Positions 1-64,000 of a stretch of 64,000 bases of DNA are shown piece after piece. The notes below the pieces were generated by a model, which was not told the DNA's origin, ran no database searches, and saw only the letters and a program-made list of their open reading frames with translations. Source of the stretch: Flavobacterium praedii (GTDB lineage Bacteria; Bacteroidota; Bacteroidia; Flavobacteriales; Flavobacteriaceae); the NCBI RefSeq assembly GCF_026810365.1, contig NZ_CP113948.1:2753001-2817000 (forward strand), read 5' to 3'. Made by a program: the position numbers and the translations under genes. The stretch's first letter is position 1. The number at the start of each line of letters is the position of its first letter.

Positions 1-435
1 GAGTTCCATCCCAATAACAAACATAAAAAGAATCAGTCCAATCTGGCTCAAAAATTTTAAATTTTCTAATGAATCAGGGGGAAATAATGCATGAAAGAAA
101 TCTGGAAAATATAAACCTAACAAGGATGGCCCTAATGCAATTCCAGCTATAATTTCACCAATAACGGAAGGTTGACCAATTTTTTTGAAAACCCAACCAA
201 AAAGTCGTGCCACAAGGATAATCATTATAATTTGTGCCAATAAAATAGCTAAAGGATCTTGTACATTATGAATCATTGCATTGAGAAAATCCTCCCAAGA
301 ATTATTACTGGCTATCGGATGAATAATAGTCTCATTATTTTCAAGGTATTTTCCTTCCTTAATTATCCAATACATAAGAGCTGTAAAACCACCTGTTACG
401 CCAAAATAAAACAATGTATTCCTATACTTTTTCAT
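1..435 (-). CDS. Cation:proton antiporter, N-terminal part (CPA2/KefB type)
   Basis: The reading frame starts at an ATG on the minus strand (433-435) and runs off the left edge, so only the first 145 residues are visible. After a hydrophobic segment near residues 8-25 and an acidic spacer, the sequence IGQPSVIGEIIAGIALGPS (about residue 90) matches the signature of monovalent cation:proton antiporters of the CPA2 family. These are inner-membrane exchangers of Na+ or K+ for protons. The match to the family motif is strong; the ion and the C-terminal regulatory part cannot be judged. Confidence 0.85.
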   Translation of the reverse strand, partial: MKKYRNTLFYFGVTGGFTALMYWIIKEGKYLENNETIIHPIASNNSWEDFLNAMIHNVQDPLAILLAQIIMIILVARLFGWVFKKIGQPSVIGEIIAGIALGPSLLGLYFPDFFHALFPPDSLENLKFLSQIGLILFMFVIGMEL

Positions 436-631
436 ATTTATAGTAACCCCAAAAATTAATTTAATAAAACAAAGTTGCGAAAACAAATCTATTAATTATA
501 AAACAAATAACAATGGTAACTAAAATTTAATTCTACTGTAAAAAATGACCTTGAAAAAAATCAAATCAAATGCATAAAAACAAAAATAACTCTTGGAGTT
601 TATGTATTTTTGGGGCTTTAAAAAATTTATA

Positions 632-3049
632 ATGAAAAAATGGTTTAGTCTAGGATTTTGGGAGTTAATTGCCCGAGTTGTTCTTAGAAATAAAATAGTA
701 ATGTTATCGATAATTGCACTAATTACGATATTCTTGGCAATGCAATGGAAATACATTCGTTTTACCCATAGCGAAGCCAATTTATTACCTGCAGATAATA
801 TTGTAAACATAGAATACAATTCGTTTTTAAATAAATTTGGAGAAGAAGGAAACCTAATTGTTATTGGTATAAAAAACGATGCAATATTTACTCCAAAAGT
901 TTTTTCCTCATGGGTAAAACTGATGAATACGATCAAGACAAACAAAGATGTCGATTTGGTCATTTCATTGAATGATATGAAAAAACTACAAAAAAACGAA
1001 GCTTTACAAAAATTTGAATTAGTTCCTTTTATTGATCCAAACAAAAAAATTGACAAAGAATATCTTCAAAAAATAAAGCAAGAACTTTTTAACAAACTCC
1101 CTTTTTATGAAGGATTAATTTTTAATAAAAGATCTGGAAGCATTCGCTCGGCGGTTTACCTTGACAAGAAAATTGTAAACACTACTGAACGCAAAAATTA
1201 TGTCCTCAACGAATTAATTCCTGCTATAAAAGTTTTTGAAAAGGAAACCAAAATAAAACTCCGTGTTTCAGGTATGCCTTACATTCGTACCCTGAATGCT
1301 CAAACTATTCTTAGCGAAATAAGTCTTTTTATTGGCGCAGCATTATTCCTTACTTCCCTATTGTTCTTTTACTTTTTTAGAAGTTTTAGAGCAACCATGA
1401 TTTCACTAATTATTGTAATTATAAGTGTAATGTGGTCTTTTGGTGTATTAGGCCTTTTAGATTATGAAATTACGGTTTTAACCGCTATGGTTCCTACTTT
1501 GATGATTGTCATTGGAATACCAAACTGTATTTTCTTAACCAACAAATACCATCAGGAATACAAAATTCACGGCAACAAAACCAAAGCTTTACAAAGGGTG
1601 ACTACAAAAATAGGAATGGCAACCTTTATGACCAACTTAACTACAGCCATTGGTTTTTTTACTTTTATATCATCAAACAATAAATTACTTATAGAATTTG
1701 GAAATGTAACATCGATTAACATATTATTGTTATTCATACTTTGCATCATAACTATTCCTATTTTGCATAGTTATGTACCCGCTCCGATAGACCGTCATTT
1801 AGAGCATTTAGAGAGAGTTTCGATCAAAAAATTTATGGATTGGATACTAAGAAATGTAAAATACAATCGTTTTTCTATTTATGTGGTTTCTATAAGTCTA
1901 TTGGTTATAAGCATCATCGGAATTTTTCAAATGCGAATTTCTGGAAGTTTGATTGAAGACATGCCCAAAAAAGAACCATTCTTCAAAGACATCGTGTTTT
2001 TCGAAAAAGAATTCGATGGAGTTATGCCATTAGAAATAATGATAGACACCAAACGCAAAAAAGGTGTCATGAAATTGTCTATGTTAAAAAAAATGGATGA
2101 ACTTCAAAAAACTATTGAGGAAATTCCAGAACTTTCAAAACCTATTTCTATTGTTAATTTGGTGAAATATTCCAAACAAGCTTATTACAATGGAAACCCA
2201 GAATATTACGATTTACCTACATCACAAGAACAGGCTTTTATCTTGTCTTATGCCAAAAATGCAACAAAGGATTCCAAAGAGAATTTAATGAAGAGCTATG
2301 TCGATTCCAGTGGGCAAGTGGCTAGAATCACTACGTTTATGCGTGATGAAAGCGGAAGCAGAATTCCAATAATTGAAGGAGAAATTCGTAGAAAAGCAGA
2401 TATACTATTCCCTCCAGATAGATACAATGTAATTATCACGGGAAAAGCCTTAGTTTTTCAAAAAGGAACAGGCTATTTACTTGACAACCTACTTTCATCT
2501 TTAGTTTTTGCCTTTTTCCTAACTGCATTATTGATAGCTTTTATGTTTCGTTCTTTCAAAATGGTTTTGGTTTCAATAATCCCAAATCTATTGCCATTAT
2601 TATTAACGGCTGGAATCATGGGCTTTTTGGACATTCCATTAAAACCTTCTACTATTTTAGTTTTTGGAATTGCATTCGGACTTTCGGTAGATGACACCGT
2701 TCGATTCTTGTCTCAATATCGAGAGGAACTTAAGAAGAACAATTGGAAAATCAAAAAATCAGTTTACGCTACTTTTAACGAATCGGGATTGAGTATGTTT
2801 TATACTTCAATCGTTTTGTTTTTTGGGTTTTCGGTTTTTATGCTCTCTAGTTTTGGAGGAACTATTGCTCTTGGCGGACTCATATCACTGACCTTATTAT
2901 TTGGAATGTTATCTAATTTAATGTTACTGCCTGCTTTGGTATTAACATTGAATAAAACTTTGGCAAACGAGCAAGAATTCATTGAACCTAAACTGGAAAT
3001 GCTTGAATTTAGCGATGAAGAAATCGATAAATTAGAAAAAGAGAAATAG
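632..3049 (+). CDS. MMPL/RND-family transporter, two-repeat inner-membrane exporter
   Basis: This 805-residue protein has the RND layout twice: one membrane helix (about residues 20-40), a large periplasmic loop, then a block of five helices, repeated in the second half. The sequence GIAFGLSVDDTVRF (about residue 680) is the GxxxDD-type helix typical of MMPL proteins and carries the proton-relay acids. The first half has a weaker counterpart with Asn instead of Asp-Asp (GIPNCIF). Family members export lipids or hydrophobic compounds; the substrate here is unknown. I chose the ATG at 632 (MKKWFSLGFW). An upstream TTG at 593 would add 13 residues that look untranslated. Confidence 0.85.
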   Translation: MKKWFSLGFWELIARVVLRNKIVMLSIIALITIFLAMQWKYIRFTHSEANLLPADNIVNIEYNSFLNKFGEEGNLIVIGIKNDAIFTPKVFSSWVKLMNTIKTNKDVDLVISLNDMKKLQKNEALQKFELVPFIDPNKKIDKEYLQKIKQELFNKLPFYEGLIFNKRSGSIRSAVYLDKKIVNTTERKNYVLNELIPAIKVFEKETKIKLRVSGMPYIRTLNAQTILSEISLFIGAALFLTSLLFFYFFRSFRATMISLIIVIISVMWSFGVLGLLDYEITVLTAMVPTLMIVIGIPNCIFLTNKYHQEYKIHGNKTKALQRVTTKIGMATFMTNLTTAIGFFTFISSNNKLLIEFGNVTSINILLLFILCIITIPILHSYVPAPIDRHLEHLERVSIKKFMDWILRNVKYNRFSIYVVSISLLVISIIGIFQMRISGSLIEDMPKKEPFFKDIVFFEKEFDGVMPLEIMIDTKRKKGVMKLSMLKKMDELQKTIEEIPELSKPISIVNLVKYSKQAYYNGNPEYYDLPTSQEQAFILSYAKNATKDSKENLMKSYVDSSGQVARITTFMRDESGSRIPIIEGEIRRKADILFPPDRYNVIITGKALVFQKGTGYLLDNLLSSLVFAFFLTALLIAFMFRSFKMVLVSIIPNLLPLLLTAGIMGFLDIPLKPSTILVFGIAFGLSVDDTVRFLSQYREELKKNNWKIKKSVYATFNESGLSMFYTSIVLFFGFSVFMLSSFGGTIALGGLISLTLLFGMLSNLMLLPALVLTLNKTLANEQEFIEPKLEMLEFSDEEIDKLEKEK

Positions 3050-3107
3050 CAGTTTCTCGACGTTTTGGGTAATGATTGAGAATTATATCCTAATGTATCT
3101 AAATCCA

Positions 3108-3329
3108 TTTATCGCAAAAGTATAAAAATCCATAAAAGGTTTTGTAGTTTGTGGTTTTGCGATAAATTTGAATCCAAACATACTATCATTGAAATAGTAA
3201 GATGTTGCCGTCTTACTATTCAAAGATGGCAATCAACAATGTACCTCCAAATTTCTTAAATTTTGCAAAAGATTGATTATCGAATTGATTTTGCAATTAT
3301 CTTTTACTTTGTTATCAAAAGTAAAAGAT
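3108..3329. repeat. Three perfect hairpins in the exporter-asnS intergenic region
   Basis: The 422-bp gap between the exporter and asnS holds three separate perfect inverted repeats: TTTATCGCAAAA at 3108-3119 with its complement at 3155-3166; AATAGTAAGA at 3193-3202 with its complement at 3211-3220; and ATCTTTTACTTT at 3299-3310 with its complement at 3318-3329. None is followed by a T-run as a classical terminator would be. No ORF of note lies here. Confidence 0.6.
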
Positions 3330-3397
3330 AGAGAAAATAGCAGGAAATAGCTTCTCACTTAGAGAGGGTCTGTGCCAATTTTTCAAACAATTTCTTT

Positions 3398-3405
3398 TAT
3401 ATTTG
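3398..3405 (+). promoter_or_regulatory. Putative asnS promoter, -7 element TATATTTG
   Basis: TATATTTG fits the Bacteroidota TAnnTTTG -7 box and lies 66 bp before the asnS start. I see no clear -33 TTG at the expected distance, so the call is tentative. Confidence 0.4.
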
Positions 3406-3471
3406 CACTTAGATTAAAACACTGATTTTTGTATTAATCGAAAATCTGAACTTTAAAATCAAAAAATTAAA

Positions 3472-4908
3472 ATGAGACACACAAAAGTTAAAGACTTACT
3501 AAACAGTACATCTACATTACACGAAATCAATGCAAAAGGTTGGGTTAGAACTTTTAGAAATAATCAGTTTATTGCTTTAAATGATGGTTCAACCATTAAT
3601 AACATACAATGTGTTGTCGATTTTGAGAATACACCAGACGAAACATTGAAAAGAATTACAACTGGAGCAGCTATTTCGGTAACTGGGAATTTGGTTGAGA
3701 GTAAAGGTGCTGGTCAAAAATTTGAAATCCAAGTCAATAAACTGGAAATTCTTGGCGATTCGGATGCAGAGAAATTCCCAATACAACCAAAAAACAAACC
3801 AAGCTTAGAATTCTTACGCGAGAATGCTCATTTACGCGTGCGTACGAATGTGTTTGGCGCTATTATGCGTGTGCGTTCAGTTTTGTCGTATGCTGTTCAT
3901 AGTTATTTTCAACAAAAAGGTTTTGTATATGTGAATACACCAATCATCACAGGATCTGATGCTGAAGGTGCGGGTGAAATGTTTAAAGTAACTGCATTGC
4001 CATTTGAAAATACACCAAGAACCGAAGATGGAAAAGTAGATTTCAAAGAAGATTTTTTCGGAAAAGAAACCAATCTTACGGTTTCTGGACAATTGGAAGG
4101 GGAAACATTTGCGATGGCTCTGGGTCAGATTTATACTTTTGGACCTACTTTTAGAGCAGAAAATTCAAATACTTCTCGTCACTTAGCCGAATTTTGGATG
4201 ATTGAACCCGAAGTAGCTTTCAATGATTTGAATGACAATATGGATCTTGCCGAAGATTTTATTAAATATGTTGTAAAATATGCCGTTGATAAATGTGGAG
4301 AAGATTTAAAATTCTTGGAAAGTCGTTTGACTGAAGAAGAAAAATCTAAACCACAAGCAGAAAGAAGCGAAATGCCTTTGTTGGAAAAATTAGGATTTGT
4401 AATGGATAACAATTTCAAACGTGTTTCCTATACCGAAGCGATTGATATTTTAAGAGATTGTACACCGAACAAGAAGAAAAAATTCAATTATATCATTAAC
4501 GAATGGGGTGCTGATTTACAATCGGAACACGAGCGTTATTTAGTAGAAAAGCACTTTAAATGTCCAGTAATTTTGTTTGATTATCCTGCTAATATCAAAG
4601 CATTCTATATGCGATTGAACGAAGATGGCAAAACGGTTCGTGCCATGGACATTCTTTTCCCAGGAATAGGAGAAATAGTAGGAGGTTCACAAAGAGAGGA
4701 ACGTTTTGATGTTTTGGTCGAAAAAATGAAAGCCTTAGGAATACACGAAGAAGAATTATGGTGGTACTTGGACACCAGACGATTTGGATCTGCAGTGCAT
4801 TCTGGTTTTGGACTTGGATTTGAAAGATTGGTGTTATTTGTAACTGGAATGACTAACATTCGTGACGTAATTCCTTTCCCAAGAACGCCAATGAACGCAG
4901 AATTTTAA
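3472..4908 (+). CDS. asnS: Asparaginyl-tRNA synthetase
   Basis: This 478-residue class II aminoacyl-tRNA synthetase charges tRNA-Asn in the cytosol. The N-terminal 110 residues form the OB-fold anticodon-binding domain ([18 protein letters not shown]). The catalytic core carries motif 2 ([21 protein letters not shown] region) and motif 3 ([12 protein letters not shown] near the C-terminus). The length is usual for the family. It is followed by rpoN 92 bp downstream, across a strong hairpin, so the two may be partly co-transcribed. Confidence 0.97.
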
Positions 4909-4928
4909 AAAGTTTAATGTTGTTTTAT

Positions 4929-4970
4929 AATTGTTTAAAGTTGTTTGAACCACAACAACTTTAAACAATT
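4929..4970 (+). terminator. 17-bp perfect hairpin between asnS and rpoN
   Basis: AATTGTTTAAAGTTGTT at 4929-4945 is perfectly complementary to 4954-4970 with an 8-nt loop. There is no long T-run after it, so it may be an attenuator or RNA-stability hairpin, not a full terminator. Confidence 0.6.
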
Positions 4971-5000
4971 AAACTCTTAAACCTTTAAATAATAAGACAA

Positions 5001-6467
5001 ATGTTAAAGCAATTTTTAAATTTAAAAATATCACAGAAATTATCTCCACAACAAATACAGTTGATGAAGTTAATTCAGTTGCCTACGCAAGCATTTGAAC
5101 AAAGATTATTAGAAGAAATGAATGAAAATCCTGCTTTGGAATCTGGCAAAGAGGAGGATCTTCACGAAAAAGATGAATTTGACAACGAACAATATGACGA
5201 CTATGATGATTCTGAAGCAGATAGAATTGAATCTGAAGATATAAACATAGACGAATATTTAAATAATGATGACACCCCAGATTACAAGACACAAATAAGC
5301 AACTATAGCGATGACGATGAGGAAAAAGAAACCCCATTTGCAGCCTCAATAAGCTTTCATCAGGATTTAATCAATCAATTAAATACTTTTATTTTAACTG
5401 ACGAGGAGCGAGATATTGCGGAGTTTTTAGTTGGCAGCATAGATGATTTAGGATATTTAAGACGAAGTATTCCTGATTTGGTGGATGATATGGCTTTTAC
5501 TCAAGGGCTTTATACCACGGAAAAACAAGTCCAAAACATCTTGCATATTATTCACGAATTAGAACCTACCGGTGTCGGTGCTCGTGATTTACAAGAGTGT
5601 CTGTTATTGCAACTAAAAAGAAAAACCCCAACAGAATCTGTGGATCTGGCCACTTTAATGATCGAACAACAATTTGATGCATTTGTAAGAAAGCATTACG
5701 ACAAATTGATTCAAAAATTCAATATTTCTAATGAGCAGCTTAGAAATGCAGTTCATGAAGTAGAAAAATTAAACCCAAAACCCGGAGGTTCTTTTACAGG
5801 AAACAATAAAATAACTGAAAATGTAGTTCCTGATTTTGCAATTAGAATTGTAGATGGCGAATTAGAACTTACTTTAAATGGCAGAAATGCCCCCGCTTTG
5901 CATGTTTCTAAAGATTATCAAGAAATGATGCAGACGTATAAAGAGTCGAAAGATAAATCCCATTCGCAAAAAGACGCTGTACAGTTTATCAAACAAAAAT
6001 TAGATTCGGCCAAATGGTTTATTGATGCCATAAAACAACGTCAAGATACTTTGTTTGTGACCATGAATGCCATTATGCATTACCAAAAAGACTATTTACT
6101 TGATGGAGATGAAACCCAATTAAAACCGATGATTCTAAAAGATATTGCTGATAGAGTTGGACTTGATATTTCGACCGTTTCTAGAGTTGCCAATAGTAAA
6201 TATGTCGAAACACCTTATGGAACAAAATTGGTAAAAGAGTTTTTCTCAGAAGCTATGAAAAACGACCAAGGAGAAGAAGTTAGTACCATTGAAATAAAAA
6301 GAATTCTTCTCAACACCATTGAAGAAGAAGACAAAAGCAACCCACTACCTGATGATCTGTTGGCAGAAATTCTTAAAAATAAAGGATATCCAATAGCCCG
6401 AAGAACCATAGCCAAATATCGCGAACATCTAGAAATACCTGTTGCTCGAATGAGAAGAAAATTATAG
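5001..6467 (+). CDS. rpoN: RNA polymerase sigma-54 factor
   Basis: This 488-residue protein is sigma-54. The N-terminal activator-interacting region is visible (KISQKLSPQQIQLMKLIQLP), followed by an acidic linker (residues 50-110), the core-binding domain, a helix-turn-helix (GLDISTVSRVANSKYVETPYG) and the RpoN box near the C-terminus (ARRTIAKYREHLEIP), which reads the -24 promoter element. It works only with AAA+ enhancer-binding activators; none lies in this window. All expected parts are intact and the length is normal. Confidence 0.97.
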   Translation: MLKQFLNLKISQKLSPQQIQLMKLIQLPTQAFEQRLLEEMNENPALESGKEEDLHEKDEFDNEQYDDYDDSEADRIESEDINIDEYLNNDDTPDYKTQISNYSDDDEEKETPFAASISFHQDLINQLNTFILTDEERDIAEFLVGSIDDLGYLRRSIPDLVDDMAFTQGLYTTEKQVQNILHIIHELEPTGVGARDLQECLLLQLKRKTPTESVDLATLMIEQQFDAFVRKHYDKLIQKFNISNEQLRNAVHEVEKLNPKPGGSFTGNNKITENVVPDFAIRIVDGELELTLNGRNAPALHVSKDYQEMMQTYKESKDKSHSQKDAVQFIKQKLDSAKWFIDAIKQRQDTLFVTMNAIMHYQKDYLLDGDETQLKPMILKDIADRVGLDISTVSRVANSKYVETPYGTKLVKEFFSEAMKNDQGEEVSTIEIKRILLNTIEEEDKSNPLPDDLLAEILKNKGYPIARRTIAKYREHLEIPVARMRRKL

Positions 6468-6505
6468 ATCCCTATTTAAATACTGTTTAAAACCTCTTTT
6501 CGAAA

Positions 6506-7111
6506 TTGAAAAAGATACTACCAATATTCTCCTATATTTTTCATCCGATTTTTATTCCGGTGCAAGCTAGTTTTTTCTATTTTTTATTCCATATTACCGA
6601 ATACAAAATAGAACAAATTGCTACTTTTCTTTTGCAAATAGCAATAGTCACAATCTTGATCCCAATGGCATTGTTTCTGGTATTGCGCTATACCGAAAGA
6701 GTAGACTCTATTATGATTGCAAATTTGGATCAACGCAAAATTCCCTTGGTTTTTCAAAGTTTTTTAATCATTCTATTGTTGCGAAAAAGCATCACATTAG
6801 AACAATTCCCTGAATTACATTTCTTTTTTTTAGGTGCTTTATTTAGTACTTTATTTGCCCTAGGATTATTATTTATAAAAACCAAAGCCAGTCTCCACAT
6901 GCTAGGTATTTCTGCATTAACCGTTTTTATTTTTGGTATGAATATACACTTACAATTGGGCAATATTTATTTAGTGCCAATTATGCTTTTAATGAATGGT
7001 TTTGTAGCCTCATCGCGTTTGGTTATGCACGCACATACTCCAAATGAATTGATGATTGGTTTATTCGTAGGGAGTATTCCTCAATTAGCCTTTTTATTTC
7101 TTTGGTTATAA
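6506..7111 (+). CDS. Membrane protein, PAP2-like C-terminus
   Basis: This 201-residue protein has about six hydrophobic segments and almost no soluble part. The stretch HAHTPNELMIGLFVG near residue 175 resembles the last motif of PAP2-type phosphatases (a His followed by a conserved acidic residue and a Gly-rich helix), but the first two motifs are not obvious, so enzymatic activity is doubtful. The start is a TTG (6506) giving MKKILPIFSYIFHP, which fits better than any internal ATG. It follows rpoN by 38 bp and overlaps the 3' end of the next, converging gene by 6 bp. Confidence 0.6.
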   Translation: MKKILPIFSYIFHPIFIPVQASFFYFLFHITEYKIEQIATFLLQIAIVTILIPMALFLVLRYTERVDSIMIANLDQRKIPLVFQSFLIILLLRKSITLEQFPELHFFFLGALFSTLFALGLLFIKTKASLHMLGISALTVFIFGMNIHLQLGNIYLVPIMLLMNGFVASSRLVMHAHTPNELMIGLFVGSIPQLAFLFLWL

Positions 7112-7813
7112 AATATAGAACACAATCCCAATACTTAGGATATCCATTTTTATAGGGACTGAATCAATTTGCGCTGAAGGTTTAAAAAGGTTGTTCAAAC
7201 CGTAATATACCTGTAAATTAAAGGAGCTATATCCTATCGAAAGATACACTCCATAAAGGAATTCTTCAAAATCTTTATTATTTTTGATTACTATTTTTTG
7301 AATACTATCATCAAATACAGACTTATCAGATAACAAATAACTAAATTTAAAGCCTCCATAAATTCTAAAAAAAGTAAACTCTTCGGGTGTCGAAGTTCGC
7401 CATCTAAATTCAATAGGAACTTCAACTCGCCATTTTTCAAACCTATTCTTACTGTAATCCACATTAGACGGAATCACACCATAAATTGGATTTTTTCCAC
7501 TTCCAACAATAGCCATATTTTGAATATAATTATCAAATGAAAAACCAATTCCAGGAGCAATTGCCAAAGTTCTACTTTTATTTAAAGGCATATCTCTAAG
7601 AAATCCAGCAGAAAAACCAAAAGATATTTTATTTTGAGAAACACCAACTGGTTTTGTAATTATTGAATTGTAATTAATCCCAGCATAAAATTGATCTTCC
7701 CTGTAAAGACTATCAATTTTAACATGCAGTGTATCTATAGAAAAAGGCACTTCTTGTGACAACCCTTTAAAAACGGATAAAAAAAGAAAACATCCAAGAA
7801 ATATTCGCATCAT
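7106..7813 (-). CDS. PorT-family outer-membrane beta-barrel protein
   Basis: The 235-residue product begins with a signal peptide (MRIFLGCFLFLSVFKGLSQE) and continues as alternating beta strands with many aromatic residues, ending in a strand with terminal leucine (GIVFYIL), as in outer-membrane beta-barrels. The pattern resembles PorT/SprT proteins of type IX secretion, but I cannot separate true PorT from the wider PorT-like family by eye. It is transcribed toward the preceding membrane-protein gene. A second ATG one codon downstream is an equally good start. Confidence 0.6.
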   Translation of the reverse strand: MMRIFLGCFLFLSVFKGLSQEVPFSIDTLHVKIDSLYREDQFYAGINYNSIITKPVGVSQNKISFGFSAGFLRDMPLNKSRTLAIAPGIGFSFDNYIQNMAIVGSGKNPIYGVIPSNVDYSKNRFEKWRVEVPIEFRWRTSTPEEFTFFRIYGGFKFSYLLSDKSVFDDSIQKIVIKNNKDFEEFLYGVYLSIGYSSFNLQVYYGLNNLFKPSAQIDSVPIKMDILSIGIVFYIL

Positions 7814-7999
7814 TCTTTTGAAAGTTAAATTAAAAACAAACTATTTTACAGCAAACTTAATACTATTACTTAACACCCAGATTTCGCATAGAAATTTACT
7901 ATATCTGAATTCTAATGCTGAACATGAATTAAAATTACACTTACAAATATACCAATTTGATAGTTTGCTATTACTTTTTAAAAGCAAATTAAAAACCAC

Positions 8000-8040
8000 A
8001 AAAAAACCCTTCAATCATAAACATTAAGAAAGAAGGGATT
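8000..8040 (-). terminator. Terminator of the adhesin-PorP-OmpA operon
   Basis: On the minus strand CCCTTC (8032-8037) pairs with GAAGGG (8007-8012) and is followed by a T-run. It lies 20-60 bp after the stop codon of the OmpA-family gene. Confidence 0.6.
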
Positions 8041-8061
8041 TGGTTTTAAATACGATTACAT

Positions 8062-10002
8062 TTACTGCATCGAAACAATTATAAATTCGCTTCGTCTGTT
8101 GGCTTGGTGTTCTTCTTCGGAACATTTTACACCATCGGAACATGGATTAACCAATTGAGATTCTCCATATCCTTTCCCGATTAATCGTGCTGAATTAATA
8201 CCGTTTTTAACCAACCAAGCCACTGTAGCTTTGGCTCTTCTATCGGATAATTTCTCGTTGTAAGCAGCGGTTTGGCGGCTATCGGTATGCGAACGAACTT
8301 CGATTTTCATCGCTGGGTATTGCTGCATAACGGTCAATACTTTGGCCAACTCGTAACTGGCATCCTTACGAATGTATGACTTGTCCAAATCAAAATAGAT
8401 CATCGGAATGTCTAAGGTTTTGGCCAAATCTGTTCCTACGGTTATTGGCTTGATTCTTCGCTCCAACTCCATCGAGTAGTCTTTGCTTCCGCTGAAACTT
8501 TTTGATCTAACTGATCCTTCTTTGGTTTGATAGTCCTCTTTCTCGGCTCTTACATAATACGTTTTACTGCAATCTACTGCAAAACTATACCTGCCTTGAG
8601 CATCGGTTTGGGCAACTTGCAACGGTTTGAAATTGGAATCAAATAAACTCATCTTTGCATTCGATACTATTTCTTTGGTTTCTTGATCTGTTATCAAGCC
8701 CGAAAGCACTTGATCACAAATCAATTTTTTGTACTCCACAAATCGGTAAATATCATCGTATCCTTTTCCGCCTTCTCTATTGGATGTGAAAAATCCATTG
8801 CGCTTTTTATTGATTAAAAACGCAAAATCATCTTGATTACTATTTATTGGCTCCCCAACGTTTTGAATGCCATAAAAACTATCATCTACCTCTTTTCTGG
8901 CCACAAAAATATCCAATCCTCCTAAACCTGGGCGGCCATCGCTGGCAAAAAACAATTCATTTTCTTCCGATACAAACGGAAAGGTTTCTCGGCCTTCGGT
9001 ATTGATTTCCGGCCCTAGATTCTCTGCAGTTCCATATGTACCATCTTGATTGATTTTAACCCTAAACAAATCCGACTGCCCTAATGTCCCAGGCATATCC
9101 GAGGCAAAATACAGGGTTTTTTCGTCTTGGCTTAATGCTGGGTGAGCCACGCTGTATTCATTGCTGTTAAATGGCAATTCTGTTACATTGCTCCACTCGC
9201 CTTCTGTATCCAATGTGGCTTTGTAGAGTTTTAATAAAGTGTTTTTACTCGAATCTCTTCCTCTTTTGCCTTCTAGGTAGTTGTTTCGTGTAAAATACAT
9301 GGTTTTGCCGTCTTGGGTAAATATCGGAGTTGATTCATTGAACTTCGAATTGATCGTACGTACAAATCGTTCCGGAATTCCCATCTCTCCATCGGGTTTC
9401 ATCTCTGATGCATACAAATTGGTAAAGGATTTGTTGGTCCATTTGAATACTTTCTTGGAAACACCTCCAGTATCTCTTGCGGAAGCAAATACTAATTTAT
9501 CGCCTAAAAAGGAACTCCCATAATCTGAAAATGCCGAATTAACTCCTGCATCCACTACTTGAAAACGTCCCGAATTGGCCTTGATTTCCTCTAGATAATT
9601 TTTATTCTCTTTGAATAATATCCCTCTTTTATCGTTACCACTTTTTAAATTAAACTGTTCCAACATTTGATCCGACTTTTTGTAATCTCCTGTTGATTTT
9701 AAGGTCTGTGAGTAGCGGTAATAATATTCGGCCTCTTGATTGGGATACAATGTAAATAGTTGCTCATACCATTTTGATGCTTGTGGCAATTCGGCTTTAA
9801 AATAATAGGCATTCCCTAACTTTTGAAACATCTTTTCGTCTTGGTATCCTTTGGCTGCCACTTTCTCATAATTGACTATGGCATCGACATAAGCATAACG
9901 ATCGTAATTGACATCCGCTTTGGCAACTGTTTTTTTTTGGGCGTACCCTGAGGTCAACAAAAGCAATATAAAAAGGCTATATAGTGTAGTTTTAATTTTC
10001 AT
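8062..10002 (-). CDS. OmpA-family protein with TPR, PD40 repeats and carboxypeptidase-regulatory-like domain
   Basis: The 646-residue protein has a signal peptide (MKIKTTLYSLFILLLLTSGYAQ), TPR-like helices to about residue 140, WD40/PD40-type beta-propeller repeats (TPIFTQDGKTMYFTRN and ALSQDEKTLYFASD patterns), a beta-sandwich near residue 480, and a C-terminal OmpA peptidoglycan-binding domain (YFDLDKSYIRKDA, SHTDSR, LSDRRA). Such proteins are usual third members of PorP/SprF-adhesin operons in gliding flavobacteria and probably tie the outer-membrane partner to the wall. An upstream in-frame ATG at 10125 overlaps the porP-like gene and precedes no signal peptide, so I start at 10002. Confidence 0.88.
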   Translation of the reverse strand: MKIKTTLYSLFILLLLTSGYAQKKTVAKADVNYDRYAYVDAIVNYEKVAAKGYQDEKMFQKLGNAYYFKAELPQASKWYEQLFTLYPNQEAEYYYRYSQTLKSTGDYKKSDQMLEQFNLKSGNDKRGILFKENKNYLEEIKANSGRFQVVDAGVNSAFSDYGSSFLGDKLVFASARDTGGVSKKVFKWTNKSFTNLYASEMKPDGEMGIPERFVRTINSKFNESTPIFTQDGKTMYFTRNNYLEGKRGRDSSKNTLLKLYKATLDTEGEWSNVTELPFNSNEYSVAHPALSQDEKTLYFASDMPGTLGQSDLFRVKINQDGTYGTAENLGPEINTEGRETFPFVSEENELFFASDGRPGLGGLDIFVARKEVDDSFYGIQNVGEPINSNQDDFAFLINKKRNGFFTSNREGGKGYDDIYRFVEYKKLICDQVLSGLITDQETKEIVSNAKMSLFDSNFKPLQVAQTDAQGRYSFAVDCSKTYYVRAEKEDYQTKEGSVRSKSFSGSKDYSMELERRIKPITVGTDLAKTLDIPMIYFDLDKSYIRKDASYELAKVLTVMQQYPAMKIEVRSHTDSRQTAAYNEKLSDRRAKATVAWLVKNGINSARLIGKGYGESQLVNPCSDGVKCSEEEHQANRRSEFIIVSMQ

Positions 10003-10012
10003 AGGTGTGGTT

Positions 10013-10939
10013 TTAAAAGAATCTTGGGGAGATAATTTTGTCAAACTTGTTAAACAATTCGTATCGCAAAAAGATTTCGTGGGAACCCGAATTGTATTGT
10101 GCCAATTCTGTTGTGTCAAAATCATAACTGTATCCTATAAACCATGAATCGCTGGCTTGGAAGCCCACCATGGCGCTCATCGCAGCACTCCATCTGTAGG
10201 CTAATCCCGCTACGAATTTTTCGTTCATCATGAAATTGGCGCTCACGTCCACCTGAAGTGGTGCTCCTTGTACGTATTTGCTTTGCAACGAGGGTTTGAA
10301 TTTTAGACTTGGATTTAAATCAAATACGTATCCTGCTATCAGGTAATAATTGATTTTCTCGGTGGCAATATGGCTGCTTGAACTCGAGGTGGCCGTCCCA
10401 TCAAAATGTACCGTTTCGATTAAATTGGGCGCTGACAATCCTAAATAACCATTATCCGAATGCAAGTAAAACCCAACTCCAATATTGGGCGAAAATTTAT
10501 TGTCGATATTCTCTTCAAAAATAGCATCGCCTGGCTTTTGTTTCAGTTTTGTAAAATCAACGTTTAATAAATTTGCGCTACCTTTTAGTCCAAATGACAT
10601 TTTATATTTATAATTTACAGGGATAGTGTATGAGAAATCAACGGCTATATTGTTCTCATCCGATGGCCCTATTTGATCGTTTACAAATGACAATCCCAAG
10701 CCTACTTTACTATCATTTATTGGTGTATTGATCGAAAAGGTGTTCGTCACCGGTGCGCCATCTATTCCTACCCATTGATTGCGGTGTAATGCAAAAATAC
10801 TCATGGCTTGTCGAGATCCTGCATAACCTGGATTCACGACTATCGTATTGTACATGTATTGGGTGTATTGCGCATCTTGTTGGGCAAAGCCTACAAAGGA
10901 TAAAAGCATTAATACCAACCCTATTATTTTCGTTTTCAT
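10013..10939 (-). CDS. PorP/SprF-family type IX secretion outer-membrane protein
   Basis: This 308-residue protein has a signal peptide (MKTKIIGLVLMLLSFVGFAQ) followed by the family hallmark QDAQYTQYMYNTIVVNPGYAGSR and a beta-barrel. PorP/SprF proteins are needed for secretion or surface attachment of type-B sorted adhesins, and one is normally encoded directly downstream of the adhesin it serves. Here it lies 35 bp after the giant adhesin and 10 bp before the OmpA-family gene, so the three form one operon. Confidence 0.92.
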   Translation of the reverse strand: MKTKIIGLVLMLLSFVGFAQQDAQYTQYMYNTIVVNPGYAGSRQAMSIFALHRNQWVGIDGAPVTNTFSINTPINDSKVGLGLSFVNDQIGPSDENNIAVDFSYTIPVNYKYKMSFGLKGSANLLNVDFTKLKQKPGDAIFEENIDNKFSPNIGVGFYLHSDNGYLGLSAPNLIETVHFDGTATSSSSSHIATEKINYYLIAGYVFDLNPSLKFKPSLQSKYVQGAPLQVDVSANFMMNEKFVAGLAYRWSAAMSAMVGFQASDSWFIGYSYDFDTTELAQYNSGSHEIFLRYELFNKFDKIISPRFF

Positions 10940-10974
10940 GTGTGTGTTTTTTTTAAGCTTAGGGACTTATCCAA

Positions 10975-13900
10975 CTATTTTCTGTTCAAATACAAATATC
11001 CTGATTTCTCAAATGCATTATTGGCACTGTCTCTGTATTTCAGTATATAAAAATAGGTTCCTACCGGTAATTCTGATGATTTCTCTATGGTTACTCGACC
11101 TTCGGAAACTCCTTTAAAAGCCCTATCTTCATTATTGTAATGCTCGCGTTCGAATACTAAAACACCCCAACGGTTGAAGATCTCTATCGAATTCTCCGGA
11201 TAACATTCTAAGCCTTTTACATAAAACTTGTCATTGATCCCTGCCGAACCATCAGGTGACACTGCATTGAAGACTTCTATTGCACAGCCCGAAACACTCA
11301 GTACCGTTGGATTATCATCCACCAAATTCAACTCGTCCGATTTATCTTCTACTACTTTTCCGCTTGGTGCGGTACCATAAACAGTAGCTTGATTTGAAAT
11401 ACTTCCTAAATTAATATCTGATTGCTTAATAAAATACAAGCCCGAGAAATGTGTCGTACTGACTTCTCCTATGGCCAATGTTAATGGAGATCCTGACATG
11501 ATAACTCCTGGTAATGGATCACTAATAGTTACATTACTCAATGGTGTATTACCTGTATTGGTTATTTCAAAACTGTAGGTAATGGTTTCCCCTGGCTGTG
11601 CATATCCATCGTTGTTCTCATCCCTGAATTTCGCCGTTTTCACTAAAGCAATACTAGGCCTTTCTACTACAATAGTGATCGTGGCTTGACTGCAATTGCT
11701 AGGATTGGCTTTCTCACAAATGCTGTAATTTAAGCTATAGCTACCCCCTGGTGTATTGCCCAACACATTCAACAGCCCATCTGTTCCTATTGTGAAATTT
11801 GGACTTGGTGTCAATGTGATACTTACATCTGAAGCCTTAGCCGGCAATCCATTGATTGTGTCATTTGACAATACATTGAGAACTCCTGTTAATGCTTGAG
11901 TTCCATCTACTGTTCCTGCATCGTCATTGACCGCTAGAATATCGGCATAGGTTTTACAACTGATTCCAAAATCTAAATTCAAATTAACTTTTACTGATTC
12001 TGTAAACTGAGCGTACAAAATAGTATTGGTGGTTAAACCACAGTCAACATAACTTTTTGATTTTTCTGTACGCGCTTGTTTTAGTGTTCCGCTTGGCAAT
12101 ACTTTAACCAATCCAGAAGCTGACATCGCCTCAGAAGCTTGTTCAAAATTAGCTTCTTTTATAAACTCAATTTTATATTCTCCATAAGCTCCTTGTGGCG
12201 CTCTTGTTCTCCAATAGCCTTCAACTCCCATCGTTACGCTTCTGGAGAATCCATTAGGACCCGTTACAAATATATTAGGAACATTGGTGGTACCATTACC
12301 AAATCCTGCAGCGTTCAATTCTCCAGCATTTTGGATCCCTTTATAACTTCCATCGCCATTAAAATCAATCCATTCCCATTTACTGAAATCAATTACGCCA
12401 TTTGCATCTGGTATGTTTTTAGTCACAAGACCATCGTTATTGGCATCATACCACTCGTCTTGTAGCCCATTATTGTTCAAATCGTACCATACAAAATCAC
12501 CTAAAACTAATAAATCAGTTTTATTATATCCAAAATCAATCTTTTGATACTTACAATCTTCTACTTTTAATATCAAGAAACTTGGTGTTGTATTATACAA
12601 CTCTTGGGCCGCATTCAAATTCGCGTCTTGAACCTGGATTACATAATCCCCCGCTACCATTCCTGTAAATGAATAGCTGCCATCTGCTTTGGTAATACTC
12701 AACAAAATTGGACCGGTAGTAGTATTTATTGGTTTTAAAGTCACCGGAACATTTCCTAAGGGGGTATTAGTAAGCTCATTTTTAATTAAACCCGATATAG
12801 CTGTTGATAAACCACAACCAACTGTTACTGTAACTATAGCCGTATCACAATTATTTAGGTTTAATTTATCACAAATGGAATATGTCATTGTATATGTCCC
12901 AGACGGTGTAAAGGCTGCCATTTCAACTGTCCCATCTGATTTTAATGTCATAAAGCCCGTTGGATCAGCTGTGACTGTCGATATTAGTACATTGCTCAAA
13001 GTAGCTTTGGCCAAATCTACAGCATCATTATCCAATACATTTAATACCTCTTGAACTGAATTGCTGCTCAACAAAGATCCCGATAAATCATCAGCTGCAA
13101 ATATAACCGGTGGGGCAGGTAAAATAAAGACTACCTCTAATGTAATTGTAGCTGAAGTTGCATCAACAGCACCATTATTATCTGTTGCAGTAAATGTAAA
13201 TGTATCATTTCCTGTGAAACTTCCGCTTGGATCGTAGGTCAACAAAGCAACTTCTGCTGATGTCAACACTTGATTTAACGTTACTGCCGTTCCTGATAAA
13301 GCTAAAGTTCCGTTTGTTGGTAAGCTTAAAACTGTGTAAGTGGCTATTGTTCCGTCAGCATCTGCAGCTACCAAAATATGGATAGCTGTTGGTCCAGCAT
13401 TAGCTGATATATTAGTGTTAATATCATCAACCGCAACAGGCGCATCATTGACAGCTGTCACAGTAACAACGACATCGGCTGTATCGGTCAAAACACCATC
13501 GGTTAAAGTATACGTAATCGTTGGAACAACTCCATTGTAATTAGCAACGGGTACAAATGTAAGACTTCCATCAGCCAATATCGTAAGGCTTCCAACACTA
13601 GGAATCGTTACTGCTGATCCTACGGTTTGTAAGCCTGCAATTCCGGCAATTGTATATTCTTTTACTTCTAAAGTTGCTGAATCGATATCACTATCTAATC
13701 CTGCTGTTGCATCAGTGTCCGTGATCACATTGCCTGTAATGGAAACCGCATCTTCTAGCCCACTGTAAGCATTGTTTTGTGCTATTGGCGCATCATTTAC
13801 TGCTGTTACTGTAATTGTCAAAGTAGCTGTATTGGATACTAATCCTAAATTATCATTTACAGTGTAATTAATTGCAGTGGCTGTTCCGTTAAAGTTTAAT

Positions 13901-16900
13901 ACTGGGGTAAAAGTGACTACTCCTGTAGCAGCTACACTGTAGGTTCCTTCCCCTGTTACGGTGAATGTCGGTTGAATTCCTGCTGTAGCTGGGTCTAAAT
14001 CAACTGTCGCTACATCAATGGTTCCGTCAACATCGGTATCTAATCCTGCAGCATTGGTTGCTACATTGATTGTTACTGGAGTATCTTCGGTTGTTGTGGC
14101 GGTATCGTTATTGGCTATTGGCGCATCGTTTTCTGCTGTTACTGTAATTGTCAAAGTAGCCGTATTGGATACTAATCCTAAATTATCATTTACAGTGTAA
14201 TTAATTGCAGTGGCTGTTCCGTTAAAGTTTAATACTGGAGTAAAAGTGACTACTCCTGTAGCAGCTACACTGTAGGTTCCTTCCCCTGTTACGGTGAATG
14301 TCGGTTGAATTCCTGCTGTAGCTGGGTCTAAATCAACTGTCGCTACATCAATGGTTCCGTCAACATCGGTATCTAATCCTGAAACATTGGTTGCTACATT
14401 GATTGTTACTGGAGTATCTTCGGTTGTTGTGGCGGTATCGTTATTGGCTATTGGCGCATCATTTACTGCTGTTACTGTAATTGTCAAAGTAGCCGTATTG
14501 GATACTAATCCTAAATTATCATTTACAGTGTAATTAATTGCAGTGGCTGTTCCGTTAAAGTTTAATACTGGAGTGAAAGTGACTACTCCTGTAGCAGCTA
14601 CACTGTAGGTTCCTTCCCCTGTTACGGTGAATGTCGGTTGAATTCCTGCTGTAGCTGGGTCTAAATCAACTGTCGCTACATCAATGGTTCCGTCAACATC
14701 GGTATCTAATCCTGCAACATTGGTTGCTACATTGATTGTTACTGGAGTATCTTCGGTTGTTATGGCGGTATCGTTATTGGCTATTGGCGCATCATTTACT
14801 GCTGTTACTGTAATCGTCAAAGTAGCTGTATTGGATACTAATCCTAAATTATCATTTACAGTGTAATTAATTGCAGTGGCTGTTCCGTTAAAGTTTAATA
14901 CTGGAGTAAAAGTGACTACTCCTGTAGCAGCTACACTGTAAGTTCCTTCCCCTGTTACGGTGAATGTCGGTTGAATTCCTGCTGTAGCTGGGTCTAAATC
15001 AACTGTCACTACATCAATGGTTCCGTCAACATCGGTATCTAATCCTGCAGCATTGGTTGCTACATTGATTGTTACTGGAGTATCTTCGGTTGTTGTGGCG
15101 GTATCGTTATTGGCTACTGGCGCATCATTTACTGCTGTTACTGTAATTGTCAAAGTAGCCGTATTGGATACTAATCCTAAATTATCATTTACAGTGTAAT
15201 TAATTGCAGTGGCTGTTCCGTTAAAATTTAATACTGGGGTAAAAGTGACTACTCCTGTAGCAGCTACACTGTAGGTTCCTTCCCCTGTTACGGTGAATGT
15301 CGGTTGAATTCCTGCTGTAGCTGGATCTAAATCAACTGTCGCTACATCAATGGTTCCGTCAACATCGGTATCTAATCCTGCAACATTGGTTGCTACATTG
15401 ATTGTTACTGGAGTATCTTCGGTTGTTGTGGCGGTATCGTTATTGGCTATTGGCGCATCATTTACTGCTGTTACTGTAATTGTCAAAGTAGCCGTATTGG
15501 ATACTAATCCTAAATTATCATTTACAGTGTAATTAATTGCAGTGGCTGTTCCGTTAAAGTTTAATACTGGAGTGAAAGTGACTACTCCTGTAGCAGCTAC
15601 ACTGTAGGTTCCTTCCCCTGTTACGGTGAATGTCGGTTGAATTCCTGCTGTAGCTGGGTCTAAATCAACTGTCGCTACATCAATGGTTCCGTCAACATCG
15701 GTATCTAATCCTGCAACATTGGTTGCTACATTGATTGTTACTGGAGTATCTTCGGTTGTTATGGCGGTATCGTTATTGGCTATTGGCGCATCATTTACTG
15801 CTGTTACTGTAATTGTCAAAGTAGCCGTATTGGATACTAATCCTAAATTATCATTTACAGTGTAATTAATTGCAGTGGCTGTTCCGTTAAAGTTTAATAC
15901 TGGAGTGAAAGTGACTACTCCTGTAGCAGCTACACTGTAGGTTCCTTCCCCTGTTACAGTGAATGTCGGTTGAATTCCTGCTGTAGCTGGGTCTAAATCA
16001 ACTGTCGCTACATCAATGGTTCCGTCAACATCGGTATCTAATCCTGCAACATTGGTTGCTACATTGATTGTTACTGGAGTATCTTCGGTTGTTGTGGCGG
16101 TATCGTTATTGGCAATTGGCGCATCATTTACTGCTGTTACTGTAATTGTCAAAGTAGCCGTATTGGATACTAATCCTAAATTATCATTTACAGTGTAATT
16201 AATTGCAGTGGCTGTTCCGTTAAAGTTTAATACTGGAGTGAAAGTGACTACTCCTGTAGCAGCTACACTGTAGGTTCCTTCCCCTGTTACAGTGAATGTC
16301 GGTTGAATTCCTGCTGTAGCTGGGTCTAAATCAACTGTCGCTACATCAATGGTTCCGTCAACATCGGTATCTAATCCTGCAACATTGGTTGCTACATTGA
16401 TTGTTACTGGAGTATCTTCGGTTGTTGTGGCGGTATCGTTATTGGCAATTGGCGCATCATTTACTGCTGTTACTGTAATTGTCAAAGTAGCCGTATTGGA
16501 TACTAATCCTAAATTATCATTTACAGTGTAATTAATTGCAGTGGCTGTTCCGTTAAAGTTTAATACTGGAGTAAAAGTGACTACTCCTGTAGCAGCTACA
16601 CTGTAGGTTCCTTCCCCTGTTACGGTGAATGTCGGTTGAATTCCTGCTGTAGCTGGGTCTAAATCAACTGTCGCTACATCAATGGTTCCGTCAACATCGG
16701 TATCTAATCCTGCAACATTGGTTGCTACATTGATTGTTACTGGAGTATCTTCGGTTGTTGTGGCGGTATCGTTATTGGCAATTGGCGCATCATTTACTGC
16801 TGTTACTGTAATTGTCAAAGTAGCTGTATTGGATACTAATCCTAAATTATCATTTACAGTGTAATTAATTGCAGTGGCTGTTCCGTTAAAGTTTAATACT

Positions 16901-19900
16901 GGGGTAAAAGTGACTACTCCTGTAGCAGCTACACTGTAGGTTCCTTCCCCTGTTACGGTGAATGTCGGTTGAATTCCTGCTGTAGCTGGGTCTAAATCAA
17001 CTGTCGCTACATCAATGGTTCCGTCAACATCGGTATCTAATCCTGCAGCATTGGTTGCTACATTGATTGTTACTGGAGTATCTTCGGTTGTTGTGGCGGT
17101 ATCGTTATTGGCTATTGGCGCATCGTTTTCTGCTGTTACTGTAATTGTCAAAGTAGCCGTATTGGATACTAATCCTAAATTATCATTTACAGTGTAATTA
17201 ATTGCAGTGGCTGTTCCGTTAAAGTTTAATACTGGAGTAAAAGTGACTACTCCTGTAGCAGCTACACTGTAGGTTCCTTCCCCTGTTACGGTGAATGTCG
17301 GTTGAATTCCTGCTGTAGCTAGGTCTAAATCAACTGTCGCTACATCAATGGTTCCGTCAACATCGGTATCTAATCCTGCAACATTGGTTGCTACATTGAT
17401 TGTTACTGGAGTATCTTCGGTTGTTGTGGCGGTATCGTTATTGGCTACTGGCGCATCATTTACTGCTGTTACTGTAATTGTCAAAGTAGCTGTATTGGAT
17501 ACTAATCCTAAATTATCATTTACAGTGTAATTAATTGCAGTGGCTGTTCCGTTAAAGTTTAATACTGGGGTAAAAGTGACTACTCCTGTAGCAGCTACAC
17601 TGTAGGTTCCTTCCCCTGTTACGGTGAATGTCGGTTGAATTCCTGCTGTAGCAGGGTCTAAATCAACTGTCGCTACATCAATGGTTCCGTCAACATCGGT
17701 ATCTAATCCTGCAACATTGGTTGCTACATTGATTGTTACTGGAGTATCTTCGGTTGTTATGGCGGTATCGTTATTGGCTACTGGCGCATCATTTACTGCT
17801 GTTACTGTAATTGTCAAAGTAGCCGTATTGGATACTAATCCTAAATTATCATTTACAGTGTAATTAATTGCAGTGGCTGTTCCGTTAAAGTTTAATACTG
17901 GAGTGAAAGTGACTACTCCTGTAGCAGCTACACTGTAGGTTCCTTCCCCTGTTACGGTGAATGTCGGTTGAATTCCTGCTGTAGCTGGGTCTAAATCAAC
18001 TGTCGCTACATCAATGGTTCCGTCAACATCGGTATCTAATCCTGCAACATTGGTTGCTACATTGATTGTTACTGGAGTATCTTCGGTTGTTGTGGCGGTA
18101 TCGTTATTGGCTATTGGTGCATCGTTTTCTGCTGTTACTGTAATTGTCAAAGTAGCTGTATTGGATACTAATCCTAAATTATCATTTACAGTGTAATTAA
18201 TTGGAGTGGCTGTTCCGTTAAAGTTTAATACTGGAGTAAAAGTGACTACTCCTGTAGCAGCTACACTGTAGGTTCCTTCGCCTGTTACGGTGAATGTCGG
18301 TTGAATTCCTGCTGTAGCTGGGTCTAAATCAACTGTCGCTACATCAATGGTTCCGTCAACATCGGTATCTAATCCTGCAACATTGGTTGCTACATTGATT
18401 GTTACTGGAGTATCTTCGGTTGTAGTTGCGGTATCGTTATTGGCTACTGGTGCATCATTTACTGCATTTACTGTGATCACAACATCAGCTGTATCGGTTA
18501 CTCCATCTGTATCTACTATCACATATGGAAACGTTACTGATCCATTATAGTTTGCATTTGGGGTGAAACTAATCACTCCTGCCGCTGTAATTGTAACTGT
18601 CCCGTTGGTAACTGCAATAACTTGTGCAATGCCTGGTGTCAAGGCTACGCCATTGATGGAAACTATACTTACAGCACCTTCTAAATCACTATCTGCAATA
18701 CCTGTAGTTAATGGGGTTAAGGCTACTACCGTATCTTCATCCGTTGTGTAGGCATCATCAACAGCTACTGGTGCATCATTCATACCTGTAATCGTAATAT
18801 CAATAATAGCAACATCTGTAAATGTACCATCAGACATAGTATAATTAAAGTAATCATGTGCGGTTGCTCCTGCTGCTAATGTTTGGGCATTGTTCGCAAC
18901 ATAAGTATAGCTACCGTTTGTATTTATGATAAGATCTCCATAAGTTCCTGTCAATATTGAACCAAGGGTTCCTGCTGTACCTGAACCTTCGGTATTTCCT
19001 AATCGAATTGCAGTTACTGTTTTGGTCGATCCAGTATCAACATCGGTATCATTACCCAATACACCATTTGCTACAACAGTTAATGTAGCATCTTCATCAA
19101 CACTACCAGCATCATTTACGGCTACTGGCGCATCGTTCATTCCTATAATAGTTATATCGATAATAGCAATATCTGAATCTGTACCATCAGACATCGTATA
19201 GTTGAAGTAATCATGTGCAGTTGATCCTGCTGCTAATGCTTGGGCATTGTTCGCAACATACGTATAACTTCCGTTTGTATTTATGATAAGATCTCCATAA
19301 GTTCCTGTCAATGTTAAACCAAGGGTGCCTGCCGTACCCGATCCTTCTGTATTCCCTAATCGAATTGCCGTTACTGTTTTGGTAGCTCCAGTATCAACAT
19401 CGGTATCATTACCCAATACACCATTTGCTACAACAGTTAATGTAGCGTCTTCATCAACACTACCGGCATCGTTTGCCGCTATTGGCGCATCATTCATTCC
19501 TGTAATCGTAATATCAATAATAGCAACATCTGAATCTGTACCATCAGACATCGTATAGTTGAAGTAATCATGTGCAGTTGATCCTGCTGCTAATGCTTGG
19601 GCATTGTTCGCAACATACGTATAACTTCCGTTTGTATTTATGATAAGATCTCCATAAGTTCCTATCAATGTTAAACCAAGGGTGCCTGCCGCACCTGATC
19701 CTTCTGTATTCCCTAATCGAATTGCCGTTACTGTTTTGGTAGCTCCAGTATCAACATCGGTATCATTACCCAATACACCATTTGCTACAACAGTTAATGT
19801 AGCATCTTCATCAACACTACCGGCATCGTTTACTGCCACTGGTGCATCATTTCTCCCTGTAATAGTAATATCGATAATAGCAACATCGGTATCTGTACCA

Positions 19901-22605
19901 TCAGACATCGTATAGTTGAAGTAATCATGTGCAGTTGCTCCTGCTGCTAATGCTTGGGCATTGTTCGCAACATACGTATAACTTCCATTGGCATTCAAAG
20001 TAAGTGAACCATAAGTCCCTACTAGTATGGAACCAAGGATTCCTGCTGTACCTGAACCTTCGGTATTTCCTAAACGAATTGCTGTTACTGCTTTTGTTGC
20101 TCCTGTATCAACATCGGTATCATTACCCAAAACACCATTAGCAACAACGGTTAAAGTAGCATCTTCGTTTACACTTCCTGCATTGTTTACCGCAACTGGA
20201 GCATCGTTGACTGCATTTACAACAAAAGTTATATCTGCATTATCACATGCCCCTGAAGTATCACATAATCTATAAGTTAATACTGCCGTACCATTATAAT
20301 TATTCGCTGGATTAAATGTTACAATTCCTGTTGCAATAGCCAAACTCCAAACTCCTGTTGTATTAGTAAATGTAGTTTGAATTCCAGCTAAACTTGTATC
20401 CATGTCAACAGTAAACTGTCCTAACGTATTTACTGGTGCTGTGGGATTTCCTTCAATATCGGTATCATTGGTAATTATATTTATAGTCCCATTTACCCCA
20501 TCTTCCGTCAACGAAGAGGCATTTTGATCATTATTAGCTACGGGAGGAAAATTTAATAAAGTTAAATTAGCAGATCCGGATGTCTCACTTCCACAAATAT
20601 TACCGATTTGAGTTACAAGTACTCTATAATCATAATTTTTCATTCCTAACGTAACTCCCGTCAATGTTAAATTAGCAGTTTGAGAATTAGAATAAATTCC
20701 TCCGTCAACAATGTATATCCAAGTGGTACCGCCATCGGCACTTTCCTGCCATTTATAATCAGTACCTCCAGTTACAGAAAAAGTTACTGAACCACCAACA
20801 TTTGTAGATTGATCAGTTGGATTAGTCACCATAACAGTTACAGAGTTTGAATACGTTCCAGCATAAGAAGCGGCTATTACCTTCCCATCTGCAGCATTTA
20901 CTGCTGGCAAACCTGAACCATATTGCCCATTATCTATTCCTGACAGATTTCCATCGGCATTGTTTGAAGCATAATATTCATTGGCATCAGAACAACCATC
21001 ACCATCTGAATCTAAGTCGAATTGGTTTAAAATACCATCTAAATCAGTATCATACCTATCATCAATTCCATCGCTATTTGTATCCACAAAACCAGAAGTA
21101 GTTGGATCAAAATAATTTGGAATTTTATCTGCGTTTAAGTCTCCAAAAGGGTCTGGTAATATACCATTTTCAACGGCATCTAAAATCCCGTCATTATCAT
21201 CATCTAAGTCACAGTTTTCTGGAACTCCATCCGTATCAGTATTCCCTACATAATTTGGATTTTCAATTGGAATATATAATGAAATAGAACCACCTGCTCC
21301 TCCATCCTTGGAATCATTTCGGTAACCATTTAAATGTTGACCCCCAATACCTCCAGTAGTAGTATAAGTAACATTTGCTGGGATAGTCGCTTTTGAATAC
21401 AACAAAACACCACCACCACCACCACCACCTGGCCCGTGGTATGTATTTGTATTTAAATCTTGACCATCTCCGCCATTTATAGTAACACTAAGATTTGTAG
21501 TATATTTTATCACTTTTAAGACAACAGTTCCTCCTGCTCCTCCACCGCCTCCACCATCTGGAGCTCCAACTGGATTTACCGCTAAAGGTGACAATCCGTT
21601 GGCACTTATAACATGTCCATTTCCAATAATTTCATCTGCAAAAATGATTACAATTCCTCCACCATCTGCAGCAGTAGACGGATTATTTGTAGAAACCCAA
21701 CCTGGACCACCAGCACCACCAAAAAAGGCCTTATCTTGAGCTAAATAAGAAGTCATTGCATAACCACCAACTCCTCCAGCATTTGCTCCCCCCGCATTAC
21801 ACCAACGCTTTCCTCCATCTCCACCAGCGCCATAATTGGATCCTCCACCACCTCCAGAATCACCTGAGACACCAGATCCACCACCATTTGCCCTTGGAGC
21901 TCTACCTCTATCTGTTAATGGATCAAACAAAGCGATTCCTTCCCCTCTAGTATAAGATGAAACATTAGTATCAGGCAAAACAAATTGAGTAGCTGGATTA
22001 ATAGTACAATTGTCAGGAGTTCCATTAATAGGCATTTGAATCCCTTTAAATCCACGTCCATTTACATCAATATCTGCATTAAAAGTTATTGTTTTAGCAC
22101 TCAAGGCTACAACTCCACCTGTTCCTGTAGCATCATTCCAATCGACTGAAGTTAAAGTTCCATTTATATTAGCTGAATTGTAATTTGGAATTCTTACGAT
22201 TTGCACTTTACCGATAACGTTATAAGATCGAATTAAAGGATAACGAGGCGTTATTACATTTCCTGCAATACTTGCTATTTCAAAAAATTCGTAATTACCA
22301 GCATCATTAATAGCTGATATACTTCCTCCTGTTGCATCGTTTAACGTACTGACTGAAGCCCCTTTCATTTGAATAATAAGTGCTTTGTCTCCAATTGAAA
22401 AAGCAGAGGCATCCGTAACTGTAATTGTATGCGTACAAGTCAAGTCACAAGCTCCACAGACAGGTAAATTTAAACTAGTTACAGCTGTATAAGAATTTAC
22501 AACTCCTGAAATATTAGTTTGAGAAATAGTTTTATTACTTAGAAGAAACAAAAATAAAAGCACAGAAAAAATTGCTTTTTTCTTAAAAAAAGTAGTTTTA
22601 TGCAT
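10975..22605 (-). CDS. Giant type IX-secreted surface adhesin (3876 residues) with tandem cadherin-like repeats
   Basis: The order from the N-terminus is as follows. A signal peptide (about 1-29). A beta domain and a Gly-rich segment (about 200-430). Thrombospondin type-3 calcium-binding repeats (about 455-550, for example DLDDDNDGILDAVENG). An Ig-like domain (about 590-680). Four 119-residue repeats starting NDAPVAVNDAGSVDEDATL (about 797-1275). Fourteen 111-residue repeats starting NDAPIANNDTATTTEDTPV (about 1380-2940). Further cadherin-like domains. SdrD-type B domains (GDFVWYDLNNNGLQDE, about 3370). A DUF11 domain (about 3655). Last, a type-B gliding-motility C-terminal domain (NSIEIFNRWGVLVFERE) that serves as the type IX secretion signal. 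It is probably a cell-surface filament for adhesion or gliding, like SprB. Asp-rich loops suggest calcium-stiffened repeats. Confidence 0.93.
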   Translation of the reverse strand: MHKTTFFKKKAIFSVLLFLFLLSNKTISQTNISGVVNSYTAVTSLNLPVCGACDLTCTHTITVTDASAFSIGDKALIIQMKGASVSTLNDATGGSISAINDAGNYEFFEIASIAGNVITPRYPLIRSYNVIGKVQIVRIPNYNSANINGTLTSVDWNDATGTGGVVALSAKTITFNADIDVNGRGFKGIQMPINGTPDNCTINPATQFVLPDTNVSSYTRGEGIALFDPLTDRGRAPRANGGGSGVSGDSGGGGGSNYGAGGDGGKRWCNAGGANAGGVGGYAMTSYLAQDKAFFGGAGGPGWVSTNNPSTAADGGGIVIIFADEIIGNGHVISANGLSPLAVNPVGAPDGGGGGGAGGTVVLKVIKYTTNLSVTINGGDGQDLNTNTYHGPGGGGGGGVLLYSKATIPANVTYTTTGGIGGQHLNGYRNDSKDGGAGGSISLYIPIENPNYVGNTDTDGVPENCDLDDDNDGILDAVENGILPDPFGDLNADKIPNYFDPTTSGFVDTNSDGIDDRYDTDLDGILNQFDLDSDGDGCSDANEYYASNNADGNLSGIDNGQYGSGLPAVNAADGKVIAASYAGTYSNSVTVMVTNPTDQSTNVGGSVTFSVTGGTDYKWQESADGGTTWIYIVDGGIYSNSQTANLTLTGVTLGMKNYDYRVLVTQIGNICGSETSGSANLTLLNFPPVANNDQNASSLTEDGVNGTINIITNDTDIEGNPTAPVNTLGQFTVDMDTSLAGIQTTFTNTTGVWSLAIATGIVTFNPANNYNGTAVLTYRLCDTSGACDNADITFVVNAVNDAPVAVNNAGSVNEDATLTVVANGVLGNDTDVDTGATKAVTAIRLGNTEGSGTAGILGSILVGTYGSLTLNANGSYTYVANNAQALAAGATAHDYFNYTMSDGTDTDVAIIDITITGRNDAPVAVNDAGSVDEDATLTVVANGVLGNDTDVDTGATKTVTAIRLGNTEGSGAAGTLGLTLIGTYGDLIINTNGSYTYVANNAQALAAGSTAHDYFNYTMSDGTDSDVAIIDITITGMNDAPIAANDAGSVDEDATLTVVANGVLGNDTDVDTGATKTVTAIRLGNTEGSGTAGTLGLTLTGTYGDLIINTNGSYTYVANNAQALAAGSTAHDYFNYTMSDGTDSDIAIIDITIIGMNDAPVAVNDAGSVDEDATLTVVANGVLGNDTDVDTGSTKTVTAIRLGNTEGSGTAGTLGSILTGTYGDLIINTNGSYTYVANNAQTLAAGATAHDYFNYTMSDGTFTDVAIIDITITGMNDAPVAVDDAYTTDEDTVVALTPLTTGIADSDLEGAVSIVSINGVALTPGIAQVIAVTNGTVTITAAGVISFTPNANYNGSVTFPYVIVDTDGVTDTADVVITVNAVNDAPVANNDTATTTEDTPVTINVATNVAGLDTDVDGTIDVATVDLDPATAGIQPTFTVTGEGTYSVAATGVVTFTPVLNFNGTATPINYTVNDNLGLVSNTATLTITVTAENDAPIANNDTATTTEDTPVTINVATNVAGLDTDVDGTIDVATVDLDPATAGIQPTFTVTGEGTYSVAATGVVTFTPVLNFNGTATAINYTVNDNLGLVSNTATLTITVTAVNDAPVANNDTAITTEDTPVTINVATNVAGLDTDVDGTIDVATVDLDPATAGIQPTFTVTGEGTYSVAATGVVTFTPVLNFNGTATAINYTVNDNLGLVSNTATLTITVTAVNDAPVANNDTATTTEDTPVTINVATNVAGLDTDVDGTIDVATVDLDLATAGIQPTFTVTGEGTYSVAATGVVTFTPVLNFNGTATAINYTVNDNLGLVSNTATLTITVTAENDAPIANNDTATTTEDTPVTINVATNAAGLDTDVDGTIDVATVDLDPATAGIQPTFTVTGEGTYSVAATGVVTFTPVLNFNGTATAINYTVNDNLGLVSNTATLTITVTAVNDAPIANNDTATTTEDTPVTINVATNVAGLDTDVDGTIDVATVDLDPATAGIQPTFTVTGEGTYSVAATGVVTFTPVLNFNGTATAINYTVNDNLGLVSNTATLTITVTAVNDAPIANNDTATTTEDTPVTINVATNVAGLDTDVDGTIDVATVDLDPATAGIQPTFTVTGEGTYSVAATGVVTFTPVLNFNGTATAINYTVNDNLGLVSNTATLTITVTAVNDAPIANNDTATTTEDTPVTINVATNVAGLDTDVDGTIDVATVDLDPATAGIQPTFTVTGEGTYSVAATGVVTFTPVLNFNGTATAINYTVNDNLGLVSNTATLTITVTAVNDAPIANNDTAITTEDTPVTINVATNVAGLDTDVDGTIDVATVDLDPATAGIQPTFTVTGEGTYSVAATGVVTFTPVLNFNGTATAINYTVNDNLGLVSNTATLTITVTAVNDAPIANNDTATTTEDTPVTINVATNVAGLDTDVDGTIDVATVDLDPATAGIQPTFTVTGEGTYSVAATGVVTFTPVLNFNGTATAINYTVNDNLGLVSNTATLTITVTAVNDAPVANNDTATTTEDTPVTINVATNAAGLDTDVDGTIDVVTVDLDPATAGIQPTFTVTGEGTYSVAATGVVTFTPVLNFNGTATAINYTVNDNLGLVSNTATLTITVTAVNDAPIANNDTAITTEDTPVTINVATNVAGLDTDVDGTIDVATVDLDPATAGIQPTFTVTGEGTYSVAATGVVTFTPVLNFNGTATAINYTVNDNLGLVSNTATLTITVTAVNDAPIANNDTATTTEDTPVTINVATNVSGLDTDVDGTIDVATVDLDPATAGIQPTFTVTGEGTYSVAATGVVTFTPVLNFNGTATAINYTVNDNLGLVSNTATLTITVTAENDAPIANNDTATTTEDTPVTINVATNAAGLDTDVDGTIDVATVDLDPATAGIQPTFTVTGEGTYSVAATGVVTFTPVLNFNGTATAINYTVNDNLGLVSNTATLTITVTAVNDAPIAQNNAYSGLEDAVSITGNVITDTDATAGLDSDIDSATLEVKEYTIAGIAGLQTVGSAVTIPSVGSLTILADGSLTFVPVANYNGVVPTITYTLTDGVLTDTADVVVTVTAVNDAPVAVDDINTNISANAGPTAIHILVAADADGTIATYTVLSLPTNGTLALSGTAVTLNQVLTSAEVALLTYDPSGSFTGNDTFTFTATDNNGAVDATSATITLEVVFILPAPPVIFAADDLSGSLLSSNSVQEVLNVLDNDAVDLAKATLSNVLISTVTADPTGFMTLKSDGTVEMAAFTPSGTYTMTYSICDKLNLNNCDTAIVTVTVGCGLSTAISGLIKNELTNTPLGNVPVTLKPINTTTGPILLSITKADGSYSFTGMVAGDYVIQVQDANLNAAQELYNTTPSFLILKVEDCKYQKIDFGYNKTDLLVLGDFVWYDLNNNGLQDEWYDANNDGLVTKNIPDANGVIDFSKWEWIDFNGDGSYKGIQNAGELNAAGFGNGTTNVPNIFVTGPNGFSRSVTMGVEGYWRTRAPQGAYGEYKIEFIKEANFEQASEAMSASGLVKVLPSGTLKQARTEKSKSYVDCGLTTNTILYAQFTESVKVNLNLDFGISCKTYADILAVNDDAGTVDGTQALTGVLNVLSNDTINGLPAKASDVSITLTPSPNFTIGTDGLLNVLGNTPGGSYSLNYSICEKANPSNCSQATITIVVERPSIALVKTAKFRDENNDGYAQPGETITYSFEITNTGNTPLSNVTISDPLPGVIMSGSPLTLAIGEVSTTHFSGLYFIKQSDINLGSISNQATVYGTAPSGKVVEDKSDELNLVDDNPTVLSVSGCAIEVFNAVSPDGSAGINDKFYVKGLECYPENSIEIFNRWGVLVFEREHYNNEDRAFKGVSEGRVTIEKSSELPVGTYFYILKYRDSANNAFEKSGYLYLNRK
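13790..18470 (-). repeat. Fourteen tandem 333-bp repeats inside the adhesin gene
   Basis: A 333-bp unit (111 codons) recurs 14 times with only a few differences per copy; matching positions are spaced exactly 333 bp from 14018 to 18347. The small variants are shared in a mosaic way: the copies near 14684 and 15683 share one variant set, and those near 14018 and 17015 another. This points to recent unequal exchange or gene conversion. Confidence 0.95.
18770..20215 (-). repeat. Four tandem 357-bp repeats inside the adhesin gene
   Basis: A second unit of 357 bp (119 codons) is present about four times. It is recognisable by the codons for NDAPVAVNDAGSVDEDATL and by the 357-bp spacing of 19325 and 19682. 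The copies are more diverged from each other than the 333-bp units. Confidence 0.88.
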
Positions 22606-22976
22606 AGGTTGTGGTATTTAATGGGGTACAAAAATTTAAAAAACTAAAATTTCATCTAATCATTATGAATTCATAAGAAAAGAAATTATAATAATTTTTA
22701 AACGCGGACAAAAGTAACAAACAACTTACTCATTAAGATCTATTTGTCGTTTAAGGGCAATTTTCAACTATAAAAAACAACATTTTCAATTAATAGTAAG
22801 AGATATTGTATTTAAATATAGTCTTTTAAGGTGTTTTGAAATGTAAATATGAAGTATAATTTTTACAATAAAATAAATGTTGTGTAAAAAATTGCTGGAG
22901 GGTATGAAAAAGCACTTTTTAAAAATGCTTAATTTTTTAAATAAACATTATTTTAACATGCCTCATGTAATACTAC
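22606..22976. other. AT-rich intergenic region upstream of the adhesin
   Basis: This 371-bp stretch has no convincing ORF. It must hold the adhesin operon promoter. Near 22905-22935 a hairpin (minus strand AAGCA, TTTTTAAAAA centre, TGCTT, then T-run) probably terminates the small gene at 22977-23330. Confidence 0.5.
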
Positions 22977-23330
22977 TTATGAAATGTTTTTATAAAAAAT
23001 ATAAAATTGTTTGTAATACTGCACGAACAAAATAACATCGAAATTGTATTTATTTGTTAACTCTTTATTTTCATTAACAATTCCAACAAATTCATTAAAA
23101 GAGATATTATCACAATTTTCTTTTACAATTAAACTCGTTTCTTGTCTTGTTAAGCAATCAATATTTCTATCCCCTTTTTCACAATGCAAAAATTTATATT
23201 CCTCAGAAAAATCTACACAGCTCGTTGTATTAATTATTGATTGAGCATGTGAAAAATTAACAAATAGAATAAAAAACAGGAGAGCTATAGGATTTGCATA
23301 AGCAAACCTTAATAAAGTAGATTTATGCAT
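22977..23330 (-). CDS. Small secreted protein of unknown function
   Basis: The 117-residue product has a likely signal peptide (hydrophobic residues 16-28, cut after SHA) and four Cys residues in the mature part, so it may be disulfide-bonded in the periplasm. I recognise no family. Its first codons (ATGCATAAATCTACTTTA) closely match those of the giant adhesin next door, so it may have arisen from, or share a 5' region with, that gene. Confidence 0.5.
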   Translation of the reverse strand: MHKSTLLRFAYANPIALLFFILFVNFSHAQSIINTTSCVDFSEEYKFLHCEKGDRNIDCLTRQETSLIVKENCDNISFNEFVGIVNENKELTNKYNFDVILFVQYYKQFYIFYKNIS

Positions 23331-23503
23331 ATTCTTTGGTGGTTAAGTTTATTTGTCTTTGGAATAACAAACATAACATAAAATTTAAATAAAAGCACAA
23401 TAAAAATAGACCGAAATACACTTATATCGATGAAATACACATATAGGTACTTTTACTCGCTATTTTTACTACAAAAAAACACAGCAAATGAAAATTTAAA
23501 TTT
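23331..23503. other. AT-rich chromosomal gap left of the integration site
   Basis: No coding feature is supported. The stretch lies between the small secreted protein and the terminator that originally belonged to the tRNA-Ser gene. Confidence 0.4.
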
Positions 23504-23543
23504 AAAAAAAAACGTATTCTGCTTTAAGAAGCAAAATACGTTT
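23504..23543 (-). terminator. Orphaned terminator of the tRNA-Ser gene
   Basis: On the minus strand the stem AAACGTATTTTGCTT (23543 to 23529) pairs with 23524 to 23510 with one mismatch and a 4-nt loop, and ends in a run of nine T. It sits directly beyond attL, exactly where the terminator of the tRNA-Ser would be if the 26-kb element were absent. Together with the att repeats this shows the element split the tRNA from its terminator. Confidence 0.8.
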
Positions 23544-23549
23544 AAATCT

Positions 23550-23566
23550 GCAGAGAGGAAGGGATT
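23550..23566 (+). other. attL core (17 bp)
   Basis: GCAGAGAGGAAGGGATT is identical to 49618-49634, the discriminator, acceptor and T-arm end of tRNA-Ser. It is the chromosome-side remnant of the tRNA 3' end after integration. Confidence 0.85.
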
Positions 23567-23644
23567 TTTTCTTACCAAACTGCAAAAAATAACAATCTCA
23601 TTATCAAAAATTTACATTTCAAAAAACACCCTATTTTGATGTTA

Positions 23645-23664
23645 TTTGACACAATTACGACACA
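23645..23664 (+). promoter_or_regulatory. Pair of TTTGACACA-like sites near attL
   Basis: TTTGACACA (23645) and TACGACACA (23656) start 11 bp apart. A matching pair, TTTGACACA twice and also 11 bp apart, lies at 49542-49561 near attR. They are likely integrase or excisionase binding sites. Confidence 0.55.
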
Positions 23665-23675
23665 GGACGCAGAGG

Positions 23676-23692
23676 GCGAAATCCCTCTCTGC
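23676..23692 (-). repeat. Inverted partial copy of the att core
   Basis: On the minus strand GCAGAGAGGGATTTCGC resembles the att core with a 3-nt gap (GCAGAGA and GGGATT conserved). It also pairs with the upstream GCAGAGGGCGAAATC region as a hairpin. Its meaning is uncertain. Confidence 0.4.
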
Positions 23693-23805
23693 AAGGCTTT
23701 ACGCTGTTTTAAAGGTTTATAAACTTGCTTTTTTTCGCAAAATAAGCCGTTTTTAAACCCAATATTGACACACAGGCTCAATAGCATAGCGATTGAATAA
23801 AACTC

Positions 23806-23890
23806 ATCAAATAAATACAAGTAGGGGTTTTTGTGAATTGGTTGCGACAGCAAACCAAAGAGCAAAAAAGCCTACTTGTATTTATTTGAT
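23806..23890. repeat. 20-bp perfect inverted repeat with structured loop
   Basis: ATCAAATAAATACAAGTAGG (23806-23825) is perfectly complementary to 23871-23890. The 45-nt loop contains TTTTT/AAAAAA and TTGGTTGC/GCAAACCAA pairs, so nearly the whole 85 nt can fold into one rod. It could be a bidirectional terminator, an origin element or a recombination hairpin. Confidence 0.65.
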
Positions 23891-24248
23891 ACCTTATTGG
23901 GTACGCATTTATAAAACACCCCTACTCTACACCTCGGGACGGTAATTAAAAAAGACATCACTAAAATCCCTCCGCTCAAAAAGTAATTTTATTGCCCTCC
24001 CTTTTAAACCCTCTATTTAAAATTAATAATTTTGGAAACATTGGAAACATAACCGCAAACCCTTGTTTTTACTGCTTTTTCTTGTTTCCTTTTTGTTTCC
24101 AAATATTTTTTTGTTTCCTAAATTTTGGAAACAAATCTTTAAAAAAAATAAAAAAATAAGCCAAAAAGGAAATTTTGGCTTATTTTCAAACGTGGCATTA
24201 GTTCGAGTTGTAAAATGATCTTAAATTGCTATATTTACATAAAAAACT
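23891..24248. promoter_or_regulatory. Left iteron-like cluster of GGAAAC/GTTTCC words and a hairpin
   Basis: The gap has no gene. Six GGAAAC/GTTTCC words lie at 24034-24132, on both strands and often extended to TTTGGAAAC; GTTTCCTAAATTTTGGAAAC is almost palindromic. A hairpin AATAAGCCAAAA/TTTTGGCTTATT follows at 24155-24184. A second cluster of the same word lies at 48139-48258, so the two flank the int/att region in the circular form. Confidence 0.55.
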
Positions 24249-24371
24249 ATGGAAATTACAATATCAATTGTTTTAGCTTATGCAGTTGGGTATATATTTG
24301 GTTATAAAGAAGGATATTTTTCTTCCAAAATAGATAAGTTAAACGAAAAACTTAAAGAGTTAGATTTTTAA
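24249..24371 (+). CDS. Small single-pass membrane protein (40 residues)
   Basis: An ATG at 24249 opens a 40-residue frame with an N-terminal hydrophobic helix (ISIVLAYAVGYIFGY) and a charged C-terminal tail. The Gly/Ala spacing would allow helix packing in a membrane. It converges with the next gene, with only 2 bp between stop codons. No function is recognised. Confidence 0.45.
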   Translation: MEITISIVLAYAVGYIFGYKEGYFSSKIDKLNEKLKELDF

Positions 24372-24373
24372 AT

Positions 24374-24793
24374 CTACTCCTTTCGGTTAAATACTTTTCC
24401 TAAAAAATCTTTATTACTATTTAGAATCCCACCTACAACAACCATTATTAGTGTTGCTGATGCTGATTTGTCTATAATTGTAAATTTTTGCAATATAATT
24501 GCCAAAATCAATATCATAGACAACAATACAATTGAATAAATTTTATTTCGTACATCGAACCCTTTGACATGCTCTCGCATATCAGTAGAATTTTTTTGCC
24601 TTAATTCAAGTTCTTTTAGATCGAGTTCTTTAAGGATAATCATATTATCTATTTCCTTACTTTGATTTTCTAACCTTAGTTTATCCATCACCGATGATTG
24701 CTCTACTAGTGTTGCAATGGCGGTTACGCCTTGTTTTAAAAGTTCCTTATCAAAATCTTCAAGTATTTCAACCGAATTATTGTTTTCAACCAT
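24374..24793 (-). CDS. Coiled-coil protein with two membrane helices
   Basis: The 139-residue protein has a charged coiled-coil region (about residues 30-75, rich in Glu, Lys and Leu) followed by two hydrophobic segments (about 83-103 and 112-127) and a short basic tail. It lies 73 bp after the 150-residue gene on the repressor side of the element, so it may be expressed in the lysogen. I do not recognise the family; superinfection exclusion would fit the position but is only a guess. Confidence 0.6.
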   Translation of the reverse strand: MVENNNSVEILEDFDKELLKQGVTAIATLVEQSSVMDKLRLENQSKEIDNMIILKELDLKELELRQKNSTDMREHVKGFDVRNKIYSIVLLSMILILAIILQKFTIIDKSASATLIMVVVGGILNSNKDFLGKVFNRKE

Positions 24794-24866
24794 ATTTATT
24801 TTATTGTTACTATCATTTAGTTACTACATAGCCACTTAGCTAATAGTCTTGATACGTTTTTTTGTT

Positions 24867-25319
24867 CTAAATTGTGAATTTATTTAATGCCCATTTTTCA
24901 TTAAAACAATAATACATTACCTTTCTTTTGTGAAATGCTTTAATTTGAACTATTTGATGTTCGTAAAAATTAGCTTCAATTAATTCAATTTGTTTATCAA
25001 AATTTAATATTTTTTCTATAATATCTCTATTGCAAGATTTTCTGTAAAGAGGGTCGATTTTTTTATACAAGTAAACTTTATCATTATTATCAAGAATTGA
25101 AAAAAAAATTAAATTTTTTATTTCATTTTCTGTTGGGTACTGACCTAAATCCCAAGTCGAATAATTTTTAGAATATTTATTAATGTACAAGAATATAGAT
25201 TCCTTTTTAAAAAGAATTGAAGTGTTATTTTTAGTATAATAATTGTCATTTTTATTACTTAATTTGAAACCATTATTCAATAATAACAATTCTATTTTTT
25301 GTTGTCTTTCATCAATCAT
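24867..25319 (-). CDS. Hypothetical protein co-transcribed with the repressor
   Basis: This 150-residue protein follows the repressor with a 1-bp overlap of stop and start (25319), so translation is coupled. It is rich in Lys, Asn, Tyr and Phe and has no visible motif; in particular there is no HExxH as in the ImmA-type proteases often found beside Xre repressors. It may modulate the repressor, which is inference from position alone. Confidence 0.65.
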   Translation of the reverse strand: MIDERQQKIELLLLNNGFKLSNKNDNYYTKNNTSILFKKESIFLYINKYSKNYSTWDLGQYPTENEIKNLIFFSILDNNDKVYLYKKIDPLYRKSCNRDIIEKILNFDKQIELIEANFYEHQIVQIKAFHKRKVMYYCFNEKWALNKFTI

Positions 25320-25657
25320 TATTTCTCTCCAGTTACCATTTTCAATAAATGTTCTCTTTTATCCGATGATATTTCGAATGTTACCGAAATTCTTTCTTGA
25401 ATATTGGTATTGTCTTTATCAATGTAAATTTTAGGATAAGTAATAATATCTATTGCGGAAACATTCAAGGCCTTTGCAATTTCTGCAAGTTTTGAGTATG
25501 ATAATGCAATACCTCCTTTTTCTATTCGGCTATAAGTTGCTCCGTCTATACCTAGAAGTTCGCCTAAATAGTTTTGTGTAAAACGCTGTTTAGTCCTTAT
25601 TTCCAGTATGTTTTTTAGTATTTGCTGTTCTGAAACTTCCATATATAAATATAACAT
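25319..25657 (-). CDS. Xre-family repressor
   Basis: The 112-residue protein carries a classical helix-turn-helix at residues 15-70 (RTKQRFTQNYLGELLGIDGATYSRIEKGGIALSYSKLAEIAKAL, read in two parts). The short C-terminal region would serve dimerisation. It is transcribed away from the early operon and faces a 197-bp control region with two 11-bp repeats, the usual layout of a lysogeny switch. An alternative start lies four codons downstream (MEVSEQQILKN). Confidence 0.85.
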   Translation of the reverse strand: MLYLYMEVSEQQILKNILEIRTKQRFTQNYLGELLGIDGATYSRIEKGGIALSYSKLAEIAKALNVSAIDIITYPKIYIDKDNTNIQERISVTFEISSDKREHLLKMVTGEK

Positions 25658-25699
25658 TGAAAATCAAGTGGTTAAAATTTAAAACGCAAAATATTTGCA

Positions 25700-25746
25700 T
25701 ATGACGTATGATTAATTTGCGTATTACGTAATATTTTATATATTTG
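25700..25746 (+). promoter_or_regulatory. Early promoter with two operator-like repeats
   Basis: TATGACGTATG (25700-25710) and TATTACGTAAT (25722-25732) are near-palindromic 11-mers exactly 22 bp apart, two helical turns. They surround a TTG (25717-25719) that stands 19 bp before TATATTTG (25739-25746), a good Bacteroidota -33/-7 pair. A repressor bound there would block the early operon. Confidence 0.6.
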
Positions 25747-25854
25747 TAATTGAAAACGAATTGAAAACAGTTAAAAAAACAAATCAAAAGCAATTAGCAA
25801 GGTATAATTAATTAATCAAATAATTATATAATTAATTATAAAAAATGAATTCAA

Positions 25855-26043
25855 ATGATAGCGGATAAAAAAAGTATTTACAGAAAGTACAGATTGCATC
25901 AAAAGATAAAGGGTTTGTTTCGCTATCAATCCAGTACGAAAACAATTTTTGTCCCTTATAATGATGATTTACAAAATAAATTTTTACTGGAACTACAAAA
26001 CAATTACAACTATCAAATACAACTCGAAATACCACTAATATGA
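25855..26043 (+). CDS. First early gene, small basic protein
   Basis: The 62-residue product is rich in Lys, Tyr and Gln. Its stop codon overlaps the start of the next gene (26040), so it belongs to the early operon. No family is recognised. An opposite-strand frame covering the same DNA lacks any such linkage, so I prefer this one. Confidence 0.5.
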   Translation: MIADKKSIYRKYRLHQKIKGLFRYQSSTKTIFVPYNDDLQNKFLLELQNNYNYQIQLEIPLI

Positions 26044-26294
26044 TAACAGATAATCAAAAGAATAAAATTACCGAAGTACTTACAAAACATTATTCCAAGA
26101 GAATCATTGACCACTTGAACGAAAATGAAATTTATAATTCAAAAGGTAAGGAGTTTTCAAAAGCTTCTATTCAACGCATTGTTTCTGGAGCGCAGGTCAA
26201 CGAAACCGTAGAACTGGAAATTGCGAAACTAGTGGCCAAAACTAGAGAAGAGCAAAAAGAACTCGAAAAAATCAAAAAACAACTATTTAAGTAA
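26040..26294 (+). CDS. Small helical early regulator-like protein
   Basis: The 84-residue product has a pattern compatible with a helix-turn-helix (NSKGKEFSKASIQRIVSGAQVNE, in two parts) followed by a charged coiled coil. It overlaps its neighbours on both sides by 1-4 bp. It may be a DNA-binding control or replication accessory protein; this is inference from size and helix pattern. Confidence 0.6.
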   Translation: MITDNQKNKITEVLTKHYSKRIIDHLNENEIYNSKGKEFSKASIQRIVSGAQVNETVELEIAKLVAKTREEQKELEKIKKQLFK

Positions 26295-26488
26295 TGGCAT
26301 TCATAACCACAAAAAAACAATTAGAAGCCTATAAAAAAAGGATTGAACACCAAAGGGATTTACTGCCTTTGAGTTTAATATTTTCAGAAGAGGACAAAGG
26401 GGCAATTGACACTATCTATAGAGACCTAATAGAAATTTGCAACGATAGAATTAATAGTTTGCCCGAAAAGTACATTCCTTTTCCTTAA
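26294..26488 (+). CDS. Small early protein of unknown function
   Basis: This 64-residue protein starts on the last base of the preceding stop codon and precedes the primase-helicase by 17 bp. It is mostly helical by composition. I see no motif. Confidence 0.55.
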   Translation: MAFITTKKQLEAYKKRIEHQRDLLPLSLIFSEEDKGAIDTIYRDLIEICNDRINSLPEKYIPFP

Positions 26489-26505
26489 ATCAAAGCCCCT
26501 AAAAA

Positions 26506-29331
26506 ATGACTAACCAACCATACAACCTACAATTACTTTGGGACGCTACTAATAACGGTTTAGACTACTGGCATGAAGTATTTCCCGAAAGCAAGGGTTT
26601 AGAAAACAAAAACAAACACTTTAAAACCCATATCGAAAATACCCCAAGTACAACCCTATACAACAAAGGAATAGAAAACAATGTATTTGTAATTTACAAT
26701 CATTCTAGTAAAGAGGGTTGCAGTATTATTAATCACGTAAAAAAAGAGCGCAATTGCTCCTCTGGTCAAGCCATGAAATGGCTTTTTGAAAAATACAATT
26801 TGGAGGTAAACGGCAAAAAAACAAGTTTCAAACCCGTAGTTACTTTCAAAGACACCAAAGAACCAATTGGCTGGAAAATTGAAGAAGCTGAAACGGTTTC
26901 TATTGCCTTTAAAGTTCCCTTTGGAGACAGCGAAACTTTTAGTTATCATAATTTTGTGCAGCTAATTAACTATGAAAATGTTTATTTAAATAGCGAAACA
27001 CAAACTGTTAAACTTCTTAAAATTGAAGCTACCCCCGAATACCCTATTTACGGACACAAAAAAAATGATTTTGTAAAATTATATTGCCCAACTTCAAACA
27101 ATAAATACAAGCATTCATTTATAGGCACTAAACCCCAACGCTTTATATATGGCTGGGAACAACTGTTTGACGATGTTGCAGAAAACAGAATTAGAGAAAT
27201 TTGGGAGGTTTTAAAAGATCCTGTTTACTCGGAACACGAGAAAAAAGAATTTAGAAAAGAATTAGAATCGTTGCAACTGGACGAAGTATTTATCGCTTCG
27301 GGAGGTTCAGACGGTTTAAATCTAACATCATTAGGTTACAATGTAATTTGGTTCAATTCAGAATCCGAAATTATAAACAAAGCCGAATACAGCCGATTAT
27401 CTAAAATTGCTAAACAAATCTACTACGTTCCCGATTTAGACCCTACAGGAGTAAAAATGGCTGTGAAAATGGGAATGGAATTTATTAAAATAAAAATCGT
27501 TTGGTTGCCCGCCAATTTTAGCACTAACGGAAAAGATTTGACCGATTGGGTAATCGCTAATAAATATGCTGGAAAAGAAAGTGTAAAATACAAATTTGAA
27601 CAACTAAAAAGTGTTGCCTTAGAATTTCAATTTTGGGACAAAACCAAAACAGGTTACAAAATCAATCCTAAAAAGGCATTGCATTTTTTAAAATACAACA
27701 ATTTTCGTCTCGAAAAAGACACAACAAAAGTAATTGCAAAGGGCAAAGAAGAGGATGGCAATTTTCTAGTTATAAAAAACGACATACTAGAGCGTACCGT
27801 ACCTACTGAGGTTAGACGATTTGTAACCGATTGGCTAGATGCTAACTACTACAGTACAGAAATTTTTAACACTGTTGTGAAATCTAATTTTTTTAATCAA
27901 CACATTTTAAAAGCTTTACCAAGTTTTGAGTATATAAGAAAAACAAGCGGCACACAACATCAAATTTATTTTTTTAAGAACAAAAAAATTCTAATTACCA
28001 AAGAGGGAATAAGCGAAATAAAAGACAAAAAATATGACAATGTACAGGTTTGGGACAATAATGTAATTGAGCATCCTTTTAAAATTACCGAACCCTATTT
28101 TGAAGTTTTTGAAGATGATGAAAAACGAAAACGCATTAAAATAAACAGTTTAGAAAGCAATTGTCTAAAGGTATTAATCAATACTAGCCGTATGTTTTGG
28201 CGCAAAGATGCTGATTTAGTACAACAAGATACCAACGAATTTAAAATAAACAGTACAAAACTAAACCCCGAAGAAAACCAAATACAAGAACAACACTTAT
28301 TAAACAAAATGTATTGTTTAGGATATGCTTTGCATCAACAAAAAGTAGCTTCAAAATCGTACTTAGTTTTAGGTATGGATAGTCACCAAGGAAAATCAAT
28401 AAAAGGGAGTCATGGAGGAACTGGTAAGTCTGTAATTTTAAAAATGCTCAATCTATTTTTGAAAACCACGGTTATAGATGCTAACAATATCAAAAAAGAT
28501 GCCTTTCCTTATGATGGTGTTACGCCTGATACACAAATTGTAAATCTTGATGATATTGGGATGTATCAAAATTACCGTGAGTTTTATGTAATGGTAACAG
28601 ACAACTTAGTAGCAAACCAAAAAGGAGGTGTAAAATACAATATTCCGTTTGCCAAAAGTGCCAAAATAGTTGGAACCACCAACTATACCCCAAATGAAAT
28701 ATCAGGTAGTAGCGAACGTAGAATTTTGCCTTATTACACTTCTGATTTTTATCACAAAGCTACTAGTGAAGACGATTATGTTTTTAGCAGAAAAATATCA
28801 GATTTTTTAGGTCGTGATTTATTTGACGAAAATTATAAAGAATCTGAATTTAACCACGATTATAATTTTTTGTTGCAATGCCTGCAATTTTATTTGAGTT
28901 GTGATACTGAAATGTATGCTCCAAACAACACAATGATAGAGCGTAATCTATGGCAAAAAATTGGCGATGAACTCAAAGATTTTTTTGATAAATTTTTTGA
29001 AGAACCCGAAAACTGCAATGCTTGGATAGAAAAATCCTCGATAGCTCTATTGTACATTCAAGACTACGGAGGGAAGAAAACAAAACAACAAATAAATGAA
29101 GCTTTATCGATGTATTGCACCATTAAAAAATGGGGACTTACTGAAAAGAAAATAAGGAGCAAATACGACAACAGTAAAGTTGTTCCGCACTATTTTATTG
29201 ATATGAAATTAAGTGACAAACAATTTCAAGAAAATAAAACAACCGAAGCACCTGCAGAACCAACCGCTCAACAACTGCAACCCGAAATGAGTTTTGAAAC
29301 AGTTAAAACCGATTTACCTGACTGGTTATGA
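26506..29331 (+). CDS. Replication primase-helicase (Toprim-like plus SF3/D5-type helicase)
   Basis: The 941-residue protein probably primes and unwinds phage DNA. Residues 1-100 resemble a DnaG-type N-terminal region without clear zinc ligands. Residues about 258-320 are Toprim-like (VFIASGGSDGLNL, then VPDLDPTG with the DxD pair near 310). Residues about 560-830 form a superfamily 3 helicase: Walker A GSHGGTGKS near 635, Walker B IVNLDDIG near 680, and a sensor-like KIVGTTNYTPN near 725. A Gln/Pro-rich tail ends the protein. The catalytic Glu of the usual EGxxD Toprim motif appears to be Ser (ASGGSD), so primase activity may be altered. Confidence 0.85.
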   Translation: MTNQPYNLQLLWDATNNGLDYWHEVFPESKGLENKNKHFKTHIENTPSTTLYNKGIENNVFVIYNHSSKEGCSIINHVKKERNCSSGQAMKWLFEKYNLEVNGKKTSFKPVVTFKDTKEPIGWKIEEAETVSIAFKVPFGDSETFSYHNFVQLINYENVYLNSETQTVKLLKIEATPEYPIYGHKKNDFVKLYCPTSNNKYKHSFIGTKPQRFIYGWEQLFDDVAENRIREIWEVLKDPVYSEHEKKEFRKELESLQLDEVFIASGGSDGLNLTSLGYNVIWFNSESEIINKAEYSRLSKIAKQIYYVPDLDPTGVKMAVKMGMEFIKIKIVWLPANFSTNGKDLTDWVIANKYAGKESVKYKFEQLKSVALEFQFWDKTKTGYKINPKKALHFLKYNNFRLEKDTTKVIAKGKEEDGNFLVIKNDILERTVPTEVRRFVTDWLDANYYSTEIFNTVVKSNFFNQHILKALPSFEYIRKTSGTQHQIYFFKNKKILITKEGISEIKDKKYDNVQVWDNNVIEHPFKITEPYFEVFEDDEKRKRIKINSLESNCLKVLINTSRMFWRKDADLVQQDTNEFKINSTKLNPEENQIQEQHLLNKMYCLGYALHQQKVASKSYLVLGMDSHQGKSIKGSHGGTGKSVILKMLNLFLKTTVIDANNIKKDAFPYDGVTPDTQIVNLDDIGMYQNYREFYVMVTDNLVANQKGGVKYNIPFAKSAKIVGTTNYTPNEISGSSERRILPYYTSDFYHKATSEDDYVFSRKISDFLGRDLFDENYKESEFNHDYNFLLQCLQFYLSCDTEMYAPNNTMIERNLWQKIGDELKDFFDKFFEEPENCNAWIEKSSIALLYIQDYGGKKTKQQINEALSMYCTIKKWGLTEKKIRSKYDNSKVVPHYFIDMKLSDKQFQENKTTEAPAEPTAQQLQPEMSFETVKTDLPDWL

Positions 29332-29573
29332 AAATAGTTGTAATGAATTTAAGAGTAGCCATTAAAGAAGATTTTGCAGACGAATACGATAATAAAAAAA
29401 TCGGAGTGCTGTATTTTCAACAAAACCATGATGGCAATATGTGTACACAACCATTCTATTTTAATGAGAATACTGAAATACACAATTTTAGACAATTGTA
29501 CTCTACTGGTCAAATTTTTGTCCCTGTTAGAATTTTTGATACAGTGGACATTTTAGAAGAAACAACAAACTAA
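29328..29573 (+). CDS. Small early protein of unknown function
   Basis: This 81-residue acidic, beta-rich protein overlaps the primase-helicase stop by 4 bp, so it is translationally coupled to it. Position suggests a replication accessory role. No motif is recognised. Confidence 0.6.
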   Translation: MKIVVMNLRVAIKEDFADEYDNKKIGVLYFQQNHDGNMCTQPFYFNENTEIHNFRQLYSTGQIFVPVRIFDTVDILEETTN

Positions 29574-29588
29574 TAAAATAATTTAAAA

Positions 29589-29897
29589 ATGGAATTTAAA
29601 TACAAATTTAAAGAAACCCACAAAGCCCCAAAAAATTGTTTTGCAAAATTTAAAAACGATGAAGGTGGTTTTCATTATGAAAAAGTATATCGCTTTGCTG
29701 TTTTTGAAAGTGTAGATGCAATTGGAAAAGAGGATTATCCAAATTTAGTCCCTATTACTATGGCAGAATATAGCGATGGGTTTCTCTCTTGGGATGGTAT
29801 CCAAGAAATTAAAAACTTTGTAGGATTGGTTTTTGATTATAACCCAAAAAAAACTTTAAAAATGTCCTCTATAAATAGCTTTATAATTAATCCGTAA
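29589..29897 (+). CDS. Hypothetical early protein
   Basis: The 102-residue product follows the previous gene by 15 bp. It has alternating aromatic and charged residues and no visible membrane helix or motif. It is followed by a 60-nt hairpin that recurs at 46335-46394. Confidence 0.55.
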   Translation: MEFKYKFKETHKAPKNCFAKFKNDEGGFHYEKVYRFAVFESVDAIGKEDYPNLVPITMAEYSDGFLSWDGIQEIKNFVGLVFDYNPKKTLKMSSINSFIINP

Positions 29898-29900
29898 AAA

Positions 29901-29960
29901 GTAGATTTTTTAGCAAACCTGGAATTACTGCAGAAACAGATCTATTCAAAAAAAATCTAC
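29901..29960 (+). repeat. 60-nt hairpin, copy 1, loop motif CTGCAGAAAC
   Basis: GTAGATTTTTT pairs with AAAAAATCTAC at the base, and the middle carries GGAATTACTGCAGAAAC. A hairpin of exactly the same length with GGAACAGCTGCAGAAAC at the same offset lies at 46335-46394. Stem bases differ between the copies while base pairing is kept. Confidence 0.65.
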
Positions 29961-29972
29961 AAATTCAACAAC

Positions 29973-30251
29973 ATGATAAAAGAAAGTACATACATCAGAA
30001 GTTTTACACCTGCACAGCGCAAACAGCTGGAACAGATAGAAAAGCAACAAAATTTTAAAACAGTTCCCGAAATGTTATTTTTTGCTTTAGATAATTATTT
30101 TGAACAAAAAAAAGACATCGAAAGACTAAAAAAAATAATTAAAGAAAAAGAAGAAAAAATTTCAACAATGAACCTACAAATTGACTTTTTCAAATCAGCA
30201 TCCAAAAAAATAAGTGATTTAAATAATTTTATAAAAAACCTAAACAAATGA
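29973..30251 (+). CDS. Coiled-coil protein with ribbon-helix-helix-like N-terminus
   Basis: This 92-residue protein starts with YIRSFTPAQRKQLEQIEKQQ and NFKTVPEMLFFALDNYFEQ, which resembles a small strand-helix-helix DNA-binding fold, followed by a long coiled coil from residue 45. It overlaps the next gene by 4 bp. It may be a DNA-binding protein of the early region. Confidence 0.55.
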   Translation: MIKESTYIRSFTPAQRKQLEQIEKQQNFKTVPEMLFFALDNYFEQKKDIERLKKIIKEKEEKISTMNLQIDFFKSASKKISDLNNFIKNLNK

Positions 30252-30403
30252 AATTTAATAAAACCAGTGTAACCCTATTAATGATCTTTATACTTCTTTC
30301 TTCTTTTGCCTTATCGGTCTATGTTTTTGTAGTTTCTTTTGATTTACTACCAAAAGAAATTCACAACGAAGCTTATGTCAGTCCTAATGAATCACAAAAT
30401 TAA
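30248..30403 (+). CDS. Small membrane protein (51 residues)
   Basis: The ATG at 30248 overlaps the preceding TGA. The product has one strong membrane helix (VTLLMIFILLSSFALSVYVF) and a short polar C-terminus. Function is unknown. The tight overlap makes it likely to be real. Confidence 0.55.
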   Translation: MKFNKTSVTLLMIFILLSSFALSVYVFVVSFDLLPKEIHNEAYVSPNESQN

Positions 30404-30514
30404 CTACTTTAAAAAGGGTGTAAAAACAAGATTTATACCATTATACCCTTTTAATACCTAATTATTACCTAATACACCCCTATTTTAACACCATTTTTTT
30501 TTATATAAAAAACC

Positions 30515-30736
30515 ATGACCCACGACCTAAAAATAAAATATGAGTTTGCCCAACTTCACTTTCAAGGTAAAAAGGATTGGGAATTGAGAATAAACGACCG
30601 AGATTTTAAAACAGGTGATTTAATACGATTCACGATTATAGAATTTGGATTTGTCTACACAAGGACAATTGAAGCAATTTTCAATGATTTTGGACTACAA
30701 AAAAACTATGTAATTCTATCTCTAAAAAAACATTAA
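30515..30736 (+). CDS. DUF3850/ASCH-like domain protein
   Basis: The 73-residue protein carries the pattern H-x-LKI, then GKKDWELRINDRDFKTGDLIRF, typical of DUF3850 proteins, which belong to the ASCH/PUA-like RNA-binding fold and are common in phages. A role in RNA or modified-nucleotide binding is known only for relatives. The 111-bp gap before it contains an imperfect inverted repeat (30412-30423 with 30441-30452). Confidence 0.75.
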   Translation: MTHDLKIKYEFAQLHFQGKKDWELRINDRDFKTGDLIRFTIIEFGFVYTRTIEAIFNDFGLQKNYVILSLKKH

Positions 30737-30748
30737 AATCACCTAACT

Positions 30749-30994
30749 ATGGCGCTCAAATCTAGCAACCCTACAAATGCAATTATCAATCAGAATTTTG
30801 TCATCCGAGTACTGGAGAACCCAAAAGAGAATCCAGTCAAAAACACGAAATTGACCACAGCAAACAAACTCTCAAGGTACTTAAATGACGAAGAAATGAA
30901 AATAAAGCTTTTTAAGAAAGTATTAGAGGGTGCGAAAGACAAATACACCTTTCTTATACGAAACCGCCTTAAAATAGATTTTTGCTCAAAATAA
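30749..30994 (+). CDS. Small basic protein of unknown function
   Basis: This 81-residue Lys- and Asn-rich protein lies 12 bp downstream of the DUF3850 gene and probably shares its transcript. No motif is visible. An opposite-strand frame overlaps but is not linked to any gene. Confidence 0.5.
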   Translation: MALKSSNPTNAIINQNFVIRVLENPKENPVKNTKLTTANKLSRYLNDEEMKIKLFKKVLEGAKDKYTFLIRNRLKIDFCSK

Positions 30995-31114
30995 CTTTTT
31001 TTAACAAAACGAATCAAAATAAAGCCTTTTAAAGGGTTTTTGCTTCAAAATATATAAATGTATATTTAAAAGAAAATAATTACTTAAAATTAATATTTAA
31101 TCAAAATAACTTTA

Positions 31115-31122
31115 TAAATTTG
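31115..31122 (+). promoter_or_regulatory. Putative promoter, -7 element TAAATTTG
   Basis: TAAATTTG fits TAnnTTTG and lies 42 bp upstream of the 77-residue gene at 31164. A -33 TTG is not clear. Confidence 0.4.
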
Positions 31123-31163
31123 GAGTCAAAACCCAAACCTATTATCAACCAAGTTACTGTATT

Positions 31164-31397
31164 ATGAACCAAACTACACCCAAAAAGTTACCCAATGCAC
31201 CTACAAAAAAACAAGCCGTTGATATTTTTTTAAGGGCGGGGATTACTTACAAAAGAATACAAACTACAATAAACGACATTATAAAAGAGTCTCGCTCCTT
31301 ACCAAGAGATTCAGAAGTAAGAGCCAAACAAATCAGTGAACGAGAGTTTGAAGAATTGGTAGAAACTTTCGGAATGCCAAAAGGGTATAGTTGGTAA
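31164..31397 (+). CDS. Small helical protein of unknown function
   Basis: The 77-residue product is charged and helical (ISEREFEELVETFG near the end). It stands alone between its own putative promoter and the toxin-antitoxin promoter. No family is recognised. Confidence 0.55.
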   Translation: MNQTTPKKLPNAPTKKQAVDIFLRAGITYKRIQTTINDIIKESRSLPRDSEVRAKQISEREFEELVETFGMPKGYSW

Positions 31398-31429
31398 ATT
31401 TATTAGAATCCAAAAATCAAATCATTTTG

Positions 31430-31437
31430 TATCTTTG
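31430..31437 (+). promoter_or_regulatory. Promoter of the left toxin-antitoxin locus
   Basis: TATCTTTG fits TAnnTTTG and stands 21 bp before the antitoxin ATG. The right locus has TACCTTTG in the same place (46430-46437). Confidence 0.5.
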
Positions 31438-31457
31438 TAAATCTAAAACACATTGCT

Positions 31458-31655
31458 ATGGATACTTTAATAATAAATACCAAGAATACTAGTAACGCAA
31501 AATTTATTTTGGAACTGGCAAAAAAATTAGGCGAAGAAGGAAAAATATTGAGTCAAGAACAGCAAGAAGATTATTTTTTGGGAGCAATGATGAACCAAGA
31601 AAAGACAGGTATAAAAGTATCGAGATCGACTATATTTAAAAAACTAAAAAAGTAA
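31458..31655 (+). CDS. RelB-like antitoxin of a broken toxin-antitoxin locus
   Basis: The 65-residue protein begins MDTLIINTKNTSNAKFILELAKKL, a start typical of small Bacteroidota antitoxins of RelBE-type loci. It overlaps the remnant toxin start by 1 bp (31655). Because the toxin is broken, the antitoxin may now only repress transcription or protect against related toxins such as the one at 46658. Confidence 0.6.
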   Translation: MDTLIINTKNTSNAKFILELAKKLGEEGKILSQEQQEDYFLGAMMNQEKTGIKVSRSTIFKKLKK

Positions 31656-31782
31656 TGGAGGTTACAAAAATTATTATCGAATAAAAATAGGAGATTACAG
31701 AATAGGAGTTGAAATAATAGATAATGTTATCGATTTTATTGTAGTAGCGCCTAGAGGGAAAATTTATAAAATCTTTCCTTAA
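31655..31782 (+). pseudogene. RelE-type toxin remnant with internal deletion
   Basis: An ATG at 31655 gives only MEVTKIIIE before a stop. A different frame from 31672 reads YYRIKIGDYRIGVEIIDN and on to a C-terminal IYKIFP with a stop at 31780-31782. Both pieces match the start and end of RelE-type toxins of about 90 residues, so roughly 45-50 central codons are missing and the join is out of frame. Confidence 0.75.
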
Positions 31783-31790
31783 CACCCCAC

Positions 31791-31824
31791 AAACCGCCCC
31801 AAAACAGGCGGTTTTATTTTTTTT
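31791..31824 (+). terminator. Terminator before leader RNA 1
   Basis: AAACCGCC (31791-31798) pairs with GGCGGTTT (31807-31814), followed by TATTTTTTTT. It separates the toxin-antitoxin remnant from the leader RNA promoter. Confidence 0.8.
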
Positions 31825-31844
31825 GCAACTTTTTTTACCCCTTT

Positions 31845-31876
31845 TTGCAAAACAATACTTTTTTTGTGTACGTTTG
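31845..31876 (+). promoter_or_regulatory. Promoter of leader RNA 1
   Basis: TTG (31845-31847), 21 bp, then TACGTTTG (31869-31876) matches the Bacteroidota -33/-7 consensus. The same elements with the same 21-bp spacing precede leader RNA 2. Transcription would start within a few bases of the ATG-like 31879. Confidence 0.75.
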
Positions 31877-31878
31877 TA

Positions 31879-32057
31879 ATGCTAAATAACGTTACCGAGG
31901 AGAAATCCTAAAAATTTTTATCGTAAAAAAATCATAAGCAAACCGTTGCTATGGTGTCGGGTTCTCGAAAGAGCCGAAAATTTTCTCTCCTTTGGGAGCG
32001 TTGTTTAGCACACCTAAGGCAACGGCCTTGCTATTTATTAACGTTAAATTTTTCAAA
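31879..32057 (+). ncRNA. Structured leader RNA, copy 1 (start-codon-masking switch candidate)
   Basis: The 5' arm TGCTAAATAACG (31880-31891) pairs with CGTTGTTTAGCA (31999-32010), and CCGAGGAGA (31895-31903) pairs with TCTCCTTTGG (31986-31995). CCGTTGC (31943-31949), GGTG (31953-31956) and AGCAA (31937-31941) pair with segments just after that arm (32011-32032), making a pseudoknot. A GAAA-capped hairpin lies at 31958-31976. The arm at 31999-32010 is also the exact complement of 32059-32070, the start of the next gene. The core at 31916-31981 is identical to copy 2, and the arms covary between the copies. I do not recognise the RNA family. Confidence 0.75.
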
Positions 32058-32324
32058 ATGCTAAACAACGAAAAAAACACCCCAGTTAAAATAACCGATG
32101 AGTTATTGTACCAAATTCCCGAAACTTTATTGGGAGAATTTATGGAAGCCCGCAAAGACAAAGAATTACTTAAGGGCTTAAACTTGATGTTCCAGAACTA
32201 TTTTCAATCCAAGCGTTATTTTGATGACGAAAACTTCAACCACGAAGCCGTAACCGAGTGCTATCACTTTTGCTTTTATTTTTTGAACCACAAAGAATTG
32301 TTTAACCCTAAAACTGTAGCGTGA
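32058..32324 (+). CDS. Small protein controlled by leader RNA 1 (paralogue of 47190-47453)
   Basis: The 88-residue acidic protein begins MLNNEKNTPVK and ends FNPKTVA; the second copy begins MLNKEKNTEE and ends FNPNTVA. The middle shows a shared pattern (GL.LMFQNYF and EAVTECYHFCFYFLNHKELF). No known domain is seen. I use the ATG at 32058, not the longer frame from 31992, because the latter would translate through the structured RNA and lacks a counterpart with similar sequence. The next gene starts on the last base of its stop. Confidence 0.75.
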   Translation: MLNNEKNTPVKITDELLYQIPETLLGEFMEARKDKELLKGLNLMFQNYFQSKRYFDDENFNHEAVTECYHFCFYFLNHKELFNPKTVA

Positions 32325-32698
32325 TGAAAGCAAAATCAATGATATTTGTAAGTGAAGCTCAAAAAGGAAAAAGTGCCTACGAGTTGCATTTTAGATTGTT
32401 GCAACAGCAAGAAAAAGGATGTGAGCATATTGTTATGGATGGCGAAAAAGTTTCTAAACGATTTTTTGATATGCAATTCGAGTTAAAAAAATGGCATCCC
32501 AGCGCCAATTTAATTACTATTGTCGATGTCGCCAAAAATTTTGATTACACCAAGCTTTATAACCTAATAACCAACGGCTATACCAATGTTTTTGGGCGTA
32601 CAATTATCCCTCAATTTTTGATAACTACCGAGCATTTACCCAAAAGAAACGACCCCTTTGATACTTTATTTGTGGTTTATGAGATAAAAAAAATATAA
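32324..32698 (+). CDS. Hypothetical protein downstream of the RNA-controlled gene
   Basis: The 124-residue protein starts at an ATG sharing the last base of the preceding stop (a GTG at 32321 is an alternative). It has a mixed alpha/beta pattern (SMIFVSEAQKGKSAYELHF, NLITIVDVAKNFDY, FDTLFVVYEI) reminiscent of a small nucleotide-binding fold, but no true Walker A is present. Coupling to the 88-residue gene suggests a joint function. Confidence 0.6.
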   Translation: MKAKSMIFVSEAQKGKSAYELHFRLLQQQEKGCEHIVMDGEKVSKRFFDMQFELKKWHPSANLITIVDVAKNFDYTKLYNLITNGYTNVFGRTIIPQFLITTEHLPKRNDPFDTLFVVYEIKKI

Positions 32699-32700
32699 CG

Positions 32701-32883
32701 ATGAAAAAACTATCTCAAAAACAGCGTATAGAAAACCTCAAAGAACAAATTAACGATTTGGTTTTAATGATAGAAGTCTTGGAAACCCAAAATAACCAAT
32801 TGCGATTGGAGCAAAAGCCCAAAACCCCTTTTGATTTTCCAATATCAAAACTTCACGAAACTAGAATTTATCATACTTTGTAA
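32701..32883 (+). CDS. Small coiled-coil protein
   Basis: The 60-residue product is a Leu/Glu/Asn heptad-like coiled coil (LKEQINDLVLMIEVLETQNN) with a short Pro-rich tail. It follows by 2 bp and ends the three-gene unit. The right unit has a similar coiled-coil protein at 47453, so the operon plan is duplicated. Confidence 0.6.
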   Translation: MKKLSQKQRIENLKEQINDLVLMIEVLETQNNQLRLEQKPKTPFDFPISKLHETRIYHTL

Positions 32884-32900
32884 TTATTTCAAACTCTAAA

Positions 32901-33163
32901 TTTGCAACACTTTTGCAACACCTTTGCAACACCGTTGCAACAAACCAAACCACGCCAGTAAAAGCGTGGTTTTTTTATGCAATATTGTTTCGTAATAGTT
33001 GGTAATGGTTCAAAAAGGTTGGTAAAGTATCGTAATGTCGCAAAATAACAGTATCCCGTTGGTGCTAGTTCTAAATGGTTATGTACAAATAATTCCTTAA
33101 CATATTTGCAGTCACAGAAATGATTAACCAGCCTAACGCTCTATTAATAAGCACGAACAGAAT
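32901..33163 (+). other. Intergenic region with four TTGCAACAC repeats and a terminator
   Basis: No gene is seen. Four TTGCAACA-type repeats stand at 32901-32942, spaced about 11 bp. A strong terminator (AAACCACGC at 32947-32955 with GCGTGGTTT at 32964-32972 and a T-run) follows. The rest (33000-33160) includes repeated GGTTGGTAA words and must hold the late promoter. Confidence 0.6.
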
Positions 33164-33883
33164 ATGAACATTGATAACTTGTTAAGAAGAAATTTGTTAA
33201 GTGGTACAGAGTATGAGCCGTTGTTTCCAAAGGTTAGCTGTGATAAGACTAATCTGGGCAACGGCAATACTTTTGATTCCGTGAGGATGATTAAGCAAAT
33301 GGTTATCAAATACCAGTTTCAAACAAAGAAAGTTGCAACGTTGTTGCAACAGGAAACACTTAAGGAAACCTGCGATAGGATTTACTGGTTTTTATATCAC
33401 CATATTCAGTACAAAGCTGATGGAGCGGAACAAATGCTGAGAAGTCCTGCGTGTGCGTTCAAGCAAAGAGTTGAGGGAGTGGATTGCAAAAGCTACTCAA
33501 TATTTGCTAGTTGTTTGCTTGCTAATATGGGCGTAAGGCATTATATCCGTCAAATTAAGCAGCCAAGTTTTAGACCTGATTTATTTACGCACGTTTATGT
33601 AATTGTGCCTTTAAATCAAGAAACGGGAAACATAAAAGACGGCTACTTAATCATAGACGGTACAACGAGTAACAACAGAGAACCAATATACACAATGGCA
33701 CACGACACAGAGGTAAATCTACCACATTACGGATTGAATGCACCAAAAAACAGAGCCGTTGCAACAAAAAGAAAAAACGTTGCAACAAAAGGCAAAACCG
33801 TTGCAACAAAAAGTTGCAACAAGAAAGTAACTTTAGGTATAGGTGCATTTTTGGCAGGTATTTTTCTATTTGGAAAAAAATAA
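33164..33883 (+). CDS. Membrane-anchored transglutaminase-like cysteine protease
   Basis: This 239-residue protein has a transglutaminase-core triad pattern: Cys in GVDCKSYSIFASCLL (about 106), His in FTHVYVIVP (about 145) and Asp in YLIIDGTTS (about 165). A Lys-rich linker with repeated VATK leads to a C-terminal membrane helix (LGIGAFLAGIFLFG). It opens the late operon. In a phage virion it might process structural proteins or open the cell wall on entry; which one cannot be told from sequence. Confidence 0.7.
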   Translation: MNIDNLLRRNLLSGTEYEPLFPKVSCDKTNLGNGNTFDSVRMIKQMVIKYQFQTKKVATLLQQETLKETCDRIYWFLYHHIQYKADGAEQMLRSPACAFKQRVEGVDCKSYSIFASCLLANMGVRHYIRQIKQPSFRPDLFTHVYVIVPLNQETGNIKDGYLIIDGTTSNNREPIYTMAHDTEVNLPHYGLNAPKNRAVATKRKNVATKGKTVATKSCNKKVTLGIGAFLAGIFLFGKK

Positions 33884-33895
33884 AAAAAAGAAAGT

Positions 33896-34834
33896 ATGAT
33901 ACATATTAATGTCGAGGGAGAAAATGGGTTAGGAAAACCAAAAAAAGGATTCAAAAAATTTTTGAAAGGTGCAAAAATTGCGATTGCGCCACACACACTA
34001 TTGTTAAATAAAAGACACCGTAAGCCAAACCAAAGACCTAAACTTAAAGCTAAACAAATCAATTTTGACAGTACAGAAAGTCCAGAAATTGGATTAGGAA
34101 AATTGAATGTCAAAAAGGCATTAAAAAAAGTAAAGCTTAAAACGGTTGTTAAGCAGGTGGGTAAGGTGGGTAAAATAGTTGCGCCAATTGCTGCAGGTTT
34201 TATTCCTGTAGCGGGTGGTACCGTTTCTAAAGTACTGGATTCAAAGCTAGGAAAAACAGCGATGAAACTGGGGAAATCAAAAGTAGGAAGTGCCGTTTTA
34301 AGTCAAGCGGGTGTAACCTTACCGAGTTCAGAACCAAGGGCAAAAGCAATACCAGTAAAAAAGAAAAAGGGCTTACTAAAGAAAAAAGCTGTTACAAAGA
34401 AAACACCCGTTGCACCCGTTGCAACAAAAGTAAAGCCAAAAGCAAAATTTCCTATAAAATTTAAAAAGAAGAAAGCTGCTAAAACACTAGCCATTGGAAG
34501 TAAAGGCGAAGATGTCAAAGTATTGCAAGAAGAACTTGGTGTGAAACCTGATGGTGATTTTGGACCAAAAACGCAACAAGCATTAGAGCAAGCAACTGGG
34601 CAAAAAACTATAAGTACAGAAGCTTTGCAAACCCAGTCAGAACCAATGGAGGAATTGCAACCACAAGGAGCAATTACCCCAATTAAACCTTATGAGGAAT
34701 TGCCCGAAGAAATGCAACAGTCAAGCGCAACAGCTACAGGAGCAGTTGCAACTCCAAAAAACAACACATTGTTATTGGTAGGTGGAGCGGTTGCTTTGGT
34801 GGGAATAGGGTTTTTAGCAACAAGAAAGAAGTAA
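33896..34834 (+). CDS. Peptidoglycan-binding virion-type membrane protein
   Basis: The 312-residue protein is strongly basic in its first 190 residues, with an amphipathic/hydrophobic stretch near 95-115. A peptidoglycan-binding type 1 domain follows at about 200-240 (GSKGEDVKVLQEELGVKPDGDFG), then a Gln/Pro/Glu-rich linker and a C-terminal membrane helix (LLLVGGAVALVGIGFLATRKK). A basic, membrane-anchored wall-binding protein suits a virion vertex or a DNA-delivery role. The same wall-binding module recurs at 38565. Confidence 0.7.
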   Translation: MIHINVEGENGLGKPKKGFKKFLKGAKIAIAPHTLLLNKRHRKPNQRPKLKAKQINFDSTESPEIGLGKLNVKKALKKVKLKTVVKQVGKVGKIVAPIAAGFIPVAGGTVSKVLDSKLGKTAMKLGKSKVGSAVLSQAGVTLPSSEPRAKAIPVKKKKGLLKKKAVTKKTPVAPVATKVKPKAKFPIKFKKKKAAKTLAIGSKGEDVKVLQEELGVKPDGDFGPKTQQALEQATGQKTISTEALQTQSEPMEELQPQGAITPIKPYEELPEEMQQSSATATGAVATPKNNTLLLVGGAVALVGIGFLATRKK

Positions 34835-34855
34835 GTAATTAATAAAAATTAGACA

Positions 34856-35359
34856 ATGAATAAAGAAGTAGTAACAATTGGAGGGGCGGTACTAGGCGGA
34901 ATGGTATCAAATGGCGTAGGAACGTTATTGCCTCAGTCGGAAAGCCCGATTATGAATGTAGTTCTTGCAGGAGCGTCGGCTTTTGGAGCAACAAAAGTTA
35001 GTGGTTCATCCACAAAAGACAACGCTTTGAGAGGTGCTTTAATGGGTAGTGCAGTAGTACAGGCACTAATTGCTGTTAAGAAAATTTCAACCAAAAGTTT
35101 AGACGCAAAGCTTGCAGGAACAAGTAAGCCAACAATGTTTATGCGTGGAGCGGTTGGATTAGGTTGTCCAGATGAAGACGGTTTGCACGGTGCTTTGATG
35201 GGTGCAGATGGCCAAGTTTACGAGTATGACGAATCGGGTTTGCATGGTACGTTTATGGACGAAAACGGAAATGTTTTTGAACAAGCAGACGGATTGCACG
35301 GTGTAGAAGAAGAAATCTACGGATTGCAAGGAGTTGAGGAAGAAATCTACGGATTGTAG
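34856..35359 (+). CDS. Gly-rich membrane protein with acidic C-terminal repeats
   Basis: The 167-residue protein has Gly-zipper hydrophobic segments in its first 70 residues (GGAVLGGMVSNGVGTLL, LRGALMGSAVVQALIAV). Its C-terminus is made of short repeats with the core GLHG and of twice-repeated VEEEIYGL. It is probably a virion membrane protein sitting just before the candidate capsid gene. The repeats are exact enough to suggest recent duplication. Confidence 0.6.
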   Translation: MNKEVVTIGGAVLGGMVSNGVGTLLPQSESPIMNVVLAGASAFGATKVSGSSTKDNALRGALMGSAVVQALIAVKKISTKSLDAKLAGTSKPTMFMRGAVGLGCPDEDGLHGALMGADGQVYEYDESGLHGTFMDENGNVFEQADGLHGVEEEIYGLQGVEEEIYGL

Positions 35360-35444
35360 GGCTGAGGAAGAATTATACAGCTAAAAAAAGAATTCAAAAA
35401 ATAAAAAGTGTAAAACTGGGAATTATCCCGTAAAAAACAAAAAA

Positions 35445-36002
35445 ATGAGCAGAAAACAAGAATTATTGTCAGCAGTATCTACAATTAAAGCAAAAGATCA
35501 AGACGGAGTTCCGCACGTAGGAAGAGTAGCATTAACCGATAAAACGCTTTACTTAAATGTAAACGTGAGAGGTCAAGGAGGAACAATCGCCTTAATTGAT
35601 GTGAATACAAAACGTGAAGTTGGGGTAACCAATCTTGACGGTAATCGTTTAAACGCTGGACGAGATTACATCATTGATGGCATTAGAGTTCTTAAAGGAA
35701 CGACAGCTTCGGCAAACGTTAGAAGTGAAAAATACTCTCAAACAGCCGTACTGGATGAAGCATTGCAAAATGCAGAAATCAGACTCAAACAAAACGGAAA
35801 CATTTTGCTTGATATGCCAATGAGTGACATTTCAAACCCGAGTAGTACAAATGAAGTTTTTAGAAATATCTCAACTTCTCCTTTGATCCAATCAAATATG
35901 GAATTTGAGTTTGAAATTGAATATCCAAAAGGTGTTTCTGTTTCTGGTGCAGCTGATTTAAACATTCGTTTTGAAATGAGAGCGCACCAAGCAAAAGTTT
36001 AA
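35445..36002 (+). CDS. Candidate major capsid protein
   Basis: The 185-residue protein is almost entirely beta-strand by pattern and has no Cys, no membrane helix and no signal peptide. A strong terminator follows directly, so it can be made in excess over downstream genes. Those are traits of a major coat protein, and the size would fit a single jelly-roll; a double jelly-roll would need more residues. I recognise no sequence family, so the call rests on position, composition and the terminator. Confidence 0.45.
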   Translation: MSRKQELLSAVSTIKAKDQDGVPHVGRVALTDKTLYLNVNVRGQGGTIALIDVNTKREVGVTNLDGNRLNAGRDYIIDGIRVLKGTTASANVRSEKYSQTAVLDEALQNAEIRLKQNGNILLDMPMSDISNPSSTNEVFRNISTSPLIQSNMEFEFEIEYPKGVSVSGAADLNIRFEMRAHQAKV

Positions 36003-36026
36003 AAAAAACACGGAATCATTAAATCA

Positions 36027-36063
36027 AAAAAGCCGTAAAGCGTAAGGCTTACGGCTTTTTTTT
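36027..36063 (+). terminator. Terminator after the candidate capsid gene
   Basis: AAAAAGCCGTAA (36027-36038) is complementary to TTACGGCTTTTT (36049-36060), followed by more T. This strong intrinsic terminator lies inside the late gene cluster. Confidence 0.85.
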
Positions 36064-36076
36064 ATTCACAAAAGAA

Positions 36077-36454
36077 ATGAAAACCAAAGAGAAAGTAATC
36101 AACCTAATCATACCACAAGGTTCAAAAGAAGCAACGCTTTTAACTGCACTAGAAAACGGCTACGTATTAGGAGCAGAAGTTCACACAAACCATGCAGATG
36201 TTGATAATATGGCTGAATTTGCCATAAATGATGATAGTGGAATTGCGGTTGCAAAATCATCACACATAGACCACTGGAAACGTAGAGAGGGAGCAGGATT
36301 TCACGACAGCTACAAACCTTTGCAATTTGAAACAAACGCAAAAACGTTCAATTTCATTGCAAAAACAAAAACAGCCGTTGCAAAGGACACGTATTTTAAT
36401 GCTGTAGTTATTTACAGCATAATAGAAGAAAAATGCAAAAGTCTAGCCCAGTAA
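36077..36454 (+). CDS. Putative minor structural protein
   Basis: The 125-residue product is mixed beta/alpha without a membrane helix. It follows the capsid terminator by 14 bp and overlaps the next gene by 22 bp. Position makes it a likely virion component; no family is recognised. Confidence 0.55.
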   Translation: MKTKEKVINLIIPQGSKEATLLTALENGYVLGAEVHTNHADVDNMAEFAINDDSGIAVAKSSHIDHWKRREGAGFHDSYKPLQFETNAKTFNFIAKTKTAVAKDTYFNAVVIYSIIEEKCKSLAQ

Positions 36455-36708
36455 TATTAGTAACTAAGGAAGATGTAAGTGTCAAAATCGAACACGTTAC
36501 CACAATGGAAGTTTTTAATGTTGGGGATGTTGATGCAACTTTCAACGGTGCAACACTCAAAGCAGGAAAAAACAAAACTATTGTAGTTGCGGACGGAACA
36601 TTTTCAGACGTTGATATTGACGTTGTTTTCTCCAGCGCTGCTTTGGCAGGTTACGAAAAGAAAATAGAAATAATCTACAAAAAAATTATACCCTCATGCG
36701 TGAATTAG
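36433..36708 (+). CDS. Small beta-rich structural protein
   Basis: This 91-residue protein is made of short strands (VILVTKEDVSVKIEHVTTMEVFNVG pattern, Gly turns). It overlaps both neighbours. It may be a capsid cement or spike-base protein; that is inference from position and fold pattern. Confidence 0.55.
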   Translation: MQKSSPVILVTKEDVSVKIEHVTTMEVFNVGDVDATFNGATLKAGKNKTIVVADGTFSDVDIDVVFSSAALAGYEKKIEIIYKKIIPSCVN

Positions 36709-37478
36709 AATTATTAATGGAAAAACTCAACAGCGACCAGTACGCTTGCGTTTCTGTTTTCGATTTAGATACGAATGCATTTCTTTTTCGCAATAAGACT
36801 CACACTGAAATAATGCAGGAACACCAAAGCGCAGAAAATTTCTTTGAATCTCTTTTTGCAAATGGACACAAAGCATTGGAACTAACACCTAAACGCAAAA
36901 ACGGTTCTTCTTATAAAGTTACGGGAGCGAGTTTCAAAGTTAATTTTTCGCCTAATACGCAAACGACACAATCACAAACATTTCCACAAATAACGATGCC
37001 ACAAGTGCAACAACCGATTTTGGCTGAACCGATGCAAAACTCTTTTGGTTTGGGAGCATTAGACATTATGAATCTTATGGTGTCAAAAAACGATGCAACA
37101 AGACTACATACTGAATGTGAGATTTTGAAAGCTGAAAACAAAGAGCAAAAAAAACTCATAGAAGAACTGAAAGAAGAACGCCTTGAAACAAAATACAACA
37201 GTGAGAAAAGCAGTGCAAATCAAGGAATGTTAATGGGAGCGTTGCAACAATTACCCGCATTGGCGGGAATGTTTAATGGTACTGCAGCTGCAGGACTTGC
37301 AGGAGCTGTAGAGCAGTTTACAACTCCCGCAAAAAAAACCTTTGCAACGACATTGCAACAACTTGATGATACCGTTGTGAGTGTATTGTACAACATTAAT
37401 ACTGGACTTAATACGAATAACGAATTTTCGGTAGAACTAGCCGAACTCTTAAAAAAGCACAACTTATGGCAAGCATAA
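36696..37478 (+). CDS. Coiled-coil late protein
   Basis: The 260-residue protein has a globular start (residues 1-90), a Thr/Gln/Pro-rich linker, a coiled coil near 150-180 (LKAENKEQKKLIEELKEERLE), an Ala/Gly-rich hydrophobic stretch near 185-215 (MLMGALQQLPALAGMF) and a helical end. It overlaps the next gene by 13 bp. It may span or touch the virion membrane. No family is known to me. Confidence 0.55.
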   Translation: MRELELLMEKLNSDQYACVSVFDLDTNAFLFRNKTHTEIMQEHQSAENFFESLFANGHKALELTPKRKNGSSYKVTGASFKVNFSPNTQTTQSQTFPQITMPQVQQPILAEPMQNSFGLGALDIMNLMVSKNDATRLHTECEILKAENKEQKKLIEELKEERLETKYNSEKSSANQGMLMGALQQLPALAGMFNGTAAAGLAGAVEQFTTPAKKTFATTLQQLDDTVVSVLYNINTGLNTNNEFSVELAELLKKHNLWQA

Positions 37479-37663
37479 TGAATATAAATATTGAAACTAA
37501 AATCAATACTCCTTTTGAGATAAAACCAAAAACCGAAGCTTTAGAAGCATTGGCAAAATTGGATTTAGATGTGTTACAAAAGCTGGCAGAACTTTCCAAA
37601 AGTCCCAATGCTATTTCGCAGTTGAAAAACAATTTCGGAATGATTAAGGGATTTTTAGGATAA
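37466..37663 (+). CDS. Small late protein
   Basis: The 65-residue product starts inside the end of the preceding gene and is mostly helical (LEALAKLDLDVLQKLAELSKSP). No motif is visible. Confidence 0.55.
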   Translation: MASIMNINIETKINTPFEIKPKTEALEALAKLDLDVLQKLAELSKSPNAISQLKNNFGMIKGFLG

Positions 37664-37675
37664 ACCTCTTAAAAA

Positions 37676-38128
37676 ATGAAACAAGGATTAAAAAACCCCG
37701 CACTCGTAGCTTATGCCAGTAGTGAACAAGGGCAAAAAACCATTGCAAAAGGTACTGATTTAGGTTTTTTGCTTTTGAAAATTACACTTATAGGCGGGTT
37801 AGGCTTTTTTGCTTATTACAAAATATTTATGGGTTTCAAGAAGCTTCAAGAAGACCCCCGATACAAACCAAGCAACATAAGTCAGACAACAGCCAAAGCG
37901 AGAGCCGAAGCAATTTACACCGCAATGATAGGCTTTGGTGCAAACTATGCCACAATCGAAAAAAATCTAACGGGATTGAACCACAACGGTTTTATACGAT
38001 TGTACAATGAGTTTGGACAAAGAAGAGGAGCCACACTCGTAAATATGAATTTAGTAGAATGGTTGCAAGACCAGTTCAAAGAAGACGACATTTCAAGGCT
38101 TAGATTTTTAATACAAGGATTCTTTTAA
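37676..38128 (+). CDS. Single-pass membrane protein with annexin-repeat-like helical domain, copy 1
   Basis: A membrane helix near residues 33-50 (ITLIGGLGFFAYYKIFM) is followed by a helical domain with AEAIYTAMIGFGANYATIEKNLTGL and VEWLQDQFKEDDISRLRFL. The spacing A..IY.AM.G.G......I...L....L resembles one annexin repeat. The next gene has the same plan, with GTDE intact, so the pair are paralogues. Annexins bind membranes through calcium; whether this holds here is unknown. Confidence 0.55.
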   Translation: MKQGLKNPALVAYASSEQGQKTIAKGTDLGFLLLKITLIGGLGFFAYYKIFMGFKKLQEDPRYKPSNISQTTAKARAEAIYTAMIGFGANYATIEKNLTGLNHNGFIRLYNEFGQRRGATLVNMNLVEWLQDQFKEDDISRLRFLIQGFF

Positions 38129-38129
38129 G

Positions 38130-38552
38130 ATGGACAAGAAAAAAATAATAATTATAGGCGTTTCGGTAGTTGTTTTAGGGGTTGGGGCTTATTTCCTTAC
38201 CAAGACCAACAAAAACGGAAAATCCATATTAGGAAGCAAAAAGAAATTCATAGACGAGGGCGACATAAACAGTGCGCCTGTCTTTTCTGCAAAGCAAAAA
38301 GTATCATTACTCTATGAAGCAATGAACCGCTACACAGGGACAGACGAAACCTTAATAGTAGAAACCCTCACGGGAGTATCACAAGCGCAATTTGGAGCAA
38401 TTAATAAGTTGTGGGGCTTAAAAAACTACAATACTATTTTGGGTTACAACGCAATAGGCGGTTCAAAATTACCTCTTAAAACATGGCTTCGGGAGGAACT
38501 AAACGATGAATATTACATTTTATTGAGGAAAAAATTTCCTCTTTACCTATAA
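38130..38552 (+). CDS. Single-pass membrane protein with annexin-repeat-like helical domain, copy 2
   Basis: The 140-residue protein has an N-terminal membrane helix (IIIIGVSVVVLGVGAYFL) and a helical domain reading LLYEAMNRYTGTDETLIVETL, close to the GTDE...I...L hallmark of annexin repeats, then LKTWLREELNDEYYILL. It starts 1 bp after the preceding stop. A virion membrane protein is the simplest view. Confidence 0.55.
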   Translation: MDKKKIIIIGVSVVVLGVGAYFLTKTNKNGKSILGSKKKFIDEGDINSAPVFSAKQKVSLLYEAMNRYTGTDETLIVETLTGVSQAQFGAINKLWGLKNYNTILGYNAIGGSKLPLKTWLREELNDEYYILLRKKFPLYL

Positions 38553-38564
38553 AAGAAAAAGACA

Positions 38565-39206
38565 ATGAAAGTGAGTAATGAAAATAAAGTTTTGATAGGC
38601 GTAGGAGTTTTTGCAGTTGCGGGACTTGGTTTTCTGTACTGGAAGAAAAAACAGAACGAAAAGCAAGTAGAAGAAATACCAAGCTATCTACCAGAAGTAG
38701 CCCAAAGTGCAACAAACAAAAGCACAAGCACAGGACTTGACAGAAACAAGCTATTGAGCAAAGGAACAAAAGGGGCGGAAGTAATGGAACTACAGAACTT
38801 ACTTAATATTAAAGTAGATGGTGATTTTGGAAACATCACCCTAACGGCTTTGCAAAAGGCAAAAGGAGTTTCGCAAATAAGCCTTAATCAGTTCCAAACG
38901 ATAAATACAATTTTAGGACCCATTGTAAAGCCAGTTGCAAAGCCAGTTGCAAAGGCGGTTGTTAAACCAGTTGCATTGCCAAAAGTAGGAGCAAAACTAA
39001 TGATTTCAGTCCCTACCACTACGCTTTACAACTCCAAAAAAATAGCCAACGGCTCTTATACCAATACTGGAGAAGCGGTTTTGGGAAAATTCAGTTACGG
39101 GGAATCAGCTGGAACATTTAAGTCTGCTACTTCAAACGGGAGTTATTTAGTTCAAAAAGATGGCTACTATTATTTCATCAATGGCAAACACGTAAAACCG
39201 TATTGA
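38565..39206 (+). CDS. Membrane-anchored peptidoglycan-binding protein with SH3-like end
   Basis: The 213-residue protein has an N-terminal membrane helix (VLIGVGVFAVAGLGFLYW), a peptidoglycan-binding type 1 domain at about 65-110 (GTKGAEVMELQNLLNIKVDGDFG), a KPVAKPVAK linker, and a C-terminal beta domain resembling SH3 (about 140-213). It probably contacts the host wall from the virion membrane. The wall-binding module is the second in this late operon. Confidence 0.7.
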   Translation: MKVSNENKVLIGVGVFAVAGLGFLYWKKKQNEKQVEEIPSYLPEVAQSATNKSTSTGLDRNKLLSKGTKGAEVMELQNLLNIKVDGDFGNITLTALQKAKGVSQISLNQFQTINTILGPIVKPVAKPVAKAVVKPVALPKVGAKLMISVPTTTLYNSKKIANGSYTNTGEAVLGKFSYGESAGTFKSATSNGSYLVQKDGYYYFINGKHVKPY

Positions 39207-39207
39207 A

Positions 39208-39309
39208 ATGACACAGACAGCAGAATCAAAATTAATGATTGGAGGGTTGGCAATACTAGCTTTAGTATTGTTATTGCCTAAAAACGAACCTAAAAAAGTA
39301 ATTCTATAA
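39208..39309 (+). CDS. Tiny membrane protein (33 residues)
   Basis: An ATG directly after the preceding stop opens 33 residues with one membrane helix (LMIGGLAILALVLLLP) and a basic tail. The stop TAA overlaps the ATG of the endolysin gene. Tight packing argues it is real. It is probably a virion or lysis accessory peptide. Confidence 0.6.
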   Translation: MTQTAESKLMIGGLAILALVLLLPKNEPKKVIL

Positions 39310-39914
39310 TGGTAAATTTTATAAGCATAAACAGTGGGTCTTTTTTTAATTCACTCAAAAAATACGGCATTACAAGTCCTTTAAGGATAGCGCATTTTTT
39401 CGGTCAATTAGCTGTAGAAAGTGCCAATTTCACGGCAAACGTAGAAAAAATATCCTACGCCTTGGCTCAAAAAAAATACCAAAACCACCGATGGTTAGGG
39501 AATAAAAAAGAAGGTGACGGCTACCGATTTAGAGGGCGTGGATTAATCCAGTTAACAGGGCGTTACAATTACCAACGTTACAAGGACTATTCGGGCGTTG
39601 ACGTTGTTAATCATCCCGAATTAGCAGCGGAATTGATTAACTCAATTGACATCGCTTGCTGGTATTGGGTAAACAGTCCAAATGGCAACCTAAACAAATT
39701 AGCAGACAAAGACAGCGTTTTAGCCGTTACCGAAGGAGTAAACGGAGGACACAATGGATTACCCGAAAGAAAAAAAGCAACCGCCTATTTCAAAGCCCAA
39801 AACATCACGCTTGAGGAATTAAAAAAAAAAGTCAAGCCAGCAGTATTTAATGTTAAGCCTACTGTTTGGAGTTGGTTTAATAACGGTAACAACAATATAT
39901 TTTACAAAAAATGA
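39309..39914 (+). CDS. GH19 chitinase-like endolysin
   Basis: The 201-residue protein has glycoside hydrolase 19 hallmarks: AHFFGQLAVESANF with the catalytic Glu near residue 38, and YRFRGRGLIQLTGRYNY near 75. Phage members of this family cut peptidoglycan glycan strands at lysis. There is no signal peptide, so export needs a holin; a three-helix protein follows with a 4-bp overlap. A run of ten A near the 3' end (39825-39834) is a possible slippage spot. Confidence 0.9.
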   Translation: MVNFISINSGSFFNSLKKYGITSPLRIAHFFGQLAVESANFTANVEKISYALAQKKYQNHRWLGNKKEGDGYRFRGRGLIQLTGRYNYQRYKDYSGVDVVNHPELAAELINSIDIACWYWVNSPNGNLNKLADKDSVLAVTEGVNGGHNGLPERKKATAYFKAQNITLEELKKKVKPAVFNVKPTVWSWFNNGNNNIFYKK

Positions 39915-40252
39915 AAGACACAATAATTCAAATAACTAAGTATTTCGGGGATTATTTGGTATTCATTCTATTAGTTCTTTCAGGTCTAGTGGTTAAGATT
40001 CACTTTGCTTTAAAAAAAGGAAAAGCCCCCTCTTTTAAATGGTTTTTAGCGGAAGCTGTGGTCAGTTTTTTTGTCGCTTTTTCTGTTTATGCTGTTTTCG
40101 ATCAATTTTTGCAATGCAACAAACCCTTTACATACATTGCTTGTGCTTGGGGTGGTTCTATGAGTACCATGCTGCACGACAAAGTAGAAGACTTAATCTC
40201 TGAAATCTTTTTTATTCTTAAAATTTTAATCAAATCAAAATTTATCAAATGA
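39911..40252 (+). CDS. Holin-like membrane protein
   Basis: The 113-residue protein has about three hydrophobic segments (YLVFILLVLSGLVV, WFLAEAVVSFFVAFSVYAVF, and a weaker third) with charged ends. It sits between endolysin and spanin genes and overlaps both by 4 bp. Size, topology and place suit a holin, although the sequence does not match a holin family I know. Confidence 0.7.
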   Translation: MKDTIIQITKYFGDYLVFILLVLSGLVVKIHFALKKGKAPSFKWFLAEAVVSFFVAFSVYAVFDQFLQCNKPFTYIACAWGGSMSTMLHDKVEDLISEIFFILKILIKSKFIK

Positions 40253-40803
40253 CAACAAACGCACCAATGCAAAGCCCTTTTAAGGGTAATAACGTGTTAA
40301 TTATTTTATTGACTTTATTCTTTACTATAATGCTTTTGGTAGGATGCAAAGCAACACCTCCAACAAACACTCATACTATCGAAAGAATTATCGAACACAA
40401 AACTGACAGCACAAAAGTAACTCAAGTGAACAAAGCAATTTTAGACAGTTTAGTCATAAAAATTGCAAAGGTCAAAACGGTAAAACCCGAATGCGATAGT
40501 ATTACACAAGCCACGCTCGACCAAGTTTTAAGCCAATTGAATAGTTATAAAAAATCGGGCAATAATGAATACAGAATTGGCTATGATGCAGCCCTTAAGC
40601 AAATAGTAATATTACTGAAACAAGCGGAAACCAAAGACGAAAGCACAACCACAAATAAAGTAGAAAAAGAGAAAGAAAAGGATAAAGAAATTAAACCTGT
40701 CCTAATAAAATATATTCCTTGGTGGGTTAAGTATTTAGCTTATTTGGGTGGGGCAACTCTTTTATATTTGGCTTACAGGATTTCAAGATTTTTTTTAGTG
40801 TAA
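40249..40803 (+). CDS. Unimolecular spanin (u-spanin)
   Basis: The 184-residue protein has a lipoprotein signal with lipobox LLVGC (Cys near residue 28), a periplasmic, charged coiled-coil-like body, and a C-terminal membrane helix (WVKYLAYLGGATLLYLAYRI). An N-terminal outer-membrane lipid anchor plus a C-terminal inner-membrane helix is the defining layout of u-spanins, which fuse the two membranes in the last step of lysis. It follows endolysin and holin-like genes with overlaps, completing a lysis cassette. Sequence similarity is not needed for this call, as spanins diverge strongly. Confidence 0.75.
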   Translation: MTTNAPMQSPFKGNNVLIILLTLFFTIMLLVGCKATPPTNTHTIERIIEHKTDSTKVTQVNKAILDSLVIKIAKVKTVKPECDSITQATLDQVLSQLNSYKKSGNNEYRIGYDAALKQIVILLKQAETKDESTTTNKVEKEKEKDKEIKPVLIKYIPWWVKYLAYLGGATLLYLAYRISRFFLV

Positions 40804-40818
40804 TTAAAGCAGAACAAA

Positions 40819-41307
40819 ATGAGCAATACAATAGCTAAAATAGGAATAGGAATAGGGATTTTTGCCATTGCAATAAACTTATTCAAAAACAAGGCACAAC
40901 AACTGGTTAGCCAGTTTGAGGACATTGTTATAATTCCTGTAGGTTTAAAAAACTTTAATGCAAAATGGAATAATGGCAAACCTAGCGCAACATTCAGTAT
41001 TGATTTGAATTTTATCAATCCAACGCCAACTGTTTTTAGTGCTGATGGAGTGATTTTAACTCTTAAAAAAATAGTTTTCTATGACCAGAACGATAATTAT
41101 TTAGGGGAAACAATTTTAAATATGACATCGTTAAACATCCCAGCAAAATCAAAAACAATTGTAAGGAACATTCCTATTGTGTTGGACTTGAAAACGACAT
41201 TGACAAATGCACTTGCAATAATTAACAGCGGAAATTTTAGTTTGGATAAAATCAAAACAGAAGCCGTAATAAATATTTTAGGAATAGAATATAAAACAAA
41301 GCAATAA
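40819..41307 (+). CDS. Membrane-anchored beta-sandwich protein (LEA/Ig-like)
   Basis: The 162-residue protein has an N-terminal hydrophobic helix (IAKIGIGIGIFAIAINLF) and a beta-sandwich-like domain with FSIDLNFINPTPTVFSADGV, similar in pattern to LEA14-type domains. The gene overlaps the polyvalent protein gene by 1 bp. Probably a virion membrane protein. Confidence 0.55.
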   Translation: MSNTIAKIGIGIGIFAIAINLFKNKAQQLVSQFEDIVIIPVGLKNFNAKWNNGKPSATFSIDLNFINPTPTVFSADGVILTLKKIVFYDQNDNYLGETILNMTSLNIPAKSKTIVRNIPIVLDLKTTLTNALAIINSGNFSLDKIKTEAVINILGIEYKTKQ

Positions 41308-43961
41308 TGAGTATCGCAAAGGAATTTAACGCACTTAACGGGATGATAGTAACAAGGAAAGACCTTGAAAAACTATTGGAAAAAGCTGAAAAAGAGCGAC
41401 ACACCATAATTTCAAAACGTGTTATTCGGGTTCTTGAAGCTTTTAAAGACGATACTTTTTTGATTGAACTCAGAAACTTAGTAGAGCCTTATGGATTGAA
41501 TGGGGTGGATATTGATGGAAATACCTCTTTGCTCGATGGTTTGGAGTTTATTCCCGAAACCAAAGACATAGGACTTGGGAAACCAGTTTCGCCAAACGAG
41601 ATTTACGATATGGTTACGCAACGAATGATTGATTTAATCAAAGAAGCGAACAAAGGCGATTATAAGAGGGCTTGGAAAGAAGAGGGTTATTTAATTCCGT
41701 ACAATTTCGTTTCAAAAAAAGCGTACAGAGGTGTAAACGTGTTTATGTTGTCGCCTATGTTCGGGCTTTTAGACAATCCCTACTATCTAACTTTTAACCA
41801 AATACAGGAAAAAGGCGGAAAACTAAAAAAAGGTAGCCATGCACATAAAGTGGTTTATTTTTCGACTTTCAACAAAGAGTATTCCGATGCAGAAATTGAA
41901 AAACTGAACACTATAATAGTGGACAATAAGCTTGAAAAAGGAGACGAAAAAACCATTTTTTTTCTGAAGTATTACAACGTTTTTAACGGTGCGGACATTG
42001 AGGGAATTGATTTTGATTTAGATAATTTCCCTCTGCAGGGAAAAGTCGTAAACAATGAGGTTGAAACTGGCAACAATGAAACAATTGACATTGCCGAAGC
42101 GATAGTAAAAAATTATCCTAAGCCACAACCCGAAATTTTATTTTTAGGAAGCGGAGCTTCATATATTCCCGATGTGGATATGGTAAAAATGCCAGATATT
42201 TCAAAATTCAAGACTTCACAGGATTTTTACAGAACACTTTTTCACGAATTAAGCCACAGTACAGGACACGAAAGCAGGCTAAAAAGACCGTTTAGAAATC
42301 CTTTTGGCACACCCGAATATGCTTTTGAGGAATTGATTGCAGAGTTTGGAGCGGTTTTTTTATCGGCTCAAGCAGGGATTATGTTTTATACTAATAAAAA
42401 TCACGCTGGCTATTTAAAAGGTTGGAATGAAGTGTTACTTCCAAATTTAGAAAACGACAACCGTTTTTTAATGAAAGCCAGTAGTCAAGCGCAAAAAGCA
42501 ACTGATTTTATTTTACAACCCGATGCAAAGGGTGATTTCTTGTTTATGAAAGATGGAAATTCTCAAAAACAAATTCAAAATCTCAAAAGCAGCAAGCCAA
42601 AAGCAAAAAAAAGCAACCAATTAGAGTTGTTTGAGGGGTTGAAAGGGACTGCAAAAACCGTTGACACTATTGCTTTTAATAAACAGATTCTGGAAGCAAA
42701 GCGAAATGGGTTTTCAAAAATTAAAATTTTTCAGTTAGGAAGAACAAAATCGGAATTATGGAAAATTACAGGTAACAATAAAATTACATTGTCGGGTGCA
42801 ATTATAAAAAAGGCGATGACAAATAAAGATAAATCCCATAATGTAAAATGGGAACACCTGATAAATTTGCCAGACAATATTAATGAGCCAGTTGCTATTT
42901 TTAAAAGCGAAAATAAAATAGGTGGTTTTGTAGTCCTTACAGAAGTAAAAAGCCATTTAGAAAAGCCTTTTATGGTTGCAATTCACACAAGTAACGATAT
43001 TAAAATAAACGACATTAGAAGTATTTATTCTCGTACCGGTTTAGTTCATTATAAAAATTGGTATAAAAAAGGATTGCTTTTGTATGGAAATGAAAAAAGC
43101 GAATTATTTAAACTGATAGTGGGTACAATTCCCACCAAGTTTAAAAACCCGCTTACTAGCCACAAAGATACAAAAAAAGGTTTGAACGCTCCAAAAACCA
43201 TTGCAAAAACTGTTGCAAAGGAAAAAAAGCCAGTTGCAAAAGGAATTTTAAACACAAATTCCCTTGCCTATAAAATGGCTAACAAGCCTACAAATGTTGA
43301 TTTTTTTAAAATTGAGAATAAAGACATATCAGACTTTTTGGGGCAAATAGAGCATAAGCAAAAAGAAAGTGTTGTGATCTCGCTTACTGGTGGTCAGGGT
43401 TCAATGAAAACCCGAATGTGTTTTCAGTTTATGAATGCTTTGGCACAAAATTATAAGGTAGGACACGCAAGTATTGAAGAGCATCCCGAAAGCAATTTAT
43501 ATTTTGACAAAGCAGAGCAATATTTGAATACAAAGGCTTTGAATAATATAGAAGCTCCCGAAATAAAAACCATTGCTGAACTCGAAAATCTGATAAAGAA
43601 AAACGATGTCATTGTGATTGACAGTTTTACCAAAATGCAAGAAATGCACAAAGGTTTTGAAGTCGATAAAGATTTACGCAAAAAGTATGATGGCAAACTC
43701 TTTATTGTGATTTTTCAGCAAACCACAGACGGTAAAATGCGTGGGGGAAGCAAAAGCCAGTTTGATGCCGACATTGTTTTGTTTACGGAAAAGAAAGACG
43801 ACTACCGAGAAAATTACATTTATGCGGACAAAAACCGTTACCAAAACAAACCTCTTGACGGCTTGAAATTCAACATTTTTAATAAAAAGTTACAAGGTAA
43901 CACACCCGAAACAACGGGAGAACCAACAGAGAAAAGAAAATTATCATTTATAGTGAGTTAA
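41307..43961 (+). CDS. Polyvalent protein: ArdC-like domain, zincin protease, MuF-C-like domain, RadA-like ATPase
   Basis: The 884-residue protein appears to be a fusion. Residues about 110-200 match the ArdC N-terminal region (AYRGVNVFMLSP, KGSHAHKVVYF). About 300-370 is a zincin metalloprotease with HELSHSTGH (near 311) and downstream FEELIAEFG. About 450-610 resembles the MuF-C-type domain of phage polyvalent proteins (EPVAIFKSENKIGGFVVLTEV). From about 665 there is a RecA/RadA-like ATPase with Walker A GGQGSMKT (near 694), Walker B VIVIDS (near 770) and GGSKSQFDADIVL. ArdC proteins counter restriction. Such proteins can be injected with DNA, and the gene stands in the late operon. Confidence 0.75.
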   Translation: MSIAKEFNALNGMIVTRKDLEKLLEKAEKERHTIISKRVIRVLEAFKDDTFLIELRNLVEPYGLNGVDIDGNTSLLDGLEFIPETKDIGLGKPVSPNEIYDMVTQRMIDLIKEANKGDYKRAWKEEGYLIPYNFVSKKAYRGVNVFMLSPMFGLLDNPYYLTFNQIQEKGGKLKKGSHAHKVVYFSTFNKEYSDAEIEKLNTIIVDNKLEKGDEKTIFFLKYYNVFNGADIEGIDFDLDNFPLQGKVVNNEVETGNNETIDIAEAIVKNYPKPQPEILFLGSGASYIPDVDMVKMPDISKFKTSQDFYRTLFHELSHSTGHESRLKRPFRNPFGTPEYAFEELIAEFGAVFLSAQAGIMFYTNKNHAGYLKGWNEVLLPNLENDNRFLMKASSQAQKATDFILQPDAKGDFLFMKDGNSQKQIQNLKSSKPKAKKSNQLELFEGLKGTAKTVDTIAFNKQILEAKRNGFSKIKIFQLGRTKSELWKITGNNKITLSGAIIKKAMTNKDKSHNVKWEHLINLPDNINEPVAIFKSENKIGGFVVLTEVKSHLEKPFMVAIHTSNDIKINDIRSIYSRTGLVHYKNWYKKGLLLYGNEKSELFKLIVGTIPTKFKNPLTSHKDTKKGLNAPKTIAKTVAKEKKPVAKGILNTNSLAYKMANKPTNVDFFKIENKDISDFLGQIEHKQKESVVISLTGGQGSMKTRMCFQFMNALAQNYKVGHASIEEHPESNLYFDKAEQYLNTKALNNIEAPEIKTIAELENLIKKNDVIVIDSFTKMQEMHKGFEVDKDLRKKYDGKLFIVIFQQTTDGKMRGGSKSQFDADIVLFTEKKDDYRENYIYADKNRYQNKPLDGLKFNIFNKKLQGNTPETTGEPTEKRKLSFIVS

Positions 43962-43981
43962 AAAAAATAATCAATCAAAAA

Positions 43982-44446
43982 ATGAACAACTTAGAAATAT
44001 TTAAGACCCCTGATGGGAAGCCGTTAGAAATGGGAAGGGAACAACTAAAAAACGAATGTTTGAAAAGTTTGAAATTTTGGAAGCCCTTTTTGAATAAAAA
44101 AGGATGGGAAAACGCAGCTAAGGAACATATCTCATTTTGGAATTTTCTTTTAAAACAAACCAATAACCAAAAATCAATAAAAACCATGAAAAACCAAGGA
44201 TTAAAAAAACCAACAGTAAGAGGCTTAAAAACAGTATGTAGTCAAGTTATAAAAGCTACAGGGCTAAAAGTAGACGGTACTCTGAAAAAAGGCTATAAAT
44301 ATGTAGCGGGAGGTAAAATAGTAAAAACAAGTGCAACCCCATGCAAAGCAAAAAAGGTTTGTGCCAAAAAAATGGTTGCAAAGAAAAAGCCAGTTGCAAA
44401 GAAAAAAACAACCACAAGAAAAACAACCGCTAAAACTAAAAAATAA
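43982..44446 (+). CDS. Lys-rich putative DNA-binding protein
   Basis: The 154-residue protein has a globular first third (KSLKFWKPFLNKKGWENAAKE) and a very basic C-terminus (VAKKKPVAKKKTTTRKTTAKTKK region), like histone H1-type tails. It may condense the phage genome. An internal ATG (44187) would give only the basic part. It overlaps the next gene by 1 bp. Confidence 0.55.
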   Translation: MNNLEIFKTPDGKPLEMGREQLKNECLKSLKFWKPFLNKKGWENAAKEHISFWNFLLKQTNNQKSIKTMKNQGLKKPTVRGLKTVCSQVIKATGLKVDGTLKKGYKYVAGGKIVKTSATPCKAKKVCAKKMVAKKKPVAKKKTTTRKTTAKTKK

Positions 44447-44925
44447 TGGCAGTCGCAAAAACGCTTAAATTCTCAAAAAAAGACAACGGAATTGTGCTGC
44501 TTCAAAACACACAAGACAATTCGGTTGTGGCTTCGTTTGAGCCTGCAATGAGCCTGCAACGTGAGAATGGCGACAACAACCGTTTTCGTATCACTTCATC
44601 AACTGATGACAATGGTTTTTTGATAGATTATCGCACCATAGATTGTGATTTGTGTGTCCCTGTTATTGTTAAAGCGGATATAAACGAATTTTTGATAGCG
44701 CTTTCGAGGGACTTTTTTTTTTTAGCTAAAAAAGGAGGTTCAGCCATAACTAAGTCGGGCGATTTCTTAATATTTAAACGAGCGGGTAACGTTGATCTAA
44801 CAAAACTCGAAATTAATGATTTTGCTATGGGTATTGTCGAAGATCAATTTATAAAAGGCATTTATCTAGGTGGTTCATTATCTCAACTAGGTTCTTTTGA
44901 TGTTTACGACAGATTACAATTTTAA
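44446..44925 (+). CDS. Putative structural protein
   Basis: The 159-residue protein has a beta-rich pattern and no membrane helix. A run of 11 T (44713-44723) lies in the coding frame and encodes Phe-Phe-Phe; polymerase slippage there would change the C-terminus. No family is recognised. Confidence 0.55.
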   Translation: MAVAKTLKFSKKDNGIVLLQNTQDNSVVASFEPAMSLQRENGDNNRFRITSSTDDNGFLIDYRTIDCDLCVPVIVKADINEFLIALSRDFFFLAKKGGSAITKSGDFLIFKRAGNVDLTKLEINDFAMGIVEDQFIKGIYLGGSLSQLGSFDVYDRLQF

Positions 44926-44947
44926 ACCAATTTATAAATAAAAACTA

Positions 44948-45892
44948 ATGAAAAAGATTATGTTGATTTTGGTTGTTTTAGTACAAACAACCCTTTTTGC
45001 TCAAAGCACTCAAACAATTGAGAAGCCACTTAAATTAACAAGCGTTGCAGTTGGCACACTTTCAGACGATGTTTTGTTAAGAGGGATAACCGATAAAGAG
45101 GTTAAGAAAATATCAGTCAATAATTTATTGATAAGTAAAGCAAATTTAGCCTCACCCACCTTTACAGGAACGCCAACATTACCTACTGGTACAATTGCAA
45201 CGACACAAACAGCTGGGAATAATACAACAGCAATTGCAACGACCGCTTTTGTTACAAATGCAGACAACTTAAAGGCAAATTTGGCATCACCCACCTTTAC
45301 AGGAACGCCAACATTACCAACTGGAACAATTGCAACCACGCAAACTGCAGGGAATAATACAACAGCAATTGCAACGACCGCTTTTGTTACCACAGCTGAC
45401 AACTTAAAGGCAAATCTAGCTTCGCCAACCTTTACAGGAACACCAACGTTACCAACTGGAACAATAGCCACAACACAAACTGCAGGGAATAATACAACAG
45501 CAATTGCAACAACGGCTTTTGTATTAAATCAAATTCCAAACATTAACGGCAATTGGACACCTACAGTGACGTTACCAGTTAATTGCACAATAGGAAGTAT
45601 AGACTCAGGAACATTAATTGTTGGTAACAGTAGATTTGCTTATATTTCATTTTCTGTAACAGTAACAGTAATAACTGCAAACACTTTAACATCTATAAGA
45701 GTTAGTGATCCGAGTAGCTATAGTGGGGGGGCTAATTCGCTTGTAGGATTCGGATTTGCTTATCTTTCTGATACTAACATAGTTCCAGTAATGTATAGAA
45801 GTACAGTTGGAAATATACCTACTGTTAGCTTTTACCCTACTGCTTCAGGAACTTATAAATTAGCAGTATCTGCATCATATAGAGTCTATTAA
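44948..45892 (+). CDS. Spike or fibre-like repeat protein with signal peptide
   Basis: The 314-residue protein has three nearly identical 41-residue repeats containing ASPTFTGTPTLPTGTIATTQ and TAIATTAFV, the pattern seen in tail-fibre proteins of tailed phages, and a beta-rich C-terminal domain of about 115 residues that could bind a receptor. Unusually it begins with a signal peptide (MKKIMLILVVLVQTTLFAQS), so it may be exported. It is the best candidate for the host-recognition spike. Confidence 0.65.
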   Translation: MKKIMLILVVLVQTTLFAQSTQTIEKPLKLTSVAVGTLSDDVLLRGITDKEVKKISVNNLLISKANLASPTFTGTPTLPTGTIATTQTAGNNTTAIATTAFVTNADNLKANLASPTFTGTPTLPTGTIATTQTAGNNTTAIATTAFVTTADNLKANLASPTFTGTPTLPTGTIATTQTAGNNTTAIATTAFVLNQIPNINGNWTPTVTLPVNCTIGSIDSGTLIVGNSRFAYISFSVTVTVITANTLTSIRVSDPSSYSGGANSLVGFGFAYLSDTNIVPVMYRSTVGNIPTVSFYPTASGTYKLAVSASYRVY

Positions 45893-45918
45893 TAATTGAA
45901 ATAACTCCAAACACCATA

Positions 45919-46260
45919 ATGCAAAAATTTACAACCCTAATCACAGGCACAACCGATACAGCTACCTATATGGCAGGATTGTTCTTTGCTTTAATTGGTT
46001 TGGCTTTTCACTTCAAAGTAAAAGTTGCTAGACGAAACGCAATCTCAAAAAACACACCGTATCATTTTTCTTGGTTGTTCTTTACGCAGGACAATCTTGT
46101 AGAAATTGTTTTTTCAGTGGTTGCTATACTACTGGCATTGCGTTTTTCTGTAGAGTATGCAGGTACACAAATAACAATGTTTTACGCTTTCGGTATTGGT
46201 TTGACGTTTCCAAAATTTATTGCTTTTATGTCAAAAATACAGGGCAAAGCACGGATATAG
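45919..46260 (+). CDS. Membrane protein with about three helices
   Basis: The 113-residue product has hydrophobic segments near residues 15-32 (ATYMAGLFFALIGLAFHF), 58-75 and 82-102. It is the last gene of the late operon; a strong terminator follows. Function unknown; a virion or lysis membrane protein is possible. Confidence 0.6.
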   Translation: MQKFTTLITGTTDTATYMAGLFFALIGLAFHFKVKVARRNAISKNTPYHFSWLFFTQDNLVEIVFSVVAILLALRFSVEYAGTQITMFYAFGIGLTFPKFIAFMSKIQGKARI

Positions 46261-46294
46261 ATTTTAATTTTAGTTAGTTTTGTTTTAGTAGGAG

Positions 46295-46326
46295 AATAGC
46301 GGTGCAGTTTGTACCGCTATTTTTTT
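46295..46326 (+). terminator. Terminator of the late operon
   Basis: AATAGCGGT (46295-46303) pairs with ACCGCTATT (46313-46321), followed by a T-run. Confidence 0.8.
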
Positions 46327-46334
46327 GGGTAAAA

Positions 46335-46394
46335 GTAGATTTATTTGTTGTCCCGGAACAGCTGCAGAAACTCCAGGACAACAAAAAAAGCTAC
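46335..46394 (+). repeat. 60-nt hairpin, copy 2, loop motif CTGCAGAAAC
   Basis: GTAG/CTAC ends and a stem TTTGTTGTCC/GGACAACAAA enclose GGAACAGCTGCAGAAAC. Length and motif offset equal those of 29901-29960. Confidence 0.65.
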
Positions 46395-46429
46395 ATTTTA
46401 TTTTTTTTATTCAGTACATTAAAAATATA

Positions 46430-46437
46430 TACCTTTG
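46430..46437 (+). promoter_or_regulatory. Promoter of the right toxin-antitoxin locus
   Basis: TACCTTTG fits TAnnTTTG and lies 21 bp before the antitoxin ATG, as in the left locus. Confidence 0.5.
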
Positions 46438-46457
46438 TGTAACTAAAATATAATGTT

Positions 46458-46661
46458 ATGGAAATCACTATAAAAATTGACCAACGTAAGAAAGAAGCTA
46501 GGGCATTGCTTGAGTTTTTAAAAAACCTACCATTTGTTGAATTAAATATAGAAAAACCACGATACAACCCCGAAACCGAAAAAGCAATACAAGATGTTCG
46601 TAACGGCAATACGTTCAAGGTAAAAAACTCGAAACAACTTTTTGCTGAATTGGGAATATGA
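46458..46661 (+). CDS. Antitoxin of a RelBE/YafQ-type locus
   Basis: The 67-residue protein has an N-terminal strand-helix segment (MEITIKIDQRKKEARALLEF) and an acidic/basic C-terminal tail ending KQLFAELGI that would wrap the toxin. It overlaps the toxin gene by 4 bp, the usual arrangement. It should neutralise the toxin and repress the shared promoter. Confidence 0.75.
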   Translation: MEITIKIDQRKKEARALLEFLKNLPFVELNIEKPRYNPETEKAIQDVRNGNTFKVKNSKQLFAELGI

Positions 46662-46933
46662 GTTATAAAATTGAATATACAGGCAAAATAAAAAAAGATA
46701 TTAAACTAGCCATAAAAAGAAATCTTAATATACAACTATTCAAAAATGTAGTTGAAATACTTGAAAGCGAAGGCAAACTTCCAGCCAAATACAAGCCTCA
46801 TATTCTAAAAGGAAATTATGCAGGTTTTTGGGAATGCCACATACAACCCGATTGGTTGCTAATTTGGGAACAAAATGACGAAATTAAGCTAATTTCATTA
46901 ACCCGAACAGGAACACACAGCGACTTATTTTAG
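46658..46933 (+). CDS. YafQ-family mRNA interferase toxin
   Basis: The 91-residue protein matches the YafQ group of RelE-type ribosome-dependent endoribonucleases: KPHILKGNYAGFWECHIQPDWLLIWE followed by LISLTRTGTHSDLF, read in parts. The conserved His and the C-terminal Arg-Thr-Gly-x-His are present, so it should be active. Its stop lies inside the stem of a terminator. Confidence 0.9.
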   Translation: MSYKIEYTGKIKKDIKLAIKRNLNIQLFKNVVEILESEGKLPAKYKPHILKGNYAGFWECHIQPDWLLIWEQNDEIKLISLTRTGTHSDLF

Positions 46934-46943
46934 TCGCTTTTTC
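46919..46943 (+). terminator. Terminator overlapping the toxin stop codon
   Basis: AGCGACT (46919-46925) pairs with AGTCGCT (46932-46938), followed by TTTTTC. It separates the toxin from leader RNA 2. Confidence 0.75.
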
Positions 46944-46971
46944 TTTACCCCCAAAAAAAATAAACTTTTTT

Positions 46972-47003
46972 TTGCAATCGTATTCTTTTTTTACATACGT
47001 TTG
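46972..47003 (+). promoter_or_regulatory. Promoter of leader RNA 2
   Basis: TTG (46972-46974), 21 bp, then TACGTTTG (46996-47003). Both elements and the spacing equal those of leader RNA 1. Confidence 0.75.
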
Positions 47004-47005
47004 TA

Positions 47006-47189
47006 ATGCTAAATAAAGATTACCGTTAGGAGAAATCCTCACAACTTTTATCGTAAAAAAATCATAAGCAAACCGTTGCTATGGTGTCGGGTTCTCGAAA
47101 GAGCCGAAAATCAATTCTCCTTACGGGGTCTTTGTTTAGCACACCTAAGGCAACGGCCTTGCTATTTATTAACGTTAAATTTTTTCAAG
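47006..47189 (+). ncRNA. Structured leader RNA, copy 2
   Basis: TGCTAAATAAAGA (47007-47019) pairs with TCTTTGTTTAGCA (47129-47141), and CCGTTAGGAGAA (47023-47034) pairs with TTCTCCTTACGG (47115-47126) with one mismatch. Compared with copy 1, base pairs change on both sides: C-G becomes A-U and A-U becomes U-A. The 66-nt core (47046-47111) and the 3' part with the pseudoknot partner are unchanged. TCTTTGTTTAGCA is also the exact complement of 47191-47203, the start of the next gene. Confidence 0.75.
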
Positions 47190-47453
47190 ATGCTAAACAA
47201 AGAAAAAAACACAGAAGAAAATCAAGACTATGATTTTACCACACCGCTAGGGCGTGAATTTTTAGAACAAAACCGCCACGGCGACCGCCTAATTACAAAA
47301 GGGTTGGAAGTAATGTTTATCAACTATTTTAAGGACAATCGCTACATAGGCACCAATGGCAGTGATGCCGAAGCCGTGATGGAAGCCTACCACGTATGCA
47401 ACTATCTTGTTGCAAACAAAAAGCAATTGTTTAACCCTAATACTGTAGCGTGA
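47190..47453 (+). CDS. Small protein controlled by leader RNA 2 (paralogue of 32058-32324)
   Basis: The 87-residue protein starts MLNKEKNTEENQ and ends FNPNTVA. It shares with copy 1 the pattern KGLEVMFINYFKDNRY and EAVMEAYHVCNYLVANKKQLF. Known domains are not seen. The start at 47190 was preferred over the long upstream frame that would run through the RNA. Confidence 0.75.
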   Translation: MLNKEKNTEENQDYDFTTPLGREFLEQNRHGDRLITKGLEVMFINYFKDNRYIGTNGSDAEAVMEAYHVCNYLVANKKQLFNPNTVA

Positions 47454-47668
47454 TGAGTATTCAAGAAGAACAAATAGCGACATTAAGAAAACTATGTGAA
47501 AACTACAGAGAAGTTTTCTTGCTTCAAAACGAAAGAATTGCAAAACTAGAAAAACGCAACGCAGAACCCCAAACCATGAAAGAACTTTTTGCGGAAAGAG
47601 ACAAACTGCGCCTAGAAAAAATGAAAGCCCTTATCCCTGATTTTTTTAATAACCGAATACTTAATTAA
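47453..47668 (+). CDS. Small coiled-coil protein
   Basis: The 71-residue protein (ATG sharing a base with the preceding stop; a GTG at 47450 is possible) is a charged coiled coil (IATLRKLCENYREVFLLQNE). It resembles in size and type the coiled-coil protein of the left unit (32701-32883). Confidence 0.6.
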   Translation: MSIQEEQIATLRKLCENYREVFLLQNERIAKLEKRNAEPQTMKELFAERDKLRLEKMKALIPDFFNNRILN

Positions 47669-47671
47669 GCC

Positions 47672-48037
47672 ATGAAAACCAAAAAACTCAAAAAACGCTT
47701 GAATAAACTAGAAGCTTCATTAAATTCATTAATGTATTATTTGAAAGAGAAACCGCTGGACACAGAAGCGCAGAAAGCAACTATTATGGACCAGGATAAA
47801 GAATACATTTTATTTAATTTATCCACTTTAATACCCGAAAGTATGTTTTTAAATGAGTGGATAGATTTTAGACTTTTGAAGCATTATTTTGAGGGTTATT
47901 CTAGTCAAAAGTTAAAAGAGGGATTAAAGGAATATTGCCAACAAAAAGACCATACACTTCAATTTAGCAAGAAGTTAGTCAAAATAGAGTCGTCGGGGCA
48001 TAGTGTTGCTTTAACCCATTTTATAATCGTTACTTAA
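47672..48037 (+). CDS. Hypothetical coiled-coil protein
   Basis: The 121-residue product has an N-terminal coiled coil (KKRLNKLEASLNSLMYYLKE) and a helical remainder. It follows by 3 bp and ends the right unit; an intrinsic terminator stands 30 bp downstream. No family is recognised. Confidence 0.55.
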   Translation: MKTKKLKKRLNKLEASLNSLMYYLKEKPLDTEAQKATIMDQDKEYILFNLSTLIPESMFLNEWIDFRLLKHYFEGYSSQKLKEGLKEYCQQKDHTLQFSKKLVKIESSGHSVALTHFIIVT

Positions 48038-48066
48038 ATTAATTTGTAAGAATTTAATAAATCTAA

Positions 48067-48096
48067 AAATCCAACTTTCGAGTTGGATTTTTTTTG
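48067..48096 (+). terminator. Terminator with TTCG tetraloop
   Basis: AAATCCAACT, TTCG loop, AGTTGGATTT, then a T-run. It ends the right RNA-controlled unit. Confidence 0.9.
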
Positions 48097-48138
48097 TTTT
48101 TGGCTTATTTACAATATTTAAGCTAAAAAAGGGGTTTT

Positions 48139-48258
48139 GTTTCCAAATGTTTCCAAAGTTAAAACCCCTTGTTTCCTATTTTAAAACCCCTTTGGAAACA
48201 AAAAAAAAGCTGTTAACCCAGCAAAAACGGCTATTGTTTCCTTGTTTCCAAAGTTTCC
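48139..48258. promoter_or_regulatory. Right iteron-like cluster of GTTTCC/GGAAAC words
   Basis: Seven copies lie at 48139, 48149, 48171, 48194 (inverted), 48236, 48244 and 48253. GGGGTTTT and AAAACCCC (48131-48168) frame the first two. The word is the same as at 24034-24132. In the circular form the two clusters bracket int and attP. Confidence 0.55.
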
Positions 48259-48325
48259 TGTTTTTTCAACTTTAAATACGACTGCTATTAACACAAACAA
48301 TTTAACTTTTTATTTTTTGTAAGAA

Positions 48326-49495
48326 TCAAAAAGAAACATTTGCATCCTGTATAGTTGCGTCGCAACCTTTGTTACGGGGCGTATACAGTTCTGTAATTTT
48401 TATATCGTAATGACGTGCCTGATCTCTTACTTTTATCGCAGGAATTCCGCTGTTTAATAAATCTGTTATTCCCGTATCTTTTAGGGAATAGAATTGGTAC
48501 TTTTTTTCTAATTTCAATTCGTCTCTTATTTTCTCCCATGCTGATGCAATTTTACGTACTGGCATTTGTACAGGGCCCACGTTAAAATCATCATTAGAAA
48601 ACAAATAATCATTAGGCAAAGCTTTACCAATATGGTTTTTTAAGATTGACAAGAATTGGGACGGAATTGTAATAAATTCGTCTTTTTTGTTTTTGGATAT
48701 TTCTTTCGGCAAGAAGATGGAGCTTTCTTCGAGGTTAACCATACTTACTTTTAGTTTTCCTAGTTCTGTATTTCGTATCAAACAAAAGTAGGTTGTCATA
48801 CACAACGCATAATATCCGTTGTCGTAGGATTGCAATTTTGCATTTATTTTATTTTTAATGTCTTCAGGGAAAACTTCACGAGTTTTAGCTGGTAATTTCA
48901 TAGGCTGAATACCTGCAGTTGGGTTTTCGCTCAAAACACCTCTAGAGACAAGAAAAGAGCAAAATAGCTTCAAAAAAATCAAATGATTGTTTCGGGTTCG
49001 TGGTGAATTATTACGATCCAAATAAATCCAGTCCAAATAATTCACACAGGTTTTTTTATTGATTTCTACTGCAAAGTTTATTTTAATGCTTTTCTCCACA
49101 AAATACTGTTGCAACAAGTTTAGGTTAGAGTTGTAGGTTCTCAGAGTGTCGGCACGCATAACCCCGTCTTTGAGTTGCTTTTTTAGGTGTTTTAAGAACT
49201 CTTCAATGACTTCTTTAAAGGTTTTGAAGTTTTTACCTGTTTCTTCAAGGTAAGGCGACCAACCATCGACAAGTTTTAAGTTGATTTCAAGGACGATCTT
49301 TTTCCCGTGACGCAAACGTTCAGCTTTGTTCTTCATTACTGGCACACGTAGGCGTTGCATTACTAACACACCGTTTACAGGATGCTTTGCGTAGTACACA
49401 ATCATCCACTCTTTGTTTATTCTAAGTTCAGCGGGTTTGTAATCAATAAATGCGGTGCATTTATTACGTGTGGCGGAATTTTTTGAATTTGGCAT
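48326..49495 (-). CDS. Tyrosine-type integrase
   Basis: The 389-residue protein has an N-terminal arm-binding region, a SAM-like core-binding domain (about 100-190) and a catalytic domain with Arg in CLIRNTELGKL (about 242) and the nucleophile Tyr in ITELYTP (about 372). The usual HxxR box reads YSLKDTG, with Lys in place of the second Arg, a variant also known from other Bacteroidota integrases. It lies about 120 bp from the attR core, so it is the recombinase for integration into tRNA-Ser. Confidence 0.92.
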   Translation of the reverse strand: MPNSKNSATRNKCTAFIDYKPAELRINKEWMIVYYAKHPVNGVLVMQRLRVPVMKNKAERLRHGKKIVLEINLKLVDGWSPYLEETGKNFKTFKEVIEEFLKHLKKQLKDGVMRADTLRTYNSNLNLLQQYFVEKSIKINFAVEINKKTCVNYLDWIYLDRNNSPRTRNNHLIFLKLFCSFLVSRGVLSENPTAGIQPMKLPAKTREVFPEDIKNKINAKLQSYDNGYYALCMTTYFCLIRNTELGKLKVSMVNLEESSIFLPKEISKNKKDEFITIPSQFLSILKNHIGKALPNDYLFSNDDFNVGPVQMPVRKIASAWEKIRDELKLEKKYQFYSLKDTGITDLLNSGIPAIKVRDQARHYDIKITELYTPRNKGCDATIQDANVSF

Positions 49496-49510
49496 TTTTT
49501 TTTATGGCTT

Positions 49511-49529
49511 AAAAAACACAGTGTTTTTT
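49511..49529. promoter_or_regulatory. Perfect palindrome upstream of int
   Basis: AAAAAACACAGTGTTTTTT has 9-bp arms around a single A, 16 bp before the int start. It may be an operator for int or a core-proximal site. Confidence 0.45.
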
Positions 49530-49541
49530 AAACTATAAACG

Positions 49542-49561
49542 TTTGACACAAATTTGACACA
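49542..49561 (+). promoter_or_regulatory. Tandem TTTGACACA pair near attR
   Basis: TTTGACACA occurs at 49542-49550 and 49553-49561, 11 bp apart. A matching pair lies near attL at 23645-23664, at a similar distance from its core. Confidence 0.55.
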
Positions 49562-49570
49562 GCTTTTTTT

Positions 49571-49615
49571 AAAAAATCTCGTTAACACCAGTATTCATAA
49601 GGGTTAACGAGATTT
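49571..49615 (-). terminator. Element-borne terminator for tRNA-Ser
   Basis: GTTAACGAGATTT (49603-49615) is the perfect complement of 49574-49586 (13 bp). On the minus strand the hairpin is followed by a T-run. It lies right after the tRNA 3' end and replaces the terminator displaced to 23504-23543. Confidence 0.75.
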
Positions 49616-49617
49616 AA

Positions 49618-49634
49618 GCAGAGAGGAAGGGATT
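49618..49634 (+). other. attR core (17 bp)
   Basis: GCAGAGAGGAAGGGATT is identical to attL (23550-23566). It covers the 3' end of the tRNA-Ser gene, so integration restores a complete tRNA. Confidence 0.85.
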
Positions 49635-49705
49635 CGAACCCTCGATACAGTTACCCATATACTAGCTTTCCAGGCTAGCTCCTTCAACCACTCGGACACC
49701 TCTCT
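49619..49705 (-). tRNA. tRNA-Ser(GGA)
   Basis: Read on the minus strand, the 87-nt gene has a 7-bp acceptor stem (AGAGAGG/CCTCTCT), D-arm, anticodon stem CTAGC/GCTAG with loop CTGGAAA (anticodon GGA), the long variable arm of a class II tRNA, and T-loop GTTCGAATC. CCA is not encoded. It serves as the integration site of the element. Confidence 0.95.
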
Positions 49706-49766
49706 ATTTTATTTTGGTGTGCAAAGAACACTAAAAAAAATGAATTTTGAAAGTAAAAAATCAATA

Positions 49767-50795
49767 TTATTGCATTTCTCCTCTTAATGAAGTTTCGAAA
49801 ATAGTTTTAAACTCATTCTGAGGTATATTTTGTCCCAATAAATACATTAATTTGGTAATTGCTGCTTCTGTAGTTATGTCTTTTCCTGAAATAATCCCAA
49901 GATTTTTCATAGTGGTGCTTGTCTCATATTGACCCATACTCACACTGCCAATAGCACATTGAGTCACATTTATTACATGTAACCCTCTTGCAATTGCTTT
50001 TTGCAATAAGAATAAAAACCAATCTTCTGTAGGTGCGTTTCCAGCACCGTAGGTTTCAAGAATGATTCCTTTTAAGCTTTTTATATTCAAAACTGCAGAA
50101 AGAACTACTTCACTAATTCCCGGAAACATTTTTATAATAGCAACATTGTTATCCAAATGAGTGTGCACTTTAAAAGCAGCCTCTGGTTTTGTACTTAAAA
50201 ACAAATCTGAATTAATTTTTAAATGTACTCCAGACTCGACTAAAAAGGGATAATTAGGAGCAATAAAAGCCCTAAAATGTTCTGCATTTATTTTGGTTGT
50301 TCTATTACCTCTGTATAATTTATATTCAAAATAAAGACAAACTTCTTGAATTATTGGCTTTCCGTTTTCTTGTAAAGCTGCAATTTGAATGGCTGTAATT
50401 AAATTCTCTTTAGCATCTGTCCGCAAATCTCCAATAGGCAATTGAGAGCCTGTAAAAATAACTGGTTTAGAAAGATTTTCGAGCATAAAACTCAATGCAG
50501 AAGCGGAATATGACATCGTATCGGAACCGTGCAATACTACAAAACCATCAAAATTATAATAATTTTTTTCTATAGTACGAGCCATTTCAGCCCAATGCTC
50601 AGGATTCATATTTGAGGAATCAATTGGTTGATCAAAAGAAAAAGTTTCGATTTCACAATCCAATAATTTCAACTCGGGAATATTATGAAGGAGTTTACTA
50701 AAATTAAAAGCTTTTAAAGCACCCGTTTCAAAATCCTTGCGCATACCAATGGTTCCACCGGTATAAATCAAAAGAATCTTCGATTTAGAAAACAT
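49767..50795 (-). CDS. ansA: L-asparaginase, cytoplasmic type I
   Basis: The 342-residue enzyme hydrolyses asparagine to aspartate and ammonia. It has the two family signatures: IYTGGTIGM near residue 11 with the nucleophile Thr, and FVVLHGSDTMSYSA near 88 with the second catalytic Thr-Lys region following. There is no signal peptide, consistent with the cytoplasmic type. It overlaps the upstream acyltransferase gene by 11 bp. Confidence 0.93.
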   Translation of the reverse strand: MFSKSKILLIYTGGTIGMRKDFETGALKAFNFSKLLHNIPELKLLDCEIETFSFDQPIDSSNMNPEHWAEMARTIEKNYYNFDGFVVLHGSDTMSYSASALSFMLENLSKPVIFTGSQLPIGDLRTDAKENLITAIQIAALQENGKPIIQEVCLYFEYKLYRGNRTTKINAEHFRAFIAPNYPFLVESGVHLKINSDLFLSTKPEAAFKVHTHLDNNVAIIKMFPGISEVVLSAVLNIKSLKGIILETYGAGNAPTEDWFLFLLQKAIARGLHVINVTQCAIGSVSMGQYETSTTMKNLGIISGKDITTEAAITKLMYLLGQNIPQNEFKTIFETSLRGEMQ

Positions 50796-51921
50796 CGGTG
50801 TATTTTAACTTATTGACAACAGGATTTGCATACATATCCAAAAAACCTTGTTTTGCAACAGGATGTTCATGATCAATACGCAGCTCTAAACGTCGTTCAA
50901 ATAACAATTTTTCGTTTTCGGTATACGAATGAGCAAATCGATTCGAATTGTTTAAAATGTCGTAAGCAATAAAATTAGTCGTCCATAATTTGTAATTTAT
51001 CAAAATGGAATCGTCAATTACTTGTGCCAATGCTTGTACCTGCTTATTAGTAGTATCTACATTTTTAATAATATCATCAATTTCGGTATCTAGAACGTCC
51101 CCAATATGTATATGTATCCTTTTCTTTTGGCCGATAATCCCACTCAATAAAGTTTTAAAATCTTCATTTTTTTCCTTAATATAAACTTCATTGTTTGCTT
51201 CGGCTAACAACTGAGGCATTTTCAAAGCATCTGTAGGATCATATTCATATGAAATAGAAACAGGGACAATTTTAATCTTCTTGAAATAGTCCATAATATT
51301 AGGCTCGTCAGATCCCATGGCTATCATTTTCAAAACACCTGGATTGGTTGCGTCATTCCCATCTTTAGTTCTTCCTTCCCGTTGCGCTATCCAAACCGAA
51401 CGGTTTTCATGCAACATTAACTGTGCCATATAATCCGAAAGTAATTTAGAACTCACCAGCAATTCCCTTGGCGTTAAACCTCTTTGAACTAAAAAATTCC
51501 TATTTAATTTCGATAAAATTTTCAAAAATGATTTTTTAACCAAATTGTCTCCAATGGCCGATGAAGTCATATCCAAACCATGCTCAAACAAACAAGCATT
51601 TAATAAAGTAGTATCTAGAACAATATCACGATGATTCGAAATATAAAGGTAAGCGGTGTTTTTTTCTAATTTTTCGAAACCTGAGGTCGTTAAACCTTCA
51701 GAGCTTTTTTCTAATACTTGCTGAACTCCATAATAAATAAAATTACATTGAAAATCACGAATAGAATGAGTTTTGCGAAGCTGCTCTTTCCAAACTTCAT
51801 CGTCTTGCCCCGGAAAACAAAAGTTCATCAAAGCTTTCATCATCGGATGATCAATAACTTTTATTATTCCATCGTTTATTTCAGAGTCATAAAAAGATCG
51901 AATTGCGTCAAATTTATTCAT
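50785..51921 (-). CDS. 1-acyl-sn-glycerol-3-phosphate acyltransferase-like protein
   Basis: The 378-residue protein has the PlsC-type acyltransferase motif HxxxxD (ISNHRDIVLDTTLL, about residue 104) and further conserved elements (FLVQRG; VWIAQREGRTKDG). Proteins of this length and type in Bacteroidota are thought to acylate glycerophosphate-like or lipid A-related substrates. I start at 51921 (MNKFDAIRSFYD); an ATG at 51954 adds 11 residues without sense. The gene is coupled to ansA. Confidence 0.82.
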   Translation of the reverse strand: MNKFDAIRSFYDSEINDGIIKVIDHPMMKALMNFCFPGQDDEVWKEQLRKTHSIRDFQCNFIYYGVQQVLEKSSEGLTTSGFEKLEKNTAYLYISNHRDIVLDTTLLNACLFEHGLDMTSSAIGDNLVKKSFLKILSKLNRNFLVQRGLTPRELLVSSKLLSDYMAQLMLHENRSVWIAQREGRTKDGNDATNPGVLKMIAMGSDEPNIMDYFKKIKIVPVSISYEYDPTDALKMPQLLAEANNEVYIKEKNEDFKTLLSGIIGQKKRIHIHIGDVLDTEIDDIIKNVDTTNKQVQALAQVIDDSILINYKLWTTNFIAYDILNNSNRFAHSYTENEKLLFERRLELRIDHEHPVAKQGFLDMYANPVVNKLKYTDVF

Positions 51922-51984
51922 TTTGGATTTCAATTTAGTTGGACAAAAGAACAAAAAAAATATTAAAGTTAAGAAGAATCGAAG

Positions 51985-52764
51985 TTAAAAACCGAATATT
52001 TGAATAGAATTACCCGTTGTTATCCTTGCAATATCGTTTACCGAAAGACCATAAATTTGTGCTAATTTATCGGCAACATTAATTAAGTAACTGCTTTCGT
52101 TGCGTTTGCCGCGATACGGAATTGGAGCTAAATAAGGAGAATCTGTTTCAAGAACAATATGCTTCAAATCGATTTGATGCAAAAATTGATCTATTTTTCC
52201 ATTTTTAAAAGTAACTACTCCTCCTATTCCCAACTTCATATTATAGGATATCGCTTGCAAAGCCTGTGCATACGTACCCGAAAAACAATGGAAGATTCCA
52301 AATAATTCAGGAGATTTTTCCTCTTCTAAAATTTCAAAGATTTCATCGAATGCCTCGCGACAATGAATTACGATAGGAAGTTTATATAGTTTGGCCATCT
52401 GAATTTGTTTTCTAAAAGCAATTTGTTGCTCGGCCAAATGTGTTTTGTCCCAATACAAGTCAATTCCTATTTCTCCGATAGCGACAAACTTTCTCTTGGC
52501 CAGCTCATTTTCTACATGTTGCAATTCCTCCAGATAATTATCTTTTACATAAGTAGGATGCAAACCCATCATTAAGAACACATTGTTAGGATAATCCTGT
52601 TCTAAATCATACATGCTTTGGGTACAGGAAGAGTCAATTGCAGGTACAAAAAAACGACTAACTCCATTGTCAATGGCGCGTTGCATCATTTCGCTTCGAT
52701 CTTGATCAAATTCCTCTGAATATAAATGGGTATGAGTATCGGTAAGTATTGCTTTTGTTTCCAA
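51985..52764 (-). CDS. tatD: TatD-family metal-dependent nuclease
   Basis: The 259-residue protein shows all TatD metal-binding motifs: TDTHTHLY near the start, GEIGID (about 97), IHCREAFDE (about 132), HCFSG (about 158) and LETDSPYLAP (about 206). These enzymes are 3'-5' DNA exonucleases involved in DNA repair or turnover. The gene is separate from the acyltransferase by 63 bp and likely in the same transcription unit. Confidence 0.93.
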   Translation of the reverse strand: METKAILTDTHTHLYSEEFDQDRSEMMQRAIDNGVSRFFVPAIDSSCTQSMYDLEQDYPNNVFLMMGLHPTYVKDNYLEELQHVENELAKRKFVAIGEIGIDLYWDKTHLAEQQIAFRKQIQMAKLYKLPIVIHCREAFDEIFEILEEEKSPELFGIFHCFSGTYAQALQAISYNMKLGIGGVVTFKNGKIDQFLHQIDLKHIVLETDSPYLAPIPYRGKRNESSYLINVADKLAQIYGLSVNDIARITTGNSIQIFGF

Positions 52765-52903
52765 GTTTAAAATTTAATGCTGCAAAATTACTCGAAAAAA
52801 CGGGCTTTACCAAAAAAGGAATTCCACAAAGATTATTTCACAAAAATTCACAAAGAAAATAAAAGACACGCAAAGACTTATAAAAAAGCATGCATAAAAA
52901 GAA

Positions 52904-52943
52904 AACACAGATTTACACAAATTAATCTGTGTAAATCTGTGTT
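52904..52943 (-). repeat. 16-bp perfect hairpin between anti-sigma and tatD genes
   Basis: AACACAGATTTACACA (52904-52919) is fully complementary to 52928-52943 with an 8-nt loop. The surrounding 267 bp repeats words such as CACAAAGA and TTTGCGAA and has no convincing ORF. It may terminate the sigma operon. Confidence 0.6.
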
Positions 52944-53031
52944 CAAATTACCTTTGCAAATATTTTAAATTAATCTCTGCGAATCTTCGCGTAATCCTTT
53001 GTGCATCTTTGCGAAATAACTACGTAAAAGC

Positions 53032-53757
53032 TTAATCCAAATCTTCCAACAAAGCATCAACCTCATCATTCCCCTCGAAATCTTCAGGAATAGTCAATAA
53101 CAATTCCTTACACGCTTTATAGTCTTTTTGTTTTAGCTTACTCAAAGCCAAACTCCAAATCGCCTTGTTTTTATAAATGGAATTACCCGATTTCAATTCA
53201 TTAAAAACCAATTCTGCTTCTGGCAATCTGTTCTCTTCAAGCAAAGCAACACCATAAAAATACTGAATCTCGGCACTACTATTCGTTTTCAAAATCGTCT
53301 CAAAAAGCGGAATTGCTGATTTATATTGCTTGGCATTAAAAGCATCCTGAGCCAATTTCAAATTATCATTTGCTTCTCCCCTCTCTGTAAAAAATGCAGC
53401 ATCAGGATGGTTATAATCCTCAAAAGTTGGATCCGAATTTTGATTCAAAAACAACAACCCAAACAAAACCGCCACCGAAGCCGCCGCAATATAATACCAC
53501 GGTTTCAAAGCCACCACTTTTGGCTTATTCTTTTTAAAATGCTCTTTAGAAATTCCTTTTAAATTCTTCTTAAACGCTTTTAATTCATCCGCTTGACCAA
53601 ATTTATTTTCCAAATGAAGCTGCAACTCTTTGTACGTTTCAAAAGCCAATGTCAAATCTGGATGATCTTTTAATTGTTGCTCAAAAGCCATTTTTTCTTC
53701 GATGGTCATTTCGCCTTGAAGATATTCATCAAATTCCAAAAAGTGTTCTTCGTTCAT
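53032..53757 (-). CDS. Membrane-bound anti-sigma-like TPR protein
   Basis: The 241-residue protein has an N-terminal cytoplasmic helical part (EHFLEFDEYLQGEMTIEEKMAFEQQL), a membrane helix at about 86-105 (YYIAAASVAVLFGLLFL) and a periplasmic TPR region (about 130-235). The N-terminus resembles the sigma-binding domain of zinc-less anti-sigma factors. It starts 2 bp after the ECF sigma gene, so it is very likely its partner. Confidence 0.75.
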   Translation of the reverse strand: MNEEHFLEFDEYLQGEMTIEEKMAFEQQLKDHPDLTLAFETYKELQLHLENKFGQADELKAFKKNLKGISKEHFKKNKPKVVALKPWYYIAAASVAVLFGLLFLNQNSDPTFEDYNHPDAAFFTERGEANDNLKLAQDAFNAKQYKSAIPLFETILKTNSSAEIQYFYGVALLEENRLPEAELVFNELKSGNSIYKNKAIWSLALSKLKQKDYKACKELLLTIPEDFEGNDEVDALLEDLD

Positions 53758-53759
53758 GG

Positions 53760-54344
53760 CTAGGTATTTTTTATAGATTTAAAGCGATTGGTTTCTTGAA
53801 TCCATTGTGTCAATTGACCAATGCAAAGCGATTTTTTCTTGCGAACATAACCATACGTTACAGCCAGTTTCTGGGCAACTTCCTCCATCGACGGAAGCGT
53901 AAAACTCAGTTTCAGCAATTCTTGGCATTTATCACCCAGTTTCTCAAACATCATATCATACAATTGCTGTTTCTCATCAAAATGTTCTGTTTGCAAAACC
54001 AACTGATCAACAGATTCAGGAATAGATACTAAATCATCCTTAATTGTTACCCCTTTATTCGATTGTTTTTTCAACTCATTGAGCCACTTTCGTTTACACA
54101 ACAAAAAAAAGTACGCATCAAAAGGACAACTCAATTTTAATTGTTGTGCTTTGGCTTGATTAAAAAGCAAAATCATCACTTCTTGAACCACATCCTGCGC
54201 CTTATCTTCATCACCCGAATTGTTCTTTATATAATGAACCACCTTTGGCACAAACTTCTTATAAATAGCATGAATAATCGCCGAATCATTATTCGCTAAT
54301 CCTTCAATATACATTTGGTCAAGATGAACAGTCGTTGAGGCCAT
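53760..54344 (-). CDS. ECF-type RNA polymerase sigma factor
   Basis: The 194-residue protein has sigma region 2 (DEDKAQDVVQEVMILLFNQA, about 46-66, followed by FDAYFFLLCKRKWLNEL) and a region 4-like helix-turn-helix (SMEEVAQKLAVTYGYVRKKKS, about 151-172). It is transcribed divergently from the lipoprotein/PKD/CHAT genes and is a good candidate to control them through the 35-bp repeats at 54586-54846. Confidence 0.85.
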   Translation of the reverse strand: MASTTVHLDQMYIEGLANNDSAIIHAIYKKFVPKVVHYIKNNSGDEDKAQDVVQEVMILLFNQAKAQQLKLSCPFDAYFFLLCKRKWLNELKKQSNKGVTIKDDLVSIPESVDQLVLQTEHFDEKQQLYDMMFEKLGDKCQELLKLSFTLPSMEEVAQKLAVTYGYVRKKKSLCIGQLTQWIQETNRFKSIKNT

Positions 54345-54434
54345 AAAAAACTTTTCCTCGAAAATACTAAAAAAAGAACGAAAACCACCGCATATTTTCG
54401 TTTATGAACAAATGCAATCATTTGGGCGTAACCC

Positions 54435-54489
54435 CATTATGAAAAGAGGCCAACTGTGCTTTGCGCTTATTCGGCCTCTTCTCATAATG
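54435..54489. repeat. 17-bp inverted repeat, GC-richer than surroundings
   Basis: CATTATGAAAAGAGGCC (54435-54451) pairs with 54473-54489 with one mismatch. The next 60 bp (CGGGCTATCTGGGCTACTTC and on) are also GC-richer than the region. This may be a small dispersed palindromic repeat. Confidence 0.5.
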
Positions 54490-54585
54490 CGGTCGGGCTA
54501 TCTGGGCTACTTCGGTAGCTTCCGTCTATCCCTTACGCGCATCACGCAAATCAAGATATTTAGTGCAAAAAATAAAATAAATAAA

Positions 54586-54846
54586 AACAGGGGTAACAAT
54601 TATAAGACCAAGTTGATATAACCCTATAAATTAATAATTGGAGTATTTAAAACTTTTAGATTATGGAAAATTTAAAAAAAATAGGAATCACTTTTATCAA
54701 TAAACTTTGGACATTAATTACCCGATGAAAAAAAAATTAAAACAAGGGTAACAATATCAAACCTTAATTGATATAAGAATGAAATCAGAAATTAAAAAAA
54801 GAATTTTCAAAAACAAGGGTAACAATATCAAACCTTAATTGATATA
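54586..54846 (+). promoter_or_regulatory. Three 35-bp direct repeats with GGGTAACAAT
   Basis: Copies 2 (54741-54775) and 3 (54812-54846) are identical over 35 bp and 71 bp apart. Copy 1 (54586-54620) is diverged but keeps GGGTAACAAT and TTGATATA. GTAACA with a downstream GATATA could be ECF sigma promoter elements or operator sites. Tiny frames in between (for example 21 codons from 54664) are not supported. Confidence 0.5.
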
Positions 54847-54929
54847 GACAAAAGAACCGTAATTAACAACCCGAGTCTGAAACAACCTCTTGAACATTTT
54901 CAAGACAGATTCAAAAAAAATTAGAAATC

Positions 54930-55919
54930 ATGAACAAGAATTTAAAATCAATCGCATTATTATTTTTAGGAGCCATTTCAATGACGAGCTGTACTAATGA
55001 CGAAACTCCAAACACCGAAATCCCGAATATTCCAGCAACAGCAACGGAATTTGCAACGGTCAGAACAGAAGCTTTAACCAAGCTGAAACAAGAATTCACC
55101 ATTACTGAAGCTTCAGGCAATGTAACACTAACAAGTGCAAAAGGAGTAAAAATCAACATCAACAGAGATTACCTTCGCAAAAACGGAGTTGCTGTAACTG
55201 GCCCTATTAAAATTGAATATGTAGAATTGTTTGACAAAGGACACATGCTAGCGGCCAACAAACCTACCATGGGATTAATGCCAAACGGCGACAAAAATTT
55301 ACTAATCTCAGGAGGTGAATTCTACATAAAAGCATCTCAAGATGGAGTAGCACTTGAATCTATAGCCAATATGACCCTTCTTGTCCCAACTTCTTTAACC
55401 GATGGATTAGACACAGCAATGACTCTTTGGATCGGTAACACCGAAGATGCTGACAACCTCGTTTGGAAAAACGCTGTCGATGCCACAGGAACAAACGGCG
55501 GAAAAGGAGGAGTACAAGGAGAAGGAAACAATTATTATGTCTCTTTCGGAAACTTTGGATGGACGAACGTGGATCGGTTTTACAGCGATCCAAGACCAAA
55601 AACTACAATTCTTGCAGCAGCACCAACAGGATATGACAATACGAATTCAGCAATTTACTTGTCCTATGATGGTGAAGGGCAAAATGCGCTAGCCAAACTA
55701 GACACCTATACAGCAGCAGGTTTGTTCAGTGAGCACTACGGCCAAATTCCAATTGGGCTGGCTTGCCACGTAATCTTTGCGACCGAAGACAACGGACAAT
55801 GGAGATGGGCTATCAAAGGAGTAACAGTTGCAGCAAATGATGTATACACCTTCACTCTAGCGGAAACAACTGTAGGTACAGAAGCCCAGTTAATAGCTGC
55901 AATCAATGCTATTCAATAA
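54930..55919 (+). CDS. Lipoprotein of unknown function
   Basis: The 329-residue protein has a lipoprotein signal with lipobox SMTSC (Cys near 22), followed by a Thr/Pro/Asn linker and a beta-rich exported domain. No catalytic motif is recognised. It lies behind the 35-bp repeat array and opposite the ECF sigma gene, so it may be a regulated surface lipoprotein. An intrinsic terminator follows. Confidence 0.7.
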   Translation: MNKNLKSIALLFLGAISMTSCTNDETPNTEIPNIPATATEFATVRTEALTKLKQEFTITEASGNVTLTSAKGVKININRDYLRKNGVAVTGPIKIEYVELFDKGHMLAANKPTMGLMPNGDKNLLISGGEFYIKASQDGVALESIANMTLLVPTSLTDGLDTAMTLWIGNTEDADNLVWKNAVDATGTNGGKGGVQGEGNNYYVSFGNFGWTNVDRFYSDPRPKTTILAAAPTGYDNTNSAIYLSYDGEGQNALAKLDTYTAAGLFSEHYGQIPIGLACHVIFATEDNGQWRWAIKGVTVAANDVYTFTLAETTVGTEAQLIAAINAIQ

Positions 55920-55944
55920 GTTACAAATTCAAATAAATAAAGAA

Positions 55945-55975
55945 AGTGGTGATTTGCTCACCGCTTTTTTTTACA
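55945..55975 (+). terminator. Terminator after the lipoprotein gene
   Basis: AGTGGTGA (55945-55952) pairs with TCACCGCT (55958-55965) with G-U tolerance, followed by a run of T. Confidence 0.75.
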
Positions 55976-56038
55976 TTTAAAAATAATTTGAATTTAAAAA
56001 AGTTCCAAAACTATAACGACCGACCAAAATAACCCATT

Positions 56039-57988
56039 ATGAACAAATCGCTAATAGTCTTTTTTATTGCTATTTCATTTCCATTTTACGCACAAGTAAA
56101 AGTAAAAGATACCATTACCCGAAGAGCCAATATTGGATACGAACAAAAAGCAAACACAGTTACTTACAAAGCCGAAACACCTCCGTTGATTCCAATTGCA
56201 GGAGCTCCTAAACCAAGTTATTCTTACTTATGGGAATTAGGTGATGGCCAATATAGCAAAGAAGCTGAACCCAAACATGTTTACAAAAACAAAGGAACCT
56301 ATACAGCACGATTGACTGTAACCAACAATTATGACAATGGTAAACCTCCCGCTACGCGTCCCAAAAAAGTAGTAGTTAATGATATTGAAGACCCCAATTA
56401 CAAAGACATTGCTTCAATTGCTGATCAAAACGGCTTGTCCATTTTTAAAAATTGTGACCCCATTCCAGATCAAGAAATGCAAGTGGTGGTGAGTTATGCT
56501 AACCTAGAAAACTATGTTACCAACGGAAAATTGTATCTCTTTTTTAACGAAAAACAATTCAAAAACAACAATTTTGAATTACAGGAAGTACGACCTTATG
56601 CAGGAGAAAGATCCGTGAAGGAAAATAATATTGTTTCGGCAGATGACTTCGACAATTCTAATCGGTATTTAGCTTCAACTGAAACATTGGCTTTAAGCAA
56701 AAAATATTTAGAGACCACAGACGAAACCGACTTGGATTCTACTTTATTAGCTGCAAAAAACAGTTATGCAGCGGTTTCCATTCTAGAAATAGACGACCAC
56801 AATCCAGGAGAAACCCGAAATGTTTTTTATACTTTCAAAACCACTCCCGAAATGCTCAAAGACACCAGTGCTACCATAACTATGCGTAGCATTTATGTAC
56901 CCAATCGAAGTTTTAAAAACCATAAAATAAAAAATCTAGAAATGGAAATTGTCACTTCCCACGATCCCAACAAAATGGGCTCTAATGGCAGTTTTATGAA
57001 TTATAGATTGGTGCGATTCAAAAGAGTCAAATTTAAAACGAGTTTTCAAAACAATGGCGAGGGACCCGCTCGAAAAATTCAACTTGAAACCGACATCCCA
57101 GATATGTTTGACAAAACCTCTTTGAAAATTGAAAGCATGTATCCCGAATGCCCAATCTGTCCCAAGGGTGAAGTAGCCACAACCAGCTGTTTGGACGTTA
57201 TTGAAAGAGAAACACAGATCTTTTTTGTTTTCAGGAATATCTATTTACCCGGAAGCAACCAGAAAAATGTAAAAGAAATCGACAGTACCAAAGGTTTTGT
57301 GAAATACTCCATGAAATTTAATGAAGACTTTCACAAAATAAAAACCAAAAGCAGAACAGCCATAATTTTTGATAAAAACGAACCTATTATTACCAATTAT
57401 GCTACAACTCGATTCACTCCAGGAATATCAATTGGCGCCAAAGCAGGCTATAATTTCTACACCAATTTAGACCATTCCAAAAGTTATTTTATTGGGGCTA
57501 CAATTTCACCTTTTAAGTCTTACCGTTATTATGGACAAGCCGAGTTTTTAAATAGTTTCACATCTTATAATGGTGCATCAACAGTTGTTGACCAAATTAA
57601 CCAAAGTACTGGAGTTGTAAATTTAAACCGAATTACAACCACAGTCGAAAATAAAAATATCAATTGGGAAATTCCTGTATTGTTTAGATACAACTTATCC
57701 ACTTATTTTGGAGTTGGAGCTGGATTTCAGGTAAACATGAATATTTCCGAAGAAGAAACCCAAAACATAAAAACGGAAGTGTACGAAGGAACCACCGATA
57801 AATTTTTATTACGAACAGAATACTCCTCGATAACAACAAAAAACACGTCCCCCGAATTAAAATCTGGGTTATTACTTGATTTTACAGCTGGATTTGCAAG
57901 AATTGGCCCCAGTTTAGGAGCGCGTTATGTATTCAACTTTGACAATGATTTTAATTATATTCAGTTGTATGCTATCTGGAAGTTTTAA
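56039..57988 (+). CDS. Exported PKD-domain protein with C-terminal beta-barrel-like region
   Basis: The 649-residue protein has a signal peptide (MNKSLIVFFIAISFPFYAQ), a PKD domain at about 60-110 (YLWELGDGQ, AEPKHVYKNKGTYTARLTV), a long middle region with Cys-rich CPICPKGEVATTSC, and a C-terminal 190 residues of alternating strands like an outer-membrane barrel (GISIGAKAGYNFYT to LYAIWKF). Function is unknown. A role in envelope assembly or protein-protein contact at the surface fits the domains. Confidence 0.7.
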   Translation: MNKSLIVFFIAISFPFYAQVKVKDTITRRANIGYEQKANTVTYKAETPPLIPIAGAPKPSYSYLWELGDGQYSKEAEPKHVYKNKGTYTARLTVTNNYDNGKPPATRPKKVVVNDIEDPNYKDIASIADQNGLSIFKNCDPIPDQEMQVVVSYANLENYVTNGKLYLFFNEKQFKNNNFELQEVRPYAGERSVKENNIVSADDFDNSNRYLASTETLALSKKYLETTDETDLDSTLLAAKNSYAAVSILEIDDHNPGETRNVFYTFKTTPEMLKDTSATITMRSIYVPNRSFKNHKIKNLEMEIVTSHDPNKMGSNGSFMNYRLVRFKRVKFKTSFQNNGEGPARKIQLETDIPDMFDKTSLKIESMYPECPICPKGEVATTSCLDVIERETQIFFVFRNIYLPGSNQKNVKEIDSTKGFVKYSMKFNEDFHKIKTKSRTAIIFDKNEPIITNYATTRFTPGISIGAKAGYNFYTNLDHSKSYFIGATISPFKSYRYYGQAEFLNSFTSYNGASTVVDQINQSTGVVNLNRITTTVENKNINWEIPVLFRYNLSTYFGVGAGFQVNMNISEEETQNIKTEVYEGTTDKFLLRTEYSSITTKNTSPELKSGLLLDFTAGFARIGPSLGARYVFNFDNDFNYIQLYAIWKF

Positions 57989-58213
57989 AAAACAGGAAAA
58001 AAAACTGTAGCTAATAAACAACTGCAATTTCACTGATTATTATGAAGAAGCATTTTATGGCTTTATAGAAAAAATAGATTAAATTCTACCAAAGGTATTT
58101 ATGGAATAAAATCTGCATTGGCCTAAGAAAAAGCATTAAACTTTAAATTTCTGATTTAATTTCTTTAATTTCGTTTAAAATTGTTACTGTATTTAGTAGT
58201 AAAATAAAATATA

Positions 58214-60880
58214 ATGCTGAAAAATATTATTTTCTTTTACCTCTTTACTTCTCTGACGGTATTCGGACAAAAAAGACAGACTCAAGAAGACATCACCTAT
58301 GACGCCATTGACTACCTTGTTGCCAATCCGTCTCTAAAAGGCATTCAAAACCTCAACACGATAGAAGCCAATTTTTGGAAAAATCAAAACAAAAAATCAA
58401 AAGACGGATTATTGTCCATCGTTGTTTTAAACTGCAACAAAGCCTATTTCGAAAATACATTTGGTAAAACAAACCAAGCCATTTCCAGTTATGAAAAAGC
58501 GTGGAAAATATACCAAACCTATCAACTCACCGATTATGATATTGTAGAATATTGCCTAAAACCATTGGGCAATCTCTACACCACTATTGGGGATTATGAC
58601 AATGCCGAAAACACAATCAAACACTATTATTTTATTGCCAATAATGAGAAAAACGAAAGCAATAAAATAGCTGCTATTATTAATTTATCGAACGTATATC
58701 AAAGCTCAGGCAAAAACAAACAAGCTATTGAATTATTAGAAAATACCTTGAATACGACCAAACTTAGCTCGATTCAAAAAGGAATGATTTTGAATAATCT
58801 AGGCAATAATTATGTTGTAAATGCGAAAGAAACGACTTTCGATTCAAAAAACTATTACAAAGCCGAAGACAGCTATGAAAAAGCCATTCTTCTTTTAAAA
58901 AACAACAACAATCAATCCGAAGCTTTATCGAATTGCTATCGCAATTTAGCTTCACTTAATGGCGAAAGAAGTGATTTTAATACAGCAAACACTTATTTCG
59001 AAAAGGCAAAAACACTTTTTTTATCTTCAAAAAATCATGGTGTGCGTGCCATAGCAAAATTACATTATGAAGAAGCATTGTTGCTTTATAAACAAAGAAA
59101 ATTAGACCAGGCTAATCAATCCATTCAGCTTGTATATCAAACCTTAATTCCTTTATATCACAACCAAAAAAGAATTATTCCGTTACAAAACTCACTGTAT
59201 GCCGAAACCCTTTTGCTAGATGCACTAGATTTACAAGCCGATGTTTACACCCTTCAAAACCAACCTAAAAAAGCCTTACAAGTTTACACATTATGCTTTC
59301 CTATCGAAGAATCGATGAGTAATTTATTGCTTTTTGAAAATTCTAAAATCATCAATCAGATCCGAATGAGCAATCGCACCGAAAAATGCATTGCTATCTA
59401 TAATGAATTGTATAAAAAAGAAAAGAAAATCAGTTATATCGAAAAGGCTTTTCAATTGGCAGAACGCACCAAATCAGGTGTTCTAAAAAGTGAACTATCC
59501 AAAACCAAAAACGCTTCAAAAAAAGAAAAACAAAAGATTCAGGAATTGCAATTTTGGAATAATGAAATTCTAAAAGAACAACAAAAAGGCGATTTAGCAA
59601 ATATTTATAAAATCAACAAAGCGATCAAAAAACAAAATTTAACGATGCTTTTGCTAAAAGAACTTCAGAAAAAAAATACACATTTCAAAAAAGAAAATAT
59701 CGATTTAACTACATTATATTCCAAACTAAAATCAGACGATGCCTTGATGATTTACTATTTTTCGGGTTATGAAAATATGTATTATTTTATTTTGGGTGGA
59801 AAAGAAAATGAAAAAATAAAATTGAATTCTTTCAGCAATGATGCGCGTTACTCTGTTTATTTTTGGAAATTTATTACTTATTTTAATGAAGCCAATGCGA
59901 TTACCAATGACATAAAGGGATACAATCATTTTGGAAAAATAGCCTATGATAAATTGCATTTACCTCATAATACTTTCAATAAAAACCTAGTTATTATTCC
60001 AGATGGACTACTTCACTTTCTTCCATTCGAAGCCTTGATCACAAAAGAATCCAACACCACCAATTTTGAAAAAATGCATTATTTATTGCATGATTTCAAT
60101 ATTGGGTATAACAATTCGGCTAGTTTCTATTTGAATACTAAACCCTTTTGTCCTAAAGAAAAAACAGTTCTTGGTATTTTTCCCGTTTTTGAAAAAACCA
60201 ATTATGCATTGACTTATTCCAAAACCGAACTGCAATCCATTAGAACCAATTTCAAAGGGCACTTTTTTAAAAATGATTCGGCTACTTTTCAAAACTTTAA
60301 AAAAAATGCCTCAGCATATTCCATACTGCATTTGTCAACGCATGCTAGCGCTGGCGATATTGAAACGCCTGCCAGTATTAAATTCTATGATCGAGAAGTA
60401 TTGTACTCTGAGCTTTATCATTTGAATACGAATCCAAATTTGGTTGTTCTGAGTGCTTGTGAAACAGGAATTGGCAAACTCTATAAATCCGAAGGAGCCA
60501 TGAGTGTTGCCAGAGGTTTTCAGTTTGCTGGAGCCCAAAACTTACTATTCTCTTTATGGAAAGTTAACGATTATACTACTGCTGTTTTTATGGGAGATTT
60601 CTATAAATATGTTAAACAAAACGACTCCTATTTTGAAGCCAATTCAAAAGCAAAACTGGATTTTTTAAAAAATAAAAACATTTCAAATGCCAAAAAATCG
60701 CCTTATTATTGGGCTGCATTTGTATATTATGGAAGCCTTGAAAACAAAGAAAAAAACAACTATGTTTTATTGGGATTCGTTATTATCGCAATACTCATTG
60801 GCGGTTTCCTCTTGTTTAAATTGATTGCTAAGCGAATCAAAAAAGAAAAAATAAAGTCCAAAAAGAAAAAACATCGTTAG
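58214..60880 (+). CDS. TPR-CHAT protease, membrane-anchored
   Basis: The 888-residue protein has a signal peptide, about ten TPR-like repeats (about 40-430), a linker and a CHAT domain (about 560-840) with the caspase-like dyad His in LHLSTHASAG (near 708) and Cys in VLSACETGIG (near 748). A C-terminal membrane helix (VLLGFVIIAILIGGFLLF) and a very basic tail place the protease in the periplasm with a cytoplasmic tail. CHAT proteases are clan CD peptidases. The next gene encodes a second protease type, so a proteolytic pathway is possible. Confidence 0.85.
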   Translation: MLKNIIFFYLFTSLTVFGQKRQTQEDITYDAIDYLVANPSLKGIQNLNTIEANFWKNQNKKSKDGLLSIVVLNCNKAYFENTFGKTNQAISSYEKAWKIYQTYQLTDYDIVEYCLKPLGNLYTTIGDYDNAENTIKHYYFIANNEKNESNKIAAIINLSNVYQSSGKNKQAIELLENTLNTTKLSSIQKGMILNNLGNNYVVNAKETTFDSKNYYKAEDSYEKAILLLKNNNNQSEALSNCYRNLASLNGERSDFNTANTYFEKAKTLFLSSKNHGVRAIAKLHYEEALLLYKQRKLDQANQSIQLVYQTLIPLYHNQKRIIPLQNSLYAETLLLDALDLQADVYTLQNQPKKALQVYTLCFPIEESMSNLLLFENSKIINQIRMSNRTEKCIAIYNELYKKEKKISYIEKAFQLAERTKSGVLKSELSKTKNASKKEKQKIQELQFWNNEILKEQQKGDLANIYKINKAIKKQNLTMLLLKELQKKNTHFKKENIDLTTLYSKLKSDDALMIYYFSGYENMYYFILGGKENEKIKLNSFSNDARYSVYFWKFITYFNEANAITNDIKGYNHFGKIAYDKLHLPHNTFNKNLVIIPDGLLHFLPFEALITKESNTTNFEKMHYLLHDFNIGYNNSASFYLNTKPFCPKEKTVLGIFPVFEKTNYALTYSKTELQSIRTNFKGHFFKNDSATFQNFKKNASAYSILHLSTHASAGDIETPASIKFYDREVLYSELYHLNTNPNLVVLSACETGIGKLYKSEGAMSVARGFQFAGAQNLLFSLWKVNDYTTAVFMGDFYKYVKQNDSYFEANSKAKLDFLKNKNISNAKKSPYYWAAFVYYGSLENKEKNNYVLLGFVIIAILIGGFLLFKLIAKRIKKEKIKSKKKKHR

Positions 60881-60918
60881 GAATATTATTTCTAACTTAC
60901 AAAACATATATACTGTAC

Positions 60919-61356
60919 ATGAAAAATTTACATGAAAAACTAAAGAAGGCCGATTATAAAAAAATAAAATTTAGAATTACCAAAACACAACATCTTTTAG
61001 TCAAGGCAACCATCAATGGTGTGAAAGGGAATTTCATATTGGATACTGGCGCATCCAACAGTTGTGTTGGATTTGAAAGTATCGAACATTTTGTATTGGA
61101 TGCCAAAAAATCAAAAACCAAAGCTTCAGGAGCAGGTGCAACTGGAATGTTGACACAAACATCCTCAAACAACATATTACAATTGGGCAAATGGAGCAAC
61201 AAGAAATTAGATCTTATTATTTTTGATTTATCGCACGTCAATGAAGCCTTAAATCATTATAAAGTAAAATCCGTTCACGGCATAATTGGAGCAGATGTTT
61301 TATTGAAAGGAAAAGGAATTATTGATTACTTCAACCATTGTTTGTATTTGAAGTAG
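60919..61356 (+). CDS. Retropepsin-like aspartic protease
   Basis: The 145-residue protein has the clan AA active-site motif [12 protein letters not shown] (Asp near residue 41) and a second conserved element, [10 protein letters not shown], near 120. Such single-domain proteases act as dimers. No signal peptide is seen, so it is probably cytoplasmic. It follows the CHAT gene by 38 bp in the same direction. Its 3' end overlaps the convergent MFS gene by 26 bp. Confidence 0.85.
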
Positions 61357-62566
61357 CATACTTTTTCAACGAAGAATAAGAAATAATACCGCTAATAATC
61401 ATCAAAACACCTCCTAGAATAAATGGCATTCCCGCAAATTCAAACGGGGCACCTTTATGTGTAAAATAATAAAAGAGACCCGACATTACGGGTGGCCCAA
61501 TAATGGTTGCAGCACTCATCAAACTCGCAATTGTTCCTTGAATTTCACCCTGTTCTGTTGGCAAAACATGATTTGAAACTATAGCTCGTAATGCTGGGCC
61601 TGCGATTCCTGCAAGACAATACGGAATCAAAAAGAGAAACATCATCCAGCTTTCAGAAGCAAAAGCAAACAAGAACATTCCAATAGTATATAATATCATT
61701 CCGATATAAATACTTTTTTCATTACCTAGTTTTCGACTAGTCCATCGTATCAATCCACCCTGAACGAGACTTACTAAAATCCCAACAACACCCAGTGAAA
61801 TTCCAACCATTTTTTCGTCCCAACTAAATTTGTACATCGTAAAATAACTCCAGTTGCTTTCTACTGCATGTCCCGCAACATATATTAAAAACAGAGCGAA
61901 CAACAATCCATAAAGTGATGGGTATTTTTTTAAATTCAAAAAAGCACCAATCGGATTCGCTCTTTTTAAATTAATGGATCTTCTATTTTCTTTTGATAAT
62001 GATTCGGGCAAAATAAAATAACCGTACAAGAAATTTAGCAAGCACAAAACGGCCGCCGCATAAAACGGAATCCTAGATCCGTAATGTCCCAAAATACCTC
62101 CAACAACGGGCCCAATAATAAAACCAAGTCCAAAAGCAACACCAATCATTCCGAAGTTTTTGGCTCTGTTCTCGGGCGTACTCACATCGGCTATATACGC
62201 CGAAGCAGTCGAAATACTTGCACCCGTTAATCCTGCAATTATTCTTCCTATAAACAACCACGTAATAGTTGGTGCAAACGCCAACAATAAATAATCCAAT
62301 GAAAAGGCAAAAAGTGAAATTAAGATTATGGGTCTTCTCCCAAATTTATCGCTCAAATTACCAATTAAAGGCGCAAACATGAACTGGGTTATCGCATACG
62401 CAAAGGTCAACCAACCTCCGTATTTTGCCGCTTCGCTAACATCTCCATGAATTAATTCCTTAATCAATTTTGGAATAACTGGAATGATAATTCCCCAACC
62501 AGTTATGTCAATTAGCATAGTGATGAAGATAAAACTGATAGCGGCTTGTTTTTTATTTGATGCCAT
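61331..62566 (-). CDS. Tet-type MFS exporter
   Basis: The 411-residue protein has 12 predicted membrane helices and MFS motif A in the loop between helices 2 and 3 ([12 protein letters not shown], about residue 70). [22 protein letters not shown] in helix 4 (about 107) is typical of the TCR/Tet family of drug:proton antiporters. Relatives export tetracycline or other drugs, but chromosomal members often have other substrates; resistance cannot be claimed from sequence alone. Confidence 0.85.
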
Positions 62567-62991
62567 AAATAAATTAGTTAGTTAAGACAAATAAACAAAA
62601 AATCTGTTTAGAAAGCGATACTTGATTTTTTGTTTTTTTATAAACAAAAAACCTGTACTCAATTTTATAGTAAGTATTATTCTAAAAAGGTTTTTTTTTA
62701 AGTTCCGAAACACTCATCATCAACAGAATATCCAACTTACAAAAGTAAAGTAGTCTTAATAAAAAAAGTATAGTTTAAAATTACCTAAACTAAGGGTTTT
62801 GCCCTCATTATTTTTAATTAATCATATATAAATAAAGCCTTAAACCAGCACAAAGTGAAACCAGTACACAACATAAATGCACCGAGATTTTAACAGAAAT
62901 AAAAAGCTATTGATTATTTATATTCGAAGTAATTTCTTGTGAAATTTTAATATATTTACATCAGAATATTATCTTTAACAAGTATATCCCT
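62567..62991. other. AT-rich intergenic region with a 12-bp hairpin
   Basis: The 425-bp gap lies between divergent genes and should hold both promoters. AAACAAAAAATC (62593-62604) is complementary to 62624-62635, followed by T. No gene is seen. Confidence 0.45.
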
Positions 62992-64000
62992 ATGAAGAAA
63001 ATTTTACTTTATTTGTTTCTTTTAACGTCTCTTAGTTTTTATGCTCAAGTTGCCAATATGACTCACTGTGCAGGAGACACTACTTTTAACTTAACTTACC
63101 ACAACTCTTTATTAATTGGCAATTTAAATCCTGCTGAAACTACAGTTAGTTATCATCTAACTACTGCGGATGCCTCTAATGGTGTAAATGCTATTTCAAA
63201 TCCAACGAATTTTATTGTCCCACAAATTCAACCCAACCTCTTAGCTTCGCAGACCATTTATGCAAGAATCAATCATCTGGGAAACATTACTACTAATTAT
63301 TTTAGTCTGATTGTAAATCCTGTTTTTTTAGTAGCTGCTAGGATAGAACCTATAAATTGCTATAGCAATGGTACCATTACACTTGACATATTTGGCGGGC
63401 AGGCTCCTTTTAATTTTTTTTTCAATGGTTCTCTCAGTACTGATAACCTTTTGATTTACGGCCCTGTCAGCACTCTTATCATTCCAAACTTAGTTGCTGG
63501 AACATATAATATTGAAATAATAGACGCAATTGGTTGTATTACTCATGGTTCTTGGACTATAGAACCCTCATCGACAATACCTCTAGACACACCCAAAGCA
63601 ACAGTCATAAACGCAACTTGCAAAGGCAGTAAAAATGGTGCAATAAACATAAACGCTACAGGAGGAAAAGAACCTTTCAACTATTCCATAGACAATGGAG
63701 CGAATTATTTCCCAAGTAATACATTTACAAATTTAGCAGCAGGCAACTATACTGTTTATGTTAAAGATGCTAGTGCTTGCATAAACTCAACAAGCGCTTC
63801 AGTAACCGAGCCTAATTTGCTACAAATGTCGGCAGCCATAACAAAACCTATAGATTGTATAAGCAATGCTACAATTACAGTTACTGCAACTGGAGGAACT
63901 GCTCCATATACCTATTCAAAAGATGGAATCACATTCGTTCAGAGTAACGTATTTGATAATTTAGTTGCAGGAACGTACAGCACTTATGTAAAAGATGCTA
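62992..64000 (+). CDS. SprB-repeat surface protein, N-terminal part
   Basis: The frame starts at ATG 62992 with a signal peptide (MKKILLYLFLLTSLSFYAQ) and runs past the right edge (336 residues visible). Repeats such as NATCKGSKNGAINI and FNYSIDNGANYF, followed by LAAGNYTVYVKDASAC, are SprB-type repeats of flavobacterial gliding adhesins. Three units are visible. It likely ends in a type IX secretion domain outside the window. Confidence 0.85.
   Translation, partial: MKKILLYLFLLTSLSFYAQVANMTHCAGDTTFNLTYHNSLLIGNLNPAETTVSYHLTTADASNGVNAISNPTNFIVPQIQPNLLASQTIYARINHLGNITTNYFSLIVNPVFLVAARIEPINCYSNGTITLDIFGGQAPFNFFFNGSLSTDNLLIYGPVSTLIIPNLVAGTYNIEIIDAIGCITHGSWTIEPSSTIPLDTPKATVINATCKGSKNGAININATGGKEPFNYSIDNGANYFPSNTFTNLAAGNYTVYVKDASACINSTSASVTEPNLLQMSAAITKPIDCISNATITVTATGGTAPYTYSKDGITFVQSNVFDNLVAGTYSTYVKDA

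Follow-up and report, generated by a model that had tools for sequence, protein, structure and literature searches.

A probable C4-type antisense RNA module directed at start codons, in a Flavobacterium phage-like element and in related loci

Two small genes of Flavobacterium praedii, both located in a window of 64,000 nucleotides (the whole stretch of DNA analysed here), are preceded by leaders in which one short segment can pair either with the beginning of the leader itself or with the start codon of the gene, raising the question of what kind of element this is and how such a segment might act. The sequence-only reading of this DNA had described the arrangement as a two-state translation switch. 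As it had claimed, the segment of copy 1, CGTTGTTTAGCA (31999-32010), is the exact reverse complement of the start region at 32059-32070 and also pairs, with one G-U, with the 5' segment 31880-31891 (TGCTAAATAACG); in copy 2, TCTTTGTTTAGCA (47129-47141) is likewise the exact reverse complement of 47191-47203, at the start of its own gene. What had been called the middle arm is the antisense arm of a C4-type RNA; the presumed RNA 5' end is an upstream copy of the target, named a1 in the following, and the start codon is the target.

Two C4 leaders in a phage-like element

Both units lie on the forward strand. In copy 1, a TAnnTTTG promoter box (TACGTTTG, 31869-31876) is followed by a1 at 31880-31903, where the predicted pairing extends past the core (31880-31891) to about 31903; by an AGGA-GAAA-TCCT mini-hairpin 3' of a1 (31898-31909), invariant in all 15 sequences of alignment A3, each of which matches a pattern containing part of this motif; by the C4 fold (31937-32034) with its arm, here of the b' type; and by the target gene of 88 aa (32058-32324), whose stop overlaps the ATG of a second gene of 124 aa (TGATG; 32324-32698) that matched no Pfam family. 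Copy 2 carries the box TACGTTTG at 46996-47003, a1 at 47007-47034 with its core at 47007-47019, the C4 fold at 47067-47164, a target gene of 87 aa at 47190-47453 and, again overlapping its stop, a second gene of 71 aa at 47453-47668. Since the two ATGs are found at 32058 and 47190, the target in the window spans from the U of the AUG into codon 5.

When the start regions of the 106 ORFs of the window (ATG ORFs of at least 60 aa) were compared with the 180 nt upstream of each, the longest exact matches belonged to the two C4 genes, with 13 and 12 nt, the next one reaching 10 nt; when the copy-1 leader was randomised 20,000 times by a first-order Markov model, 5 of the resulting sequences attained a 12-nt match. 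It had also been argued that three segments changed together between the copies. Coevolution does hold family-wide, as described below, while the contrast between the two copies comes down to 2-4 positions, since the first 10 target letters (TGCTAAACAA) are common to both; the argument is carried by the family-wide data and not by the comparison of copy 1 with copy 2.

In Rfam terms, both leaders are c4-2 RNAs (RF02944, clan CL00128), with scores of 44.1 bits at 31941-32029 and 44.8 bits at 47071-47160, above the gathering score of 41 bits; this clan includes the P1/P7 C4 family as well, and the source of c4-2 is reportedly the work of Weinberg and others of 2017. No match to RF01695 was listed at E up to 1, in a search that showed only the best of overlapping clan members, and Rfam matched no known riboswitch or thermometer at the window leaders. 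A sub-threshold match of the leader to MIR9408 was rejected, since it mirrors just the a1:arm pairing. The fold itself is established computationally by covariation: in an alignment of 14 sequences, the very one from which the fold was derived, 93.4% of the cells were paired and two-sided changes occurred at 16 of 24 pairs, a result found in 0 of 500 shuffles; three of the four helices covary and helix 2 never varies.

The two units are held by an integrated phage-like element of 26 kb (23550-49634), bounded by a 17-bp direct repeat, GCAGAGAGGAAGGGATT (23550-23566 and 49618-49634), which is the 3' end of tRNA-Ser; the element encodes an integrase and an HTH_3 regulator. They are the only c4 copies of this type in their genome, where one other perfect 12-nt arm target was found, gene-internal and away from any start. 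Other features of the window are a YafQ-type toxin gene (Pfam, 1e-32; 46658-46933) directly before the copy-2 unit, an 884-aa protein (41307-43961) with ArdC N-terminal, zincin-like and MuF C-terminal domains, and a 3876-aa ORF on the reverse strand (10975-22605), probably a large repetitive protein, with evenly spaced opposite-strand ORFs at a period of 333 nt.

The target proteins of copies 1 and 2 are 48% identical and matched no Pfam, PHROG or NCBIfam family; one near relative of the 88-aa protein was found (P0002, 74% identity), with Gln as its second residue. Five weak matches to this protein in the genus (L127-L131) were discarded as apparently unrelated frames of 268-280 aa, in which neither of the two C4 strings looked for was present; the sole real matches of that homologue search were the window's own two. 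An AlphaFold2 model of the target protein (pLDDT 52, built from three sequences) was likewise set aside.

Coevolution of arm, start codon and upstream copy

Matches to c4-2 at E up to 0.001 were present in 74 of 398 Flavobacterium genomes, 71 of them over the cut-off. A covariance model of the window subtype built here, R1, matched in 72 of the 398 genomes of the genus, the lower-scoring matches including canonical c4-2 loci, and in 5 of the 397 genomes of a family sample, two of which belong to the genus (the genome of the window and G025); the remaining three matches are a unit of the window type (L164), one that looks canonical (L165) and one with no C4 (L166). A pattern search returned 68 contigs, of which 17 were judged real units and the rest chance, the comparison covering the single best match of a 27-nt stretch of arm and hairpin. 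From these sources 112 loci were examined (19 pattern matches and 93 R1 matches) and 99 could be parsed, which include near-duplicates and contain 44 distinct arm/target pairs. Eighty of the 99 come from R1, a model blind to a1 and to the start codon, so that the complementarity of these two was not selected for in those loci; the pattern behind the other 19 fixes the arm letters GCA.

Loss of the complementarity to the start codon in homologues, which the sequence-only reading had named as a refutation, was looked for, and the outcome favoured that reading: the complementarity was kept in all 99 parsed loci. In every one of them the arm can pair fully with codon 2 as well as with the last two letters (U and G) of the AUG, across six codons (CAA 56, ACA 22, TCA 10, CTA 5, ACT 5 and CAC 1; L085 and L149 were read from a second ATG in this count, and for L157 the ATG used was the wrong one, although the probable real start matches too). 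The match between codon 2 and arm averaged 3.0 of 3 positions versus 1.66 after shuffling (0 of 10,000 shuffles), and proteins that are otherwise almost the same have Gln, Ser or Thr as their second residue, the arm matching in each case. The whole start match is 12-13 nt long in the window copies versus 5-9 nt in the other loci. A few of the 13 skipped loci are without a start-codon match: in L180, L190 and L228 the start codon does match by eye (a parser miss or a broken gene); in L207 the target lies a little 5' of the ATG, as it does in the viral contig L234; no start-codon match was found for the orphan cores L162/L193 (one locus), L172 and L188; L165, L226 and L227 resemble the canonical type, L166 is unlike C4, and L156 was not located.

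An upstream copy of 7 nt was present in 95 of the 99 loci and, counting distinct pairs, in 41 of 44 versus 7.9 after shuffling, with a maximum of 18. The window copies miss this 7-nt criterion because of their G-U, and in L091 and L144 a1 and codon 3 have changed and the arm did not follow. Across the parsed loci, the proposed link between arm and start codon is conserved, and the three segments coevolve. A TAnnTTTG-like promoter box lies 4-5 nt before a1 in 96 of the 99 loci, window copies included, a raw count in AT-rich DNA that accepted TAnnTTYG or TAnnTTT[AC]; for L091 and L144, two of the three misses, no a1 had been detected by the script. The position of the box suggests that leader and gene are on one transcript, with its 5' end at a1.

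In canonical c4-2 the core is flanked by two target copies just before a conserved 77-aa gene. Over 49 of 53 such loci (four were without a start), 40 of them distinct, the loop/target match was 7.1 nt versus 4.8 shuffled and the upstream-copy match 7.25 versus 5.7, in both cases with 0 of 10,000 shuffles. Canonical and window types have the same fold and the same order of upstream copy, C4, target and small gene, and in both the arm covaries with both targets; however, the canonical type sets a hairpin-loop and TAGGA-type segments against the stretch just 5' of the AUG of the 77-aa gene, whereas the window type lays a continuous arm on AUG and codon 2 and is followed by other small genes. The window leaders and their relatives are a C4 subtype aimed at the start codon itself.

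In most canonical units (L003-L057) a1 is also followed immediately by an ATG, some 20 nt ahead of the C4 core, so that the entire initiation region is mimicked. The idea of an upstream ORF that extends from it across the canonical C4 cores was dropped, as such ORFs use two frames and have inconsistent stops. In two genomes, c4-2 cores occur in tandem, about 120 and 180 nt apart from start to start (L009/L026 and L010/L028).

Target genes of relatives and comparable RNAs

In relatives the module stands before other small proteins, for which no homology to the window targets was detected; profile comparison found no homology among the window targets, a 92-aa type and the canonical 77-aa type. 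Bro-N and KilA-N domains, which mark antirepressors, are found among these targets. Examination of 18 viral contigs gave 10 real units, six of which precede Bro-N or KilA-N genes; four of the six are over the Pfam cut-off, and L245 and L062 are below it, L062 being judged by its twin L098. For the proteins of L231, L232, L233 and L245 this domain search used the N-terminal 150 residues. Three further viral pattern contigs (L058, L059, L061) were judged chance. In genomes of the genus, L210 matches Bro-N at 3.8e-25 and L197 does so weakly. The available part of PMC8198154 describes C4 as controlling an antirepressor in P1, and by analogy the Bro-N/KilA-N targets fit that role; the antirepressor link belongs to the relatives, the window targets matching no family. 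Directly upstream of the C4 unit before the Bro-N gene, L210 also contains an Rfam RT-17 match (144-226; 40.6 bits, cut-off 40.4) and, below cut-off, an RT-14 RNA (122-217), possibly a reverse-transcriptase element adjoining the C4 unit.

In P1/P7 C4 (RF01695, acting on icd and ant), the target at the gene consists of two separate segments, a and b, the segment a1b1 is an upstream copy of the target, RNase P cuts at the foot of the closing stem, and the mature RNA is about 77 nt long and represses in trans as an immunity function. The window type resembles this system in its C4-like fold, in forming the leader of a small gene, in pairing at the gene start and, for its viral relatives, perhaps also in antirepressor-type targets. 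It has an antisense segment complementary to the initiation region downstream, on what is probably the same transcript, and the upstream target copy in the 95 loci mentioned above. For the a1b1 segment itself, PMC2864571 uses the label c4-a1b1. According to the accessible portion of PMC5320573, b' of P1/P7 C4 partly covers the ribosome-binding site and a' binds upstream of that site; in the window type, conversely, the start codon and codon 2 are covered, and the host is Flavobacterium. The same portion presents the C4-like sRNAs of Acinetobacter baumannii as multi-copy, with variable antisense segments per genome, a feature in common with the family described here; it names no confirmed targets for them, whereas most units of the window family carry a covarying target. 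Generic 5'-UTR translation switches also govern access to the start by alternative pairing, but in the window type the specificity segment is common to three places. Start-codon targeting was not described in the available parts of the literature searched on c4-2, C4 antisense, Bacteroidetes prophage and P1 immunity, and the source paper of c4-2 could hold part of it.

Mode of action and competing explanations

The reading that we favour, with a probability of roughly 80%, is that each site is a C4-type antisense unit blocking translation initiation, with a1 perhaps serving as a decoy; the block would probably act mainly in trans, after processing has separated the RNA from a1. Transcription from the TAnnTTTG box would start at a1 and proceed through the C4 fold with its arm into the small-gene mRNA. 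The arm would cover codon 2 and all but the first letter of the AUG (extending as far as codon 5 for the window copies), so that no ribosome could start, and the overlapping second gene would be silenced together with the target gene. Being on the same RNA and the stronger partner, a1 could hold the arm while attached, as a decoy or timer; once a1 is removed, the free C4 part would shut its own and sister mRNAs.

Folding energies bear on this scheme. In the 97 loci that were folded (two of the 99, without an a1 match, were left out), the arm pairs more strongly with a1 than with the start in all 97, with a mean of -17.0 versus -7.7 kcal/mol, the a1 stretch being the longer one (34 vs 20 nt); processing or another step would thus have to remove or outlast a1. 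Pairing of arm and start is predicted at about -17.4 kcal/mol in the window copies, and at -10.9 kcal/mol at best in the other loci. The holding of the arm by a1 is the weakest step of the scheme and is not generally predicted, since pairing of the arm with a1 appears in the full-leader minimum free energy fold of no more than 32 of the 97 loci and the C4 closing stem is open in both predicted states of the window copies, as folded without pseudoknots.

Trans action is hinted at by the copies that reside in one genome and by orphan cores. Among 81 fetched loci from 60 genomes, 15 of which have two or more, and with orthology ignored, co-resident copies had a common codon-2 class in 3 of 28 pairs versus 9.2 after shuffling (60 of 10,000 shuffles at or below); the contrast becomes weaker when longer arm words are compared, with 2 of 28 versus 5.2 (788 of 10,000) for words of 8 nt and 0 of 28 versus 1.9 (1,333 of 10,000) for words of 12 nt. 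In three cases (L193/L162, L206/L188 and L172) the gene of an ACA-class unit is followed by an orphan C4 core whose arm is of the ACT class; for L172 the fetched stretch included no more than the final letters of the arm of that unit. The two window copies themselves have one codon-2 class in common, and their cross-pairing is predicted at -12.2 and -13.4 kcal/mol, 4-6 kcal/mol weaker than their own pairing; they are not cleanly orthogonal according to these models, and some cross-regulation is likely.

The switch proposed by the sequence-only reading, in which a single RNA alternates in cis between a1:arm (open) and arm:start (masked) with no separate small RNA, appears unlikely as a general explanation. 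For the window copies the predicted order of states agrees with it: the minimum free energy fold has the arm on a1 (-54.7 in copy 1 and -57.7 in copy 2, the latter being the unforced value, as the forced a1 pairs of copy 2 are one base off), the arm-on-start state follows at -53.0 and -52.9, that is 1.7 and 4.8 kcal/mol away, and in folds of the leader lacking a1 the arm pairs in cis with the start codon. However, the masked state is predicted for the window copies alone: the arm pairs with the start codon in none of the 97 loci when a1 is present and in 2 of 97 when it is absent, these two being the window copies, so that mutually exclusive folds of similar energy are not conserved in the relatives. 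A cis switch also leaves the specificity differences of co-resident copies and the orphan cores unexplained, and the C4 of P1/P7 is a processed RNA, as stated in the available part of PMC5320573. Such a switch is thus possible, on predicted energies, in the window copies, and is not a shared property of the family. Somewhat less probable still is that a1 is the working target, so that C4 stops or destabilises the transcript early, at its 5' end, with the pairing to the start being secondary; the stronger a1 pairing in all 97 loci, obtained with the longer a1 stretch, and the location of a1 at the presumed RNA 5' end speak for it, but the tracking of the arm by codon 2 in 99 of 99 loci, despite the change in the protein, would then need a selective reason of its own.

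That the repeats work as DNA, namely as operators of a repressor, would account for three related copies close to a promoter; it is nevertheless very improbable, given covariation in three of four helices, the C4-type Rfam assignment and an arm that strictly complements codon 2. Least credible of all, to the point of being contradicted, is an origin by chance or by recent duplication of the gene start: a1 does resemble a copy of the gene start, yet across the 44 distinct pairs the inverse arm changes in step with both copies, and chance gave a match of this length for one leader at the rate of 5 in 20,000 reported above.

The antisense reading can be extended to the family as a whole, an extension that we hold tentatively and at somewhat less than even odds: the start-codon antisense RNAs of flavobacteria and their phages may make up a large family that acts in trans and serves as RNA immunity tags, in which the RNA would dictate residue 2 of the controlled protein, each transcript would have its own decoy at the 5' end, co-resident copies would diversify and so limit cross-talk, and orphan cores would silence foreign units. 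As for what the present results mean, an Rfam motif of Flavobacterium gains a testable antisense function with named target codons, and a link emerges, in such viral contigs, between C4-type RNAs and genes of the antirepressor type. The family also presents a case in which the specificity of RNA-RNA pairing, and not the protein, apparently determines a codon and hence an amino acid. Should the action in trans be true, this would amount to an RNA-based heteroimmunity with at least six codon classes.
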